A stretch of DNA of 64,000 nucleotides from Lentisphaera profundi (GTDB lineage Bacteria > Verrucomicrobiota > Lentisphaeria > Lentisphaerales > Lentisphaeraceae). Positions 1-64,000 of this stretch are shown in pieces. The DNA lies in contig NZ_CP117811.1 of the NCBI RefSeq assembly GCF_028728065.1, positions 248,001 through 312,000 on the forward strand. The letters are read 5' to 3'. The stretch's first letter is position 1. Each line of letters opens with the position of its first letter. Position numbers and translations under genes: made by a program. The notes beneath the pieces are model-generated. The model worked only from the letters and a program-made list of their open reading frames with translations, ran no database searches and was not told the origin of the DNA.

Positions 1-2
1 TC

Positions 3-107
3 TGCGAAAAAAACCGCTGCGAGTACGTTCCTGCCAATACAGGACTTCCGTTAGAAGAACTTTTAATGTCGTACTTGAGTTCAAGAATGACTCATATAAA
101 TAGGTAG
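3..107 (+). CDS. DUF58 family protein, C-terminal end (partial)
   Basis: Only the last 34 codons lie in the window; the reading frame enters at base 3 and ends at a TAG at 105-107. The tail reads YVPANTGLPLEELLMSYL and then a short basic end, which resembles the C-terminus of DUF58 proteins, the partners of MoxR ATPases and VWA proteins. The next gene starts 3 bases later and is a BatA-type protein, which is the usual DUF58 neighbour. Assignment rests on this short tail plus context, so it is moderately sure. Confidence 0.6.
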   Translation, partial: CEKNRCEYVPANTGLPLEELLMSYLSSRMTHINR

Positions 108-110
108 GCG

Positions 111-2228
111 ATGACTTTTTTAAATCCATTTTTACTTTGGGGACTACCTTTAATATCTGTGCCGGTGATTATTCACCTCCTGCGCAAAAATAAAGTTATT
201 GAGATTGAATGGGCCGCAATGGATTTTCTGATGGACGCCGTTCAGGAACAAAAAAAGCGTTTCAAAATGGAAGACCTACTCTTACTTCTCTTACGAACAT
301 TAGTCATTTTATTCATCATTCTCGCTTTGGCTCGTCCTATTATCAATAGCAGTATTGCTGGAGGAAGTTCAAGCAATTTAATTGCTCTGGATGATTCTTT
401 ATCAATGGCTACAAACGAAGGGGGGCGAAGTCGCTTTGCTCGTGGCTTGGAAGCGAGTGAAACTATCATTTCTAGTGTTAAGAGTCGAAATGCACTGATA
501 CTAGTTCGGTCGCAGCCACAGAATGTGATTGCCAACTTCACGCCAGATAGGGGCTTACTAAGTGAAACATTTAAACAGCTTAAACCAGCTTCTTATGATG
601 GCGATACGCTTCAGAGCCTGAAGGCATGTGGTGATTTAATCGATAAACAGGCGGATACAAAACCGGTACTTTACTTCATTTCTGATTTTCAGCAGAGTGA
701 TTGGTTAAACGCTCAGAGTTCGATTAATGAAGAACTCCAAATTTTAAAGGACAAAGCGGAAGTGGTTTTTATTCATGTGGGAGATGAGAATCAAGAAAAT
801 AGATCTATTACGGAAATTAAAACCTTACAAGACGCGGCGAAAATTGGCCAAGAAGCGTGGTTTGCGGTGAAGGTGAAAAATCATGGTGCAGAAGATGCCT
901 CAGATCTAGAAGTTAAATTTTTCCTGGATGATGACTTACGTGAAAGTCGCATGGCATCAGTCCCCGCGGGTCAAACATTAGACTTGATATTCAAAGTAGA
1001 AATAGAGGAAGAGGGCTATCATGCTGCCCTTGCAGAAATTTCTGCAGATAGCAACCTCGCAGATAATCGAGCTTACACACATTTTGAAGCGATTGAGCAG
1101 AAGAAAGTCTTGATTGTGCAAAACTTTAAGCCAAGCAATGCTTATGAAAAACGGAGTTTATTTTTTGATTTTGCCCTTAATCCTTTTGCCAATGCCTCGG
1201 CCTCGGATAAAGCCTTATATAAATTTTCGTGGCAGGATCTAGCAATACTGGAAACGGCAGAACTCAGTGAATATGCTTTCGTCATTTTAGATAATGTTCA
1301 GGCATTTACCTCTTCAGAAATGGATGCAGTGGAACAGTACATCGCCAGTGGTGGAGGCTTATTGATTAACCTGGGGCCAGATAGCGATATAGAAAATTTT
1401 AATCAAAGTTTTGTGGATAGTGAAATTATAAGTGAAGCCCTTTTTGATGAAAGATTTGAAATGAAAAAAGATGGCGATTTTCTCAATACTCGAATTAGTA
1501 ATAGCACTAGTCAGCTATGGAGTTTTACCTCTAAAGCCGAAGATTTAGAATCTTTTCGAGTGAAAAAAACTTATGGATTCAAAAAAGAAGATGGTAGTCT
1601 GATGCGCTCTTATATGGATCTAAAAAATGAGCGAGGGATTTTTAGTATCATGTCATCCTTTGATTATAAACAGGGCAAGATCTTTGTATTTGGGAGCGGG
1701 TTTTCACTTGATTGGAATAATTTTGCGACTCGTCCCAATTTCCTTCCCTTGAGTCGTCAATTGAGTCGTGAACTATTAAGAAAAGAAGATAAAAATGAGT
1801 CTTTCAAAGTTGGTCAAGCCTATGTCGTTCAAGTAGATGATGACAAAAGCCGTTCAAGTTATGAACTTCAAAAACCGACTGGAGATAAGCAGAATTATAA
1901 TGTAGAAATTCGCAAAGATCTCTCCTACTTAAATATACCTCAGCTCAATAATGTGGGCATCTATAAAATACAGGAAAGTGGAGAAAGTACTTTTAAGTTG
2001 ATCTCGGTAAACTCAAAGGAAAAAGAGAGCCAAATTCAGTGCATGAGTATTGAACAAATACAAGAGAATTTTCCCGAAGTAAAAATTATTGCAGGCTCCG
2101 ATTTCCTTGCCAGTACTTCAAGTTCAGGTGGCGCGAGCCTCGCAAGTTTGTTCATCATCTTGGCAGGGATTTGTTACTTGGCGGAAAATATTTTAGCGAT
2201 GATGATAAGTCGTAGGGCTTCAGCATGA
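111..2228 (+). CDS. BatA/VWA-type membrane protein
   Basis: A 705-residue membrane protein. The N-terminus (residues 1-25, MTFLNPFLLWGLPLI) matches the BatA N-terminal double-membrane-helix domain, with a second hydrophobic helix at about 56-75. A von Willebrand A-like region follows, with a DxSxS metal-site motif at D94, S96 and S98. Residues 330-560 look like the glutamine-amidotransferase-like segment seen in such proteins, and one helix closes the protein at about 675-695. In this family the A domain faces the periplasm and is thought to work with MoxR ATPases in assembling or guarding envelope complexes; the target is unknown. It overlaps the next gene by ATGA, so translation is probably coupled. 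Confidence 0.8.
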   Translation: MTFLNPFLLWGLPLISVPVIIHLLRKNKVIEIEWAAMDFLMDAVQEQKKRFKMEDLLLLLLRTLVILFIILALARPIINSSIAGGSSSNLIALDDSLSMATNEGGRSRFARGLEASETIISSVKSRNALILVRSQPQNVIANFTPDRGLLSETFKQLKPASYDGDTLQSLKACGDLIDKQADTKPVLYFISDFQQSDWLNAQSSINEELQILKDKAEVVFIHVGDENQENRSITEIKTLQDAAKIGQEAWFAVKVKNHGAEDASDLEVKFFLDDDLRESRMASVPAGQTLDLIFKVEIEEEGYHAALAEISADSNLADNRAYTHFEAIEQKKVLIVQNFKPSNAYEKRSLFFDFALNPFANASASDKALYKFSWQDLAILETAELSEYAFVILDNVQAFTSSEMDAVEQYIASGGGLLINLGPDSDIENFNQSFVDSEIISEALFDERFEMKKDGDFLNTRISNSTSQLWSFTSKAEDLESFRVKKTYGFKKEDGSLMRSYMDLKNERGIFSIMSSFDYKQGKIFVFGSGFSLDWNNFATRPNFLPLSRQLSRELLRKEDKNESFKVGQAYVVQVDDDKSRSSYELQKPTGDKQNYNVEIRKDLSYLNIPQLNNVGIYKIQESGESTFKLISVNSKEKESQIQCMSIEQIQENFPEVKIIAGSDFLASTSSSGGASLASLFIILAGICYLAENILAMMISRRASA

Positions 2229-4543
2229 AAGACTTTCTAAAAATATTTTACGGCAATGAAAATACCGAAAAAATTAATAGCTATGATTTTTCTTTATCCT
2301 CGTTAATGCCGGTATGGTTATTTCTCTTATTGGCGATTTTGATTGCGCTGTATGCCTTTTGGTCCTATAGCCAAGAAAGTTCAGAAATGAATAAGAAATT
2401 AAAAGTGATGCTCGTGAGCTTACGCTTTTTCATTGCACTCATTATTTTGCTTATGTTTATGCAGCCACAGATCAGTATGGATACGGAAGAATCGAGCCGT
2501 ACGGTCTTGCCAATTTTGATCGATGTATCCAGTAGTATGGGTATCGTGGAAAGTAAAAGTAGCGCGGAATATTTAAAGGATATGGCGCTGATTTGCGGAC
2601 TCAGTGAAAATGAAATCAAAAGTAAAACTCGTATTCAACTTGTTCAGGCAATGCTCAATAATAAAGATTTGGATATGTTGAATAAACTTGACGAAAAATA
2701 TAGCTTGCGTCTTTTTGCTTTTGACCAAGATGCGCGTCAATTAAAGATGGGAGATGAACTTATTGAGCTGCCAAAAGCGGAAGGGGAAGCGACGTCTTTG
2801 AGTTCGGCGATCACTTACGTGGAGCAGAGTTTGAGGGGGCTCCCAATTGCCGATATGATTATTTTTACTGATGGCATTCACAACAAAGGTAATTCGGCAT
2901 TGGATTTAAGTGCTGAGCTCAATAATAAAGATATTCGAATTTTTCCCGTGGGTATAGGGATGCCTGAAAATGTCGATGTCAGTATCCAGTCAATTAATAT
3001 GGAAGACTTGCTTTTTATTGACGATGAAGTTGAAGTCAAAGTGAATTTTAGCGCCAGTGGAATAGAAGATAGCTCGCTTCGTGTGCGACTCAAAATGGGG
3101 ACTAAGCTCATGGCTGAGAAAAATGTACGCTTTAGCAATGGCTCATTTAGTGAAAGCTTTGTGATTAAAGCTGAAAAAAAGGGCGATTATCAATTTAGCG
3201 TAGAAGTCGATCAGTACCCCGATGAATTTTTCTCTGAAAACAACCAGCTTAAAAAACAAGTTAAAGTAATTGATAGTGAAATTCGCGTACTTTTAGCGCT
3301 CCAAAACCCCAGCTGGGAATACCGTTACCTGAAGGGAATGTTGGATAGTGATAAACGTTTTAAGACGAAAGTATTTATCCGCACGGGGGATCGGAGCCGA
3401 ACCGAAAGTGATGAGCAGTTCCTAGCGAGTTTTCCTTTGGATAAATTAGATGAGGTCGATATCATTATTCTCAACAATCTTGAAAGGGATTACTTTAGCT
3501 TTGAGGATATGAATTTACTTCAGGATTTTGTTTCAAAGCAGGGGGGATCCCTGGTAATGATTAGTTCCCCTACGGGAACACCAGCTTCTTATGTGGGAAC
3601 TCCCATAGAAGAAATGTTACCAGTGACAATCAAGGCCATAGAGGAACAAGCGGAAGCTAATAAGATACGAAGAGCTCGCCCCTTTAAATTAGATCTGACC
3701 GCGGAGGGCAGAGAGAGCATTATTACCCGCCTCGTTCCCGAAGAGCAAGAAAATGTGAAGACTTGGAAGAAATTACCTGACCAGTACTGGTTTTATCCAG
3801 GCATCCGCCGTTTGAAACCCGGTGCAACGGCACTCGTGGAGCACGGCAGTATAAAGAATGAATACGGACCGATCCCCTTGATGTCCTATCATAGATTTGG
3901 TGATGGACAGGTGTTATTTCTCGGATTCAATTCTGTATGGCGCTGGCGTTATAAAGTGGGATCACTTTACACGGATCGCTTTTGGTCACAAACGATTCAT
4001 CATATGGGCTTAAATCACCTTTTAGGTAGTAGCAAGGGAGTGAGGATTCAAACGCTCAAACGCGATTATTCGGCAGGTGAAAAAATTGAGATTAGTGCAA
4101 AAGTTTTATCGAGTGCACTGCGTACAGGCAATGAAAAATCAATAGATGTATTAGCGGTTGAAAAAAGCAGTGGCGAAGAAAAGAATTTTCGTTTAGCAGG
4201 ACGAAGTGAAGGCCTTTATAGCGGTCACATTGTCTTAGCACCTGGAGCATGGGATATACAGATTGATGATGAGAAGCATCGTTTAAATATTAGTAAATCA
4301 CGCTTAGAATTCGAACAAATTTCGATGGATAAAAGTGGGCTTAGCAAATTGGCAGAATTGACAAAAGGTAAATTTATTGAAGTCAAAGAACTGATGCAGG
4401 TTCCCGATTTAATGATAGAAAAACCTCGCACACGCAGGGCGGTAATCGAATCGAGCTTATGGGATAATTGGCTATTCCTCCTATTGATAAGTGTTTTGAC
4501 TGCAAGTGAATGGTTATTGCGTAAGAAGGAGAATTTACCATGA
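2225..4543 (+). CDS. VWA domain-containing membrane protein
   Basis: A 772-residue protein with two N-terminal membrane helices (about 28-48 and 62-82), then a VWA domain beginning PILIDVSSSMG with the metal-site motif D100, S102, S104. A glutamine-amidotransferase-like region lies at about 350-600 and a final membrane helix near 750-765. The arrangement is that of the large VWA proteins that follow BatA-type genes in planctomycete and Lentisphaera operons. It overlaps both neighbours by ATGA. No enzymatic activity is evident. The role is inferred to be an envelope complex with the upstream VWA and DUF58 proteins. Confidence 0.8.
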   Translation: MKDFLKIFYGNENTEKINSYDFSLSSLMPVWLFLLLAILIALYAFWSYSQESSEMNKKLKVMLVSLRFFIALIILLMFMQPQISMDTEESSRTVLPILIDVSSSMGIVESKSSAEYLKDMALICGLSENEIKSKTRIQLVQAMLNNKDLDMLNKLDEKYSLRLFAFDQDARQLKMGDELIELPKAEGEATSLSSAITYVEQSLRGLPIADMIIFTDGIHNKGNSALDLSAELNNKDIRIFPVGIGMPENVDVSIQSINMEDLLFIDDEVEVKVNFSASGIEDSSLRVRLKMGTKLMAEKNVRFSNGSFSESFVIKAEKKGDYQFSVEVDQYPDEFFSENNQLKKQVKVIDSEIRVLLALQNPSWEYRYLKGMLDSDKRFKTKVFIRTGDRSRTESDEQFLASFPLDKLDEVDIIILNNLERDYFSFEDMNLLQDFVSKQGGSLVMISSPTGTPASYVGTPIEEMLPVTIKAIEEQAEANKIRRARPFKLDLTAEGRESIITRLVPEEQENVKTWKKLPDQYWFYPGIRRLKPGATALVEHGSIKNEYGPIPLMSYHRFGDGQVLFLGFNSVWRWRYKVGSLYTDRFWSQTIHHMGLNHLLGSSKGVRIQTLKRDYSAGEKIEISAKVLSSALRTGNEKSIDVLAVEKSSGEEKNFRLAGRSEGLYSGHIVLAPGAWDIQIDDEKHRLNISKSRLEFEQISMDKSGLSKLAELTKGKFIEVKELMQVPDLMIEKPRTRRAVIESSLWDNWLFLLLISVLTASEWLLRKKENLP

Positions 4544-6153
4544 GTAACGAACTTACAGAACTTAGAGCCGAGTTTCGGCGCGTAGCGAATGAGCTCAAAC
4601 GCATGGCACTTATGATCGCAAGTGCGGATCTAGCTTCCTTATTAATCTTTGCCTTAATCAGTTTTTTTGTACTCGATTATTTGGGCCATTTCCCCTTTTT
4701 CATGCGATTGGTGATAATGCTGGGGATTCTTGTCTCGCTAATTTATTATTTTAAAAGAAAACATCTTCAGAATTGTGTTCGTACATATAGTGAAGAAGAA
4801 GCGTCTTTAATAGTAGAAAAACATTTTCCAGAATTCCGGAGTCGGGCGATTTCTACTTTGCAATTTAGCCAAGGAGAAATGGGTAAACAAGTCTCGCCAC
4901 AATTAGTGCAAGGGATGATGGGGCAAACTTTTGCGATGTCGACAGGCTTGAGATTTAGTGACGCAATCGATAAAACTTTTTTTAAAAAGAATATAAAAAA
5001 GTTATTTATTGCCATGGCTCTACTCATGGCCACAATAATACTGGCGCCTAATGCTTTTGGTGTTTTTTGTCAGCGTTTGATTACTCAGGTCAAATATCCA
5101 ACAAAGACAAAATTCGTAGAAATTAACTATCCTGATTATGTTATTGAGGGGGAAATTTTTTCAGTGGAGATCCTAGTTGAAGGTGAAATTCCACCTGGTG
5201 GTACACTGATCCTAGAGAACGAGGGTGATGACGTCAATTATGAATTAGAAAAAGGTGACAAAGCCGGGGTTTTCCAATGTGAAATACCCTCTGTACTCAA
5301 TCCGATTAAGTTCCTCTACAAATTAGGAGACTACAAGAGTGAGATTCACTCAGTCTCCCTTCACAAACGTCCAAGGATTGCAGACTTAAAAGTGCATGTC
5401 GAGCCTCCCGCGTATACGGGTTTAACTGCTTATACAGAAAATTCTGGAAATCTGCAAGTCCCCCAAGGATCAAAAATAAGTTTCGAGTTTAAGTCAAGCA
5501 AAAATATTGAATATCTAAAATTGACCAGGCGAGATGAATCAGCCATGGTCTTTACTGGACAAGGAACATCGTGGACTATGGAAACAGTAGCCAACTCTAG
5601 CTTAACTTACAGTTTCAAAATGTTGGATGAATTGGGTTTGGAGAGTGTAAAATTGCCTCAGTTTCGGCTCAAGGTTAAAGTCGATCAAAAAGCTGTGATT
5701 CGCTTAATTGAACCCCAAACAATCTACGAACTTTCACCCTTAAGTAAAATGCGTATCGAAGCTCAGGTAGATGATGATTATGGTCTAGAAAAAATCGTAG
5801 TGCAGTACAAAATATCAGAAAATAGTGACTTTGCCGATGAACTTCAGACTTGGGAAGAATGGGGCTCAGTCACTGATATAGAAAATAATTCATATTTACT
5901 CAAGAAACTATGGGATAATAAAAAGCTAGAACTAAAGAAGGGACAGAGTCTGAGTATTCGACTGATGGCACTAGACAATTCACCCAAGAAACACGAAAGT
6001 TATTCAGATGAATTGACTATTCCGATTATTTCAGTGAGAGAACTCAAAGCGCGACTCGCAGGAGATTTTTTAAATACCATTGAGCCAGTTGAAGATATTC
6101 TTCTTAAACTCAATGACGTTAAACGTAAAACTGATCGACTAGGGGAAAAATGA
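4540..6153 (+). CDS. DUF4175-like membrane protein
   Basis: A 537-residue protein with two membrane helices near the N-terminus (about 22-45 and 50-68) and a third at about 150-170. A mostly beta-rich extracytoplasmic part follows to the C-terminus. The layout, and its place between a VWA gene and a glutamate/lysine-rich coiled-coil gene, resemble DUF4175 proteins; here the long coiled-coil tail is a separate gene. The family has no established biochemical role. It is joined to both neighbours by ATGA overlaps. The family name is a moderate-confidence call made from architecture. Confidence 0.6.
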   Translation: MSNELTELRAEFRRVANELKRMALMIASADLASLLIFALISFFVLDYLGHFPFFMRLVIMLGILVSLIYYFKRKHLQNCVRTYSEEEASLIVEKHFPEFRSRAISTLQFSQGEMGKQVSPQLVQGMMGQTFAMSTGLRFSDAIDKTFFKKNIKKLFIAMALLMATIILAPNAFGVFCQRLITQVKYPTKTKFVEINYPDYVIEGEIFSVEILVEGEIPPGGTLILENEGDDVNYELEKGDKAGVFQCEIPSVLNPIKFLYKLGDYKSEIHSVSLHKRPRIADLKVHVEPPAYTGLTAYTENSGNLQVPQGSKISFEFKSSKNIEYLKLTRRDESAMVFTGQGTSWTMETVANSSLTYSFKMLDELGLESVKLPQFRLKVKVDQKAVIRLIEPQTIYELSPLSKMRIEAQVDDDYGLEKIVVQYKISENSDFADELQTWEEWGSVTDIENNSYLLKKLWDNKKLELKKGQSLSIRLMALDNSPKKHESYSDELTIPIISVRELKARLAGDFLNTIEPVEDILLKLNDVKRKTDRLGEK

Positions 6154-7934
6154 TGAAGACTGAATTTTTGTTGATACTTTGTATTTTGTTATCTGCGATT
6201 ACTTTTGCGGATGACGCAAAAATCAGAGAATTACGTCAGCAGACGGCGAATACACGCCAACTCAAGCGCAGCACGATGAATGTAAAGAAAAATTTACTTG
6301 AAGTGAGAGAACGCATGCTGATGTCGGGTGTCATTGATGAATCGATGATTGATGTAGTGGACATAGTTCTTTTAGAAGCGGATAAGGCCGGCACAGACGC
6401 GTTGCAGGCGGCGATAAAAAATTTGGTCCTTGCGGGAGATGATAGCAAGCAAAAAGAAAAATATTTAGAAGCTGCTTCGAGTGAGCAAAAGCGGGCGATT
6501 AATGCCTTTGAAGAAATGCTCGAAAATGCCATTGAGCAAGCGCAAAAAGAAAAAGCGCAAGCCAAAGTTAATGAACTCATTGAGCAGGTCGAAGAGCTGA
6601 ATAAAGAGACTAAAAAAGGTGAGCATCGCGATTTAGATGAAAGCGAGCTACAAAAATTAGCCGATAAGCAAAAGCAAGTGAGTGATAAAGCTCAGCAACT
6701 GGAGAAATATTTAGAAAAACTCGAACAAGCAGATAAAGATAAAATTGAGAAAATCGAGGAAGAAGATCAGGGGCAAAAAATTCTTGATGAAAAAGAAGCT
6801 CTTGAAAAAGCCTCGAAAAAAGGTCAAGAAAAGCAAGACTCTACGGGTGAGGATAGCAAAAATGACTCAGAGAAAAACTCAGAGAAAAACTCAGAGAAAA
6901 ACTCAGAGGGAAATAAAGATGAGGCCAAAGATACTAAGGGAGGAGAACAGGCTAAAGATCCTAAGGGAGTAGAACAGGCTAAAAATGACTTAAGCAAAGA
7001 TGCCGTGGAAGCCCTCGCGGAACAATCGGATGAAATTGCCGAGCACTTGGAAGATGGGAATATTGCGGAAGCAGCAAAGCAACAATCAGATTTATTAGAG
7101 AAATTAAAGAGCATGAGCGAAAAAAATAATGCTGAGTCGCCTGAATTAGAGGACTTGAATGCGGAACAGTTCTCGGGGGAAGATACCCAGCTCGAAGAAT
7201 TAAAAGCATCAATAGAAGAACAAATTTCCCAATTAGAAGAATTAGAGGCGGAAGCGTTGGAGGGTCAGGATTTAGAAGACTCAGAAGCTTTTGAAGAAGC
7301 TCAAGCCAATCATCAAGAACTCAGTCAATCCGACAATAGTGAACTAAGTGAGGAACTGCAAGCGAGTCTTGAAGAAGCTGGAGAGAGCCTTGAACAAGGC
7401 AATATTGAAGAGGCCTTAGATAAATACGAAAAAGCAATGGAATTAGCCGAGAATCAAAAAGCAAAACAAAATGAGTCGGGACAAGAGCCTTCTGAAAAAA
7501 GCTCTGATGAAGGTGAGAAATCAGCTCAAGAAGGTGATGCACCAAGTGATAGTAGCGCTGAAAAACAAGCCGCAGGGGAAAAGAGTCAGGGAGGCAAGAG
7601 CCCTGGTAAGGGTCAAGGAGAAAAACAAGCTTCCTCCGAAGGAAAAAAATCAACTGGTGGACAACAAACACCCACGGCCCAAGGCGGTAAGCCACAAGCC
7701 TCTAATACACCCGGTCAAACAGCTATGCCTAGTGACAAAGCACGTGAGGGTGGCAAAGGATCATCTGAAATGTCTAATTCATTAGCCAAAGCAGACTATG
7801 CGAAGAAGAAAGCTTGGGAGAAAGAATTTGATCAATTCAAAGGGCAAAAAATGCAGGGGAAACTCCAGCAGGCACCAGAAAATTATAGAGAGCTAGTGAA
7901 ACAATATTACGAAGCTATTGCGAGGCAGAAATGA
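6150..7934 (+). CDS. Secreted coiled-coil, low-complexity protein
   Basis: A 594-residue protein with a signal peptide (MMKTEFLLILCILLSAITFA). The rest is highly charged: predicted coiled coil at about 75-270 and 280-460 (rich in E, K, Q, A), an (EKNS) tandem stretch near 242-255, and a Gly/Ser/Gln-rich linker at about 465-560. The last 40 residues are more ordered and end YRELVKQYYEAIARQK. It resembles the detached coiled-coil half of a DUF4175 protein and is probably a structural partner of the preceding membrane protein. Two start codons stand in tandem at 6150 and 6153; the first overlaps the previous stop. Confidence 0.7.
   Translation: MMKTEFLLILCILLSAITFADDAKIRELRQQTANTRQLKRSTMNVKKNLLEVRERMLMSGVIDESMIDVVDIVLLEADKAGTDALQAAIKNLVLAGDDSKQKEKYLEAASSEQKRAINAFEEMLENAIEQAQKEKAQAKVNELIEQVEELNKETKKGEHRDLDESELQKLADKQKQVSDKAQQLEKYLEKLEQADKDKIEKIEEEDQGQKILDEKEALEKASKKGQEKQDSTGEDSKNDSEKNSEKNSEKNSEGNKDEAKDTKGGEQAKDPKGVEQAKNDLSKDAVEALAEQSDEIAEHLEDGNIAEAAKQQSDLLEKLKSMSEKNNAESPELEDLNAEQFSGEDTQLEELKASIEEQISQLEELEAEALEGQDLEDSEAFEEAQANHQELSQSDNSELSEELQASLEEAGESLEQGNIEEALDKYEKAMELAENQKAKQNESGQEPSEKSSDEGEKSAQEGDAPSDSSAEKQAAGEKSQGGKSPGKGQGEKQASSEGKKSTGGQQTPTAQGGKPQASNTPGQTAMPSDKAREGGKGSSEMSNSLAKADYAKKKAWEKEFDQFKGQKMQGKLQQAPENYRELVKQYYEAIARQK
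6866..6909 (+). repeat. 12-bp tandem repeat coding EKNS units
   Basis: A 12-base unit (CTCAGAGAAAAA) is repeated almost perfectly three to four times in frame, giving NSEKNSEKNSEKNSE in the coiled-coil protein. Because the unit length is a multiple of three, copy-number change would keep the frame. Confidence 0.85.
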
Positions 7935-8923
7935 AAAAAGTTTTTTTATGCTTACTATCCTTTGTTTTTTTTGGGAATGCCCAGGAAACAATCGTCCCCA
8001 TCTCGGCTGATTTAAGTCAAAGTTTAAAGCGCGGCTTAAAGTACCTCTCCTCGGAACAGCGAGAAGATGGCGCATGGCAAGGAAGTCACGGTAAAAATGT
8101 GGGCGAAGTATCGCTGTGCTTAATGGCCTTTATGGCAATGGGTAATTTGCCCGGTGAAGGTGATTATGGTCACGTCGTTAATAAAGGTGTGGACTGGATA
8201 GTTAAACAAGCGAAACCCAATGGCTTGATTCAGTACTCGAATCAAGAAAAACAAGCCGCGGTGATGTACGGTCATGCTTTAGCGACGCTGATGCTCTCGG
8301 AAGCTTGGGGGCAAAGTCAAAACCCCAAAGTAGGCAAAGTTTTACGCAATGCAGTAAAGCTCATTTTAGAAGTTCAAGGTCCTAAAGGTGGATGGGGATA
8401 TAAATCAATCCCTCATGATGGCGATACATCCGTCTGCGTAATGCAGGTTATAGCCCTTAAGTCTGCACAAGAAGCGGGAATATATGTTCCTCGAGCAACG
8501 ATTCAAAAAGCCCTTTCACTTATTAAAACGCGCTACAATGAAGGAAGTAAAATGTATGGATATTCAAGTACAAATATCAGTAAAAATCACTATGGCTCAA
8601 GTGCTGCGGGAACCTGTATTATGTTTATTTGTGGAGTAAAAGAGACTAAGTATACGAGTGAAGCGGTTGAGTCCATATTAAAAATCATGAAAGATGATCC
8701 CAAAAAACAAAAAGTTGGCCATATCCCCTATTTCTTATATTATGGCTCCGTGGCCTCGTATTTTCAGGGTGGAGATAATTATCGTGAATGGGCTAAATTA
8801 CTCGAGTCGTATTTGATTCGGGATCAGCGAAAAAGTGGTGAATGGGGAACGTATTACCAAACGGCTTTTTGTGTTCTTGCGGGTAGTCTACCTTATCAAT
8901 ACATACCCGTTTACCAAAAGTGA
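7931..8923 (+). CDS. Secreted prenyltransferase/squalene-cyclase-fold repeat protein
   Basis: A 330-residue protein with a signal peptide (about 1-18). The body contains alpha/alpha-toroid repeats of the prenyltransferase/squalene oxidase type: QREDGAWQG near 43-51, GPKGGWGYKS near 150-160 and KSGEWGTYYQT near 300-310. No DxDD protonation motif of true squalene cyclases is visible, so a terpenoid reaction should not be assumed; in planctomycete VWA operons such proteins are secreted and of unknown role. It overlaps the previous gene by ATGA and precedes the next by 4 bases. Confidence 0.75.
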   Translation: MKKVFLCLLSFVFFGNAQETIVPISADLSQSLKRGLKYLSSEQREDGAWQGSHGKNVGEVSLCLMAFMAMGNLPGEGDYGHVVNKGVDWIVKQAKPNGLIQYSNQEKQAAVMYGHALATLMLSEAWGQSQNPKVGKVLRNAVKLILEVQGPKGGWGYKSIPHDGDTSVCVMQVIALKSAQEAGIYVPRATIQKALSLIKTRYNEGSKMYGYSSTNISKNHYGSSAAGTCIMFICGVKETKYTSEAVESILKIMKDDPKKQKVGHIPYFLYYGSVASYFQGGDNYREWAKLLESYLIRDQRKSGEWGTYYQTAFCVLAGSLPYQYIPVYQK

Positions 8924-8927
8924 TTCT

Positions 8928-10010
8928 ATGAAATATCTGCTCCTACTTTTTTGCCTGCCAATGCTTTTATCAGCAGGCGAAATTCATTTAGTAAATGGTC
9001 GTTTAATACAGGGTGATTTACAATGGCATAAGAGTTTTGTAAAGCACGGGGATCAGAACTATGACCTCAAGAATTTACTGCGTGTGGATTTTGAGAAGCC
9101 ACTTGTCGATAATGAAGGTGAGTACATCATTTTTAGTGATGGTTCAATGATTAAGGCACAAAGTCTCAAGCTTGATAATAAGATGGGTCATTTACTGATC
9201 AACTATCGTGAAACAGAACTGAAAGTTGATTTAGCGCAAGTGAGTGCGTTTTCCTTTCAAGGGGCTAAATATCCTCCGAAAAATACGCTTCCGGGCTTTC
9301 TAAATCTCAATGATTTTTACAATGCAGGGCAAGTATCTTATTTCACACGCTCAATGCTAGGACAGACGAAGCCACAAAAAAATCGTTATAAGAAATCGAT
9401 GCTCAAATTTCTGTATCTAAAATCCTGGGAAAATAGTACGAAGGAGTTCAAAGTGTTTACGACTTCCCGAGAAATTATCTTTGCCAAAATAATTGAGGTC
9501 ACGAATGAAAGCCTGAAATTAGATACGATTTTAGGCTCCGTTGAGTATCCCTTGGAAGAGATAAGTGCAATCGAAAATCTCAGTAAATTCAAAGCTTTAA
9601 ATGCTGAGCAAATTAAAAATATTTCTTACACGCCATTTTTGACTCAGTGTAAAGAAATGACTTATGGCAATAGCTTCACGGGCTCTGCAGTAGAAGTGGG
9701 AGGCTTTGCTACTAAAGATTTTTGGTCAATTCATAGTCGTACAAACTTTGATTTAATGGTGCCTAAGGGGGGCCATGTATTTTCTACAATATTACAGTTG
9801 GACCCACTTGTGAAAAATGGTAATATCCAGTTTCTTATCCAACAAAATGGAAAAGAACTGATCAATGTGACAATGGCAGGAGGTAAAGAAAAAAAGATAC
9901 GTATTCCAGTCAAAATGGGTATTATAAATATCGTAGTTGACTATGGCCAAGGAGGCTCTGCGGGAGATTTTTTATTAATGTGCAAGCCACGTTTTTTACT
10001 GGAGAAGTAA
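8928..10010 (+). CDS. Secreted protein, possible NPCBM-like C-terminus
   Basis: A 360-residue protein. The start chosen is the ATG at 8928, four bases after the upstream stop, because it begins a clear signal peptide (MKYLLLLFCLPMLLSAG); an open frame extends further upstream but inside the preceding gene. Residues 17-130 contain two copies of an EIxLxNGxxIxG-like beta motif. The last 120 residues (GGFATKDFWSIHSRTNFDL onward) resemble NPCBM/NEW2 carbohydrate-binding modules, which is an inference from pattern only. It is part of the VWA operon; the stop at 10008-10010 directly abuts the next ATG. Confidence 0.6.
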   Translation: MKYLLLLFCLPMLLSAGEIHLVNGRLIQGDLQWHKSFVKHGDQNYDLKNLLRVDFEKPLVDNEGEYIIFSDGSMIKAQSLKLDNKMGHLLINYRETELKVDLAQVSAFSFQGAKYPPKNTLPGFLNLNDFYNAGQVSYFTRSMLGQTKPQKNRYKKSMLKFLYLKSWENSTKEFKVFTTSREIIFAKIIEVTNESLKLDTILGSVEYPLEEISAIENLSKFKALNAEQIKNISYTPFLTQCKEMTYGNSFTGSAVEVGGFATKDFWSIHSRTNFDLMVPKGGHVFSTILQLDPLVKNGNIQFLIQQNGKELINVTMAGGKEKKIRIPVKMGIINIVVDYGQGGSAGDFLLMCKPRFLLEK

Positions 10011-13000
10011 ATGAGGTTATTTTATTTATTGATTTTACTGACTTGCGGTCTCGGTGCCCAAGATTGGAAAGAGAATTTAATTCAAGACTATCCTCAATTG
10101 TTGATGCAACTACCCGAATCAGTACGAGGAAACAACAAGCTCCAAGAAGAATTTGAAAAAGGAGTTCAGACTGCGGGACCCTTTAATGCGCCATGTTTTT
10201 ATAGCAAAGGTAAATTACTAAGTAATAACAATAGTTTACAGGGAGCAGTCTTTAAAAATGGTTTGAACTTCAAAATAGATTTCCCCGTCATTCGTTACCG
10301 CTGTAAACTCGATAGTGCGACTGAAGTTCTTATTCGAACACGCCCTTACAAAAGCTACAAGATTTACTTGAATGGAGATTTATTAAGTCAAGATGAGAAT
10401 AGTGGAGTTACTTACCGAGATAATGAGCTCAAAACAAATCCAAAACTTCAAAAGGGACTTAATGAAATTCTCCTTACTAGTACTTTAAAAGGACATCATT
10501 TTCCTGAGTTTAGTATGATTGACCTCAGTAGTGAAAGTGTAAAATCTACTGAAAATTACTTAAAGAAATTTGATGAAATAAATTTTGATAATACTGAAGA
10601 TTGGCTCGGTATTCAACTCGCTTTACGCGAGAGTGATCATTATGAATCTCAGGTTCATGGGATTCTAGAAATATTAAAATTAGATCTCAAGAAATTCAAA
10701 AAAGGACAACTTAGGCATGCTTTTCATAAGGGTATTGACCCACATGTGATGGCACTCGTCTTCAGCAAAGTCGACAAAGTGAAGCTTGCTAAGTTCATTA
10801 ATGAGCTCGCTTATCCCTACATAAAAAATTATTTCACGATTATGTGTATTGCGGGAAGAGGCAATGAAGTTGCTGATTTTTATGAGATTTATGTAAAAGA
10901 AAGAACGCCTTCAAGTAGTATGAGTTTTGCCAATAGTATGTATGATTCTGCGGAATTACTGATGATGCAAGGGGACTCAGAATCCGCCCATCGAATTTTC
11001 TCACTTTTTAATCAAACATCAATGAATAAAAATAAACCACAAAGGCGCAATATTGAGTTTGCCTTAATTGAGTCGAAAAGTGGAACATCTACACGGCCTC
11101 GTTTTAGCTCAGATCCTGAAGTTGATGTCTATGTAAAAGATTTAGATCGACTCTTAAATCAAAAGCCTAGTCGTGATATTTACGCTCAAGTTTACAAGAT
11201 TTTACGTTCTCATCAAGGGAAACTTGTGACGCGTGAATTTTCTCAAGTGACAATAAAAAGTTATCTGCTCCTTAAGCTTCAGCAAAAACCTGAATTAATG
11301 AATCAATTTTCTCAATATATAAATGAGCGTTATTTAGCTCGAATTAATAAAGCTCTAGTAGATAAAGATTTTAAAATGTTACAGCTATATCTTCAAGAAA
11401 CATCAGGTTTAGCGAATTTTGTTGCGGCAGAGAAGTTTTTAATGGAAGAGTTTTATAGTAGAGGAGAACTCTCTCGATCTTTAGCTTATGCAGGACGTTT
11501 ACTTAAATCAGAAGAATACGGTCATGAAGCAGCTGCCTATATCTTAGTTATCGAATCCAAACTCAGTATTCCACAAAACTTACATTATAATATTCCCGCA
11601 GAGCTTCAGAGTAAAAAAGTCTGGGTAGCAGGACGTGAACAGTCAGTCTCTAATTTAATGGTAAAATATCGTTCAAAACTTAAATCAATTGGAGACCCAG
11701 GCAAGCTTTTATCAAAAATTCCTCTTGCGCCAAAAATCAAGATAAATGATGATGGTAGGACTTCTTCATATGATTGGGATAAATACTTTATTGCTCGTGA
11801 GTCTCGTCGCCTGATACATAGCCAAAGTAAATGGTTTTCTAGTAGTCCTTTGGGAACTCAAGTGAGTGATGATAAAGGGAAAAATCTCTGGAATAGTGAT
11901 AGTAGTATTGAGGCGAGTTCTGTGAGGATTCAATCATCGCCACGTACTTTTAAGGGAACTTTGATCGATCAGTATTATTACAGTTTAGTTTATAATAAAT
12001 CACTAGAGTCGTATGCCTTACAAAAACACGATAGTAGCGGAGAGCGTCAGTGGGATAGTAGTTTCATACAAAGTCATAATGAATGGGAGGTGTGCAGTAT
12101 TCCCTTTTCAAAAATGGAGACAAACATAGTCTTATTAGTTGAAAGAGAACGGCAAGCAGCACCAGTATTTGCATTGGGTTTTATTGATTTAGCTAGCGGT
12201 GAATTGAGTTCTGTAGTAGCCCTTGCCAAAATACGAGATCCCTATCGAGAAGAAAGTCAATTTGATATCTTTAATAGCATAGTGCAGTTTGATAATTATT
12301 GTGAAGATCGTGAGTCAATTTATCTTTTTTCTGCCTCGGGAATAGTAGTTAAAATTAATGCTTTTGAACAGCGGATTGAGTGGCTAAGAGCCTATCCGCA
12401 TAAATCATTTAATAAGCATGATGGCGATACCTTTGATTGGACTAATCAAGCCCGGACGGCCTCACCTTTTATTAAAGTTTACGATAAAAAAGTTATTCAT
12501 TTTGATAATGCCTCCATGACTTGGTATGCACTTGATATCCAGAGTGGTCAGATATTATGGAAAAATGCCATTGATCTACCTACTTATATTCACTCCAGGC
12601 AGGGAGGGGGCTTAATTTTTTCTCACATGAATCGCCATGGACAACATACTCTGAAATCTCTTTCCTTAGCGACAGGACAAGTACTGTGGACTCTGCCCTT
12701 AGGCAATCTGAAAATTAGCGGAGAAGGAACCGTGAAGAATAATAAGCTTTATCTTCCTGCGAATCGTGGATTCATAAAAATAGATCTTAAAAATAGAAAA
12801 ATATTAAGTCAAGAAACGCTAAATTTGACGATTGGAAGAATAGAACAAGCTAAGGGTGCTTTTTTACTGTATGCGCAAGAACATGCTTTCTTACTGGATA
12901 AAGAAGGTGACTTACCCACTCAATTAAATGATTTTCTTAAGCCTAGACAAATGAAAACTTTGAAGGCAGATGGAGCGGATTTATTATCCTTCTCTTATGA

Positions 13001-16000
13001 TGGACATCTCCCAATATCACTTAATGATATGTACTTTAAGGAAAGGGCGAAAGTTCATACGACGACTAAAGATGCTTACAGTGTGATCGAGTATCAAACG
13101 GAGCTCATTTTACTTAAGGAAGCTTTTACTATTGATGGTGTGTATTCACCTTCACAAGTTATTTGGAATAAAAGTTTTAAGAATTTCCATATTCAAGGAA
13201 ATCATATCGTAACTTACGATAAGACTAGCGTCGCTATTTTAGATTTATTGACGCTTGAGTCTAAGTTTTCGTATGAAATTAATCAGAGATCAAACTTAAA
13301 TGTACAGATTAAATCAGTACGACTTAACAATAAAAAAATCTATGTGCTTTCATCCGATCGTCGCTTTCAGCTATTTGATCTTGCGAGTTCCAAACGGCTC
13401 AAGAATTTTTATCTTGAGGCAGATGATTTTGTCGTCGCAGCGGATAAAATCTTAAGTTTTTCTGCCAATCATTCGGTAAAAAATAAAGTCTATGAAATCA
13501 GTGACCAATTACAAGAAATTAAAACACTCAGCAAAAGCTATCACGCGGGATATGATTACCAAAGTAATTCATTTGGTATGGGATGGCTGAGTCATCAGCA
13601 TCTTCATTTTTTTGATTTCCGCAATTTAAAAATGCACCAATTTGGCATGGGGCATAATCCTCATAGAGCCTGGAAACTTGGAGAAAAATTTGCGGCAGTC
13701 AATTTGGGTGAGCTCGTTGATCTAGAAACAGGTAAATTGAAAAAGTATAATTACTTGGCCTTGGGGAATAAAGGAGCAGTTTACCGTAAAGATAAAGATT
13801 CTTTTTATGTGTCTGATCGAGGTCACCAAAGGCTCGAGCGTTTCAATGAGGTGATAAACCTATTTGACGATGAGTTAAGTCCCAATAAAAACTTTAAAGG
13901 CTTATGTAGAGAAGTGGGAGATAAGCTTGTTTTATGCAACAACAAAATGCGCAATGTCTATAGTTTAAAATCGGGGGAATTGATCGCTCGTGATCCCATT
14001 ACGGGTTCCGGTAGTGATCACCAAGTTTTGACTGATAGAAGTCTAGTTGTTGTTCATAAGGGCAAGGCTCAAATCTATAATTCACTAAAGATACCTTCCG
14101 TAAAAATAGCCTTTAATGAAAATAAAGTAGATCAACTTTTTTGGCGTAAAGTAACGAGAAATTTTTGGAATGGAACAGGCCCTTTTACTATTCCTGAGGT
14201 GGAATATAGGCTCAGTGATAATCCCAAAAAATTTCATTTGCAAGTACGTTTCAAAGGCCACGAAAACCTAATCAATGAATTGGCCGTCTCACTTAATAGT
14301 CATCGATTTGATGAGGGTTTTTATGGAGAGTTCACAGAAAAAGGTAAGAGTATTGCTCAAGTTATGGGGAGCTTCACGGAAAGTTTCAAACATTATTTTT
14401 CTGCTGATGGCTATGAATATATAGAGTGCGTTTTTGATAAGCCAGAACTGATGGCCAATGCTTACGAAGGAGTGATTAGTTTTGAACTCTCATTGTTAAG
14501 TCAGGGGAGTAAAGTGGGCTCACTACGCTTTGGGTCTGGCTATCAATCAGAATCTACAGTGCAATATATTAGCCAAGGACCTTTAGCTTTTAAATGTATG
14601 GATAAAAGTACTTACGAAAAACTGGAAAAACTTTATGAGCAAGCCAAAGTTATTTTAGCCGATGGAGAAACTTTATCTGCATATATCCGAGAGCGTAGAA
14701 ATATCTATGGGATAAAAAATAACTTAAAATATTTAGAGTCTCTCTTAGAAAAACATGCTTCATCAGTACAGGCGCACAATATTCTCAGCGTTTTATTTTT
14801 GGAGTATCTGGCTCAAAATAGTTCTGAAACTTTATCGGATAAGGAGATTCGCAATGCTTATACCAGCTGTAAATCACTTGTGGATAAATTGAATATTGTG
14901 GATACAGAGCGTGCCTTAAGTCTTTTTATAATCGATTTCAAAAAACCTAGGAATCCTTATGTTTTACCACGAAAAATAAAATTATCAGGAAGAGGGCAGG
15001 CGACTTATGACTTAAGTGGTTCTTTGCAATTCAGTGCTGGTCCAGGGCGATTAACTGTGCCACTAGGGTTCTTTGGTGATCAGCTTCAACAATTAGAAAA
15101 CATTAATTTTGAATCCAGTAGTAGATTTAAGGCGGCTTTAGGAAAAGCTGAACTATTTATTAATGGGAAATTCATTCCGCTAGTGGGACAAGAGGGCCAA
15201 GCTCAATCTGGGCTGAACGATAATTCGTGGAAAAATAATCATTATAGTTTTTTTGATTTCACAGGGGAAAATCGAGAGCTAAGTTGGTACCCCAAGCATG
15301 GTGATCGTTTAAGACTTAAAAAAATAATATTCAAAAAAATTAACGAAGATTATATTTGGGATGAGCAGTCACTGATGCTTAACCTAACTCTCAATCCTCT
15401 CAATCATTGGCGGGCAAAAAGTATGCTCGACGAATATATAAAACTTCGTGGAGTGAAGCAAAGCGAATTGTTATCAATTTGCTCAGATATTTTATCCAAT
15501 GACGCTCAAAATCCATACTTATTAGAAGCCATTCTCGAGCAATATTCTAAATATATGGGAAAAGATTTAAACAATTTTCAAAAGCTTATGAGCAAGGCTC
15601 GAGTGGCCTTGAAATTGAGAAGAAATATCGCTTTAGATAATTTCGGAGAAACGACATGGTTAGAGCTAGGGCCCTTAAAGCAAAGTGATGATGAACAAGT
15701 TGAATTTGTAAGCCCTCCCGAAAATAGCTTCAGCAAAAAGACCTTTGAGCTTTCAGATGGGAGTTCAATATCTTATCAAGCCTATACTCCAGATAAAGAA
15801 CGCTATGAAGGGATGGTTTATTTGCGCAAAGATTTCACTTCAGATTCTTCATCGAAAGCCTACCTGCATTTTAAGAGAGAGAAAAATAACAATAGCTATA
15901 ATTCAGTGCGTATATGGTTAAACGGAAACATAGTGGAAGACACGGTGATCTATAAAAATAATTTTGATCCTCAGTATATAAAACTGCCTTTGCGAAAAGG

Positions 16001-16100
16001 GCGAAACTCAATTTTAATTAAATATACTTTTCAAGAAAATTCCGAATTGAAACTCAAGATCGGCGATATCTATGGTGGTGAGCTTTCTTATCTGAAATAG
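10011..16100 (+). CDS. Giant secreted protein with PQQ-like beta-propeller
   Basis: A 2029-residue protein with a short signal peptide (MRLFYLLILLTCGLGAQ). An all-alpha region (about 190-560) looks like TPR-type helices. Residues about 640-1380 contain repeats of the PQQ/quinoprotein-like propeller, for example YALDIQSGQILWKNAI and SLATGQVLWTLPLG. The two ends carry similar beta-sandwich pieces with KIYLNGDLL and RIWLNGNIV, suggesting paired carbohydrate-binding-like caps. No enzyme motif is seen. It is the last gene of the VWA operon and probably a large exported scaffold or sensor; the function is unknown. Confidence 0.65.
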   Translation: MRLFYLLILLTCGLGAQDWKENLIQDYPQLLMQLPESVRGNNKLQEEFEKGVQTAGPFNAPCFYSKGKLLSNNNSLQGAVFKNGLNFKIDFPVIRYRCKLDSATEVLIRTRPYKSYKIYLNGDLLSQDENSGVTYRDNELKTNPKLQKGLNEILLTSTLKGHHFPEFSMIDLSSESVKSTENYLKKFDEINFDNTEDWLGIQLALRESDHYESQVHGILEILKLDLKKFKKGQLRHAFHKGIDPHVMALVFSKVDKVKLAKFINELAYPYIKNYFTIMCIAGRGNEVADFYEIYVKERTPSSSMSFANSMYDSAELLMMQGDSESAHRIFSLFNQTSMNKNKPQRRNIEFALIESKSGTSTRPRFSSDPEVDVYVKDLDRLLNQKPSRDIYAQVYKILRSHQGKLVTREFSQVTIKSYLLLKLQQKPELMNQFSQYINERYLARINKALVDKDFKMLQLYLQETSGLANFVAAEKFLMEEFYSRGELSRSLAYAGRLLKSEEYGHEAAAYILVIESKLSIPQNLHYNIPAELQSKKVWVAGREQSVSNLMVKYRSKLKSIGDPGKLLSKIPLAPKIKINDDGRTSSYDWDKYFIARESRRLIHSQSKWFSSSPLGTQVSDDKGKNLWNSDSSIEASSVRIQSSPRTFKGTLIDQYYYSLVYNKSLESYALQKHDSSGERQWDSSFIQSHNEWEVCSIPFSKMETNIVLLVERERQAAPVFALGFIDLASGELSSVVALAKIRDPYREESQFDIFNSIVQFDNYCEDRESIYLFSASGIVVKINAFEQRIEWLRAYPHKSFNKHDGDTFDWTNQARTASPFIKVYDKKVIHFDNASMTWYALDIQSGQILWKNAIDLPTYIHSRQGGGLIFSHMNRHGQHTLKSLSLATGQVLWTLPLGNLKISGEGTVKNNKLYLPANRGFIKIDLKNRKILSQETLNLTIGRIEQAKGAFLLYAQEHAFLLDKEGDLPTQLNDFLKPRQMKTLKADGADLLSFSYDGHLPISLNDMYFKERAKVHTTTKDAYSVIEYQTELILLKEAFTIDGVYSPSQVIWNKSFKNFHIQGNHIVTYDKTSVAILDLLTLESKFSYEINQRSNLNVQIKSVRLNNKKIYVLSSDRRFQLFDLASSKRLKNFYLEADDFVVAADKILSFSANHSVKNKVYEISDQLQEIKTLSKSYHAGYDYQSNSFGMGWLSHQHLHFFDFRNLKMHQFGMGHNPHRAWKLGEKFAAVNLGELVDLETGKLKKYNYLALGNKGAVYRKDKDSFYVSDRGHQRLERFNEVINLFDDELSPNKNFKGLCREVGDKLVLCNNKMRNVYSLKSGELIARDPITGSGSDHQVLTDRSLVVVHKGKAQIYNSLKIPSVKIAFNENKVDQLFWRKVTRNFWNGTGPFTIPEVEYRLSDNPKKFHLQVRFKGHENLINELAVSLNSHRFDEGFYGEFTEKGKSIAQVMGSFTESFKHYFSADGYEYIECVFDKPELMANAYEGVISFELSLLSQGSKVGSLRFGSGYQSESTVQYISQGPLAFKCMDKSTYEKLEKLYEQAKVILADGETLSAYIRERRNIYGIKNNLKYLESLLEKHASSVQAHNILSVLFLEYLAQNSSETLSDKEIRNAYTSCKSLVDKLNIVDTERALSLFIIDFKKPRNPYVLPRKIKLSGRGQATYDLSGSLQFSAGPGRLTVPLGFFGDQLQQLENINFESSSRFKAALGKAELFINGKFIPLVGQEGQAQSGLNDNSWKNNHYSFFDFTGENRELSWYPKHGDRLRLKKIIFKKINEDYIWDEQSLMLNLTLNPLNHWRAKSMLDEYIKLRGVKQSELLSICSDILSNDAQNPYLLEAILEQYSKYMGKDLNNFQKLMSKARVALKLRRNIALDNFGETTWLELGPLKQSDDEQVEFVSPPENSFSKKTFELSDGSSISYQAYTPDKERYEGMVYLRKDFTSDSSSKAYLHFKREKNNNSYNSVRIWLNGNIVEDTVIYKNNFDPQYIKLPLRKGRNSILIKYTFQENSELKLKIGDIYGGELSYLK

Positions 16101-16143
16101 CTTTATTTTTTATAAAAGTAGGGTTTTCAGAGAAAGCAGTGAA

Positions 16144-16887
16144 TCAACGCATGGAGTCCCACATGGTGTTAATTGTACTGCTATCATTCCAAGGGTCAAG
16201 ACCACTGCCTGAGTAGGTGGCTACCTGAGAGATAGCCCTAACTGAACCATCGACAAAGATATGATTAAATTTAAAGTCTCCGTGACTCCAAGTTAAAGCA
16301 CCACTCGTCGTTGACGATTGTAAGTCCATGACTCGAAAAACGCCATAACTTTTTCCTCCAAGAACATTTTTAGCTGTGTGGAATTCAGAAAACATAATGG
16401 TATCGGACGCATAATTGATTTGGGTGAATTTTTTACTCAAGCCAGATCCTTCTCCTATAGGTCCGCGTTTAGCAGCAGCGTTACCACCAATATTCCCCTG
16501 TATTCCACCATAGGAACGGTTGTGATTAGATGTCGTTACGTGGCTCTCATCAGTGGGGCACTCATAAAGTTTATAAGCTTCGGAAGTCTTAAATGCCTTG
16601 GCTTCATTTAAGCTAATTTCACGACCGTCATAGCCCATGCCTAAGTAGTCATCAAAGGAAATTCGTCGATCACTTGCTGTATAGTGTGCTGGAATATAAA
16701 ACTCATTATCTCCAGAGTACATATAGACAGCAGTGGAGATTTGCTTTTCATTGTTCACGCATTGGGCGATTTTGGCTTTTAGTCTTGCTTTGCCGAGAGC
16801 GGGAAGCAGCAGGCTCATCAGAATAGCAAGGAGAGCTATTACCACTAACACTTCTATGAGAGTAAAGGATTTCATTTTATTTTTCAT
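16144..16887 (-). CDS. Type II secretion-type pseudopilin (H-X9-DG class)
   Basis: A 247-residue protein with an N-methylation motif, [20 protein letters not shown], where the conserved Glu follows the processing site by five residues. The C-terminal part has [19 protein letters not shown], the H-X9-DG-associated pattern. Lentisphaera and planctomycetes carry very many of these. The protein ends INTMWDSMR, an ending nearly shared with another pseudopilin here (55802-56581). It starts 11 bases after the GH36-like gene, so the two are probably co-transcribed. The role is probably a surface or secretion pseudopilus subunit; the partner cargo is unknown. Confidence 0.85.
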
Positions 16888-16898
16888 GGTGATGACCT

Positions 16899-19454
16899 CT
16901 ATTGTTTTTTATTTTTAATTAACTTTAAAGCGAGAGCTGTTGGTGCAGATTCTTTGCGGGCTTTTATTTTTCCCACGACAATATCTTGCTTAATACGGCG
17001 AAATTTTTGACTGACAGGAAAGGGCAGATCGGGATCATCAATGTTATGGCTTTCAACTTTGCGATCAGCGCAAATCCACGCTACGAAAGGAACAGCTTTT
17101 GGCATGCTTTTTCCGCCGGGGATAAGGACGTATTGACCTTCTACTTTTATTTTTTTCCCTTTCCAAGGACTTAAATCAAGTGCAGCAAGGGCCCAACGTT
17201 TTCCAGAGTTAACTCGACTCGGAGTGACCTTCTTGCCATCCACATAAATAATAGGCTCGGCCTTGCCCGCAATTTGTAATAATAAGTCTAAGCGTTGAAA
17301 GTCATCTAATGGGACGTCTATATTTAAACTAAATAGATCATCCTGCACATGACCAGTAGAAGCTTGTAGGGGCAATGCTTGAATAGGATCTTTTGAAGAT
17401 GATTCACCTTCTTGGATTTCAAAAATCTGTACGCTATTTCCCGGGATGCTAAGCTGGAAATCTCGACCTGAAATAAGCTTATTAGGGAGTTCCTCAATAA
17501 AGGGATAGATTGTTTTTAGCTTGTATTTTTCCCCAGATTTTTCACGGAAGTATACAGATGAATTAAAGGGAATAGTTAGTTTTTGAGGACTTCTTTGTTG
17601 ATTTCGAACGGTGAGTAATGCTCGCTTCCCTTTCCAGCTTATGTAGCCGTACACTTCAGCTTTGGCCGGATCGCCTCCGACCATCACCGTATTCATAAGT
17701 TGACCTTGCTCACGCTGAGCCCAGTTAGCCGCTCTGCCTAGTACTTTCCAATGATCGTCATCCAGTAAGTCTAAATCTAAGTAAAGTTCTTTGAGAGTGG
17801 TACCACGAGCCATGTACATGAGTACATAGTCTGACCAATCATGGAGCGTATCATTAAAGTCAGTAAAGGGTTTACGGTGTGAGAGTAAAATCCCGTGGGT
17901 CATGAAGTTCGCAATGGGAATGACTGGGCGCGGACAAAGTTCTGAATTGAAACTGCGGTAAAAATATTTGCAGCGATAGTTAGTTGCACCATCGCGTAAT
18001 GAAAGGCTAGGGACGTCTCCACTACCACCTGAATCCCCCGTCATCATCCAGATGCAATCGGCATATTGAAGCCAGAAAGGACTGAACCAGGCTCCGTTAG
18101 TAAAGTTGATGAAGATATCAGGATTGAGTTCACGTTCATAGGCCAAAAGTTCTAATGTAGCATCAAGGCATTTTTCTCTGGCGTGTCGCTGAGTCATGTA
18201 ATTACTGGAGAAATTGTGATTGAAGTCGTGCTTGATGTAATCAACTTTAGCTTCAGTGATCATGTATTTCAGGGACTTCTTGAGATCATTAAAGTACTTA
18301 GGCTGAAGGATGTCGTAGTATTCTTTATTTCCCTGAGTCCAAGCGAATTGCTTGCGGTCGAAATCTTTGCTGTATGCAGAACGATAACCGAGCTTGATGC
18401 CATCCTCAAATTTTTGATTTGTACCATCAAGAGCAATCCATAAACCGAGACCCGAACCATTATCCTTAAGAATTTTTTGCATGTCAACGAGCAGCTTTGG
18501 ATCCTTGGCTTCATAGCAGCGACTCGCCGTTTCTTCCCAGCCGTGATCCGGGCACATACCATCGAGATTGGCCCCATACTTTTTAAGTTGAGCTTGCATG
18601 GGAAAAAAGACCTTGTCAATAAAATTTTCTTTATTGAGTTTTTTGGCAACCTTGCTGTACCAATTATTAAAATGGAGATAGCTACGAGTTTTTTTACGGG
18701 TTTCTGTTATATAATCCAAAAGACCTAGTTCAGCACTTTCGCCTTTTTTGGCACTCAGACCAAATACAGCAGTTTTACTCACTATGGCCCAACTGAACTC
18801 ATCCATTTCCTTTGCGTAGCCAGGGAAGTGAAAAATAGAAGCCGTATGAGGGCGGGGATTTATAAGTTGATCACGACCTTTTAGGTCAATCATATAATTC
18901 CAACGATAGTAGAAATCAGGCTCTTTATAATTATCGTTGTGGCGCGCATAAAAGCAGGGGTAATCCATGCCAAACCACCACTTGCCTACATTGAGTGGCT
19001 GACCCCTTCCTCCTAAAGTAACTTTTTGCTCTGAGCTAAAATGAATCGCGGATAAGCGGTCAATTTTATCTCCTTGCTTCATGTGAAGTTTGAGAGATTT
19101 CCTAATGTAGGGACCTTGGCCAAGCGTGTAAGTGACTTCTACTTTAGCGGGAGCTTGTTCGCGTAGTGATTCATAAATGATTACAAGGGATTGGTTGCCT
19201 TTAGCATCTTTTTTAATTTCGGGTTTTGATATAATTTTATAATCTTTGCGTGTATAGCGCTTATCATCAAAAGTGAGGATTTCGAATTCATCATTATTGA
19301 TCTCTATTGCATCACTTCCATCAATTCTAGCTATCTTGGTATTTGAGCCATTCTGAGCTTCAAAAGAGAAGAAAGCTTGGATGTGTTGATTTTGTAAAAT
19401 GAGTTCATTGGCTTGCAGAAAACTCATGAGTAGGAGGGGAATTAAGTATTTCAT
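16899..19454 (-). CDS. Secreted GH36/GH27-like glycosidase
   Basis: An 851-residue protein with a signal peptide (about 1-15). An N-terminal beta-sandwich (about 20-260) precedes a TIM barrel (about 275-600) in the GH36 manner. D410 in VDYIKHDFN sits where GH36/GH27 enzymes have the nucleophile (usually KxD), and the stretch GDSGGSGD (473-480) offers candidate acid/base aspartates. A C-terminal beta region (about 690-800) may be an NPCBM-like module. The expected reaction is retaining alpha-galactosidase or a related activity; the sugar is not certain. It lies divergent from the sulfatase gene, with a shared regulatory region between them. Confidence 0.75.
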
Positions 19455-19487
19455 ATTTTTGTCCAGTAAAATTAATCTTTATCAGTC

Positions 19488-19514
19488 AAACCGGAACTTT
19501 TAATAGTTTTTGAT
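19488..19514 (-). promoter_or_regulatory. Shared two-part promoter/operator element, GH36-like gene
   Basis: Read on the gene strand it is ATCAAAAA, 15 bases, GTTT, with CCGG just before TTT (TTCCGGTTTGACTGATAA). It lies 33 bases upstream of the ATG. Four other genes here have the same layout. It could be a core promoter of an ECF-type polymerase or an operator. Confidence 0.55.
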
Positions 19515-19549
19515 AAAAATCACAAAAAAATACAATTTTTATTTTTCGC

Positions 19550-19575
19550 ATCAAAAAATGAGTTTTATCCGGTTT
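19550..19575 (+). promoter_or_regulatory. Shared two-part promoter/operator element, sulfatase gene
   Basis: ATCAAAAA at 19550-19557, 14 bases, GTTT at 19572-19575, within ATCCGGTTTAACTGATAA. It is 35 bases upstream of the sulfatase ATG. It mirrors the element of the divergent glycosidase gene, so the two share a symmetrical control region. Confidence 0.55.
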
Positions 19576-19610
19576 AACTGATAAGAACAATTAAATCGGA
19601 GCAAACAAAC

Positions 19611-21047
19611 ATGAAATTTTATTACTTACTTTTAGTATTAAGTACAATTCTATACGGAAAGCCAGAAAGCCCCAATATCATTTTTTTAGTCACAGATGAT
19701 CAGGGCTGGGGGGATGTCGGCTACAATGGTCATCCAGTCATTAAGACACCTCATTTAGATAAAATGGCTAAAGAGGCAGTGCGCTTGGATCGCTTTTATG
19801 CAACTTCTTCAGTATGCAGCCCGAGCCGTGCTTCATGCCTAACGGGTAGGAATAACTGGCGATTGGGGATTGCGACCCCCGCAAATAGTAACTGGCATCT
19901 CAATGCAAAGGAAATCACGATTGCTGAAGCGGTAAAAGCAAAAGGCTATAAAACAGCGCATTTTGGCAAGTGGCATATTGGAGGTTTTACAGAAGAAAAG
20001 AGTCCAGGCCACAAAATGACTCCTGGGATGGCTGGCTTCGATTATTGGTTTTCGACTCCCAATGTACTGCCGACTTATGACCCCTATAAAAAGGGCTATA
20101 AAAGCGGTAAATATGAAATGTATTGGGAGAATGGGAGAAATATCACTTTGGAAGAAGGTCGTAAACGAGATGATTTAAAAGGCGACGACGCCAAATTCCT
20201 CATGGATAAAGCCCTCAATTATATAGAAAAGAGAGTTGAAGATAAAGAAAAATTCTTGATTTACTTTTGTTTTCATAATGTACACACGCCACTGGGGACG
20301 ATTCCCGAATTTTCAGAACAGTATAGTGATGTAAAAGATAGCGTAGTTTACAGTTCGAACGTCAGTGCGGTGGATGCTCAGGTGGGCAGGATGCGTGCCG
20401 AGTTACGACGCTTGGGGATTGCTGAAAATACCATGTTGTGGTTCACGAGTGATAATGGTCCGAATCTCAAGGGAAAGAAGAGTATACGGCATGGAGAGGC
20501 TCAGGGAGGCAAGTTTAACTATACGCCGATTGGATCAACAGGAGCTTATCGTGGTTATAAGAGAAGTCTTTATGAAGGGGGCGTCAGAGTTCCAGGGCTC
20601 ATAGAATGGCCCGCTTTAATCAAAAAGCCTTTCAATAGTGCTTATGCTTGTAATATGGTTGATTGGTTTCCCACAGTGATGGACGCTTTGGATATAGCTC
20701 TACCTACTGATCGTGAAATCGATGGACTAAGTTTAATTCCTTTTTTTAAATCGGGCGGGGCCATTCAGCACCGTGGTGAGGATATGGGCTTTTTTTGTCA
20801 GGGTTGGGCCGCTTGGAGTGGCGATCGTTTTAAAATCGTTCGAGTGAGCAAAAAGGGGAAGTGGGAAATGTATGATCTTCGCGATGATCCCTTTGAGGAA
20901 AAGGATATAGCCTCAATGATGCCAGAAAAATTTAATGAAATGAAAAAGGCCTTTGATGCTTGGGGTGAATCTTGTCAAAAGGATGAGCTCAAAGTCGTGA
21001 ATGAATATAAAAAAATCACCAAAAATCCAAGGAAAAAGAGTAAATAA
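19611..21047 (+). CDS. Secreted sulfatase, formylglycine type
   Basis: A 478-residue sulfatase with a signal peptide (about 1-16). The metal-binding DD (residues 29-30, FLVTDDQGWGD) and the maturation motif C69-S-P-S-R73 are present, so the Cys should be converted to formylglycine by an FGE-type enzyme, which is not encoded here. GKWHIG (near 119-124) and FTSDNGPN (near 278-285) are further family motifs. It acts outside the cytoplasm, removing sulfate esters from glycans; the exact substrate is unknown. It lies divergent from the GH36-like glycosidase and is followed by a hydrolase gene, from which it is separated by a terminator-like hairpin. Confidence 0.9.
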   Translation: MKFYYLLLVLSTILYGKPESPNIIFLVTDDQGWGDVGYNGHPVIKTPHLDKMAKEAVRLDRFYATSSVCSPSRASCLTGRNNWRLGIATPANSNWHLNAKEITIAEAVKAKGYKTAHFGKWHIGGFTEEKSPGHKMTPGMAGFDYWFSTPNVLPTYDPYKKGYKSGKYEMYWENGRNITLEEGRKRDDLKGDDAKFLMDKALNYIEKRVEDKEKFLIYFCFHNVHTPLGTIPEFSEQYSDVKDSVVYSSNVSAVDAQVGRMRAELRRLGIAENTMLWFTSDNGPNLKGKKSIRHGEAQGGKFNYTPIGSTGAYRGYKRSLYEGGVRVPGLIEWPALIKKPFNSAYACNMVDWFPTVMDALDIALPTDREIDGLSLIPFFKSGGAIQHRGEDMGFFCQGWAAWSGDRFKIVRVSKKGKWEMYDLRDDPFEEKDIASMMPEKFNEMKKAFDAWGESCQKDELKVVNEYKKITKNPRKKSK

Positions 21048-21062
21048 TGCACTCTTTTTTTT
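21033..21062 (+). terminator. Intrinsic terminator overlapping the sulfatase stop codon
   Basis: A 9-bp stem (AAAAAGAGT at 21033-21041 with ACTCTTTTT at 21051-21059) is followed by a T run. The hairpin includes the sulfatase stop codon and ends 23 bases before the next gene. Confidence 0.6.
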
Positions 21063-21084
21063 GTATTAAATATAAAGGAAAAAC

Positions 21085-21993
21085 ATGAAAAAATATTTAT
21101 TTATCATTTTATTTTACGGCTCACTTGCCGCTTCTGCGATGAGCTATCGAGACGGCGCGGAAGTCACTTCCCTCGAGGAATTTAAGCGTTACAATTTTTC
21201 TTATCAGGGCATGAAATGTTATGTCATTGAACCCAAAAAGGCGGCGGCAGGAAAACCTTGGGTTTGGCGCGCACGCTTTGATTCGGCAAAAAATAGTGAC
21301 TTTGATCTGGCCATGCTTGAGCAGGGCTGGCACGTAGCGCAAGTAAGTGTGGGAGGATTATTTGGTGGAGCCGAGGCAATGAAACGCTTTGATTCTTTTT
21401 ATGATTACTTAATTAATCAATGTGCTTTTTCTAAGCGACCGTTGCTAGAAGGCTTAAGTCGCGGAGGTTTACCCATCTTTAACTGGTCCATCCAAAACCC
21501 GAAAAAAGTCTCTTGTGTTTATGCGGATAACGCCGTTTGTGATTTTAAAAGTTGGCCTGGCGGTAAGGGCAAAGGTAAGTCCTGGGAACGAGGATGGAAG
21601 TCTATTCATGAGCTTTACGGTTTTAAAAATGAGCAGGAGGCATTGGAATGGCAACATAATCCTGTAGATAAAGCTCATGTTTTAGCAGAGCACGGAGTAG
21701 GAGTCATGCTTGGACTCGCAATGAAAGATACCGTGGTTCCAGCAGAGGAAAATGGTCTCTTGATTGAAAAGCGCTATAATGCGGCACTGCCAGCAGGAGG
21801 CGTTAAAGTTCTGGTTTTGACAAAGCCTGATGCGGGCCATCATCCTCATGGTTTTAAAGACCCATCTAAATTGGTGCAATTTGCATTGGACGCCTTTGCA
21901 AGGAATAATACGAGCGTGAAGAAAGTGAAAAGCGTGAAAAGCGTGAAAAGCGTGAAAAGCGTGAAAAAAGTCAAAAATCTAATTTATATTTAA
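21085..21993 (+). CDS. Secreted alpha/beta hydrolase with basic repeat tail
   Basis: A 302-residue protein with a signal peptide (about 1-18). The nucleophile elbow is GLSRGG with S125. D215 (AMKDTVVP) and a His in GHHPHG (252-255) complete a likely catalytic triad. It is probably an esterase or a peptidase-like hydrolase acting on glycan decorations, inferred from the sulfatase upstream. The last 25 residues are a lysine/valine/serine repeat (KKVKSVKSVKSVKS...) coded by six 9-base units, not part of the fold. Confidence 0.75.
   Translation: MKKYLFIILFYGSLAASAMSYRDGAEVTSLEEFKRYNFSYQGMKCYVIEPKKAAAGKPWVWRARFDSAKNSDFDLAMLEQGWHVAQVSVGGLFGGAEAMKRFDSFYDYLINQCAFSKRPLLEGLSRGGLPIFNWSIQNPKKVSCVYADNAVCDFKSWPGGKGKGKSWERGWKSIHELYGFKNEQEALEWQHNPVDKAHVLAEHGVGVMLGLAMKDTVVPAEENGLLIEKRYNAALPAGGVKVLVLTKPDAGHHPHGFKDPSKLVQFALDAFARNNTSVKKVKSVKSVKSVKSVKKVKNLIYI
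21916..21969 (+). repeat. 9-bp tandem repeat in the hydrolase tail
   Basis: Six consecutive 9-base units; the middle four (21925-21960) are exact GTGAAAAGC and the outer two are variants. They code V-K-S/K triplets. The unit keeps the frame, so tail length could vary between strains. Confidence 0.9.
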
Positions 21994-22041
21994 TAGATTT
22001 TTACTGATCGAGGCAGTTGTTTAGAATATATTTACTAATGA

Positions 22042-24132
22042 ATGGAATCTATGTCGGAACCCCCTTTAAATTTCTTTACCGAAGCTTTTCAAGAAGCAGT
22101 GGAAAACCCCGATGCTCTTTCTTCTTTACAGGGCAATTTAAACGGTCGCTATACAGAGCAAGAGTTTATTGCTGAGGGTGGTTTAAAAAAGATCTATCAA
22201 GTCTTGGATAATGTCACAGGTCGCTTGGTTGCGAAAGCTTACCCCAAATCAAATAAACGTGAATTGTGTGATCTTTTTATTTGTGAAGCTCGCGTTCAAT
22301 CTTTACTTGAACACCCCAATATTATTCCTATCTATGACTTGGGTTTAGATGAGGAAATCCCTTGGTTCACAATGAAGTTGATTAGGGGTAAAACGCTTGA
22401 CCAACATTTGAGCGTATTCGCACAGGATCCAGAGGCCAGCAAGAATGATAAATTTGATATATTTAGTAAAATATGTGATGCTATCAGCTACGCTCATTCA
22501 CAAAAAGTTTTACACCTAGATCTAAAACCGGAAAATATCTTTGTGGATGACTATGGTGAGGTTTTGATTGGCGATTGGGGCTTGGCTAGGTTTCAAGGGG
22601 GACAACAGATTGATATCGATCTACCTTTGCCTGCGGACTTTTTGGGGCAGGGATCACTGTATGGCTGTATGACGGGAACCCCCGGCTACATGGCACCAGA
22701 GCAATGTTCACAAGGCTCTGAAAAGACTCCCTGCACCGATGTTTATTCTTTAGGAGCTTTGTTACATTTTATCTTTGCGGAGAAAGCTGTTTATCAAGGC
22801 GATAGAGAAACGATTATTGAGAAGTGTATACGAGGGAAATATGAATTAGATGAGGACAAAATTCCTCTGAGATTATTACCGATTATCAATAAGTGTTTGG
22901 CTTTTGAAAGTGACAAACGTTATCAATCAGTGAGTGCCTTGATGGCCGATATCAATTCCTATCGTTTGGGTTATTTGACTTCGGCAGAAGAGAAATTTTT
23001 TTGGCGCCAACAGAGCTTGCTCATTCGCAGAAATAAAAAGACTTTCACTTTAATTTTTATCTTTTTTATTGCGATCATCATTTTGAGTTCCCTATTTATT
23101 TATAAAATCAAACAAAGTGAACAAAGAGCTTTAGCTAATGAAATGTCTGCTTTAGAGCAAAAGAAGCAAAGTCATGAAAACCTGCTCAAATACCTTGATG
23201 CAGAGCAGGGCCGACAAGAAGCAGCCACAAAAATGGCAGAGAGTTACGTTGTACTTAGTGGAAATATTTTCCAAGATCGTCAGGGCAATGAAGGTTACGA
23301 CTTACAAAAAGATTTAGAAGCCTACCAGCTTATTAATACAGCACTATTAGTGACCGAAAATTCACCACAAATCTGGGCTTTGAAAGGCAAGTTGGCTGTG
23401 CGTTTAGAGCGTATGGATGATGCCATAGAAGCCTTTGAAAAGGCTGGTGATCAGTTCAATCAATTGCGCGACTTATGCCTTACAGTAAGTATTAGTAGCG
23501 GTGATCGGATCGAAAAAACTATCAAGTTAATGAGGGGGCTATTTAAAATTTCTGAACGTCAGCTCATGAATGACTTAATTTTTAAAATTATCTATAGTGA
23601 TCGTAGTGAGGATGAGAAAATCGAATTTGCTCTAGAAGCGGTTAAAGCCTTAAATAAGAAAAAAACTCATATGGTTTTTATTAAATCCAGTATGAGCTTA
23701 GATTTTTCAGGCAATGCTCATTTAAAACTTCTATTCCCTATGAAAAACCTTCAGATTAAGCATCTGGATTTAAGTGGGACAGCAGTGACAAAAGATTTTA
23801 AACATGTCACAGGGATGCCTTTAGAATCACTCAATATGAATGATACAGGCCTGACGAGTAAATTGCTGAGTAACCTAGAAGCGCATAAAACTTTAAAAAC
23901 ACTCAAAATTGCTCGGACTCCATTAACCGACCTTTCAGTCTTACCATCATTAAAACTCATTGAATTAGATATTAGTGGCATTCCATGTAGGGACTTTAGT
24001 CCACTCAATAAGTGTACAGAACTAAGAACGCTACACTGCAGTTCCGAGCAAAAGAAGTACTTAGAGAATCAATTAAAAGGAAATAAAATCAAGCTTGTTA
24101 TGACTCCGCTTAGCCATCCAACTCAGCGTTGA
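22042..24132 (+). CDS. Ser/Thr protein kinase with membrane helix and C-terminal LRR-like region
   Basis: A 696-residue protein. The kinase domain (about 38-310) has HLDLKPEN (catalytic D160), DWG (178-180) in place of DFG, and TGTPGYMAPE. The glycine-rich loop reads AEGGLKKIY (44-52) with two lysines, while the VAIK position reads V63-A-K-A66, so the usual lysine is replaced by alanine. A membrane helix lies at about 335-356, then a TPR-like helical part, and LRR-like repeats at about 575-680 (LKHLDLSGTAV, LESLNMNDTGL). The start could also be the in-frame ATG at 22051, which has GGA upstream. Its 3' end overlaps that of the sigma gene on the other strand by 23 bases. Confidence 0.9.
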   Translation: MESMSEPPLNFFTEAFQEAVENPDALSSLQGNLNGRYTEQEFIAEGGLKKIYQVLDNVTGRLVAKAYPKSNKRELCDLFICEARVQSLLEHPNIIPIYDLGLDEEIPWFTMKLIRGKTLDQHLSVFAQDPEASKNDKFDIFSKICDAISYAHSQKVLHLDLKPENIFVDDYGEVLIGDWGLARFQGGQQIDIDLPLPADFLGQGSLYGCMTGTPGYMAPEQCSQGSEKTPCTDVYSLGALLHFIFAEKAVYQGDRETIIEKCIRGKYELDEDKIPLRLLPIINKCLAFESDKRYQSVSALMADINSYRLGYLTSAEEKFFWRQQSLLIRRNKKTFTLIFIFFIAIIILSSLFIYKIKQSEQRALANEMSALEQKKQSHENLLKYLDAEQGRQEAATKMAESYVVLSGNIFQDRQGNEGYDLQKDLEAYQLINTALLVTENSPQIWALKGKLAVRLERMDDAIEAFEKAGDQFNQLRDLCLTVSISSGDRIEKTIKLMRGLFKISERQLMNDLIFKIIYSDRSEDEKIEFALEAVKALNKKKTHMVFIKSSMSLDFSGNAHLKLLFPMKNLQIKHLDLSGTAVTKDFKHVTGMPLESLNMNDTGLTSKLLSNLEAHKTLKTLKIARTPLTDLSVLPSLKLIELDISGIPCRDFSPLNKCTELRTLHCSSEQKKYLENQLKGNKIKLVMTPLSHPTQR

Positions 24133-24697
24133 GCCTGCGGATCTCGCGAATATAAATATCCTTAACTTTTTTTGCGTAGACATAAGCGGTATTCATTTCC
24201 ATTCCCATTTCTTCGGCGACTTCTTTTTGATGCTTGCCCTGAGAAACTTTTAAATAAACTTCACCTTGCTTTTCACTAAAAAGATTTTGAATGTTCTCCC
24301 AGGCCTTTTTAGCAATAAAGTATTGCCATTCTTCTTCTTCCAGCAAGTCCGTTTCCGGTGTTTCAGCCCGGTCAAAATCTTCGACTTCAACGTGAAGTTT
24401 TTTGTTGCGCTGATTTTTTGAGTCGAGAAAATTTAGACTCGTGTTACGACAGACACGGCTCAGCCAGGTGCGAAAACGACAGCGTTCCGATTTGTAAATG
24501 AAATTGGGTAAGGCACGCCAAATACGAACTTGGATCTCTTGTAGAATATCTTCGCGGTCTTCATGGGATATCTCATACTTTTTAAGTATAGTGTAAATGT
24601 AGGGGCGGTACTCCCGGCTAAAGCGCTCCCAGGCTTTATCATTGCCTTGAAGCTGGAGCTTCATAATCAAGGTTTGGCTAGTGGGGTTTTGGCTCAT
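24110..24697 (-). CDS. ECF-type RNA polymerase sigma factor
   Basis: A 195-residue sigma-70 family protein with region 2 (about 20-90; DREDILQEIQVRIWRALPNF) and region 4 (about 140-190; KHQKEVAEEMGMEMNTAYVYAKKV, a helix-turn-helix). No separate region 3 is seen, as in ECF factors. It is close in length and sequence to the sigma factor at 50461-51048, including the ending EIRRLNAELDG. It is convergent with, and overlaps, a kinase gene; kinase-linked ECF groups are known in planctomycetes, so phosphorylation may control it (inferred). Confidence 0.88.
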   Translation of the reverse strand: MSQNPTSQTLIMKLQLQGNDKAWERFSREYRPYIYTILKKYEISHEDREDILQEIQVRIWRALPNFIYKSERCRFRTWLSRVCRNTSLNFLDSKNQRNKKLHVEVEDFDRAETPETDLLEEEEWQYFIAKKAWENIQNLFSEKQGEVYLKVSQGKHQKEVAEEMGMEMNTAYVYAKKVKDIYIREIRRLNAELDG

Positions 24698-24802
24698 AGA
24701 AGAAGATAGTAGCTAGCCATTAAAAAGCAAGTAAATAGGTGGTGCAGAAGGATGCCTTTTTGCCTTCACGATTAAGCAGCTGATGCCGTTTTTAGTAGGG
24801 CC

Positions 24803-24852
24803 CCGAGTGCTCCTCGGCCACCGGAGGTATTTATACTGGGGCTCTGCCCCAG
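24803..24852. repeat. GC-rich intergenic hairpins
   Basis: Two short hairpins in AT-rich surroundings: CCGAG/CTCGG (24803-24817) and the perfect CTGGGGC-TCT-GCCCCAG (24836-24852). The second, with its trailing AxACCGCAAG sequence, resembles the hairpin at 33711-33726. Confidence 0.6.
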
Positions 24853-24940
24853 ACACCGCAAGCTACTGCCATGTGGGCCAATGATTTTTATTCCGCCTGT
24901 CTGGCAAGAGCCTTGACCAGGTGAAAGGTTTTTATTCCAC

Positions 24941-25107
24941 CTAGCAGTCTGTCGGACTTTGAGCTTAGAAACGAAAAACGGGCCGAACAAAGTCGGTTTT
25001 TGTCCGAAATGAGACGAATATGGACATATTTAACGATTTTCGGGCAGAAATCCAGCAAAGTTCAGCTGTTTTTGAGTCGAACGGAGAGAAGTCCGACAGG
25101 CTGCTAG
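24941..25107. mobile_element. MITE-like element, 167 bp, inverted ends
   Basis: Terminal inverted repeats CTAGCAGTCTGTCGGACTT (24941-24959) and AAGTCCGACAGGCTGCTAG (25089-25107) pair over 18 of 19 positions. There is no coding frame inside. CTAG at both outer ends could be a target duplication or part of the ends. It is probably a non-autonomous relic moved by a transposase elsewhere. Confidence 0.7.
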
Positions 25108-25130
25108 GGGAGTTCCTAATGGTAGGGAAC

Positions 25131-25324
25131 TTAAGTACATGCCGAAGGTATGTAGTATGATAGCCATCGGATTTATCCGGTGGGTATTGTTTTAAAAAAA
25201 TAATATTCATGCCGAAGGTATGAAGGAAACGCTCTGCAGCGTACCTTCGGCACGCACGATGCTGTTATTCAAACACCACGGACTTACGTCCATAGCTACA
25301 TTCCTAAGCTCTTCGAGCTCAAAT
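25131..25324. repeat. Structured dispersed repeat, copy 1
   Basis: About 194 bases nearly identical to 53339-53530. It folds into successive hairpins: CATCGGAT/ATCCGGTG, TGCCGAAGGTA/TACCTTCGGCA with CGCT/AGCG inside, GGAC/GTCC and AGCTC-TTC-GAGCT. Non-coding. It lies downstream of the GH97 gene. The rest of the 640-base gap 24698-25338 holds only the MITE and GC-rich hairpins. Confidence 0.85.
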
Positions 25325-25338
25325 GCCTGTCAATAATT

Positions 25339-27282
25339 TTATCGTGCCCTTAAGCGAAGGATAAAACCTCCGCTGGGTAGCATCTCAAAACTTAGAGAAT
25401 CATTTTTTTTGATTATTTTGGTCTCTGATTTAATCGCTACATGGCCGTCATTATCACGGCATATATAAGCATCATAGGATTCATCTTGTAAAAAATCTGT
25501 GGATAGTTCAACTTTTCGATTTTCGTCAGCGGAGGCATTAATTCCCGCTAGGTACCAATCGGAACCACTTCTTCTCGCCATGATGACTTGTTTGCCAAGC
25601 TCAGATTCTTTCAGCACTCGCGTTTCATCCCAATGAGTGGGCAGACTTTTGAAAATTTCGAGGCCTTCGCTCTGCAAATAATTATCAGGATGATCAGCCC
25701 AGCAGAGAAGGGGAGAAGTAATCATCATAGCGGAGGCCAGTTGCATCGCATGAGTAAAACCTGCGCCCTGTTTTTTTGCGAAGATCGCAGGAGTGTAATC
25801 ACTATGACCTGCAAGTAAACGAGTGAAAATGAGGTCGATATACATACTGCTGGGCATTTTTTCTGCACCGCCACCACCACGTAGTTTTTCGCCACCATAA
25901 ATGGCTTCTCGAGTCATTTCGTTGGGGTAGGTTCGGGCTTCCCCTGCGGGACTTGGGCAACCGTGAAAATTCACCATGAGTTTATTTTCAGAACAGACTT
26001 TTAAGAAGTCTTCCATATAGGATTTCCATTCACTATTTTCACTCTGGATATAATCGAGCTTGATGCCCTTGGCACCGGCATCGGCAATGCGTTTTACTTC
26101 GGCACGCATCTTGTCAAGATCCTTATTAACTGCGACTTCTTCAAGAGACTTCCACTTAGCCATGCCTTTCTCACCACCAGGCATTTCCATGTTGAAGCTG
26201 ACATCTGATGATTTCCATACCCAGATACCAATGCCTTTTTCGGCGCCATAATCGCATAATTTTTTGAGGTGTTCATAGGGTGTGAGCCCATCTTCAGTCC
26301 ACTTTTGGTCCCAACCAATATCAACTAAATGATAATCGGCACCAATTTGTGCCGCGAGATCGACGAGTTTAATCTGTTCATTGTATTTAGCCGATATTTT
26401 TGCCCACCAATTCCAAGTTGATTTTCCTGGTTGGATCCACTCTTCTTCAATGCCATTGGGAAAGAGTTTCGGATCGGGGGCGGGGCAGACGTTACTGACA
26501 ATGGGGTTATTGAGCAAGTCGTTAAGGCTATTAACTTGGCAGATGATTTTCCATCCAGTTTCAATTTTCTGATCGATTTCCCAACCCTGAAGTTTTTCGG
26601 CATATTCCACTTTAAAAGAGCATTGACCAGCTTTACTTTTTATGGGCATGAGCGAATAACCATGAAAGTTAAAGCCACCGCCTTCTAAAACGACTGTGTA
26701 GGACTTCATGTCTTCGGGGAAAAGTAGCAGTGGAGGCAGCGTTCGGGCATGTTTGGCGGAACTGCCAATTTCTTTTATACTATCCGTATATACGCGGCTT
26801 TCTTCTCCCATGCTATGACGCATATATTTGGCCATAAGATCAGAGGAGAAATTTAAAACTGTGGATTCGCCATTGAAAAGAACTTTTTGTTCGGGAGAAT
26901 AATTAAATTTAAAGGCAATGCCTGTGTCGTAAGCGCGGAGTTCGATTTCAAAAATCTCTTTAGCTGAGGATACCTGTACTTTAACACCATTACACGTGTT
27001 AATTCTTGTGGACTGGTCGCCAAACCATTTGTATTGCTCCTTTATTTCATAAAAATTTTTATCACCCAGAGAACATTTGTAGCCAAGGTTCTTGTCATTA
27101 ACGACAATACCAATTGGTGAATCCTGTAAAACAATTTCACCCTCTTTTTCAATTCTAAGTTTTAAGTGATCAGCCTCATTGATCAGCAATGCCTTGAAGT
27201 TTCCTGAAGGACTTTTTAGTTCAAGGGCAAAAGCACAAAGGCTAAATTGGAGTAGTAGAAAGAGGATAGTTTTAAAATTCAT
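25339..27282 (-). CDS. Secreted GH97 glycoside hydrolase
   Basis: A 647-residue enzyme of GH97 type: an N-terminal beta-sandwich (about 20-270; KSPSGNFKALL, HSMGEESRVYTDS), a barrel starting PGKSTWNWWAK, then GIKLDYIQSE with a candidate nucleophile Asp, and FHGCPSPAGEARTYPNEM. GH97 includes retaining alpha-galactosidases and inverting alpha-glucosidases; the Asp in KLDY favours the retaining, galactosidase-like kind (inferred). The ATG at 27282 is chosen because it starts the signal peptide and follows GGGAAG. A GTG further up at 27312 would run through the promoter element. It stands alone, with the shared two-part element upstream. Confidence 0.85.
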   Translation of the reverse strand: MNFKTILFLLLQFSLCAFALELKSPSGNFKALLINEADHLKLRIEKEGEIVLQDSPIGIVVNDKNLGYKCSLGDKNFYEIKEQYKWFGDQSTRINTCNGVKVQVSSAKEIFEIELRAYDTGIAFKFNYSPEQKVLFNGESTVLNFSSDLMAKYMRHSMGEESRVYTDSIKEIGSSAKHARTLPPLLLFPEDMKSYTVVLEGGGFNFHGYSLMPIKSKAGQCSFKVEYAEKLQGWEIDQKIETGWKIICQVNSLNDLLNNPIVSNVCPAPDPKLFPNGIEEEWIQPGKSTWNWWAKISAKYNEQIKLVDLAAQIGADYHLVDIGWDQKWTEDGLTPYEHLKKLCDYGAEKGIGIWVWKSSDVSFNMEMPGGEKGMAKWKSLEEVAVNKDLDKMRAEVKRIADAGAKGIKLDYIQSENSEWKSYMEDFLKVCSENKLMVNFHGCPSPAGEARTYPNEMTREAIYGGEKLRGGGGAEKMPSSMYIDLIFTRLLAGHSDYTPAIFAKKQGAGFTHAMQLASAMMITSPLLCWADHPDNYLQSEGLEIFKSLPTHWDETRVLKESELGKQVIMARRSGSDWYLAGINASADENRKVELSTDFLQDESYDAYICRDNDGHVAIKSETKIIKKNDSLSFEMLPSGGFILRLRAR

Positions 27283-27314
27283 GTGGTCTTCCCGTTTGTT
27301 GTGTTTGCTCACTT

Positions 27315-27340
27315 AAACCGGGAAGAATTCTGTTTTTGAT
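27315..27340 (-). promoter_or_regulatory. Shared two-part promoter/operator element, GH97 gene
   Basis: On the gene strand: ATCAAAAA (27340-27333), 14 bases, GTTT (27318-27315), inside CCCGGTTTAAGTGAG. It lies 32 bases upstream of the ATG. Confidence 0.55.
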
Positions 27341-27429
27341 AAAAAAAGCAACTTTTCGAATTATTTTTTAAAGTCCGCGATCAAGAGTTCTGAAAATGAA
27401 TGCCACAGGCATGCTAGGCTCATTTAAGT

Positions 27430-27500
27430 CCTTCCTTCAGAACTCAAAAGTAAATCTAATTCATTAGCAAAGTAATGCTGTAGCCATTTCAGTATCTTTA
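27430..27500. repeat. Degenerate dispersed repeat, copy 1
   Basis: CCTTCCTTCAGAACTCAAAAGTAA and the following bases match 35740-35810 with scattered differences and small gaps. No coding frame is kept. The gap 27341-27806 otherwise holds the two GC-rich direct repeats at 27580 and 27644. Confidence 0.55.
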
Positions 27501-27579
27501 AAATTAGCATAAAAATCGAAATTTTGATACATTCACCCTCCTCATAACAGCTGTCCCTTATTGATTCAGCGCTGACAAG

Positions 27580-27674
27580 CGTCCTGGGACCGCGGGCGTC
27601 TCGCCCGCATACTCGCGCCAAAGCTAACTCCGTTTTTTTCATTCGTCCTGGGACCGCGGGCGTCTCGCCCGCAT
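27580..27674. repeat. Two direct copies of a 31-bp GC-rich hairpin repeat
   Basis: The 31-base unit, ending GACCGCGGGCGTCTCGCCCGC-AT, occurs at 27580-27610 and 27644-27674 without change. Each contains the stem GCGGGCG-TCT-CGCCCGC. Its base composition is far above its surroundings, so it is probably a member of a genome-wide intergenic repeat family. Confidence 0.8.
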
Positions 27675-27806
27675 TGAGTATATCACGAGATGTCTTCGCT
27701 TCGCTCAGACACAGGTGAACCCGATCGTTAGATCAGATAAAACAAAATCAGATTACAATTCAATGAAAAAGATACTATATTATCAACAAACCAATGGAAA
27801 ACTATT

Positions 27807-28031
27807 ATGAAAATACATGATTTCATGGAAGAAGCTGTATCTCTACCTGTTGAGATGAGAGCTGAGCTAGCGAATAAATTACTCGAAAGTTTAAACCTTA
27901 CTGACCCTTCTATTGATCAAGCATGGGCTGACCTTGCAGAATCAAGATTAGATGAAATTGAAAGTGGCAAGGTAAAATTAATTCCTGGAGAAGATGTTTT
28001 TAGTGAATTTAACCTTAACACGGTTAAATGA
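27807..28031 (+). CDS. Addiction-module antitoxin (TIGR02574-type)
   Basis: A 74-residue acidic protein. The core, LPVEMRAELANKLLESLN and DQAWADLAESRLDEIESGK, is the pattern of addiction-module component proteins that partner RelE/ParE toxins; the Glu/Asp-rich C-terminus should wrap the toxin. The stop overlaps the toxin start (ATGA), the usual layout of such operons. Autoregulation is expected from the family; no operator was identified. Confidence 0.85.
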   Translation: MKIHDFMEEAVSLPVEMRAELANKLLESLNLTDPSIDQAWADLAESRLDEIESGKVKLIPGEDVFSEFNLNTVK

Positions 28032-28321
28032 ATTTATACTTCCATCCCGGAGCACAACAGGATTTACGAGAAGCTATCAATTATTATAATGAGTGCAAAG
28101 TTGGTCTTGGACAACAATTTGCAGCTCAAATACAAAAAAGTATCCAGCAAATTCAGGGCTTTCCTGAGGCATGGTCATTAATTTCGAAAAGAACTAGACG
28201 TGTAATGACCAATAGGTTTCCTTACGGCCTTATCTATTCTATCAAAAACGATACCATCATAGTTCTTGCAGTCATGCAATTGAACAGAAAGCCTGGTTAT
28301 TGGAAAAATCGCAAGATCTAA
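28028..28321 (+). CDS. RelE/ParE family toxin
   Basis: A 97-residue protein with the ParE/RelE fold pattern: FHPGAQQDLREAINYYNE at the start, then RRVMTNRFPYGLIYSIKNDTIIVLAVMQLNRKPGYW at the end. ParE-like members poison gyrase and RelE-like members cut mRNA on the ribosome; the sequence alone does not decide. It is coupled to the antitoxin by a 4-base overlap. The pair sits alone between a repeat-rich gap and the esterase cluster. Confidence 0.85.
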   Translation: MNLYFHPGAQQDLREAINYYNECKVGLGQQFAAQIQKSIQQIQGFPEAWSLISKRTRRVMTNRFPYGLIYSIKNDTIIVLAVMQLNRKPGYWKNRKI

Positions 28322-28474
28322 GGAATAAGATTAGATTTTGCTGATATAAGCGGGGACTCAAAATAGCCAAAATCTTAATCATGATTGGGCAAGCTCGATG
28401 CGCAGAAAGGCGAACTTTCCCAGAAAGTAAAAAGGGAGCCGTCAGTCTATCTAGATCAATAATTCACATAAAAA

Positions 28475-30568
28475 CTATGGCTGAGATACTTGTGAAGCGG
28501 AGAACTGTTTCCAGATTGCAGCTCCTATCTGCTGCTGGCCATCGAGATTGGGATGCAGGCCGTCACTGTAGTTATCTTTGGAAACAATATTCCAGAGGTC
28601 AATAAATGCAGCATCATTTTCTTTTGCCAGTTTTTTGTATTCCGGGCGTAGTTTGTCGAGCATGGCTTGTTCTTTTTCATCGTACCCCATTTTGTGAAAG
28701 CGTTCGCTTACATTGCCGATACTCAAACCGGCTGAACCGACGAGTGTTATCTTGAGCTCATTACCGTAGCAAGCGCGTGCTTTATCAATCATTGTCTTCA
28801 TATTTGTAACACAGCCTTGCAAGACCTTATCGCTTGCCACGCGCAGGTCATTGACAGCTAAGAAGAAAATCACATGATCAATTGTTCTATAATTTGTGAT
28901 AGTGGAGTCAAATTCTTTGATATCAGCAGTTTTCCTTCCGGAACGGCCAGCGTTGATAGCTTTGATTTTCTTACCCGACAATTTATCAAAGACATTAACC
29001 CAGCTATTTCCGCCTCTGTATTTGCCATCGATATAGGTTCCGCGTGTAATTGAATCACCAAAGCAGAGCACGCGGCTGGTTCCGTCATTCGATGGTCCCC
29101 ATTTTACGTAGGGACTTGTTGCTTCGAATGCTTTAAAAGAGTCGGTCCTGAACGGGACAAGAGGAAAGCCTTCATTATTATAAAGATTCGCATTCGGAAA
29201 TCCGGCCCAGGCATAACGCACTGCAATCGGCATTTTCACATTAGGACTCGATAGAATCACGGTCTTGCCCTCTATTTTAGCCTCCGCATGGACAAATTTT
29301 TTGTCGGTACCGCAGATCACAAACCCTTTGACGGAATCGGCACTGACTTTCTTTGTGGCTAGATTAATGGCTTGAGGTCTAATACCCTCGCCGACATTCT
29401 TCAAGCTTAGGCTTACCGTGTTGCCGGATATTTTCATCGAGTCGAACATCGGTCCCATCGAATTGGTTTTTTCACCATAGGCAAGGCGCCCGGCTTCTGC
29501 CGCTAATCGCTTTGCAAGATCAACTTTCGCATAGGGGTGGATGTTAGTTGTGTGTCCTAGGTCTGTGGCCACAGCCATTGCGGTATTCGGAAGTTCTAGT
29601 GCGGCAGCCTGCGATTCGCGGATTATCGGCCAATTGACATCGGTATCGAATTTCGTCTCTTCATTATAGCCGGCCAACTGTACGAAAAGAAAGGGGAAAT
29701 CACCCTGATTCCACTGTTTGCGCCAGCTGCTAATATGTTCTTTGAAAAGGTCCTCGTAGAGTTCGCAGCTTTTTTCGCCACGACTATTATTCTCACCCTG
29801 ATACCAGATGACTCCTTTGAATGCCATTTTCTGTAGAGGGTGAATCATTGCCTTGTAATAGCTGCTTTTACTTAGCTTTTTAGAAAATTTAGCTTGTACG
29901 TCTTCAGACATCCAGCTTTGTATAGAAGTTGCTCCACGTGCAGCGGCAATTAGACCAATAGGGATATTGAGCTTAGTATTGAGCTCACGCCCGAATATAT
30001 AGCCGACAGCAGAGAAATAACTTGCCGAACTTATGTCAGATACTTGCCATGAGTTTTTGTATTGCTTCAGAGGCTTGATTTGAGTTTGTGGACTGTCGGC
30101 AGTTTCAGGGTTTAAGGCCATCAGGCGGATAGTCGGATACTTGACCGCTTGCTCAATAATTTTTTTAAATTCCGCAGCACGTGGTCCGCCGCCTCGCTCG
30201 GAAGAACTCGAATAGCTTCTCAGTTCGCCATGCATATTGGATTGTCCGGTACATATCCATATATCCCCGACCAGAACATTGGAGATATTTTTTTGTTCAT
30301 CGCCGGATGTAAGCGTCAGGGTGCGGCTTTCTGCGGAGGCCTCAAGCTTATTTAATGTCGTGTGCCATTCTCCGGAGGCGTCAGCAGTGGCTTTCTGGCT
30401 TTGCCCGTCAAAAGTTATTGTGATTTTCTGATTCGGATCAGCCGTGCCCCAGATGGGAAGCGGTTTATCGCGTTGTAGAACCATGTTGTCAGTGAAGAGA
30501 GCATTTAGCTTCACGTCAGCTGAAGTCATTAACGTGAATATCGTTAGTAGTGCAAATATTTTATTCAT
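28475..30568 (-). CDS. Sialate O-acetylesterase fused to an SGNH/GDSL esterase
   Basis: A 697-residue secreted protein (signal peptide about 1-16). Residues 17-480 are a sialate O-acetylesterase (SASA) unit with GQSNM (S110), WYQGENN and a catalytic-type His in NIHPYAK. Residues 490-695 are a second, SGNH-type esterase: VLCFGDSITRG, AINAGRSG, FFLAVNDLR and SDGLHPNLDG. Both should remove acyl groups from glycans outside the cell. It is the last gene of a minus-strand run in which separate SASA and SGNH genes alternate; the gap from the SGNH gene upstream is only 24 bases. Confidence 0.9.
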   Translation of the reverse strand: MNKIFALLTIFTLMTSADVKLNALFTDNMVLQRDKPLPIWGTADPNQKITITFDGQSQKATADASGEWHTTLNKLEASAESRTLTLTSGDEQKNISNVLVGDIWICTGQSNMHGELRSYSSSSERGGGPRAAEFKKIIEQAVKYPTIRLMALNPETADSPQTQIKPLKQYKNSWQVSDISSASYFSAVGYIFGRELNTKLNIPIGLIAAARGATSIQSWMSEDVQAKFSKKLSKSSYYKAMIHPLQKMAFKGVIWYQGENNSRGEKSCELYEDLFKEHISSWRKQWNQGDFPFLFVQLAGYNEETKFDTDVNWPIIRESQAAALELPNTAMAVATDLGHTTNIHPYAKVDLAKRLAAEAGRLAYGEKTNSMGPMFDSMKISGNTVSLSLKNVGEGIRPQAINLATKKVSADSVKGFVICGTDKKFVHAEAKIEGKTVILSSPNVKMPIAVRYAWAGFPNANLYNNEGFPLVPFRTDSFKAFEATSPYVKWGPSNDGTSRVLCFGDSITRGTYIDGKYRGGNSWVNVFDKLSGKKIKAINAGRSGRKTADIKEFDSTITNYRTIDHVIFFLAVNDLRVASDKVLQGCVTNMKTMIDKARACYGNELKITLVGSAGLSIGNVSERFHKMGYDEKEQAMLDKLRPEYKKLAKENDAAFIDLWNIVSKDNYSDGLHPNLDGQQQIGAAIWKQFSASQVSQP

Positions 30569-30592
30569 GCTATTTTCCCATAGTCACTGCTA

Positions 30593-31237
30593 TCACTTAA
30601 CTGCGGCAGCGGCAGATGCAGCCATCAGTTTAGCACCATCTGCATTTGGATGAATACCATCTTTAAAATACTTTGCCTCAGATGGTACCGCACCGTGAAA
30701 GTCTATGATGGAAAGCTTTAATTCATCGGCCACCTGTTTTACCAATGGCATAACACCGTTGACAATTGCATCCTCGGTCATTCCCCAACGGGTTTTCTGA
30801 ACGGGCACCGGCGTGGCCAGAAAAACAGTCGGTTTCGAAGCAAGATCCTGAAAGGATTTAACAAGAGCTTTTAAATCTCCTGCAAACTCTGCATGGTGCT
30901 TCCAGTTATTGGGTTTTATATCGTTGGTTCCTAATTTAATGATCACAATATTTGGATTGAAGCTCAATGCTTTTTTATAGGCCTTATTATTCCAGTATGG
31001 TTTGTCACCCTTCTTCAAAAGTGTACGAGCGGAGACGCCAAAATTGCCGACCTTGTACGTATTGCCGAGCAAGGCTTGGAGCTGAGCGGGGTAACTGTTC
31101 GTCTCCCGGTCTTTGATTCCAGCACCATATGTGATACTATCACCAACACAAGCAATTCGGATGAGCTTATCCGCATGTAGCGTTGAGCTAATTAATGTAA
31201 AAATAAATAGCGCGATGATTTTCGTTCGAATTGTCAT
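30593..31237 (-). CDS. Secreted SGNH/GDSL esterase
   Basis: A 214-residue enzyme with a signal peptide (about 1-22). The four SGNH blocks are visible: VGDSITYGAG (S34), NFGVSART (Gly block), LGTNDIK (Asn block) and DGIHPNADG (Asp/His). The arrangement is that of a single-domain carbohydrate acyl-esterase. It lies immediately upstream of the SASA-SGNH fusion gene and probably shares its transcript. Confidence 0.88.
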   Translation of the reverse strand: MTIRTKIIALFIFTLISSTLHADKLIRIACVGDSITYGAGIKDRETNSYPAQLQALLGNTYKVGNFGVSARTLLKKGDKPYWNNKAYKKALSFNPNIVIIKLGTNDIKPNNWKHHAEFAGDLKALVKSFQDLASKPTVFLATPVPVQKTRWGMTEDAIVNGVMPLVKQVADELKLSIIDFHGAVPSEAKYFKDGIHPNADGAKLMAASAAAAVK

Positions 31238-31342
31238 AATGTTTTGCCTTTTTTTAGTATTTTATATAAGGATTAATGTATAAGAGGGGAAGCATAAAAG
31301 CCTTATTTATGGAAGAATTATTTTCTGTTTCATACGCAGTTA

Positions 31343-32860
31343 TCATTTTTTTCTTTTACTCTTGGATTTTCCTTTTTTCTTTGCGCTTATCACAGAGCCC
31401 GCATCATTAAAATTATCCGTTCTGAAAGGCACTGCAGGCAGGCCTTCTTTATTGGCAAAGTTACTGCGCGGGAAGCCATCCCATGCATAACGGACAGCAA
31501 GAGGCATGGCCACTGTTTTAGCTGAAACAACAATGGTATCTCCTTTAACAAAAGCATAGGCAGCCACGAATTCTTTATCAGCTCCACAGATAGTGAAGCC
31601 TTTAAGTACATTAGCTTTAACGAGCTCTTTATCCCAGAGAGTATCTTTTGCAGTCAAGCCAGAGCCCGCGTGATCGAATGAAATGACCACACTATTTCCT
31701 TTGATCTCATGTGATTTGTATTGTGGCCCTGAGTAGACAATATCTTCTCCATAAGCAAGCTTTCGAGCACAGAGTACAAGACGTTCTGAAACAGCAATCT
31801 TGTGATGAGGATGAATATTGAACTCGACACCCTTATCGAGCGCCAAAGCCATGGCCGTATTCGCTAGCTCAAGTGCTTTGGTCTGCGACTCACGCAAAAA
31901 TGGCCAAGTGACAGGTGCATTTGTGCCCTTTGTTTTTGCATAGCCAGCAAGCTGTACATAGAGGAATGGGAAATCGCCCAATCCCCATGCCTTGCGCCAG
32001 TCGGTGATCATTATCTTAAAGTTTTTAGCGTATGCCAGACTCGATTGAATAGTGCGTGCATTATTCTCACCCTGATACCAGATTACACCTTTAATCGCAA
32101 ATTTGTGCAAGGGCGCAATCATGCCATTATAGCCGGATTTACCAACTTTGGCACCAAGCGCTTTTTTAGAATTATTAGTCATCCAGGTTTCTACTGCTGT
32201 CCCTCCTTTATTGCTATCAATCAGTCCGATCGGCACGTTCAGGTGTACTGACAAGTTCTTAGCGAAAACATAGCCTACGGCAGAAGTTAATGGCGTTATT
32301 TCTACACTTGGAGCCTGCCAGGACTTACTAAATGAATCCTCAATTTTCACCTCTTCGACAACTGTACGCGGAAAGTGCTTGGCAATAAGTGCGATTCGTA
32401 CCTTATCATTAACACTGGTATCGATGATTTTAGCGTACTTTTTTGCCACATCACCAAGTTTTGGGGATAAGAATTTGCCTAGGTCATAATCCATGTTTGA
32501 CTGGCCAGCGCAGACCCAGACATCTCCCAGCATGACGTTTTTGATCGTGACCGTGTTCTTCCCTTTTACCGTCATGTTAAAGGGCCCACCAGCTTTCATG
32601 GGCTTGAGTTTGACAAGCCATTCACCATTAGTGGCAGTGCTTGTTGCTGTTTGACCGTTTATCGTGACGGTCACTTTCTCACCATCATTAGCCTTACCAA
32701 AGACCTTTGCGGGAATACCTCGCTGCAGGACCATGTTATCGGTGAACAGACTGTTTAATTTGACATCTGCTTGTGCTGGTGTAGCACAGAACAGAATAAT
32801 ACTTGTAAGTAGGCAAGCGCTTATTTTACTTTTAACTAATGAGTTCGTTGATATTTTCAT
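31343..32860 (-). CDS. Secreted sialate O-acetylesterase
   Basis: A 505-residue SASA-family enzyme with a signal peptide (about 1-31), then NMVLQRGIPAKVFG, GQSNM (S121), WYQGENN and a catalytic-type His in NIHPHHK. It probably releases O-acetyl groups from sialic acid or other sugars outside the cell; true substrates of this family vary. The protein ends in a lysine-rich tail (KKKGKSKSKRKK). It has its own copy of the shared two-part promoter element, so it can be switched separately from the SGNH gene upstream. Confidence 0.9.
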   Translation of the reverse strand: MKISTNSLVKSKISACLLTSIILFCATPAQADVKLNSLFTDNMVLQRGIPAKVFGKANDGEKVTVTINGQTATSTATNGEWLVKLKPMKAGGPFNMTVKGKNTVTIKNVMLGDVWVCAGQSNMDYDLGKFLSPKLGDVAKKYAKIIDTSVNDKVRIALIAKHFPRTVVEEVKIEDSFSKSWQAPSVEITPLTSAVGYVFAKNLSVHLNVPIGLIDSNKGGTAVETWMTNNSKKALGAKVGKSGYNGMIAPLHKFAIKGVIWYQGENNARTIQSSLAYAKNFKIMITDWRKAWGLGDFPFLYVQLAGYAKTKGTNAPVTWPFLRESQTKALELANTAMALALDKGVEFNIHPHHKIAVSERLVLCARKLAYGEDIVYSGPQYKSHEIKGNSVVISFDHAGSGLTAKDTLWDKELVKANVLKGFTICGADKEFVAAYAFVKGDTIVVSAKTVAMPLAVRYAWDGFPRSNFANKEGLPAVPFRTDNFNDAGSVISAKKKGKSKSKRKK

Positions 32861-32887
32861 TCTAAACCTCTTTTCTAATTCACAGTC

Positions 32888-32914
32888 AAACCGGGAAGGG
32901 TAGAGATTTTTGAT
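32888..32914 (-). promoter_or_regulatory. Shared two-part promoter/operator element, esterase gene
   Basis: On the gene strand: ATCAAAAA (32914-32907), 15 bases, GTTT (32891-32888), inside CCCGGTTTGACTG. It is 27 bases upstream of the ATG and lies in the 69-base gap after the SGNH gene. Confidence 0.55.
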
Positions 32915-32929
32915 GAATTTTTGAAAGTA

Positions 32930-33655
32930 CTATAGATTATTCTTGATGCTCTCTGCTACGAGTTCGGCTAATTTTTGTTTACCGACTTCATTGAAATGAA
33001 CGTTTTTGTTTTGCTGCCATTCTTTGAGTTTTGGTAGACTAGCGGAGTAGAGATCGTTGATAGCCACATCGTGCTTTTTCATGACTTCAATAGCCACTTG
33101 ATTATACTTGACGGCATCTTCGGGTATACGGCAGGGATAAACACCCTCAACATAGGGCGTGGTAGTCGCGAAAATAACTTTTGCACCAGTAGCTTTCAAT
33201 CGTATAACAATCTTCTCTAGACCTTCACGATATTGTTCAAGAGAAATAACTACGGGAACACTAGGGTCATCTGAACGAGCGCCCTTTTTGCGATTGATGC
33301 GTTTGAGATCATGGAGTCCAGTATTGAAATGAATCACATCCCACTTCGGTCCCTTGAGCATGCGATCAAGGCCACCATTTATACTACTGGTATGGCCGCA
33401 ATTCCATGGTTGATCAGTCCCTTCTAGGATGGGGCGATAAACATTGACTTTACCTTCGAGTAAGTCACGGACTTGTAGGGTGTAGCCAATGGAAATTGAA
33501 TCGCCGATGATCAAGGCATTTGCTTTGCCTTCAATGGGAGTGGGAATCCATTTTTTTCCTTTAGCTTTTTCTTCGGCACTTCCGGGTTCAACGGCGAAGA
33601 GAGCTGAGCAAGTCAGGCTTAGGGTGAGCAAGAGTTTGATGATATTATTTTTCAT
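32930..33655 (-). CDS. Secreted SGNH/GDSL esterase
   Basis: A 241-residue enzyme with a signal peptide (about 1-21). Motifs are IIGDSISIGYTL (S53), FNTGLHDLK (in place of the usual GxND) and NVHFNEVG (His). It is a close relative of the N-terminal part of the protein at 51400-52512: both share GDSISIGYTLQVR, GLHDLKR and NVHF. It is probably an acyl-esterase of the extracellular glycan set. Downstream, a SASA gene follows after the shared promoter element. Confidence 0.85.
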   Translation of the reverse strand: MKNNIIKLLLTLSLTCSALFAVEPGSAEEKAKGKKWIPTPIEGKANALIIGDSISIGYTLQVRDLLEGKVNVYRPILEGTDQPWNCGHTSSINGGLDRMLKGPKWDVIHFNTGLHDLKRINRKKGARSDDPSVPVVISLEQYREGLEKIVIRLKATGAKVIFATTTPYVEGVYPCRIPEDAVKYNQVAIEVMKKHDVAINDLYSASLPKLKEWQQNKNVHFNEVGKQKLAELVAESIKNNL

Positions 33656-33710
33656 ATGATGTTTCCTTGTTTGGCTTAAGTGGTGTTAATAGACTGATTT
33701 TTATTGCATC

Positions 33711-33780
33711 TCGGGGCCAGCCCCGAACCCCGTAAGGAGCTGCCGGCCCTTAACCCGGCGAATTGAGTGCTCCCACTCAA
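33711..33780. repeat. GC-rich triple-hairpin intergenic repeat
   Basis: Three perfect short stems in a row: TCGGGGC-CA-GCCCCGA (33711-33726), GCCGG/CCGGC and TTGAGTG-CTCC-CACTCAA (33763-33780). The first resembles the hairpin at 24836-24852. It lies between two minus-strand genes and may serve as a transcript end or processing site. Confidence 0.6.
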
Positions 33781-33806
33781 GTTAGGTGAAGTGCTTAACT
33801 GATTTC

Positions 33807-35423
33807 TTATAGTTCTGTTTTGAATAGTCCTGTGGGAAGGCCTTCTTTGTTGTATAGGTTGGCTCCTTCTGGATTAGAGGCCCAGGCATAGCGAACTTCG
33901 ACAGGCTGTGAAATTTCAGCGTGGCTAACTTCTACCTGATTTGAAGAGATAATTTTTGCCTCAGCCCATTGCCAAGCTCCATCAGCAGCACAAATCTGAA
34001 AGCTTTTTAGGGGGGAACTATTTTCTTGTACAGCTTTATGTAGTTCTTTGCTGGCAGTCATTAATCCCGAGCCTGTGTTATCGAAAGTGATAATGACTTT
34101 ATTCGCTTTGACTTCGTGGGATTTATATGTCGGGCCGCTATGAATGACATCCTCTTTTTTATAGGATTTATTAAGTGCCCAAAAGGCCAATCTTTTACCC
34201 GCATCAATTTTATTAATGGGGTGAATATCGGCTGCATCACCAATATCGTTGAGTACGGCCATACCAGAATTTGGGAGGCTCATACATTGGCTTTGTTGGT
34301 ATTGAATTTGAACCCAAGTACTCGCTTCGGCAGGTTCTAGGAGCGGTTTTTTAAATTGCGCGAGTTGGCACCAATAAAAATCCAAAGGTAAATCCCATGC
34401 CTGGCGCCAGCCCTGGATCATTTTTGTAAAACGTTTTTGGTATTGATCTGTTGCAAAACCCGCATTGGCTTCCCCTTGATACCAAATGGCGCCTTTCATA
34501 GCGTAGGGGACCAGTGGGGCAATCATGGCATTATAGAGTGTGGAGGGGAGAGTATTATTTTCATCGGGGTTTTTCTGTAGGCGGGGATAATGGGGGCGTT
34601 TTTTACCTTCGACGTTAGCTTTCTCTGCGGCAATTTTATGAGCTTCGATTTTTGCTTTGTTTTCAGCAGCTACTTTTTCTTTATCCCAAGTGGATAGGGT
34701 TTGATTTAGCTTTGCGATCTCCGCATCATAATATTCTTTAAGTTCATTATCACTTTGGTATTGCGCCGTGGGTATCCAAGCTTCCACGCGGGTTCCTCCC
34801 CAGGCGCACTTAATGAGGCCAACGGGAATATTTAATTCTTTGCGAAGTTCGCGGCCAAAATTAAAACCTACGGCAGTGAAACCTTTAACAAAACGTTGAT
34901 TAGCTGGATACCAAGTACCCACTATGTTTTCTTTTTCATTTAGTGGGGATAATTCGCGACGAACAGTCATTTGGCGAAAGAGTGTATCATTAATATCCTT
35001 AATTTCTTCATTCATGAAATCGGTAATAGCTTGATACTTGGGGTTCCTGGGTTTGCGGCAAACGCCACCGAGGCCAAAGTCCATATTGGATTGACCTGAG
35101 CAGAGCCAAACTTCACCCACTAAAATGTCGTCAATACTGAGAGTTGTTTCACCATCGGAAATAGTCATGGAACGACTGTCACTGGAAGCAGGCATGGACT
35201 TGAGTGTGACCATCCACTTTCCTGTGGAATTAGTTTGTGAACTTTCTTTCTGTCCAGCAAAAGAAACACTGATCTTTGAACCAGGCTTAGCCCAGCCCCA
35301 AACAGGGACGGCTTGATTTCTTTGCAGGACAGCACCTTTACTAAAGAGCTGGTGAACTTTAATTTCAGCTTGTAGGGAGAAACTGCTGAATAATAAGAAA
35401 AGAGTGAAGAAGAGCTTTTTCAT
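33807..35423 (-). CDS. Secreted sialate O-acetylesterase
   Basis: A 538-residue SASA-family enzyme with a signal peptide (about 1-19). GQSNM (S112), WYQGEANAG and a catalytic-type His in DIHPINK are all present. Compared with its paralogues it has an extra lysine/alanine-rich helical insert at about 235-285. It is the first gene of the minus-strand esterase run. The two-part element is not seen upstream of it. The substrate is inferred only at family level. Confidence 0.9.
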   Translation of the reverse strand: MKKLFFTLFLLFSSFSLQAEIKVHQLFSKGAVLQRNQAVPVWGWAKPGSKISVSFAGQKESSQTNSTGKWMVTLKSMPASSDSRSMTISDGETTLSIDDILVGEVWLCSGQSNMDFGLGGVCRKPRNPKYQAITDFMNEEIKDINDTLFRQMTVRRELSPLNEKENIVGTWYPANQRFVKGFTAVGFNFGRELRKELNIPVGLIKCAWGGTRVEAWIPTAQYQSDNELKEYYDAEIAKLNQTLSTWDKEKVAAENKAKIEAHKIAAEKANVEGKKRPHYPRLQKNPDENNTLPSTLYNAMIAPLVPYAMKGAIWYQGEANAGFATDQYQKRFTKMIQGWRQAWDLPLDFYWCQLAQFKKPLLEPAEASTWVQIQYQQSQCMSLPNSGMAVLNDIGDAADIHPINKIDAGKRLAFWALNKSYKKEDVIHSGPTYKSHEVKANKVIITFDNTGSGLMTASKELHKAVQENSSPLKSFQICAADGAWQWAEAKIISSNQVEVSHAEISQPVEVRYAWASNPEGANLYNKEGLPTGLFKTEL

Positions 35424-35739
35424 AGATGAATCCAGGTTTGATTAGGGTTTTTAATTAAATTTGATGATGGAGCTTTCACTCTCGCTGATTTTGGAGTTAG
35501 TAATCATATCACGGGTTTTATTATCGATCACGAAGTCACCCAAGTACCGCCTTGGAATTGAACCGAGATGCGTTTTATGAGTGTCATAGCTTTTTCCAAA
35601 CGTTTAGATTTTCATACTTATTTAAGGATAAACAAAAATAATTTTATGTTTTTGATTCTAGTTTGAAGAAAAGGCCTAAATAGCGAAGAATTAGCGTGTA
35701 GCCACATAGTTTATCATGACAGATGAAATCTTTTTGTGC

Positions 35740-35810
35740 CCTTCCTCCAGAACTCAAAAGTAACTCTAATTACTTTTGCTAAAGTAATAGCTAATCGCAT
35801 TGCAGTATGA
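35740..35810. repeat. Degenerate dispersed repeat, copy 2
   Basis: CCTTCCTCCAGAACTCAAAAGTAA and following bases match 27430-27500. It lies in the 438-base gap between the esterase cluster and the lipoprotein gene; nothing else recognisable was seen in that gap. Confidence 0.55.
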
Positions 35811-35861
35811 AAACTAAAGAAATATACTGGGGCTTACATATTTATAAATAGGGAGATAGGT

Positions 35862-38723
35862 TTGAAAAAAATAATTTTATTGCTCGTACTAAGTTTAGTA
35901 TTCAGCTCTTGTGGTGAGAAAGACAATGTTACAAAAGAAAAACAGGGAAGTACGGCAGAAACAGTAGTACAAATCCCTGAAATTGATAAAAGTGGTCCTT
36001 TCTTAGCGGCAAAACTCTCAATCACCCAGGCGATTGAAACGATGACAAGGGAGAACCCAAAGGCCGAGTCGGATGAATCATTTAAAATGGCAAAGTCTGC
36101 CATTGAAAACTTCCAAGCAAGTGAAGTTACTTTATTTCTTTCAAGTGGGGAAGCTTTACCCCAAGCCTCGCTACTCATAAAGGCCAATAAGGAAAAGCTA
36201 CAAAATCTTGATCAGCACCCACTGCTAAGAGCGGTGCTTATCAAAACGGAAGAAAATCTCTACAGCTTCAAAGAAGAACTCATCCCTAAAGAGGCAAAAG
36301 ACTCCTTGGGTCCTTACCAATTAAAAATTGAAAACGACTACGCTTTACTCATTCCAAAGGGAAGTCAACTTACTCTAAGCGCACTACAAGGCAGCTCAGC
36401 TTACATGAAAGCGGATGTTCTTTTTCAGAAAAATAACAGCATTTCTCTGACTTGTATCATTCCTGATGAACTCAACTTTAATCTATCGGATATCATTCTA
36501 AAAAATGAAGCCATCGGCGGAAATCGTATGGCAGAGCAAATCTGTAAAGTATTTGATGGACTCCTAGATCAGTTTAAAGACTCAGTTGAAAAAATTGATT
36601 ACTTCACCCTTGCCGTCAATATGGCTCCTGAAAATATTCAGCTTGAGTTAGAACAGCAATTTCGCGATAATTCAGTGGGTTTGAATACACACGCGGCCCT
36701 CACTGGTGATTCTCAAGAAATGGACTTCGATTTTGTCTCTGATATCAAGGGCGTCCTAGCAACGGATAAATTACAAAAAGATTTTAGCTACAAAACGGGC
36801 CTACTCAAGGGCTCCTTCTCCTGGAAAAAAGAAGACTCTCAATCCGTGCTCAGAAATCTCGGAGGGCTCATTATGGGCAGTGTTTTTAATGTTCCAGATC
36901 CTGTCGCTAGTATTGGTGAGATTGAAGTCGCTTATGAGACAGATACTCCGGAGATCAGCGACATAGCACAAATCAAAAAAGACCTCCCGAAATTGCTCCA
37001 GAATGCGGCCTTTCCCGATAAATTTCACGGCTCTTCAGAGCAGCTCACAGTTCACTTTGAAGAGATCCCAGGCTTTGGCTTTCGCGGCAATAGCTTAAAA
37101 TACGAACTTTTAGAGCTCACTGATAAGTCTGGGACTGTTATCCCTCTTAAAGCTAAAGAGAAAAATTCCTCTGATACCTTCCAGTCATTTATCTGGATCA
37201 AATTTGCTGAAACACTCAAAGAATTCGAAGCAGGGAAACTTAAAATAAAACTCATTAGTGAAGTCGCCCCAGTGATTGAAAAGTTTGAATTTAAAAAGGG
37301 TGAAAATGACAAAGTAATCAAAAGTAAAAATGCTGCGGTAAAACTCGCTTATATCGATAGGGACGCGGTCAAAATATTAGTTAAGGGCCCTGATAAAGTC
37401 AAAGTTGTTGCCTATGATAAAGCGGGGAAGGTACTCAAGAAGAAATCGGTTAACGGCTTCTCTCAAAATACAAAAGCGAAATACATGGGTGAGGTAGAGC
37501 GCATAAAAATTCTTGTGTTTGGTGAAAAACAAAATATTGAAGTCGTCACCATGCTAGATCTAAGCCCTATTGAGCTCGCCAAAGAACCAAGTGATGTGAA
37601 GCGAACACGTAAAGGTTATAAGGGTACTTTTTATGATGACTTTTCATTAAGCGAGCTGAAAAAATTAAAGGTAATTAAAGAAGAAGATCCCAGACGTGGA
37701 ACACGACTTTTTATTGACCTCAATAAGAAATCACCTAGTTTAAATGCCGAGTGGAACCTCTTTGCCATGAAAGATAATAAAGTGGAAAATCTAACAACTT
37801 CATCAAATGCTTATAATGGTGAAATGAGCTGGTCTATGCGTAAATACAAAGATCATAATCCTTTCACTGGCGCGATCACGTTCAAAGTAAAAACGGGTGT
37901 TGACCTGTTTGAGTTAACAGCTCCCAAAGGCGGGACAAGCACCTCCATACGTACTAAAGCTGGCATAGAAATGAAAGTGAAGTTTGACAAAAATCACGTC
38001 ATTATTACGGCTCCCAATATGCGCCGGGACAATTTTACGGCCTATGACCTAAACGGCACAATACTTAAATTCGATACCCAAAGAAGTGAAAATAAAAAGA
38101 ATGTCTCGACCACGACTTATGTTTATTGGGGAACTGTTGCTAAGATTAAATTTCAAACCTCGACTGAGGAAGTCGAGCATACTTTATTCTTTGACTTAGC
38201 ATCAGATGTGGATCCGAAAATCATCAAGAAAACAAAAGAGGGCTTAGCTCTTCATACAAAATTACTGGATACCTTGAAAATCATCAGAAGTGCCCGTAAT
38301 GCTCACCCCGTTTCCTATGGGGATAATCTGTCCTTCTTACATTATTCGAATCAATCGATCTCAAAAGCAATTGCCGACTCTGACCCCTTAGGCGCGGTTT
38401 CCTATGGCTATACGCTCACGCCATTTAACGGCTATAAGTTCACCCTTGCCGAAGGAAAAATAAACTATAGTAAGAAAAAAGAGGCTTTTGCTAACAAGTA
38501 TCCCCGCAAAAAGAAACTCACCATAAATGGTAAAGAAATTGAAGTGAATGCTTATTCAGGCTCATATAGTTTACCCTATATTGTTGCCTACCCAGTCGAT
38601 AAAACTCAAGCGACTTATTTCATGACTGGCAATGAGATTTTTTGGAAAGTTACTTCTGAAGACCTCAGTTACTTTCCACAAAATGGTCGTGATGATGGTT
38701 GGAATCGCCTTTACATAAAGTAA
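35862..38723 (+). CDS. Large putative lipoprotein, unknown function
   Basis: A 953-residue protein with a lipoprotein-type signal (LVFSSC, Cys17; the -3 residue is Phe rather than Leu, so slightly atypical). Two beta-rich modules look like an internal duplication: about 485-570 (KVVAYDKAGKVLKKKS, then RIKILVF) and about 690-785 (NFTAYDLNGTILKFDT, then KIKFQTS). The last 120 residues (GYTLTPFNGYKFTL to IVAYPVD) recall DUF2950-like proteins, an inference from pattern. It stands alone on the plus strand, with GGGAG upstream of the start. No function is assigned. Confidence 0.6.
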   Translation: MKKIILLLVLSLVFSSCGEKDNVTKEKQGSTAETVVQIPEIDKSGPFLAAKLSITQAIETMTRENPKAESDESFKMAKSAIENFQASEVTLFLSSGEALPQASLLIKANKEKLQNLDQHPLLRAVLIKTEENLYSFKEELIPKEAKDSLGPYQLKIENDYALLIPKGSQLTLSALQGSSAYMKADVLFQKNNSISLTCIIPDELNFNLSDIILKNEAIGGNRMAEQICKVFDGLLDQFKDSVEKIDYFTLAVNMAPENIQLELEQQFRDNSVGLNTHAALTGDSQEMDFDFVSDIKGVLATDKLQKDFSYKTGLLKGSFSWKKEDSQSVLRNLGGLIMGSVFNVPDPVASIGEIEVAYETDTPEISDIAQIKKDLPKLLQNAAFPDKFHGSSEQLTVHFEEIPGFGFRGNSLKYELLELTDKSGTVIPLKAKEKNSSDTFQSFIWIKFAETLKEFEAGKLKIKLISEVAPVIEKFEFKKGENDKVIKSKNAAVKLAYIDRDAVKILVKGPDKVKVVAYDKAGKVLKKKSVNGFSQNTKAKYMGEVERIKILVFGEKQNIEVVTMLDLSPIELAKEPSDVKRTRKGYKGTFYDDFSLSELKKLKVIKEEDPRRGTRLFIDLNKKSPSLNAEWNLFAMKDNKVENLTTSSNAYNGEMSWSMRKYKDHNPFTGAITFKVKTGVDLFELTAPKGGTSTSIRTKAGIEMKVKFDKNHVIITAPNMRRDNFTAYDLNGTILKFDTQRSENKKNVSTTTYVYWGTVAKIKFQTSTEEVEHTLFFDLASDVDPKIIKKTKEGLALHTKLLDTLKIIRSARNAHPVSYGDNLSFLHYSNQSISKAIADSDPLGAVSYGYTLTPFNGYKFTLAEGKINYSKKKEAFANKYPRKKKLTINGKEIEVNAYSGSYSLPYIVAYPVDKTQATYFMTGNEIFWKVTSEDLSYFPQNGRDDGWNRLYIK

Positions 38724-38773
38724 GCGAGATAGGCGTGCCTGAGATGATTCACTTGTCTGAGGCGCGTTGAAGT

Positions 38774-38801
38774 CATCATCAATGATGATGGGATTTTGAC
38801 T
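38774..38801 (+). terminator. Possible terminator after the lipoprotein gene
   Basis: Stem CATCATC-AAT-GATGATG (38774-38790), with a possible outer AGTC/GACT closure and a TGTTTTT tract just after. It sits about 50 bases after the stop. The T run is not immediately adjacent to the inner stem, so support is moderate. Confidence 0.4.
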
Positions 38802-38899
38802 GTTTTTCAGTATCTATTTATACCCTGAGGTATGCTGTTTTTGTAGATCCCTTTATGAAGGCCTTATCCTTAGTTGACAAAATTCACTAGGAATGAAAA

Positions 38900-40189
38900 A
38901 TGAATTATTTATACCTTTTTTTATTTATATTATCACTTGATATTTTTGCTAAAGAAGATAGCTACAGCTTATTTATTAAAGCCTGTGAATCTACGAAAAT
39001 TCTTTCAGAATCTTGGGAAGATGATTTTAGGGATAGACTAAATGATTGTATTAAGAATCAGACCGAAGCTAGTGTAGAAATATCAAATCAACTGCTAAAA
39101 GCAAAGCCGATTTTAGATATGATTCGCCAAGCTCGAACAAAAAAAGAATGGAATTCACCTGACCCTAGAAAAGGGGATTTAAATTCTGCCTATCCAGAAA
39201 TTCAGTATTGGAGATATTTAGGTGAATTAGCGACAGCGAGTATACAAGAAAAAATCAGACATAATAAATATGATGAAGCAATGGATATCTATATAGATTT
39301 TAAGACTGTAGGGACTTTATATAGCAAAAACAACATTATAATTCCATACTTACTTAAATATGCGATAGAGAAAAAAATCTTATTGAATAGTGACATGTCA
39401 TTTTTAGATAAATGCTCTTTATCATATTTTCCGGTATTAAAAGAACTCATCGATAAAACGACCATTGAGCAATTTTTAATGGGAGAAAAACACCATTGTA
39501 TTAATACGATTAAAAATATGGCTTTCGTAGATTTAGCGGATACTCAGCAAGCTTTAATTAAAATTCTTATTGAAAATGAATATGATCAAAAATTGATAGC
39601 TAAGGTTGAAAAAGGAGATTTATTATCAATTAAGCAGTGGGAAAAAATTGCCATTAAAAACTATCTACAAAACTACGATTACCGTATGAAACTATATCAA
39701 ACAACTGCACCCAATAAACTTCGGGCCCTTGGGGATAAATTAGAGAAAGAAGAAAAGAGTGCAAAACAAACAGATGAGTTAATTAAAACATGGCAAGATA
39801 AAATATCTAAGATCAATAAAAATGATGTTACGCAGCTCCAAGAACTACAAAAAAATGTTGGAGAGGAAATTAGTCTTATTTTAAATAGTATGCTCTTACC
39901 TGATCTAGGAGGTGCGATCATAAAATTAAAGGAATATCACTCCTATGAGCGCTTAGTTTTAATACGGATGGCTCAAAGAGTTTATTTCAATAAAACACAA
40001 ACAGCAGCTAAAACCTTACAAGACCTCATTGATCAACAAATTTTAGAAAAAGAAATGATCATTGATCCTTTATCGCAAAAAGAATTTTTGCTTAATGAGC
40101 AAAACCAAGCTTATGGCGTGGGGCCAGATTTTGATGATGATTTAGGAGTCCCATATGATAGGCATAAAAAAAGTGGCGATATCATTTAG
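38900..40189 (+). CDS. Secreted protein of unknown function
   Basis: A 429-residue, mostly helical protein with a signal peptide (MNYLYLFLFILSLDIFA). The helical body runs to about 350. The C-terminal end has the pattern QxLExEMIIDPLSQKEFLL ... YGVGPDFDDDLG, which matches a recurring planctomycete ending (DPFSGxPLxY ... YSVGPDGxDDGG) found in otherwise unrelated exported proteins. The family is not recognised. It follows the lipoprotein gene on the same strand with a 176-base gap. Confidence 0.55.
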   Translation: MNYLYLFLFILSLDIFAKEDSYSLFIKACESTKILSESWEDDFRDRLNDCIKNQTEASVEISNQLLKAKPILDMIRQARTKKEWNSPDPRKGDLNSAYPEIQYWRYLGELATASIQEKIRHNKYDEAMDIYIDFKTVGTLYSKNNIIIPYLLKYAIEKKILLNSDMSFLDKCSLSYFPVLKELIDKTTIEQFLMGEKHHCINTIKNMAFVDLADTQQALIKILIENEYDQKLIAKVEKGDLLSIKQWEKIAIKNYLQNYDYRMKLYQTTAPNKLRALGDKLEKEEKSAKQTDELIKTWQDKISKINKNDVTQLQELQKNVGEEISLILNSMLLPDLGGAIIKLKEYHSYERLVLIRMAQRVYFNKTQTAAKTLQDLIDQQILEKEMIIDPLSQKEFLLNEQNQAYGVGPDFDDDLGVPYDRHKKSGDII

Positions 40190-40293
40190 CGCCTTAGAGA
40201 TTAAATACCTTAAGGGAAATCACCCTTAAATTAAGAGGTAGAAAGCAATTGAATTTCTAATCTGTCTGAGCTACGCTGAAAATAGGCAGGCGA

Positions 40294-40456
40294 TTAAATT
40301 TGTTCTTGAAAAATTCCCTGAGCGGAGACTTCGGCATCAATTTGTTTCAGTAGAGGATCAATGAAATCATTGTATTCGGCAATGGTTTTTTTCATTTCGT
40401 CAGATCTGCCACCATACTTTTTCATAGTTGTAATACGTGCATCCCATAGTTGACGT
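40294..40456 (-). pseudogene. 3' remnant of a second sialate O-acetylesterase gene
   Basis: Codes 53 residues (RQLWDARITTMKKYG to AQGIFQEQI) that align without gaps to the extreme C-terminus of the intact esterase at 42630-44381, with about nine differences. The similarity continues past the stop (CGCTGAAAATAGG on both). The rest of the gene is missing; the short-repeat array begins where it breaks off. The divergence suggests an old paralogue that was later destroyed. Confidence 0.85.
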
Positions 40457-41611
40457 TGGGGATGTTGTCTGAGACGGGGGTGTTGTCTGAGAGTAACCAT
40501 AAAGCAGGAGGGATGATATTGTCTGAGACGCGGGATGATATTGTCTGAGGGATGATATTGTCTGAGGGATGATATTGTCTGAGACGCGGGGAGGGATGAT
40601 ATTGTCTGAGAGGATGATATTGTCTGAGACGCGGGGATGATATTTTTATTTGTTTTGTTATAAACAGTTTATGAATAAGGATGATATTGTCTGAGACGCG
40701 GGGATGATATTTTTATTTGTTTTGTTATAAACAGTTTATGAATAAAGAAGACTCAGTTTTATTGCTAATAAATTTGCACTAATAAAAGATGGCAGTCTTT
40801 GTCTGAGACGCGAGGATAATAATTTCATTGGCAGTCTTTGTCTGAGACGCGAGGATAATAGTCTTTGTCTGAGACGCGAGGATAATAATTTCATTTGTTT
40901 TGTTATAAGCAGTTTATGAATAAAGAAGAATTGATTTTATTACTAATAAATTTGCACTAATAAATTTGCACTAATAAATTTGCACTAATAAAAGATAGCG
41001 TATTTATTGTCTCTAATGAAAGGAGATAATTATGAAACGCAGTTTTGATTTAGAAAGTGATGTGGTTTTTTATCATGTTATCATAAAAGTGCCCGATAAT
41101 ACTTATGGAAATAAAGCCTATGCCTTTGATCGAGCTCATAAAACTAAGTTAAGAGAGATCTTTTTCTGCTTAGAGAGCCTCTATGAAGCGCCTTTCTCCC
41201 TTAGCTTTGAGGGATGATATTGTCTGAGACGCGGGGATGATATTTTTATTTGTTTTGTTATAAACAGTTTATGAATAAAGAAGACTCAGTTTTATTGCTA
41301 ATAAATTTGCACTAATAAAAGATGGCAGTCTTTGTCTGAGACGCGAGGATAATAATTTCATTGGCAGTCTTTGTCTGAGACGCGAGGATAATAGTCTTTG
41401 TCTGAGACGCGAGGATAGTCTTTGTCTGAGACGCGAGGATAGTCTTTGTCTGAGACGCGAGGATAATAGTCTTTGTCTGAGACGCGAGGATAATAATTTC
41501 ATTTGTTTTGTTATAAGCAGTTTATGAATAAAGAAGAATTGATTTTATTACTAATAAATTTGCACTAATAAAAGATAGCGTATTTATTGTCTCTAATGAA
41601 AGGAGATAATT
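40457..41611. repeat. RAYT-associated short repeat array with nested duplications
   Basis: Nineteen copies of TTGTCTGAG (twelve at 40465-40873, seven at 41220-41481), most extended to TTGTCTGAGACGCGAGGATA or TTGTCTGAGACGCGGGGATGA. GTCTGAGAC is a short palindrome. Spacing varies from 17 to over 100 bases. A larger unit (40679-41188) is repeated at 41212-41768 and includes the transposase 5' end. AATTTGCACTAATA is present three times in the first copy and once in the second. The spacing is irregular and there are no unique spacers, so it is not CRISPR. Confidence 0.85.
41032..41188 (+). pseudogene. Truncated 5' copy of the RAYT transposase gene
   Basis: The first 52 codons of the transposase at 41612, with the same leader and GGAG ribosome site, differing by one base. 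It breaks off at CTATGAAG and runs directly into 24 bases identical to the inside of the nearby esterase gene, then the repeat array. The near identity points to a recent duplication. Confidence 0.9.
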
Positions 41612-42202
41612 ATGAAACGCAGTTTTGATTTAGAAAGTGATGTGGTTTTTTATCATGTCATCATAAAAGTGCCCGATAATACTTATGGAAATAAAGCCTA
41701 TGCCTTTGATCGAGCTCATAAAACTAAGTTAAGAGAGATCTTTTTCTGCTTAGAGAGCCTCTATGAAGTGCAATGCGTAAACTATTGCATCATGAGTACT
41801 CATGCACATTTTGTAATACGTCGTGATCGAGAATCGAAATTGACTTTGAAGCAGGTGGCGTATCGTTATAAGAAATATAAATCACTAGGGTATGTTCCAG
41901 ATGCTAGACTTGGTGAAGTACACAAATTTGCCAAGCGTTTAAATGACATGAGTGACTTCATGGCGAACGTGCAAAAGCGTTTTACTTTTTGGTATAATCA
42001 ACAATTTGAAAAGAATAGAAGAGGGCAACTTTTTAACCATTGTTACAAGGCAATTCAGCTCAAAAATACGAAAGCCTTGATCCGTTGTCTGCAATATGTG
42101 GAACTCAACCCACTACGCGCACAGATGGTAAGTGACTCAGCTGATTATGAGTTTAGTTTATGGGGGATATTTGTAGGCTTAGTGAGCGAAAAAAGGCTCT
42201 AA
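41612..42202 (+). CDS. REP-associated tyrosine transposase (RAYT, IS200-like)
   Basis: A 196-residue Y1 transposase-family protein. The HUH motif is MSTHAHFV and the catalytic Tyr is probably in CLQYVELNPLRAQMV near the end. Such enzymes cut single-stranded DNA and act on REP hairpins around their gene. It is preceded by AGGAG six bases before the ATG and by the repeat array. The frame ends at a run of six A (42189-42194); the next frame continues with plausible protein for 92 more codons, so this copy may be a frameshifted version of a longer enzyme. Confidence 0.85.
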   Translation: MKRSFDLESDVVFYHVIIKVPDNTYGNKAYAFDRAHKTKLREIFFCLESLYEVQCVNYCIMSTHAHFVIRRDRESKLTLKQVAYRYKKYKSLGYVPDARLGEVHKFAKRLNDMSDFMANVQKRFTFWYNQQFEKNRRGQLFNHCYKAIQLKNTKALIRCLQYVELNPLRAQMVSDSADYEFSLWGIFVGLVSEKRL

Positions 42203-42471
42203 AGAGTGGGATTATTAAGGCTCTCAAGGACTTTGGGATGGAAGAACAGAGTGATGCGAAATTATTTAAAATTTATGCGAGTGATCTTATTCGGATTCAT
42301 CAATTTATAAAGAATGGTTCAGAAATCCTTGATAAAGAACTCATAGAGTTATTACTCAAGCGGCAGGCCTTTTGGTCAAGTGCACGAACGATAAGTATTT
42401 TTAAAAATGAAGTTATTGTGGAGAAAAAAAATAACTCAATTATTTGTGTGAGTTCTGAATTTCCTGGATGA
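42196..42471 (+). pseudogene. Out-of-frame C-terminal extension of the RAYT transposase
   Basis: In the -1 frame the sequence reads KALKSGIIKALKDFGMEEQ and on to SSEFPG, with no start codon of its own having a good ribosome site. Joining the frames at the A6 tract gives a continuous protein of about 286 residues. Either one A was lost, or slippage on the tract makes the long form. Confidence 0.6.
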
Positions 42472-42629
42472 GTCCATTCAGGTCAAAGAAGTGCTTGTAC
42501 CGTAACAATATCCGGGCGATTCTAGGATCTCCCGTTAAAATGGGATTGCTTACTGTTACAGAACAAAAGCAGATTCTGAGCCCTTTAATGAAAGGGCTTA
42601 TCTGAGATCCGCTGAAAATAGGTAGACGA

Positions 42630-44381
42630 TTAAAATTTTGTTTGAAAAATTCCCTGAGCGGAGACGTCGGCATCAATTTGTTTCAGTAGAGGGTCAATGA
42701 AATCATTGTATTCGGCAATGGATTTTTTCATTTCTTGCGAACTAGAGCCATACTTTTTCATGGAGGTAATACGTGCATCCCATAGTTGACGTCGCTTTGT
42801 TTCCATTTCTGGATTGAGGTGCTGATCATGAATTTTAATGAGCTGACGTTTTTGTGCCAAGGTCATTTTTATTTTGCGAAGAGTAGGTGAGAGAAAGAGG
42901 TTACGAGCGTAGACTTTGGCATCATCCGGATTGAATTTGATCTCAAAGGAATCAGTTCTAAAAGGTGAGCAGGGCAAGTCGACTGAGTTATAAAGATTGG
43001 CATAAGGGAAACCCTTGTAAGCGTAGCGAAGAGCAATGGGTTTTTTGACTTCAGAGCAAGTGACTTCTACCGAATCGCCCTTGATTTTAGCTGCTGCGGG
43101 GTAGAAAACTTGATCTGTCCCAGCGAGCTCAAAACCCTGAAGTTTATTTTGATTAAGCATGGTACCATCCAAATCGACTGTTTTCGCTTTGAGGCCTTTT
43201 GCGCTGTGCGCAAAACTGACGATGAATTTATTGCCTTTAATTTCATGACTCTTATAAAGCGGGCCACTGAATTCAATTTTTTCACCATAGGCGATTTTTT
43301 TTGCTGCGAGTAAAAGTCGTTCACTGACTTCAATTTTTTGAGGTGGGTGAATATCGTGTATCATGCCTAAATCTATCGCGACCGCCATACCCGTATTCTT
43401 GAGTTCAAGTGCGGCGCTTTGCGCATCTCGCAAAACGGGGTAGGTGATGCCGTGTTGATAAGGGTTGCGCTCGTAACTGGCGAGTTGAACAAAGAGGAAG
43501 GGCATGTCGGGATCTTTAAATTCATGACGCCAGCCTTCAATCATAGCTTTGAAAGTTTTTTCATATTGCTGAGCTTTTTGAAGATTGATGGCATCGCTTT
43601 CACCTTGGTACCAGATGACACCCTTGATAGGGAAACCATGGGCGTATGAGCCAATCATAGAGTTAAACATATTACGAGCTGGGCGCCTTTCTCCCTTAGC
43701 TTTGAGAGCATGAGGAGGCTCCCATAAGCTAATAAAGCTTCCACCCCTATTGGCGTCGATGAGGCCAATGGGGATCTGTAGGTGATGCTGAAGTTTTTTT
43801 GCAAAGACGAAGCCCACGGCAGAACTTCCCAGGATGAGTTCCTTGTTGTCGCTCGCGTTCATCCATTTTCCTTTATAGGCCTTATCTTCGGCAAAGGGGA
43901 CATCATATTGATCGGGAAGCGTGGAGATTTTGTTCATTTTTGCTAGGCGAATTTTATCGTAAGAGGCAAAGTTATTAACGATGGAGGTGTACTCTTTGTG
44001 GGGCTTACGGCCCCAATTGACGTAGGAACGTACATCGTAGTCCATATTAGATTGTCCACCGCAGAGCCAGATATCACCGACAAGGATATTTTCGAGTTCA
44101 ATTTTGTTATTTCCCTGGATAGACATTTTGTGAGGGCCACCCGCTTTAAGGGGGTCGAGCTTGAGGCTCCATTTGCCAGAAGAAGCCTTAGTCTCATGCT
44201 TTTGACCAGCAATTTCTACACTTATCTTTTCACTATTATCGGCAGTGCCCCAAACAGTGACGGCTTTATCCCTTTGGAGCATCATGTCACTGGAGAATAT
44301 TTTGGAAACCGTGACTTCTGCACTTAGAGATAAGGCCGATGAGCAGCAAGTGATCATAGCGAGTGTTTTTAATAATTTCAT
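42630..44381 (-). CDS. Secreted sialate O-acetylesterase with C-terminal helical extension
   Basis: A 583-residue SASA-family enzyme with a signal peptide (about 1-21). GQSNM (S111), WYQGESDA and a catalytic-type His in DIHPPQK are present. Beyond the usual end (about 490) it has some 90 extra residues, mainly charged helix, that also survive in the broken paralogue at 40294. It begins 15 bases after the GH89 gene, so the two are probably co-transcribed. Its likely task is to clear acetyl groups that block the glycosidase (inferred). Confidence 0.9.
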   Translation of the reverse strand: MKLLKTLAMITCCSSALSLSAEVTVSKIFSSDMMLQRDKAVTVWGTADNSEKISVEIAGQKHETKASSGKWSLKLDPLKAGGPHKMSIQGNNKIELENILVGDIWLCGGQSNMDYDVRSYVNWGRKPHKEYTSIVNNFASYDKIRLAKMNKISTLPDQYDVPFAEDKAYKGKWMNASDNKELILGSSAVGFVFAKKLQHHLQIPIGLIDANRGGSFISLWEPPHALKAKGERRPARNMFNSMIGSYAHGFPIKGVIWYQGESDAINLQKAQQYEKTFKAMIEGWRHEFKDPDMPFLFVQLASYERNPYQHGITYPVLRDAQSAALELKNTGMAVAIDLGMIHDIHPPQKIEVSERLLLAAKKIAYGEKIEFSGPLYKSHEIKGNKFIVSFAHSAKGLKAKTVDLDGTMLNQNKLQGFELAGTDQVFYPAAAKIKGDSVEVTCSEVKKPIALRYAYKGFPYANLYNSVDLPCSPFRTDSFEIKFNPDDAKVYARNLFLSPTLRKIKMTLAQKRQLIKIHDQHLNPEMETKRRQLWDARITSMKKYGSSSQEMKKSIAEYNDFIDPLLKQIDADVSAQGIFQTKF

Positions 44382-44396
44382 TATTTTGAATCCTTA

Positions 44397-47300
44397 TTAA
44401 ATATTAATTTTGTTATCAATTTTGATGAGGCGTAGAGTTCCTTGAGTATTGTTTCCACCCTCGGGTTGGATGAGGACTCTGAGGATGGTTTTTTCCTTTG
44501 GTGTCTCATTGATTTTTAAGGTGTAGGTATTGTCAATATGTTTATTCCCCGTTTCACCTTTGTGTTTATCTAGGGCTAACTCTTGATCGGCACTCATAAT
44601 ACGAGCTTCATCCATGGTTAATTTATGGCGTCCTTTTTCGAATTTAAAGCTAAGCAGATAAGTTCCTGGTTCTTTGATAATGCGACTGACATCAAAAGCG
44701 AGTTCCGTTTGGATACGAGCATTGAGTTTGCCCACTTCCCATTTACCCACAATGCTGGGGTCTTCATTATCAATTGGGTAGCTAATCGCTTCAATAGTTT
44801 TTTCCGGCTGAGAAGCTGCATGACCCAATGATTTGAGTCGAACGTCAACTTTTGGGATAATGTGGCTCATTTTATCGAAGCTCAGTCGTAGCGTATAGGG
44901 CGAGCCGAAGGCGTATTCCTCGAGTTCGAATTCTACAATCTCTGAAAACTCAGGCTTGCGCATGCCACCTCTACGACGCTTATCAGTCCAAATGGGGCTA
45001 TCATTGAGCAGCACTTCAATTTTGTTAATGATGACTCCGCCCCGTTGAGAATTGAATTGGAAGCGATAGCGTCCTTCACCACTGAGTTCATTGGTGAGGT
45101 CGATGGTATCAATACCTTGATTTTTGGCATAATCTACAAAGCCAATTTTTTTGCCATTGGACTTATCTTCGTGTTTAATTTTAAAAGCTTGAACCTTTGC
45201 TTGATGAGGAGCGGAGTAAACTCGCTTTGTATCGACAAGGTATTTCTTATAGAGTTCCTGAGCAATGGCAATGGTATCGCCCTGCGGGGCCGCAAGAACT
45301 TGTTTGTCAGAATTAATCCAGTTGGTCTCCCATTGGGTGATTTTTTCAAGTATGGGGGTGGCATTGAGCGGTTGACGTCCTTTCATGCCAGGCAAGGTAT
45401 CGTTATACTTTATTTCATCTTCAAGGGTCTGAGCAAGGTAGTTATGGAAAACTTCCCAGCGACCATGGTAGTAGGAGCCGATTAGACCGCTCCATTCGCG
45501 CCAGGCGTAATCAAAAATAGCGGGGGTATTTTCTGGACCCCAATGAGTCAGTAGCATGCTGGCATTTTTTTCATAAAGTTTGCGCTCTGCGTCATTAGTG
45601 GCCCAGCTGCGAGCATCGCGAATCCATTTGTGGAAGCTGTATTCATCACGAGTGGCGAGCAAACGATCCACATCTAGTAGAAGGTTTAAAAAGCGGTCCG
45701 AAGCCTGTTGAAAAGCAGCTTTATCTTTGGCGTCATAGGCCATGCGCACTTCATTGTGCAATTCTTGTCCAAGATTGGTGAGAACTTGGCGGCAGAGGTC
45801 CATCACATCAAAGCGATAGCCAGATGAATTTTCAAATTTGTCACTATCTGCGAGCAGAGCTTCCAAGGCGGGGATGAGGTCTTCTGCTTTGTAGCGCATG
45901 CCAAAGCCAGCATTCGGACCTGATTTTCGGCAATCGAGGGCAGGGCGTGCTGCAATAATAGAGCTTGACTCAACACCAGAAGTAGCGCGTGAATAAACGG
46001 TTTTGAGCAGGATATCCCAAGCTTTTTCTGCGTTTGCGCTTTTCGCACCATAACGTCTCTCGGCGTAATCCTTGAGCCATTGATTGACATCGACTTCTCC
46101 GTCGCGCCAAATCATGTCGAGTTGATTATTAAAGAAAACGGGATTGTGGACGATGCCCTCCATAAAGAGTCCCATGCCAATGACGTTGGGGGCTTTCTTT
46201 TTGGCATTGACCATGCGGTTGCGGGAATTGTCGGCTAAATCACCATGCATATTGATGCGACCCCCAAAATTATGTAGAGCACCGACTAGGATTTCATGAC
46301 CCCAGAAGTTTTTCTTACCGCTGTGGCGGCCACCCACTAAGTCAAGCATGATGAGCTCGCCTTTGGGGACGGCAGTTGCGACGCCTTCGTGAGGAGTCCA
46401 GCCCTGCATGACCCATTTAGCTTCGGGATCAACAGCTTTCATGACGCCGAGGATTTTATGGGCAACTGAAGAGAGGTATTCTTTATCTTTTCTAGGAGGA
46501 GAGCTCTCGTGAAAAGGATCGGCGGCGTAGTGCTGACCGGCACCAAAGAGGCGAATATTTTCTTTTAAGAATGCCTTGCCAAATTCTTCAAAGAGTGGAT
46601 CCATGGGATCAAGCTCTGCCGTGCCTTCAAATCCGCACCAGCCATGTTTTTCAAGGATGGAACTCTTGGGAAACTTCTCTTTCATCAAACGGGGGATATA
46701 GCCAGAAAAGCTTTGTTGAATAGGCATCATGCCCAAGTCGTATTGTTGACGAAGCATTTTTTGGCCTAGCTCGATATGACCTTTGATCCAACTTTTTGGA
46801 AGGGGTCCGCCAAAGCTTTCAATATTGGTCATCCATTGCCAAGCCTGATGACCAGGAGCTACCAAAAAATCGCGGGCTTCTTGATCGGTGAAATTAAATT
46901 TTAATAAGGTATTATACCAAACGGCGTCAAGACCAACAGCAGCGAGTGGCATATTGATTCCCTTGAGTGCCATGAAGTCGACTTCTTGCTGCCAACGCTT
47001 CCAATCCCACCAGGGGGCCGAGTAAGAAAAGGTACAGTAATTCATGTAAGCGCGATATTTTGAGGGTGTACGAACGCGAATTTTTGTCTCTACTTTTGGG
47101 AGTTCACTAGGAATATTGAGTTGATCTCCGCACCAGGAAACATCACATTTTAAAAAGTCCATGAGGTAGCGGTTGAAGGCGGAACAAATAGCAACACCGG
47201 TACTTCCGCGCAGAGCAATTTTTTCGCCTAGCTGTTCAATTTCGTAAACGTCGCGATCATTTTCTTGAGGGATAATTTCAAGAATGAAATTTTGACTGAT

Positions 47301-47486
47301 TCCTGGGACGGTTCTTTCTAGAACTCCACGTGCGGCCTCAATTTGTACTTGAGCGGTGATTTCGCCTTTGGTAAAAGTGGAGCCGTGGCTTGCTTGATTT
47401 ATCGTGATAGGCTGAGTTTTCTGTTCTGTGCCAGGAAGAACAGAAAAAGACAAAGCGGTAGCTAGAGCTATGTGAGTGAATTTCAT
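44397..47486 (-). CDS. Alpha-N-acetylglucosaminidase, GH89
   Basis: A 1029-residue secreted enzyme matching the NAGLU/GH89 family: YMNYCTFSYSAPWWDWKRWQQEVDFMALKGINMPL, FGGPLPKSW, QSFSGYIP, MQGWTP and INMHGDLADN are characteristic (given as separate short pieces of the barrel at about 140-430). A helical domain follows to about 730 and a beta-rich, possibly carbohydrate-binding end from about 780. It removes terminal alpha-linked N-acetylglucosamine, as from heparan-type or mucin-type glycans. The ATG at 47486 is chosen because it begins the signal peptide and follows AGGTT; an open frame upstream lies inside the pseudopilin gene. Confidence 0.9.
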   Translation of the reverse strand: MKFTHIALATALSFSVLPGTEQKTQPITINQASHGSTFTKGEITAQVQIEAARGVLERTVPGISQNFILEIIPQENDRDVYEIEQLGEKIALRGSTGVAICSAFNRYLMDFLKCDVSWCGDQLNIPSELPKVETKIRVRTPSKYRAYMNYCTFSYSAPWWDWKRWQQEVDFMALKGINMPLAAVGLDAVWYNTLLKFNFTDQEARDFLVAPGHQAWQWMTNIESFGGPLPKSWIKGHIELGQKMLRQQYDLGMMPIQQSFSGYIPRLMKEKFPKSSILEKHGWCGFEGTAELDPMDPLFEEFGKAFLKENIRLFGAGQHYAADPFHESSPPRKDKEYLSSVAHKILGVMKAVDPEAKWVMQGWTPHEGVATAVPKGELIMLDLVGGRHSGKKNFWGHEILVGALHNFGGRINMHGDLADNSRNRMVNAKKKAPNVIGMGLFMEGIVHNPVFFNNQLDMIWRDGEVDVNQWLKDYAERRYGAKSANAEKAWDILLKTVYSRATSGVESSSIIAARPALDCRKSGPNAGFGMRYKAEDLIPALEALLADSDKFENSSGYRFDVMDLCRQVLTNLGQELHNEVRMAYDAKDKAAFQQASDRFLNLLLDVDRLLATRDEYSFHKWIRDARSWATNDAERKLYEKNASMLLTHWGPENTPAIFDYAWREWSGLIGSYYHGRWEVFHNYLAQTLEDEIKYNDTLPGMKGRQPLNATPILEKITQWETNWINSDKQVLAAPQGDTIAIAQELYKKYLVDTKRVYSAPHQAKVQAFKIKHEDKSNGKKIGFVDYAKNQGIDTIDLTNELSGEGRYRFQFNSQRGGVIINKIEVLLNDSPIWTDKRRRGGMRKPEFSEIVEFELEEYAFGSPYTLRLSFDKMSHIIPKVDVRLKSLGHAASQPEKTIEAISYPIDNEDPSIVGKWEVGKLNARIQTELAFDVSRIIKEPGTYLLSFKFEKGRHKLTMDEARIMSADQELALDKHKGETGNKHIDNTYTLKINETPKEKTILRVLIQPEGGNNTQGTLRLIKIDNKINI

Positions 47487-47499
47487 ATTGAACCTAAAG

Positions 47500-48228
47500 T
47501 TAGGGGCGCCAGTGATCGCCTGAGGCGGCGCTGTTAACATCGATAAGTCGTACTGATCCGTCGACAAATGCGTAGTTATAGTGAGAATTTTTGTGGTAAG
47601 TGAGCTTGGGCAGTGCATTGGCCATTAGTTGATAACGAGCAGAGTCGAGATAGCCGGCATGACTAACTTTTGCTAAGATATTAGTACTGTGTTGTTGTTC
47701 AATAAACTGAAATATTTCTGAGGGTCTCTCAATACTTGTAATATTTAAATTGGGATAGAAAGTCTTTATTTCACCTGCATGTATAAACCTTACCCCAGAA
47801 GTTCTCATACTTTTCGCGTAGGTCCTGCGCAAAGTTCCGGCAATACTGCTTTTCCATTTAGTATCATTGGGACAGAGAATGATTTTTTCCATGGCATTAT
47901 AGACAGCAGGATGACTTGCTTCAGTAATATTGATATTTACAGGTTTGTGTACAGCATCACTTATGGGGGCATTCATATAATTTTGGGCTAAATACATATC
48001 CCACACGCCTGTTCCGCTATCATCTCTGACAGAGACGAACTCACCATTATTATCAGAGGTGTACATGTGTTCAGCAATAATAATTTGACGCATTTGATTA
48101 TTGCACACAGCAGTGAGAGACGTTTTTCTGGCTTTACTTAAAGTGGGGAGTAGCAGGCTTGCTAATATTCCGATAATGGCAATTGCCACGAGTAGTTCAA
48201 TAAGTGTAAATTTTCTATTATTACTCAT
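47500..48228 (-). CDS. Type II secretion-type pseudopilin (H-X9-DG class)
   Basis: A 242-residue protein beginning MSNNRKFTLIELLVAIAIIGILASLLLPTLSKARK, with the prepilin processing site before Phe and the Glu at +5. A YNYAFVDGSVRLID segment near the end is the H-X9-DG pattern. It lacks the TMWDSxR ending of the two other pseudopilins here. It is first in a three-gene minus-strand unit with GH89 and a SASA esterase, so a role in presenting or exporting these enzymes is possible but not shown. Confidence 0.85.
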   Translation of the reverse strand: MSNNRKFTLIELLVAIAIIGILASLLLPTLSKARKTSLTAVCNNQMRQIIIAEHMYTSDNNGEFVSVRDDSGTGVWDMYLAQNYMNAPISDAVHKPVNINITEASHPAVYNAMEKIILCPNDTKWKSSIAGTLRRTYAKSMRTSGVRFIHAGEIKTFYPNLNITSIERPSEIFQFIEQQHSTNILAKVSHAGYLDSARYQLMANALPKLTYHKNSHYNYAFVDGSVRLIDVNSAASGDHWRP

Positions 48229-48262
48229 ATGTTGATCCTTGTTTTATATCCTTGTTATGGAT

Positions 48263-48289
48263 AAACAGAGTTTTTCGCTAATTTTTGAT
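48263..48289 (-). promoter_or_regulatory. Two-part promoter/operator element, pseudopilin-GH89 unit
   Basis: On the gene strand: ATCAAAAA (48289-48282), 15 bases, GTTT (48266-48263), 34 bases before the ATG. It lacks the CCGG seen in the other four, so it is the weakest member of the set. Confidence 0.4.
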
Positions 48290-48406
48290 TCTCTTTGACT
48301 ATTTTTTTGAAAAAAGATCAAAGTTTCTCATATGCTCTATTAATGACGCTATTATTATGTTAGAGTTAAGGCAAGTAATTTATCATAAAATATGAGTTAT
48401 TAGCTA

Positions 48407-50464
48407 ATGTTTACCCGAGATTTTTTAAAAGACGCTTTTCAGGAAGCGGTAGAAAGTCCAGATGCCTTCAGTAGCCTGCAGGAAAGTTTAAATGAGCGTT
48501 ATACCGACGCAAAATTTCTTGGGGAAGGAGGACTGAAAAAAGTTTATCAAGTGATGGATAGAGCGACGGGGAGATTGGTGGCGATGGCCTTGCCAAAAGC
48601 TGAAAGCCGGGAAGCGCATGATTTGTTTATTCGGGAGGCTCGTTTGCAGTCTTTACTGGAGCACCCCAATATTATTTCTTTACACGATATGGGCTTAAAA
48701 GATAATAAGCCTTGGTTTACAATGAAATTAATTCATGGCCAAAGGCTGGATGAATATATCAAAAATTTCGATGCTAATATTCGAGAAAAAGAAAACCGGA
48801 TATTAGATATTTTCACTAAGATTTGTGATGCATTGAGTTATGCCCATTCACAGAATGTACTGCATTTAGATTTAAAGCCTGAAAATATTTTTGTTGATGA
48901 TTACGGTGAAGTTTTGGTCGGTGATTGGGGGCTGGGGCGATTGGAAGGCATGAAAGATCTGGAGAGTGATGGCCCCTTGCCAAGCGAACACCTCGGGCAG
49001 GGAAGCCTTTATGGTTATATGACTGGGACGCCGGGTTACATGGCCCCGGAGCAATGCCAGAAAGGAAGTAAGAAGAGTTTTTACTCGGATATTTATTCTC
49101 TTGGCGGGGTCTTACATTTTATACTTACGGGCCTGGCGGTGCACAAGGGAAGCACTGAAGAGAAAATCAGCATGTGTAAAAGAGGAAAGGTGGAGGTTAT
49201 AAGTGAGCAGATTCCCCGTGGGCTGCTTCCTATTTTACTCAAATGCCTAGAATTTAATACAGGCGATCGTTATGACTCGGTGAACGGATTGAAAGGCGAT
49301 ATTGATGCCTACCGCTCAGGTTTTTTGACGAGTGCGGAGCAGGGGGCATTCGGCCGCCAACTACAATTGTTATTTAAGCGTAACCGTCGCGTTTGTTATT
49401 TAATATTTATATCCTTGCTTATGGTGCTCTTATTAAGTTCCGGATTTATGTATGAATTGAAAAAGAGTGAATCCTTGGCGCGGGCTAACGAGCTTAGGGC
49501 GCTGGAGCAAAGACAGCGTAGTGAGGAGAATTTAGCTAAGTATTTATCGACTGAAAAAAAGCGTCAGGCGGCGGTGATCAAACTTGCCGAGAGTTACGTT
49601 TCCTTAAGTGATAAAATATTTCAGTCCCGTCAGGGACGTTCGGGATATGATTCCGCCCGTGATAAAGAAGCGTATGAACTTATCAGTGGGGCATTATCTG
49701 TGGATGGAGGTAGCTCGCAGTCATGGGCTTTGAAAGGGCGCTTAGCTATTCGCCTTGATTATATTGCTGAGGCAAAAATAGCTTTCTCACAGGCCGGCTT
49801 AAGCTATCAAAGACATGTTGATTTATGTGAAAAAACATTACTTATTCCAAACGCTCTTGAGCGTAAGCTAGTCCTGCTGGAAGGGCTATTAAAGGTGCGT
49901 GAGCGGGCTTTGATGTATGATATGGTATTTAAGTTTATTTATTCAGATTTAGATAATGAAGACAAAGCTCAGTTAATTCATCGAGCTTTGAGTTTAATGA
50001 ATAATAGTAAAATTAAATTTGTTTATGATCATAGCAAGAGAAGTCTAGATATATCGGAAAATCCGAAGTTAGTATTGATTTTTCCCATAAAAAATATGGA
50101 CCTGGAAAAGATTAATATTAGTGAATCGTCCTTAGATCGTGATTTTCCTCATGTACTCATGCCAAATTTAAAATGTCTTATTGCGAATAGACATAAAGTG
50201 ACTAAGAAGAATTTTCTTTTTATCGAGGGGCATACAAGTCTTCGGGATTTATCCGTAGCTTATTCCCAAACGAGTGATTTGAGTTATCTTTCCAGCCTTA
50301 AGCTTGAGGCCTTAGATATACGTGGAATCCCCTGTAAAGATTATTCTGTGCTCAAAAAATGTTCGGAACTTAAAGTCATTTATTGTTTAGAAGATCAGCA
50401 AGAAATGATTAGTAAGCAAGTGCCAAAGATGAAACTTGTTTTTGATAAAGGGATGGCTGATTAA
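48407..50464 (+). CDS. Ser/Thr protein kinase with membrane helix and C-terminal LRR-like region
   Basis: A 685-residue paralogue of the kinase at 22042, with the same order: kinase (about 31-305), membrane helix (about 325-347), helical part and LRR-like end. HLDLKPEN, DWG and TGTPGYMAPE are intact. The loop reads G39-E-G-G-L-K44-K45-V-Y, and the VAIK site reads V58-A-M-A61, so the standard lysine is absent. It is divergent from the pseudopilin-GH89 unit, and its stop overlaps the stop of the sigma gene on the other strand. Confidence 0.9.
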   Translation: MFTRDFLKDAFQEAVESPDAFSSLQESLNERYTDAKFLGEGGLKKVYQVMDRATGRLVAMALPKAESREAHDLFIREARLQSLLEHPNIISLHDMGLKDNKPWFTMKLIHGQRLDEYIKNFDANIREKENRILDIFTKICDALSYAHSQNVLHLDLKPENIFVDDYGEVLVGDWGLGRLEGMKDLESDGPLPSEHLGQGSLYGYMTGTPGYMAPEQCQKGSKKSFYSDIYSLGGVLHFILTGLAVHKGSTEEKISMCKRGKVEVISEQIPRGLLPILLKCLEFNTGDRYDSVNGLKGDIDAYRSGFLTSAEQGAFGRQLQLLFKRNRRVCYLIFISLLMVLLLSSGFMYELKKSESLARANELRALEQRQRSEENLAKYLSTEKKRQAAVIKLAESYVSLSDKIFQSRQGRSGYDSARDKEAYELISGALSVDGGSSQSWALKGRLAIRLDYIAEAKIAFSQAGLSYQRHVDLCEKTLLIPNALERKLVLLEGLLKVRERALMYDMVFKFIYSDLDNEDKAQLIHRALSLMNNSKIKFVYDHSKRSLDISENPKLVLIFPIKNMDLEKINISESSLDRDFPHVLMPNLKCLIANRHKVTKKNFLFIEGHTSLRDLSVAYSQTSDLSYLSSLKLEALDIRGIPCKDYSVLKKCSELKVIYCLEDQQEMISKQVPKMKLVFDKGMAD

Positions 50465-51048
50465 CCATCGAGTTCGGCATTGAGGCGGCGTATTTCGCGC
50501 ATGTAAACGTCTTTTACTTTTTTTGCGTAGACATAAGCCGTATTGACTTCGAGGCCAAGCCGCTCGGCGGCTTCGCTTTGATGCTTGCCCTTTGAGACTA
50601 AAAGAAAGACTTCTTTCTGCTTGTCGGTAAAGAGTTTCTCTATATTCGTCCATGCCTTATCGGCAATAAAAACTTGCCATTCCTCTTCGGCGAGGGTATC
50701 AATTTCCGGCTGAGTGGATTTGTCGTAAAGCTCTACAGGGACTTCTGCTTTAATCTTGCGTTGGTACTTGGATTGGCAGAAATTCAGACAGTGATTTCTG
50801 CTTACGCGACTGAGCCAGGTTCGAAAGCGACAGCGTTCTACTTGATAGATGAAATCTGGTAGGGCCTTCCAAACTTTAACGAGGATATCCTGTTGTAGAT
50901 CTTCAATATCTTCGTGGGCGATTTGGTAGTGTTTGAGAATTGAATAAATGAAAGGGCGGTATTCTTTAGAAAATCGAGCCCATGCTTCTTCGTCATTTTG
51001 ACTTTGAAGTTTGAGTAAAAGAGTTTGGCTAGTTTCCTGTCCCGGCAT
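50461..51048 (-). CDS. ECF-type RNA polymerase sigma factor
   Basis: A 195-residue paralogue of the sigma factor at 24110-24697, of identical length and with the same ending (EIRRLNAELDG). Region 2 contains DIEDLQQDILVKVWKALPDF and region 4 KHQSEAAERLGLEVNTAYVYAKKV. It is tail to tail with the kinase gene, overlapping by 4 bases (both stop codons). A short palindrome, ACTTAT-G-ATAAGT (51070-51082), lies just upstream and could be an operator. Control by the kinase is inferred from pairing alone. Confidence 0.88.
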   Translation of the reverse strand: MPGQETSQTLLLKLQSQNDEEAWARFSKEYRPFIYSILKHYQIAHEDIEDLQQDILVKVWKALPDFIYQVERCRFRTWLSRVSRNHCLNFCQSKYQRKIKAEVPVELYDKSTQPEIDTLAEEEWQVFIADKAWTNIEKLFTDKQKEVFLLVSKGKHQSEAAERLGLEVNTAYVYAKKVKDVYMREIRRLNAELDG

Positions 51049-51113
51049 TTAGTTCCTTGGAGTTTATTGACTTATGATAAGTTATAGAGGGTAAAAATCA
51101 AAGGAAATATAAA

Positions 51114-51209
51114 AAAACATAAATGCAGATCGATGTGTGGGGTCTTATCAATGTTGATCTGAATAAATCAAGTTCAATTATTGCTAATAAAGACCTGCAT
51201 TTATGTTTT
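51114..51209. repeat. Imperfect 96-bp inverted-repeat structure
   Basis: Arms AAAACATAAATGCAG (51114-51128) and CTGCATTTATGTTTT (51195-51209) are perfectly complementary; GTCTTAT/ATAAAGAC can pair inside. It lies in the 351-base gap between the SGNH gene end and the sigma start. It may be a terminator, an attenuator or a small MITE; nothing else was seen in this gap. Confidence 0.55.
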
Positions 51210-51399
51210 AAAAAATCATCTTTTACATACTATACATAAGTCGAGCAGTGCTTTTCTCAGTCTGCAGTCATTTTTATTAAAAATATAAAATGAATTCTAT
51301 TGAGATTGTGGATAGGCTTTCGCCTGCAAAGAGTCGAGAGCCTTAGTTAATTCAAGAAGATTGACTTGGGAGTTATGTGTTGGTATAAGCTTAACCTAA

Positions 51400-52512
51400 T
51401 CACTTTTTAAGTGATGAATAAAGCTTTTTCATTGGAGGTGGAAGCTCACCGAGTGTCTCTATTTTAGCGAGGGTCTCGTTTAATTTGGCAGTATTTTCCT
51501 GTACCTGATACATTTTTGCCATGTGTAGGAAAGCGATGATTTTATCACGGTCAGAAACCTTGGGGAGCAGCATGATGGCCTGATTGACTTCGTAGTTGTC
51601 GTCCCAGCGCTGAATCTTGAAACTCAATTCAGAGGCGTTTTTTAATGGACGAAATTTACCTGCACGCCCCGTGGCGAGCGAAGCGGAAAACTTGTAGGCC
51701 TTGAGGGCTTCATCATATTTCTTTTCATCTCGAAATGCATCGCCGGCTTTTAGTGCTTCACTAGCGGTATTGTAGGGCGGTAAAGTAATCTCTAAGCCTA
51801 ACTTTGAAGCAATGGCGGAGGCGACCTGCTTGCCTATAACAGCCGAGCCCAATTCCGTGAAATGGACATTTTTCGGACTCTGGAGTTCTTTGAGACGATC
51901 GACGGTAAGAGCATATAGATCGTTGATGGGTATGGAGTTTTGAGTCATCACTTCTTGCGCGGCGGTATTATATTTGTTGGCATCCTCGGGAAGGCGCACC
52001 GGGCTCACTCCAGAGGGATAAGCCGTAGTGCTGGCAAAAATGAGTTGTGCACCGCTTTGTTTCATGATGTCAATGCAATCCTGTAAGTCCTGCTTATATT
52101 GTTCAATGGAAACTCGTGGTGGAATATCTGCGCGGCTGACGCTTTTACCATTCTCGCGGCCGATACGTTTGAGGTCGTGAAGTCCCCAGTTAAAGTGAAT
52201 GATATCCCATTTTGTTTTGCCGAGCCATTGTTTCAGACTGCGCTTACCGCCAGCGGCATCACCACCATTTTGTGGTCCACCATCCGCAGTCATGGGACGG
52301 TAGAGGTTTGCTTTGCCTTTGAGGTACTGACGAACCTGAAGAGTGTAGCCTATAGAGATTGAATCACCGACGAGAAGGACATTCGGTAAACCTTCGACTG
52401 GAGAACATGCCCAGCTATAAGAGCTAGCTTTTTCTTCGAATGAACCTTGTTCGACGGCGATTAAAGCATAAGAGCATAGCGTCAATAATAAAAGTAAATA
52501 CTTTTGTTTCAT
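51400..52512 (-). CDS. Secreted SGNH esterase with C-terminal TPR-like domain
   Basis: A 370-residue protein with a signal peptide (about 1-20). The SGNH part (about 40-240) has VGDSISIGYTL (S51), FNWGLHDLKR and NVHFTELG, and is closely related to the enzyme at 32930. Residues 250-370 are helical and TPR-like (ASEALKAGDAFRDEKKYDEALKAYKF, given as the most typical stretch), a part the relative lacks. It stands alone between the second and third kinase/sigma pairs. It is probably a glycan acyl-esterase with a protein-docking tail. Confidence 0.85.
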   Translation of the reverse strand: MKQKYLLLLLTLCSYALIAVEQGSFEEKASSYSWACSPVEGLPNVLLVGDSISIGYTLQVRQYLKGKANLYRPMTADGGPQNGGDAAGGKRSLKQWLGKTKWDIIHFNWGLHDLKRIGRENGKSVSRADIPPRVSIEQYKQDLQDCIDIMKQSGAQLIFASTTAYPSGVSPVRLPEDANKYNTAAQEVMTQNSIPINDLYALTVDRLKELQSPKNVHFTELGSAVIGKQVASAIASKLGLEITLPPYNTASEALKAGDAFRDEKKYDEALKAYKFSASLATGRAGKFRPLKNASELSFKIQRWDDNYEVNQAIMLLPKVSDRDKIIAFLHMAKMYQVQENTAKLNETLAKIETLGELPPPMKKLYSSLKK

Positions 52513-52668
52513 ATTTATTCCTGTAATGGTTTTAACTTAAGTAAACCTTGCTAAGTAAGTCTTTTCTCAGTTAGAACTAAATATTTTGATGCTTTTAAGC
52601 AACTTTTAGTTAGGTGAAGGCATTTTTCCTTGTATAATTCATATATCAAAGCCAAAGGATCATATGTG

Positions 52669-53268
52669 ATGGATGATATATATAAAACGCGAAAAACACT
52701 GCTATTCAAGATCAAGGATCAGTATAATGATGATGCTTGGGCCGAGTTTTCGGAAGTGTATAAGCATTATATCTACGCCATAATTCGGGGCATGAAGATC
52801 ACAGCGGCTGACGCTGATGATATAGTACAGAAAATCATGATGCGACTTTGGAAAAAACTCCCCGAGATGAGCTATGATGAGCAGAAGAGTTTTCGAGCTT
52901 TTTTAGCCGTGGTGACTAAAAATGAGGTCTTGCGCTTTATTGAGCACCGCAAGCGTCAGATGAAGCGCGATCAAAATGCTTACGATACAGATGATGGCGA
53001 TTACTTAAGCACCATTCGCTTGCCGGAAATTGAGCAGATCGCCCAAAAAGAATGGGAGATTTATTTAACCAATCGCGCTTTTGAGAACTTGGCAAAAGAT
53101 TATGATACAAAAGCTATAGAAGGCTTTAAAATGTGCCTCAAGGGAATCGGTGTGGGCGAAGTAGCGCGGCTCATAGGAGTTGAAGAAAAAATGGTTTATA
53201 ATTTACGCTTCCGAATGAAGGAGCGCTTTTCCAAGGAAATAGCGAAACTGAGGCAGGATTTGGAGTAG
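52669..53268 (+). CDS. ECF-type RNA polymerase sigma factor
   Basis: A 199-residue sigma-70 family protein; region 2 includes DADDIVQKIMMRLWKKLPEM and region 4 GVGEVARLIGVEEKMVYNLRFRMKER. It is a more distant relative of the two 195-residue factors and lacks their ending. The ATG at 52669 is preferred: it follows AAAGGA, and the frame upstream opens only at a TTG. An overlapping minimal frame (ATG TGA) lies just before it, which may tune translation. The convergent kinase gene is 293 bases away, across a structured repeat. Confidence 0.85.
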   Translation: MDDIYKTRKTLLFKIKDQYNDDAWAEFSEVYKHYIYAIIRGMKITAADADDIVQKIMMRLWKKLPEMSYDEQKSFRAFLAVVTKNEVLRFIEHRKRQMKRDQNAYDTDDGDYLSTIRLPEIEQIAQKEWEIYLTNRAFENLAKDYDTKAIEGFKMCLKGIGVGEVARLIGVEEKMVYNLRFRMKERFSKEIAKLRQDLE

Positions 53269-53338
53269 GGGATTAAGGAGGTATTTAACACAGATTCACA
53301 AGGGATATTAGCCCGCGGGGGTCTTGATGGGTGGGGAT

Positions 53339-53530
53339 TTAAGCACATGCCGAAGGTATGTAGTATGGTAGCCACCGGATTTATCCGGTGGGTATTGTTA
53401 AAAAAATGATATTCATGCCGAAGGTATGAAGGAAACGCTCTGCAGCGTACCTTCGGCACGCACGATGCTGTTATTCAAATACCACGGACTTACGTCCATG
53501 GCTACATTCCTAAGCTCTTCGAGCTCAAAT
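53339..53530. repeat. Structured dispersed repeat, copy 2
   Basis: About 192 bases nearly identical to 25131-25324. The hairpin CACCGGAT-TT-ATCCGGTG is perfect here and wobble-paired in copy 1; CCACGGAC-TTAC-GTCCATGG likewise pairs better here. It fills most of the gap between the sigma and kinase 3' ends. Confidence 0.85.
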
Positions 53531-53561
53531 ATCTCTTAAGTACTCTACGATTAGCAATGGC

Positions 53562-55646
53562 TTATTCACTTACTCGGATGAATTTCACTTTGGGATAAGT
53601 CTTTAGCAGTTCTTGATCCGAGAGCTCGAGATTGTGATAGATTTTTTTAATTCTTCCCGTGGCAATGATTCTTAAATTACTAATTTTTTTGATTCCCCGA
53701 ATGTGAAGTTCATCCAAGTTATAACCGATAAGTTCACTGCCATCATTAAAGCGCGTGTGACTTAAATCGAGTTGATTAATATGGAGCGTCAAGAGTAAAT
53801 TTCTTCGTCTTCGATTAACGGCGATGGGCATGCTTAAATGTCGATACTCATGATGACTCAAGTCGAGATGGTAAAGATCATTTTTGAATTTTTTGAGTTT
53901 AATATGACGATCAGTTTGCGGTGCTAGCAAATTGATGCGATTGAGAAGTGCCTCGGCGATTTTTACATTTTCTTCAGGCTTTCTATGAGAGTTCATGGTG
54001 TGATAGTAATAAGTGTAATATAGCATTGATTGTATGTGATTTGGGAAACGTAAAGTCAGACTTTCGAGTTGCTCTGAAGACAGTTTTTTATTGTCTTGAA
54101 TTAAAGCTACGTAGATATTTGAGAGGTCGTAAAGTGACTTGAGTTTACCGCTGTCTTGTATATTAATTTTATCGAGTGTTTTGATGCAGTCAGGATAATT
54201 TTGTAAGACAAAGTACAGTCCGGCCTTGTAGGCGAGAAGGATTTTCAATCTTTCTTGATTATGTTCCCGCTCAAGGTGCTTGTTGATAGCCTTGATCCTT
54301 TTGGTCGCATCGGTATAATTATCTAAATCATAAAGGTTAGAAATTGTCTCAAAAAAGTGGTCGGCCTGTAATGCGCTTAGCTTATTCTCCAGCTCATAGA
54401 GTTGGCGATTTTTACGGGTGGCAGCCTCTTGTTGTTTGAAGAGTTGCAGGTTTTCTTCGGCACGTTGTTTTTCGGTGATGGCCTGGAGGCGCTCAGTATT
54501 AATTTTCTCAAAAGCGAGGAAAAGAATGAATCCGATGAGTAAAGAGAAAAAAGAACTCAATAAAAGACTCTTGCTATGGCGTCGAGACCAAGACTTGAGG
54601 TAGATCAAGGGGTTGGCGTTTTGTGCTAGAGTGGGGAAGCCTTGACGGTAGAGTTCTAGGTCATCCTCCAAATGCTTGATAGATTGGTAGCGATTCTTGG
54701 GATCCAAAGCCATGGCTTTGAGGCAAATGGCCTCTAAGCTTCGTGGGATAGCATGGTTACAGCTGAGGCTGGGTTTAATGAAGTCGGCTTTGAGTGTTTT
54801 TTGAATGATTGCCTCATTTGAGCCAGAGAAGGCCATTTGATGACTGAGTAAATAATAAAGTAAAGAACCCATAGCATAGATATCACTTGCGGGACTGAGC
54901 TTATTTTTCTGATGGATTTTTTCGGGGCAGATAAAGCCAGGACTACCGCTAATGGCCCCGACCAAGGTGTGATCGTTCAAGAGCTGTGGATCGAGAGTTA
55001 TTTTTGAGAGATCAATACCGCTACTTTCGGGTATCTTTACCCCGGTCTGGATTTGGGCAATGCCCCAATCACAGAGCAAAACTTCCCCGTGTTCCCCGAC
55101 CTGAATGTTGGCTGGTTTGATGTCGAGGTGGAGGATGTTTTTTGAATGAGCATAGGAGAGTGCACTACAGACTTTTTGGAAGATATCAATGAGACGATTC
55201 AAGGGGAATTCCTCAAGCGTTTTAGCATCCTTTTTGGTCAATTTTTCAAGGATTTCTGCGAGGCTTTGGCCATTCATAAACTCCATGGTAAAAAAGGGGA
55301 TGCCTTGAGCATCTAAATTCATTTCATGAACACTGAGTATATTGGGGTGCTGCAGGAAAGAAGTGATGCGGGCTTCTCGCAGAAATGATTCGAGCTCATT
55401 TTTTGTTTCGCAATGAATGGGGCGAGCGAGGGCGACGTAACGATCTCCTAATAAATCGCGAACGCGAAAAATCTTTTTTTCGCCGCCCTGAGTGATGAAT
55501 TCTTCTTCGCTATAGTGTTGTTCACTTATTTGTAGCGAGTCCAAGATGGGAAAGCTGGATTCGGCCATTTCTTCAAGCTTATCAAATTGATAAAATTGTC
55601 GAAAATCACCGTCGCGTTGTTGATATGCTTCTTCTAAATCTGACAT
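53562..55646 (-). CDS. Ser/Thr protein kinase with membrane helix, coiled coil and helical C-terminus
   Basis: A 694-residue protein from the ATG at 55646, which has GAGG five bases before it; an earlier in-frame start lacks this. Kinase at about 48-345, with HLDIKPAN and CDWG, and SGSPGFICPE as the activation segment. The loop is Q53-G-G-E-K57-K58-I-F and the VAIK site is V71-A-L-A74, again lacking the usual lysine. A membrane helix lies at about 370-392, then a coiled coil (about 395-445), TPR-like helices and a beta/LRR-like end (TLHINQLDLSHTRF). It is convergent with the sigma gene at 52669. Confidence 0.9.
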   Translation of the reverse strand: MSDLEEAYQQRDGDFRQFYQFDKLEEMAESSFPILDSLQISEQHYSEEEFITQGGEKKIFRVRDLLGDRYVALARPIHCETKNELESFLREARITSFLQHPNILSVHEMNLDAQGIPFFTMEFMNGQSLAEILEKLTKKDAKTLEEFPLNRLIDIFQKVCSALSYAHSKNILHLDIKPANIQVGEHGEVLLCDWGIAQIQTGVKIPESSGIDLSKITLDPQLLNDHTLVGAISGSPGFICPEKIHQKNKLSPASDIYAMGSLLYYLLSHQMAFSGSNEAIIQKTLKADFIKPSLSCNHAIPRSLEAICLKAMALDPKNRYQSIKHLEDDLELYRQGFPTLAQNANPLIYLKSWSRRHSKSLLLSSFFSLLIGFILFLAFEKINTERLQAITEKQRAEENLQLFKQQEAATRKNRQLYELENKLSALQADHFFETISNLYDLDNYTDATKRIKAINKHLEREHNQERLKILLAYKAGLYFVLQNYPDCIKTLDKINIQDSGKLKSLYDLSNIYVALIQDNKKLSSEQLESLTLRFPNHIQSMLYYTYYYHTMNSHRKPEENVKIAEALLNRINLLAPQTDRHIKLKKFKNDLYHLDLSHHEYRHLSMPIAVNRRRRNLLLTLHINQLDLSHTRFNDGSELIGYNLDELHIRGIKKISNLRIIATGRIKKIYHNLELSDQELLKTYPKVKFIRVSE

Positions 55647-55801
55647 GGGCCCTCGTGTTCTGATACTTATTATACATGTCTGTGACTTATTTCTAACAAG
55701 GAAATCAGAAAAGAACATATCTAAAAATAAAAATACGATGGGGTGAGAAATTGGTTTAGTTCGCGGGTTAGTATTAAGTAAAGAAGCTATTGGAGTTAAG
55801 A

Positions 55802-56581
55802 ATGAAACGAATCAATAAAGAGCGAAAAAGAAGCCTGAGCCGAAGTAGAGCGAGCAAATTTACGCTCATCGAATTATTAGTGGTGATTGCGATTATTGGG
55901 ATTTTAGCGAGTCTTTTATTACCCGTTTTAGCGAAGTCTCGTAAAACGAGTCGGATCGCGGTTTGTTTAAGTAATCAGAAGCAAATTGGTTTTGCGGTTG
56001 CCATGTATGCTGGTGATAATGATTCACGTGTCCCGAAGTCCGGGGACACAAACGCTGGACAAAATATTACTTGGGATGACCGTTTGGGAGTTGGCTATGA
56101 TGGTAGGGACTTGAGTCATAACGAGATAACGGGCGTTTTGCCTCCGAAGTCAGCTCTTTATATATGCCCTGTAGATGATGTCGTGCGTCGTAATACCAAT
56201 CGGAAAATACGTTCTTACGCAATGAATCAGTCCAATGGTTCAGGAACAAATAGTGATAGTCGTTATTTGGGTATGGTGAGCAATTCCTATGGTAAAAAAA
56301 TTACGGAAGTAAATAAAACAGCGACTACAGTTCTTATGTTTGATTACCCCGATACATTACATAATCTAGGCGCCATGAACCGCGGTATTAGAAGCTCTGA
56401 ACACATGGCTGCGGCCGAGGGCAATGGCAGTGTGTTTTGGACCCATTACTATGGTAAAGCCAACTTTTTAATGGTCGATGGATCGGCAAAAGGCATGAGT
56501 TTAATGCAAACTTTTTTGGGTATTCGTAGTCCATTTGAGTCTAGTGATGAGTCCGACACCATGTGGGATAGCTTTCGCTAA
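55802..56581 (+). CDS. Type II secretion-type pseudopilin (H-X9-DG class)
   Basis: A 259-residue protein. The ATG at 55802 follows GGAG at good distance; a TTG four codons earlier is less likely. It has a long basic leader (MKRINKERKRSLSRSRASK), then FTLIELLVVIAIIGILASLL. The C-terminal region has HYYGKANFLMVDGSAKGMS, and the protein ends SDTMWDSFR, as in the pseudopilin at 16144-16887. It lies upstream of a beta-helix protein on the same strand. Confidence 0.85.
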   Translation: MKRINKERKRSLSRSRASKFTLIELLVVIAIIGILASLLLPVLAKSRKTSRIAVCLSNQKQIGFAVAMYAGDNDSRVPKSGDTNAGQNITWDDRLGVGYDGRDLSHNEITGVLPPKSALYICPVDDVVRRNTNRKIRSYAMNQSNGSGTNSDSRYLGMVSNSYGKKITEVNKTATTVLMFDYPDTLHNLGAMNRGIRSSEHMAAAEGNGSVFWTHYYGKANFLMVDGSAKGMSLMQTFLGIRSPFESSDESDTMWDSFR

Positions 56582-56693
56582 AAAACTTTCTCTACTCTTA
56601 AGTATTATTTAATAAGAAGAGTTCTTGAGACATCTAAACTTTGTAGCCCGTTCTGTAAGTATGGGAACAATCCAATAAAATTAAGGTTTCACA

Positions 56694-59354
56694 ATGAAAT
56701 TAATTAAGTCATTAGTCGCTTCGACTCTTTTGGCCTGTGCTGCACATGCAGCAGATTTTTATATATCTCCCCAAGGTGGAGATAATAATAAGGGGACTTT
56801 AGAAAGTCCTTTTCAATCGCTTGAAAAAGCACGAGATGCAGTTCGTGAACTCAATAAAAAGGGGCAAGAAGAGAGTCATAATATCTTTTTGCGTGGGGGA
56901 ACTTACCAACGTTCTGAGACATTTGTTTTAGGGCTGGAAGATAGTGCAGCACCAGGTTTCACTCATACTTATCAAGCGTATAAGAATGAGAGTCCTATCT
57001 TGAGCGCGGGTAAGCCAGTTAATGACTGGAAGAAGCTGAACGATTACCCCGCAGGAACTTTAGAAGTCGCTAAGGGTCATCTCTGGGTGGCAGATATACC
57101 TGTAGGTATTGAAGACTTCAAGGTTTTATTCGATGGTAATTTTCGACTTGAACGAGCTCGTAGTCGTGGTTTTCAGGGTCCTCAGCAAAATTTCAAAAAA
57201 TTTGCGACACGCAACGTGGCCTTGAAAGAAGATAGACCCTTACTGCGCCGTCTTGAGTTTCCTGGAACAGAGATAAAAAACTGGGATAACTTAGGCGATG
57301 TAGAAGCTTTTTTCTGTGGTGTTCCTTGGACGCAGAATATCTCGTCAATCGAAAAAGTTGAAGGCCAAGTCGCTTGGTTGAAATATGAGGGCAATACGCC
57401 TCCGTCAACGACTCCCAAGCCTTATAATCCAACGCGCATTGAGAATATCATCGATGTATTAGATACTCCGGGTGAATGGTGTGTGAATACCAAGACTCGC
57501 AAGATCTATTACTGGCCTAAATCGGGTGCGCCGAGTCAAGAAATTGTAGCGCCTGCTTTGAAGGAAATCATTAAAATTGAGGGCAAGATCAATTATGAAG
57601 AAGCCACCGATGAACCAGTAAAAAATATTCACCTCAAGGGTTTAACTTTCACTCATGGCGATCGTTACTCCTGGTGGGATGATCACAAGGGCTGGGGAAT
57701 TCAGCATGATTGGGATAAGTTTGATAATGCCAATGCCATGTTGCGTTTTCGCGGAGCTGAAGATTGCTCGGTGAGTGAATCGCGGTTCACAAATTCTGGT
57801 AACTCCGCCATTCGTTTGGATCTACACGCACAAAATATCACAGTTAAGAATAACTTGATTGATTATGTTGGTCACATGGGAATTTTACTCTGTGGTTACG
57901 GCCCGGGCACCAAGGATGTCAATAAAAACAATATCATTGAAAATAATTTGATTGATCACTGCGGAGAAGTCATTTGGCATGGTCACGCAATCTTTGTTTG
58001 GCAGAGTGGCTCTAACAAAATTCGTCATAATCATATTCGCAATGTACCACGCAAAGCGATTGGCCTCTGTGGAATACGAGGCGCAATTTTTGACGAGGGT
58101 CCTGAAGTTGATTGGGATGAAGCAAGCAAGACCATGCGCTGGAAGGAAATCAAAGAAAAAGAATTCAAAGGCAATAAGATTCAGGACATGACGCTGCCTT
58201 ACCTTCATTCACGCAATAACCTAGTGGAGAATAATTACGTCTATCGTGCGAGAACCAAGATCGGTGATGGCGCTGCACTCAATGTATCAGGCGCGGGTAC
58301 GGGCAATATAATTCGCCGTAATATGCTCTACATGTGTCTCGGCAATGGTCTGCGTTGCGATGACTGGCAGCGCGGCACAACTTATAGTGAGAATTTGGTG
58401 CTCAGTGGTGGCATGGTGCACAAGGGCAATAACGATGTGATCAACAATATGTTTATCAACACCAATATACGCTTTAGTCTTTATCCTGGTCAGCAACTCA
58501 ATGCGGGGTCGGAAGTTAAAAATAACCTGTTTTATCATACACGTGAGAATATTGCTCCTTATACGGGACGTTCATCGAACACGATTAAGACTCCTGAGAG
58601 CTGTGATTTACAAAATAATAGCTACTTTGCGACTCAAGGACTCGATAAAATCGAGGCCCACGTGAAGCTCTGGAAGGTAAAAAATCAGGAGAAGGGTTCA
58701 GTTATTGCGGATCCGATCTTTGCTAAGCCCTTGGATTTCAATCGTGAAATCAAAGCCACTGATTTAAAACTGAGTGATGATTCGCCGGCCTATAAAGCCG
58801 GTTTCAAAGCCATTGATCTAGAGGCAATTGGCCTGCAGGATGGCTTTCCAGCTCATTGGTTAGAAGAAGTTTTTCCATCTAAACGTGGAGTCTTAGTTTC
58901 CAAGGGTTCTGAGATTAGCTATAGTTCAATTCGTTCAAAAGATATCGACCTTGAAAGAATTGTAAACAGTGATGAAGAGCCCTCAGTTCCAACGATTTTT
59001 GAGAGTAAGCCCGAAGCGAGCCCTTGGTTTCAGATCAAACTCAAAAAAGCTGAGATGATTAATGGCTTACACCTCATAGCCAATGCCAAGGATCGTCAAA
59101 ATGCAATGCGTGGACTCACAGTTTGGACGAGTCTTGATGGAAAAAAATGGCAGGAAATTTGGCAAGCTGATCCCTATCATATTGCGATGGCGCGTGAATG
59201 GCATATTAATCCCAAGCTAATCCAAAAAGCACAATTTGTTAAGATTGGGCTTAAGGAACAGGCGTCTTTGCAAATGAGTGCGAAAGATGATCGTATAAAA
59301 TCCATGCGTGCACCGGCATTATCACTGAAGCAAGTCAAAGTTTTTGCATTATAA
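56694..59354 (+). CDS. Secreted right-handed beta-helix protein with C-terminal discoidin-like domain
   Basis: An 886-residue protein with a signal peptide (about 1-19). FYISPQGGDNNKGTLESPF opens a pectate-lyase-like parallel beta-helix (repeated ...NNLIDYVGHMGI, NNLIDHCGEVIW, NNYVYRARTKIG at about 380-560). The last 140 residues look like an F5/8 type C (discoidin) sugar-binding domain. Such proteins are polysaccharide lyases or glycosidases; no catalytic residues could be named. A sulfatase follows on the same strand. Confidence 0.8.
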   Translation: MKLIKSLVASTLLACAAHAADFYISPQGGDNNKGTLESPFQSLEKARDAVRELNKKGQEESHNIFLRGGTYQRSETFVLGLEDSAAPGFTHTYQAYKNESPILSAGKPVNDWKKLNDYPAGTLEVAKGHLWVADIPVGIEDFKVLFDGNFRLERARSRGFQGPQQNFKKFATRNVALKEDRPLLRRLEFPGTEIKNWDNLGDVEAFFCGVPWTQNISSIEKVEGQVAWLKYEGNTPPSTTPKPYNPTRIENIIDVLDTPGEWCVNTKTRKIYYWPKSGAPSQEIVAPALKEIIKIEGKINYEEATDEPVKNIHLKGLTFTHGDRYSWWDDHKGWGIQHDWDKFDNANAMLRFRGAEDCSVSESRFTNSGNSAIRLDLHAQNITVKNNLIDYVGHMGILLCGYGPGTKDVNKNNIIENNLIDHCGEVIWHGHAIFVWQSGSNKIRHNHIRNVPRKAIGLCGIRGAIFDEGPEVDWDEASKTMRWKEIKEKEFKGNKIQDMTLPYLHSRNNLVENNYVYRARTKIGDGAALNVSGAGTGNIIRRNMLYMCLGNGLRCDDWQRGTTYSENLVLSGGMVHKGNNDVINNMFINTNIRFSLYPGQQLNAGSEVKNNLFYHTRENIAPYTGRSSNTIKTPESCDLQNNSYFATQGLDKIEAHVKLWKVKNQEKGSVIADPIFAKPLDFNREIKATDLKLSDDSPAYKAGFKAIDLEAIGLQDGFPAHWLEEVFPSKRGVLVSKGSEISYSSIRSKDIDLERIVNSDEEPSVPTIFESKPEASPWFQIKLKKAEMINGLHLIANAKDRQNAMRGLTVWTSLDGKKWQEIWQADPYHIAMAREWHINPKLIQKAQFVKIGLKEQASLQMSAKDDRIKSMRAPALSLKQVKVFAL

Positions 59355-59391
59355 ATGAGGAAATGAGTGGTGGTTTTTGTCGAATAGGCCA

Positions 59392-59417
59392 ATTCAGCTT
59401 TGTATTAGAAGCTGAAT
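59392..59417 (+). other. Perfect stem-loop between beta-helix and sulfatase genes
   Basis: ATTCAGCTT (59392-59400) and AAGCTGAAT (59409-59417) form a 9-bp stem with an 8-base loop, 19 bases before the sulfatase ATG. No T run follows, so it is more likely an mRNA processing or stability structure than a terminator. Confidence 0.45.
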
Positions 59418-59436
59418 AATTATACAAGGATAAATC

Positions 59437-60885
59437 ATGACTCACTTTTTTAAATTTTCACTTATCGTTAGCTTCTTGGCAAATAGTCTTTTTGCGGAAG
59501 CTGCAAAACCTAATATTCTTTTTATCCTGTCAGATGACCAGGCTCTGGAAACTCTTTCTATCATGGGAGAACTCGAATGTAAAACGCCTCATTTGGATAA
59601 GCTCGCCGAAGAAGGTGTGCTCTTTACAAGGGCCTATAATATGGGGGCTTGGAGTGGCGCGGTATGCATGGCGAGTCGCGCCATGTTTAACTCTGGCGCC
59701 TTTGTTAATAGAGCCAATCAAACGGTGCGTAAGCAGCCTCAGTGGGCTCAAATTATGCACGGGGCAGGTTACAAAACCTACATGACCGGTAAGTGGCATG
59801 TGCCTGGAAAGACAGCCAAAAATCCACCCTTTGATGTTGTGAAGGATGTTCGAGGGGGAATGCCTTCACAAACGGAAGCAGGAATTAATCGTCCCTTGAG
59901 TCCAGAAGATTATGAAAAGGGCTGGAAGCCCTGGGATAAAAAGCATGGTGGCTTTTGGGAAGGTGGGAAGCACTGGACGGAAGTGACTGCGGGTAACGCG
60001 ATTGAGTTTTTAGCGGATGTCAAAACTATTGATAAACCCTTTTTTATGTATGTGGCTTTTAACGCACCCCACGACCCACGTCAGGCTCCTAAAGAATACG
60101 TGGATATGTATCCACTAGAAAATATAAGCCTTCCCAAGAGTCACCAAGGACTTTATCCCTACCGTAATCAAATAGGCTGTGGTAAACAATTGCGCGATGC
60201 CGCAATCATGCCTTTCCCCCGTACGGAATATGCGACCAAGATCAATCGCCAGGAATATTTTGCGTCAACGACCCATATGGATCACAATATTGGGCGCGTT
60301 CTCAAAGCACTGAAAGAAAGTGGTAAAGCAGATAATACTTATATTATTTTCACTTCGGATCATGGCTTGGCGGTGGGTGAACACGGACTCGTGGGCAAAC
60401 AAAATATGTATGAACACAGTATGCGAGCTCCTTTTATTATTGTGGGACCAGATATTCCTAAGGGCGAGCGCAATGAGACTGCAATTTATATACAAGATGC
60501 CATGGCCACTAGCCTAGATCTAGGCAAGATCGCTAAACCTGAATATGTGGAGTTCAAAAGTTTATTAGCTTTAATTGAGGGTGATAAGTCCCCTCATTAC
60601 CCAGTGATTTTCGGTAAATATATCAATTATCAGCGTATGATTCTCAAAGATCAGTGGAAACTAATTGTTTATCCTTATGCCAAGAAATACCGTCTTTTTA
60701 ATTTGGAAAAAGATCCTAAGGAAATGAAAGACCTATCTGATAATGCGGAATATAAAGCTGTGTTGGAGAGTCTCAAACTTGAGCTCAAAGAACTCCAAGT
60801 TCAAATGGGTGAGGAATTTGATTTTGAAAATCCGCCGCCGATTGATTACGCAGCACTCAAAAAATTTAAAAAGAAAAGTCATTAA
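59437..60885 (+). CDS. Secreted sulfatase, formylglycine type (CxAxR variant)
   Basis: A 482-residue sulfatase with a signal peptide (about 1-20). The metal DD is at 33-34 (LSDDQALETL), and the maturation motif is C77-M-A-S-R81, the allowed CxAxR form rather than CxPSR. TGKWHVPG (near 117-124) and FTSDHGLAVGEHGL (near 306-319) are further family motifs. The pattern around GEHGLVGKQNMYEHSMRAPFI is like iduronate-2-sulfatase and choline-sulfatase relatives; the substrate is not fixed. Only 13 bases separate it from the next gene, so they are probably co-transcribed. Confidence 0.9.
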   Translation: MTHFFKFSLIVSFLANSLFAEAAKPNILFILSDDQALETLSIMGELECKTPHLDKLAEEGVLFTRAYNMGAWSGAVCMASRAMFNSGAFVNRANQTVRKQPQWAQIMHGAGYKTYMTGKWHVPGKTAKNPPFDVVKDVRGGMPSQTEAGINRPLSPEDYEKGWKPWDKKHGGFWEGGKHWTEVTAGNAIEFLADVKTIDKPFFMYVAFNAPHDPRQAPKEYVDMYPLENISLPKSHQGLYPYRNQIGCGKQLRDAAIMPFPRTEYATKINRQEYFASTTHMDHNIGRVLKALKESGKADNTYIIFTSDHGLAVGEHGLVGKQNMYEHSMRAPFIIVGPDIPKGERNETAIYIQDAMATSLDLGKIAKPEYVEFKSLLALIEGDKSPHYPVIFGKYINYQRMILKDQWKLIVYPYAKKYRLFNLEKDPKEMKDLSDNAEYKAVLESLKLELKELQVQMGEEFDFENPPPIDYAALKKFKKKSH

Positions 60886-60898
60886 ACAAGGAAAAGAA

Positions 60899-63535
60899 AT
60901 GAATTGTAAATGGTATGTCCTTATTGGTATCGGCTTAGTGAGCAGCTTAAGCTCTTGCGGTGAAAAGCTCGATAAAAGCCAGGTTCTTGAACAGAAAAAT
61001 CAGCAGCAAAGTAAAGTTATTGAGCTCCCCAGCTTCTCAGGAAAGACCTATTTTGTTTCCGTAAATGGCGATGATAGTCAAGCGGGAACTTTAGAGCAGC
61101 CCTTAAAATCTTTAAGCAAGTTAGTCGCTAAACTTGAGCCTGGGGATGGTGTTATCATCAGGGGTGGTCGCTACCGAGGACTTATCGATATCAAGGGTTT
61201 AAATGGTCTTGAATCTAAGCCCATTAGTTTTATTGCCTATCCCGGAGAAAAGGTTGTTTTTGATGGTTCAGTTGAGCTCCAGCAATCTTGGCAAGAAGAT
61301 GAGAAAGGGATTTTTCGTAGCCAATTAGATTTCGATATTACGCAAGTCTTTATAGAGGACGAAATGTGTATTACCGCGCGTTGGCCGAATGCTTCATTTG
61401 AAGACGACTCAGTTTTTGATATGGAGTCTACTTGGCGTCACCAGGGCACAGAAAGTAGCTTTGGTGAGATGGTGGATGCCAGACCAAAAGGACTTGCCGA
61501 AAGTGTGAATAAGCAAAGCTTATCTCAAACAGGAATTGATTTCACCGGTGCCGTAGCCGTTCTCAATATCAATGCGTGGATGAGTTATGCACAAAAAGTG
61601 GCCAGTCATGAAGCCGGAAGTGATCGCTTTAGCTACGATACAAAAAGTATGGTGGGCAACTTAAATATGCTTAAGAATGAGAAGTTTTTTGCTCATAAGA
61701 AAAAGTTGGGACATTACTATTTAGAAGGTCTCATGGCCTTGGATGCCGAAAAAGAATGGTATTTCACTCCCGAGAATAAAATGCTCTACCTCAAGCCACC
61801 TGAGGGAAAGAGTCCCAAAGATCTGATGATTCTCGGCAAGGTCCAGGATTATAACCTTCAAGTAAAAAATTCTAGCCACTTGGATTTCAAGGGTATACAA
61901 TTCTTTGCAAGCACACTGAAGTTCGATGAGTGTACAAATATGACTGTAGATGAATGTCACTTTCTCTACCCTTCTTTCAATAAGTTTGTTCTGGGTGAAT
62001 TTGGCAAAAATAAATACACGAGTATTCAAAATCGCCTCACATCAGAAATGAAGCCGACGAATAACCGCGTGCTCAATAGCGTTTTTGAATATGCAGATGG
62101 CCCCGCTTTAGCAATGAGTGGATATAGAAATTTAGTAGAGAATAACCTTTTTCATCACATCGACTTCACCTGTATTGGCGGTGGTGGTGGTGGCACAATA
62201 GAAATGGGAAGTGGTCGTCATACAACTTTCCGCTACAATACGGTTCACACTGCCGGGAACTCTGAGGGTTATCGTTCTGGTCCAAGTGATGTAGTTGAGT
62301 ATAACTATCTCTACGATATGAGTTTGCTTCAGCACGATGGGTCGGCAATTAACTGTGGTGTCAATGCCATAAAAGACGTCAAAGTCAGTCACAATTGGAT
62401 TCATGGACTACGCAGTAAAGCAGCGATACGTTTTGATAGTTCAAGCATGTTTAGTGCCTATGTTAACTGGGGAGAAGGGGGCACAGTTAATCATAACGTG
62501 GTCTGGGATTCAGCGGGGCTGAAACTTAAGGGTGATCGTCATCTGGTATTTAATAATCTATCTTTTGATGCTTATGCTCCGGGAAAAACAGATATTGCGC
62601 TTCCCTGTGTACCTTTGATGGGTGGCTACAATCGTTATTCTGTCGTGAATAATAATATTGCTGGGGCCATCAACGGACACTTTGCCGTTGGCCGTGGGAT
62701 ACCACTTTTTTGTAAAAATGAAAATAATATACAAAGTGATCCACGTTTAGTTTTAAGAGATCCCGATAATTTAGATTTTCGACCGCTTAGTGATGATGTG
62801 TTGCTCAAGAAAAGCAATAGTCATAGCGCCAATATCGGTCCTTATGGAGCTCAGGATAAAAACTATTGGATTCCCGGTTACAAAGCTGAAAAAAGTTCAA
62901 TGCCGGTACCACCTGATCAATCAAAAAATGTTAAAAATGAGCTAGATCTTATGTGGCGTCCAGCTAGGGCTAGTGAGTCGTTTGATATCTATTTTTCCCC
63001 GGATAAGTCTGTGATAGAATTGGCAGATAAGCAATCTCAAGCGTTTAAAGTGAATCAGCAAGAAAACACCTTTAGTCTTGGTGAAATTGATCCACTAAAA
63101 ACATATTACTGGCGTGTGGATAGCTATGTAGATGGCGAAGTTCGCAAAGGGGATATATGGAGTTTTGGTGGTGTCGAAGAGCGTCAAAAATATAATTATA
63201 ACTATCCTATAAAACCGGTGCCCTTAGCCAAGAAAATCACTTTGCCCGAATGCATAGTAAAAGGGGACTTAAGTCTTGATTCAAAAAAGAAAATTGAGCA
63301 GCTCTATAAGCGTTTTTGGTGGGATGAAAATTCCAATTGGTATAAAACATTAAAGCAGGAAGAGGCAAAGCTTAAGCTTACAGATAAAAAATATGCTCTT
63401 ATTCAGCGACGTCTTGAAGACTTTCGAAAAATGGAGCATGGATTTATGATTGAAGAGGCATCTAAAGTCTTGGATTCCAAAGAGCTAGGAGTGCTTCGTG
63501 CTTGTCTTGCTAATAGGGTTTATAGCATGAAGTGA
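60899..63535 (+). CDS. Lipoprotein with right-handed beta-helix
   Basis: An 878-residue protein. The ATG at 60899 follows AAGGA and begins a good lipoprotein signal (LSSC, Cys20), so it is preferred over the longer open frame that starts inside the sulfatase gene. YFVSVNGDDSQAGTLEQPLKSL opens a pectate-lyase-like beta-helix (about 45-660; repeated N-N-x-F/V-E/D turns such as NNLFHHIDF). A fibronectin-like stretch (about 690-765, ending YYWRVDSYVDG) and a helical end follow. It is probably a surface-anchored polysaccharide-degrading or binding protein acting beside the sulfatase. Confidence 0.8.
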   Translation: MNCKWYVLIGIGLVSSLSSCGEKLDKSQVLEQKNQQQSKVIELPSFSGKTYFVSVNGDDSQAGTLEQPLKSLSKLVAKLEPGDGVIIRGGRYRGLIDIKGLNGLESKPISFIAYPGEKVVFDGSVELQQSWQEDEKGIFRSQLDFDITQVFIEDEMCITARWPNASFEDDSVFDMESTWRHQGTESSFGEMVDARPKGLAESVNKQSLSQTGIDFTGAVAVLNINAWMSYAQKVASHEAGSDRFSYDTKSMVGNLNMLKNEKFFAHKKKLGHYYLEGLMALDAEKEWYFTPENKMLYLKPPEGKSPKDLMILGKVQDYNLQVKNSSHLDFKGIQFFASTLKFDECTNMTVDECHFLYPSFNKFVLGEFGKNKYTSIQNRLTSEMKPTNNRVLNSVFEYADGPALAMSGYRNLVENNLFHHIDFTCIGGGGGGTIEMGSGRHTTFRYNTVHTAGNSEGYRSGPSDVVEYNYLYDMSLLQHDGSAINCGVNAIKDVKVSHNWIHGLRSKAAIRFDSSSMFSAYVNWGEGGTVNHNVVWDSAGLKLKGDRHLVFNNLSFDAYAPGKTDIALPCVPLMGGYNRYSVVNNNIAGAINGHFAVGRGIPLFCKNENNIQSDPRLVLRDPDNLDFRPLSDDVLLKKSNSHSANIGPYGAQDKNYWIPGYKAEKSSMPVPPDQSKNVKNELDLMWRPARASESFDIYFSPDKSVIELADKQSQAFKVNQQENTFSLGEIDPLKTYYWRVDSYVDGEVRKGDIWSFGGVEERQKYNYNYPIKPVPLAKKITLPECIVKGDLSLDSKKKIEQLYKRFWWDENSNWYKTLKQEEAKLKLTDKKYALIQRRLEDFRKMEHGFMIEEASKVLDSKELGVLRACLANRVYSMK

Positions 63536-63602
63536 AAAGATTTACATACTATTCTTTGTTTGATCACTCAGCGTAGAACTTGTTAGAGATTACAGATACC
63601 GT

Positions 63603-63632
63603 ATATTCATCTAAATTTATTAGGATGAATAT
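63603..63632 (+). promoter_or_regulatory. Hairpin covering the sigma-gene ribosome site
   Basis: ATATTCATC (63603-63611) pairs perfectly with GATGAATAT (63624-63632), which abuts the start codon at 63633 and includes part of the AGGA ribosome site. In RNA it could hide the start region, giving translational or temperature control. Confidence 0.45.
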
Positions 63633-64000
63633 ATGACTGATTGGAATACGCGTCAGACGCTATTGATACGAGCTAAGAATCACGATGATGAATCAGCTTG
63701 GGAAGAGTTTGTTTATTATTACCGTCCCTATCTCTATGTGATTGCGAGGCGGATGAATTTAAGTCATCATGACTCTGAAGAAATCAGTCAAAATGTCTTG
63801 ATCAAACTTTGGGACAAGATGCCGGACTTTGATTACAGTCAACAAAAAGGCCGTTTTCGCGGCTGGCTCTGTACAGTCACTGGAAACACAGTGAAAAACT
63901 TCCTAAAATCTCAACAAGCTCGTCTCAAACGTTATGAGAAAGTGAAACGTCAGGAAGTTGAGGGTTACCTCAATGGTGTAAGCTTACCTGAGATCGAAGA
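63633..64000 (+). CDS. ECF-type RNA polymerase sigma factor (partial, runs off the window)
   Basis: The first 122 codons of a sigma-70 family protein. Region 2 is visible: AWEEFVYYYRPYLYVIARRMN, then SEEISQNVLIKLWDKMPDFDY and KGRFRGWLCTVTGNTVKNFL. It most resembles the factor at 52669 in layout (LPEIEE near the end in both). Region 4 lies beyond the edge. Whether a convergent kinase gene follows, as for the other three, cannot be seen. Confidence 0.85.
   Translation, partial: MTDWNTRQTLLIRAKNHDDESAWEEFVYYYRPYLYVIARRMNLSHHDSEEISQNVLIKLWDKMPDFDYSQQKGRFRGWLCTVTGNTVKNFLKSQQARLKRYEKVKRQEVEGYLNGVSLPEIE

Follow-up and report, generated by a model that had tools for sequence, protein, structure and literature searches.

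The 64-kb window (the whole stretch of DNA that was analyzed) contains a SASA-type esterase gene (42630 to 44381) that, in the sister genome G002, directly adjoins the next gene. Here, the two are separated by 7.2 kb (35424 to 42629) comprising, besides a repeat array and a transposase gene, a lipoprotein-like open reading frame (ORF) of 953 amino acids and an ORF of 429 amino acids with no match to a Pfam family above the cutoff. The 3′ end of the esterase gene recurs, truncated and diverged, on the − strand at 40294 to 40457, with 80% amino acid identity to residues 527 to 581 of the esterase. The DNA of this fragment is visibly nearer to its own gene than to the orthologue of the sister species. 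The fragment breaks off exactly at the start of the array and is preceded by a REP-like unit (40258 to 40457 for both). This fragment may be an earlier outcome of the type of event described below. Short tandem repeats of 12-mer and 27-mer units at 6865 to 6983 of the window are unrelated to the array.

The transposase gene (41612 to 42202, + strand) is preceded by a conserved leader of ~130 nt (41461 to 41611, + strand), which was delineated by leader alignment, is matched by model R2, and ends in a GGAG ribosome-binding site. Its product is a protein of 196 amino acids that has lost its C terminus. A 1-nt frameshift lies in a run of five G residues (42162 to 42166), and the remainder of the C terminus is carried by a second frame (42160 to 42471, + strand), which aligns with residues ~188 to 282 of a paralogue. 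The protein contains a Y1_Tnp domain (PF01797; E value, 3.1e-7; 31 bits for a cutoff of 23), and its HUH motif (MSTHAHF) and tyrosine region (WYNQQF) align with those of the paralogues. An AF2 model of the paralogue at locus L033, built on ten sequences and with a mean pLDDT of only 70, had as its top PDB match 4er8, a RAYT with a REP hairpin (E value, 5e-4; TM score on the target, 0.60), followed by ISDra2. The domain, the motifs, and the predicted fold support the assignment of the transposase as RAYT-like, as proposed in the preliminary description, although the Y1 gene that the latter placed downstream of the array is itself frameshifted (196 amino acids versus 268 to 282 in intact paralogues). 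NCBIfam model NF047646, the RAYT equivalog, returned E values of 1e-12 to 1e-13 with 47 to 51 bits, below the cutoff of 80; by these scores, the window protein is related to that family but is not an equivalog. The intact paralogues are located at C1:214069 and, for three more, at C2:1419-1426 kb. There are five or six transposase paralogues in total, three of them within a 7-kb cluster, unlike the single-copy, nonmobile gene of a classical REPtron. Copies B and C of the cluster are identical at 99 to 100 of 100 aligned bases per block across the element and have a common left start but unlike right ends. At L035 (G000 C2:1416500-1429000), arrays of 22- to 23-nt repeats (GCGCTCGTTCCGAGCTTGGGTG and TGCTGCCACACGGGCGGATAG) were observed beside RAYT copies, as was a fragment resembling the end of a nearby tRNA-Leu gene (1585-1667).

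Upstream of this RAYT-type Y1 (HUH) transposase gene, TTGTCTGAG is present in 19 exact copies at 40465 to 41481, all on the + strand, and the window contains one more, at 38753; shuffled sequences gave an expectation of 0.39 copy for the whole 64 kb. Fourteen of the 19 copies continue as TTGTCTGAGACGCG, and their spacing is uneven (17, 18, 22, 24, 27, 36, 39, 67, 112, and 355 nt). A-type units (40458 to 40790, + strand) consist of the tag GGATGATATTG (or GGGATGTTG) followed by TCTGAG and have lengths of 17 to 27, 67, and 112 nt. B-type units, with the tag GGCAGTCTTTG or AGTCTTTG, occupy 40791 to 41031 (+ strand) together with a copy of the transposase leader. A 14-nt repeat (ATTTGCACTAATAA, 3.6 copies at 40942 to 40992) is found in this first leader only and resembles plain slippage. 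Next to it, a truncated transposase 5′ end is caught in the array (41032 to 41187, + strand; repeat D4; protein match to residues 1 to 54, 96%). The preliminary description had noted 19 irregularly spaced units ahead of a Y1-type transposase gene and nested duplications of the array and of the transposase 5′ end, and both observations were confirmed.

The largest of these duplications has a period of 533 bp. Its first copy (40679 to 41187, + strand), made of an A unit, B units, the leader, and the transposase 5′ end, is repeated at 41212 to 41771 with a single substitution across the aligned bases and different unit numbers. Both copies start exactly at the tag (40679 and 41212), and the first stops inside the transposase gene, thereby generating a transposase fragment of 54 codons (41032 to 41193). 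The array portion of the second copy (41212 to 41481, + strand) contains an A unit of 112 nt, and six B units (spacing of 39, 27, 24, 24, and 27 nt, followed by the leader unit). Relative to the first copy, the second has gained 75 nt, corresponding to three additional 24/27-mers, whereas the first has 28 nt, or two 14-mers, more than the second. The duplication is recent and, since changes in unit number outpaced point mutations here, the array was unstable until recently. The junction between the two copies is filled by 24 nt (41188 to 41211, + strand) that are an exact copy of 43683 to 43706, located ~2 kb downstream inside the esterase gene and in the same orientation (+ strand), a match expected by chance with a probability of about 4e-8 genome-wide. 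The sequence of this filler is that expected from a polymerase template switch, which an extending 3′ end jumping ahead on its template would leave and which slippage does not produce. A second filler-like stretch lies between units at 40491 to 40509 (GAGTAACCATAAAGCAGGA); within the window, a search for its source returned only its own copy.

The unit is a non-palindromic REP-like sequence of ~30 nt with a consensus of about G[AG]T[AG]A[AG]CT[CT]G-TCTGAG-ACGCGYTAAAAATA. The 5.46-Mb genome has 26 exact matches to TCTGAGACGCG. A sequence model matched 49 sites in that genome (E ≤ 10, mostly clustered) and 20 and 5 sites in two other Lentisphaera genomes, one of them L. marina; because the model was trained on many of the same copies, these counts describe the family and are not independent proof of it. 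The search that the preliminary description had advocated returned related units at other sites of the genome as well as in two sister species, and the absence that it considered adverse was not borne out. The units cluster mainly near the RAYT paralogues, with a few gene-free spots (L036, L074, L107, and L110). L036 has gene-free arrays of leader units with the tag GATTTCACTTG at 2540 to 2890 and 5484 to 5600, the second of which apparently interrupts an ORF. Around the window gene, all REP-like units are on the + strand, with zero reverse units at 35400 to 42700. They include three units detected by model R1 outside the array, all on the + strand: a weak solo unit between the 953- and 429-amino-acid ORFs (38748 to 38771; C1:286748-286771; E value, 0.09), AATCTGTCTGAGCTACGCTGAAAATAGG at the left edge of the duplicated esterase fragment (40258 to 40284; C1:288258-288284; E value, 0.015), and TTATCTGAGATCCGCTGAAAATAGG, in the orientation of the array, between the transposase and esterase genes (42594 to 42620; C1:290594-290620; E value, 0.006), the last two of which align with each other. 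About six of nine repeat regions have the unit on the lagging-strand template inferred from sampled GC skew, which is too few to conclude. In the same sampling of G000, the skew reversed at about 1.6 Mb on C1 and at about 1.4 Mb on C2, which suggests that C1 and C2 are two replicons, each starting near base 1.

Dispersed copies of the unit keep only GTCTGAG, and the GAC half varies. Since GTCTGAG is constant and the following bases are variable, the palindrome GTCTGAGAC, previously put forward as the recognition site, is not the conserved feature, and we rejected it. No consensus hairpin was found among 18 units, the leaders contain a 4-bp mini-stem devoid of covariation, and a search of units and leaders for conserved hairpins, such as the subterminal ones at both ends of IS200/IS605 elements, returned none. 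The units also lack the GTAG head (GTAG or GTRG) that defines classical REPtrons, and their number in the genome, 49, is below the >100 dispersed REP copies of that definition. Other assignments were likewise rejected: a CGTC-tagged REP family (some copies have CTCGTC and others TTGTC or CTGTC, and the 8- to 9-bp stem is absent), a CRISPR-like array (there are no unique spacers), and a promoter array (9 promoters were found for 6.2 expected).

The geometry of the duplications was measured as the extent of homology on either side of TCTGAG for every pair of neighboring copies, with upstream and downstream values read by hand from pair alignments and ambiguous overlaps assigned to the tag. Seventeen duplications were scored at seven loci (the window, L033, L035, L036, L066, L107, and L074). 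In 14 of these 17 tandem duplications, several of which are nested and hence not fully independent, homology stopped 10 to 12 nt upstream of TCTGAG. Downstream, it ended anywhere from +3 to +99 nt, and at >400 nt in the 533-bp event. At the level of loci, eight of nine starts fell inside a 3-nt window (P = 2.5e-5 under a uniform distribution of starts across 20 nt). The exceptions were an L107 event, whose start lies only 2 nt ahead of TCTGAG, and some B units, for which this distance is 8 nt. Overlaps at the junctions between units were 0 to 3 nt, i.e., almost no microhomology. The ten bases before TCTGAG were common within a locus and unlike between loci (GGATGATATTG, GGCAGTCTTTG, TTATAATCTG, GATTTCACTTG, GATGAGCTCG, GGTGAACTCG, and GGGTTGTCCTG), indicating that the copies were made locally. 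An origin of the tags as target-site duplications was rejected by inspection, as the left and right tags of one element differ (L071 to L073). Neither the combination of a fixed start and a ragged end nor the templated filler was found described in the literature that we searched, the coverage of which was incomplete.

Exact tandem duplications were present within 500 bp of 9 of the 21 RAYT genes of the genus versus 9 of 399 background segments of equal length (Fisher P = 1e-8), one of the nine RAYT loci, L035b, being an unrelated 22-mer array. A second group of RAYTs, of the GGGGACAG type (L052, L064, L065, and L071 to L073), has comparable duplications that start ~6 to 13 nt outside the core and have ragged ends; this group was measured less cleanly, some loci being blurred, because intermediate partial units interfere. 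The duplicated left-end unit of L071 includes the transposase 5′ end, like that of the window. Similar duplications, also starting ~6 to 13 nt outside the core, were found among wider relatives in other Lentisphaerota (L168 to L170), in a phylum search with few usable flanks that yields no frequency. L071, L072, and L073 (sister species) and L076 are TIRYT-like RAYTs of the GGGGACAG type with right-end duplications of 14 to 18 nt.

These data bear on how REP, BIME, and REPIN arrays come to be formed next to RAYT genes. In the window, the boundaries of the units, their local origin, their near-blunt joints, and the filler are direct observations, and the explanation that we favor, at about even odds, is that the array consists of stacked copies, aborted or self-limited, of the left terminus of a single-strand (HUH) mobile element of the RAYT type, produced by nicking, extension, and rejoining. 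The RAYT, either the window protein prior to the frameshift or an intact paralogue supplied in trans, would nick the strand carrying the tag and TCTGAG at the outer boundary of the tag and would remain bound to the 5′ end. The free 3′-OH would prime rightward strand-displacing synthesis over a few to several hundred nucleotides, and the extended 3′ end would then attack the protein-DNA bond and reseal the strand. Each round would add one tandem copy of the first n nucleotides of the element. Unequal exchange or slippage could later alter the count of identical units, and strands that are released with this fixed 5′ end might also give rise to solo units at other sites. From the sequence pattern we infer the nick, its strand and position, the identity of the enzyme, and the order of the steps. 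Counting against this reading, the adjacent RAYT gene is frameshifted, so that any activity has to be supplied by paralogues or to have preceded the mutation; the deviating starts at L107 and of some B units, the nesting of the events, and the blurred measurements at some GGGGACAG-type loci weaken it as well. HUH enzymes leave a 5′-phosphotyrosine and a 3′-OH, which may prime replication, and such priming by the 3′-OH of a RAYT nick has been proposed earlier (PMC2817692, PMC8266576).

Support for nicking, extension, and rejoining comes from the fixed left and ragged right ends, the local tags, and the near-blunt junctions, together with the filler, the start of the 533-bp event at the tag, and the enrichment of tandems at RAYT loci. 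The duplications of the GGGGACAG-type group, the left start shared by copies B and C, and the match of the predicted fold to RAYT and IS200/IS605 proteins are additional support. Fixed-start, ragged-end units and a 24-nt filler are the footprints expected of nick-primed synthesis, and the tags, each specific to its locus, indicate where cleavage would take place, a position testable in vitro. More tentatively, RAYT-type transposases might, as a matter of routine, carry out only part of a replicative cycle at their own termini, and this local reaction, rather than transposition or slippage, may give birth to REP/BIME-like arrays. If so, its signature would be a fixed outer start, a ragged inner end, near-blunt joints, and an occasional template-switch filler.

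The most serious alternative, albeit an unlikely one, is plain replication slippage or unequal recombination between short repeats that happen to lie close to a relic transposase gene, in which case the transposase would have no role in growth. The counts of identical 24/27-mers and 14-mers differ between the halves of the 533-bp duplication, and tandem repeats are found elsewhere in the genome too (14 arrays in 797 kb). Growth of the 24/27-mers and 14-mers counts against nicking and extension to the extent that slippage explains it equally once a repeat existed. However, slippage fails to predict many unit lengths with one start and junction homologies of 0 to 3 nt, and it leaves aside the enrichment of tandems at RAYT ends and the comparable start distances in the second RAYT group. 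The preliminary description had envisaged expansion or slippage at a single-stranded cut site. The recent stages of growth are visible, and a nick at a fixed site would fit the data well, but simple slippage alone does not account for them; it probably added identical units afterwards.

According to a less probable scenario, proposed for some REPIN clusters, the RAYT excises single-stranded REP-like units and inserts them repeatedly beside existing copies at a hot spot. Solo and leader-only units away from RAYT genes (L036, L074, L107, and L110) and the presence side by side in the window of A- and B-type leaders with unlike tags are in keeping with such insertions. Nonetheless, the 10-nt tags match within the array and differ from those of other loci, so that most copies come from the same place, and the ragged units have no defined right end. 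In the BIME model of Nunvar et al. 2010, a whole module is amplified by rolling-circle replication. This process is likewise RAYT-driven and replicative (PMC2817692) and could have produced the tandem 43-mers of L066 (three copies) and the 24-mers, but it predicts a constant period; we regard it as very improbable for an array with periods of 14 to 533 nt and nested ends. An assembly or sequencing artifact is slightly less credible still: the region is repetitive over 1 kb and the frameshift sits in a G5 run, but the genome is in two contigs of 2.81 and 2.65 Mb, the units are unlike in both sequence and length, and other loci, as well as assemblies of other species, show the same geometry. Least probable is that selection maintains the array to regulate the transposase gene: despite its location in the conserved leader of that gene, promoters are not enriched by the above count, similar arrays occur without a gene (L036), and the window gene is frameshifted.

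Repeat arrays beside RAYT genes are already known (PMC2817692, PMC3116915). Of the rayt genes examined, about one in three adjoins BIMEs (PMC2817692), and in P. fluorescens SBW25, each of the three RAYTs lies next to REPIN clusters (PMC3116915), so that the initial premise, a few flanking REPs as the normal state of a RAYT gene, falls short of what has been published. The window resembles REPtrons (Nunvar 2010, PMC2817692; Corneloup 2021, PMC8266576) in the Y1/HUH RAYT-like sequence and fold, in the short repeats near the gene, and in the capture of a gene end between repeats (3′ ends in BIMEs and the 5′ end here). It differs from them in that the repeats are direct rather than inverted, have neither a GTAG head nor a conserved palindrome, and number about 50, in that the genome has several RAYT paralogues, including three that closely resemble one another, and in that the units have one fixed and one ragged end. 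The REPIN clusters of SBW25 (Bertels and Rainey 2011, PMC3116915) also form higher-order clusters beside each RAYT, with a unit that includes flanking sequence, and a second mechanism of formation was inferred for them. However, they are ordered clusters of nearly identical inverted REP doublets with hairpins, whereas the units of the window are single and direct and vary in length. TIRYTs (Di Nocera 2013, PMC3733652; subclass 2.1 of Quentin 2018, PMC6006769) are the counterpart of the genus relatives L071 to L073, which have GGGGACAG-type terminal inverted repeats and comparable end duplications. The long terminal inverted repeats of TIRYTs, which contain GGGG[AT][CG]A[CG] and are present at L071 to L073, are absent around the window gene, whose subfamily has a TCTGAG core instead. 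One-ended rolling-circle transposition of IS91 and Helitron elements, in which strand displacement proceeds from an HUH nick, generates one precise and one ragged end. The window differs from these elements by a Y1 transposase with no helicase and by copies that are mostly in tandem at the donor site, but its array likewise has one precise and one ragged end.
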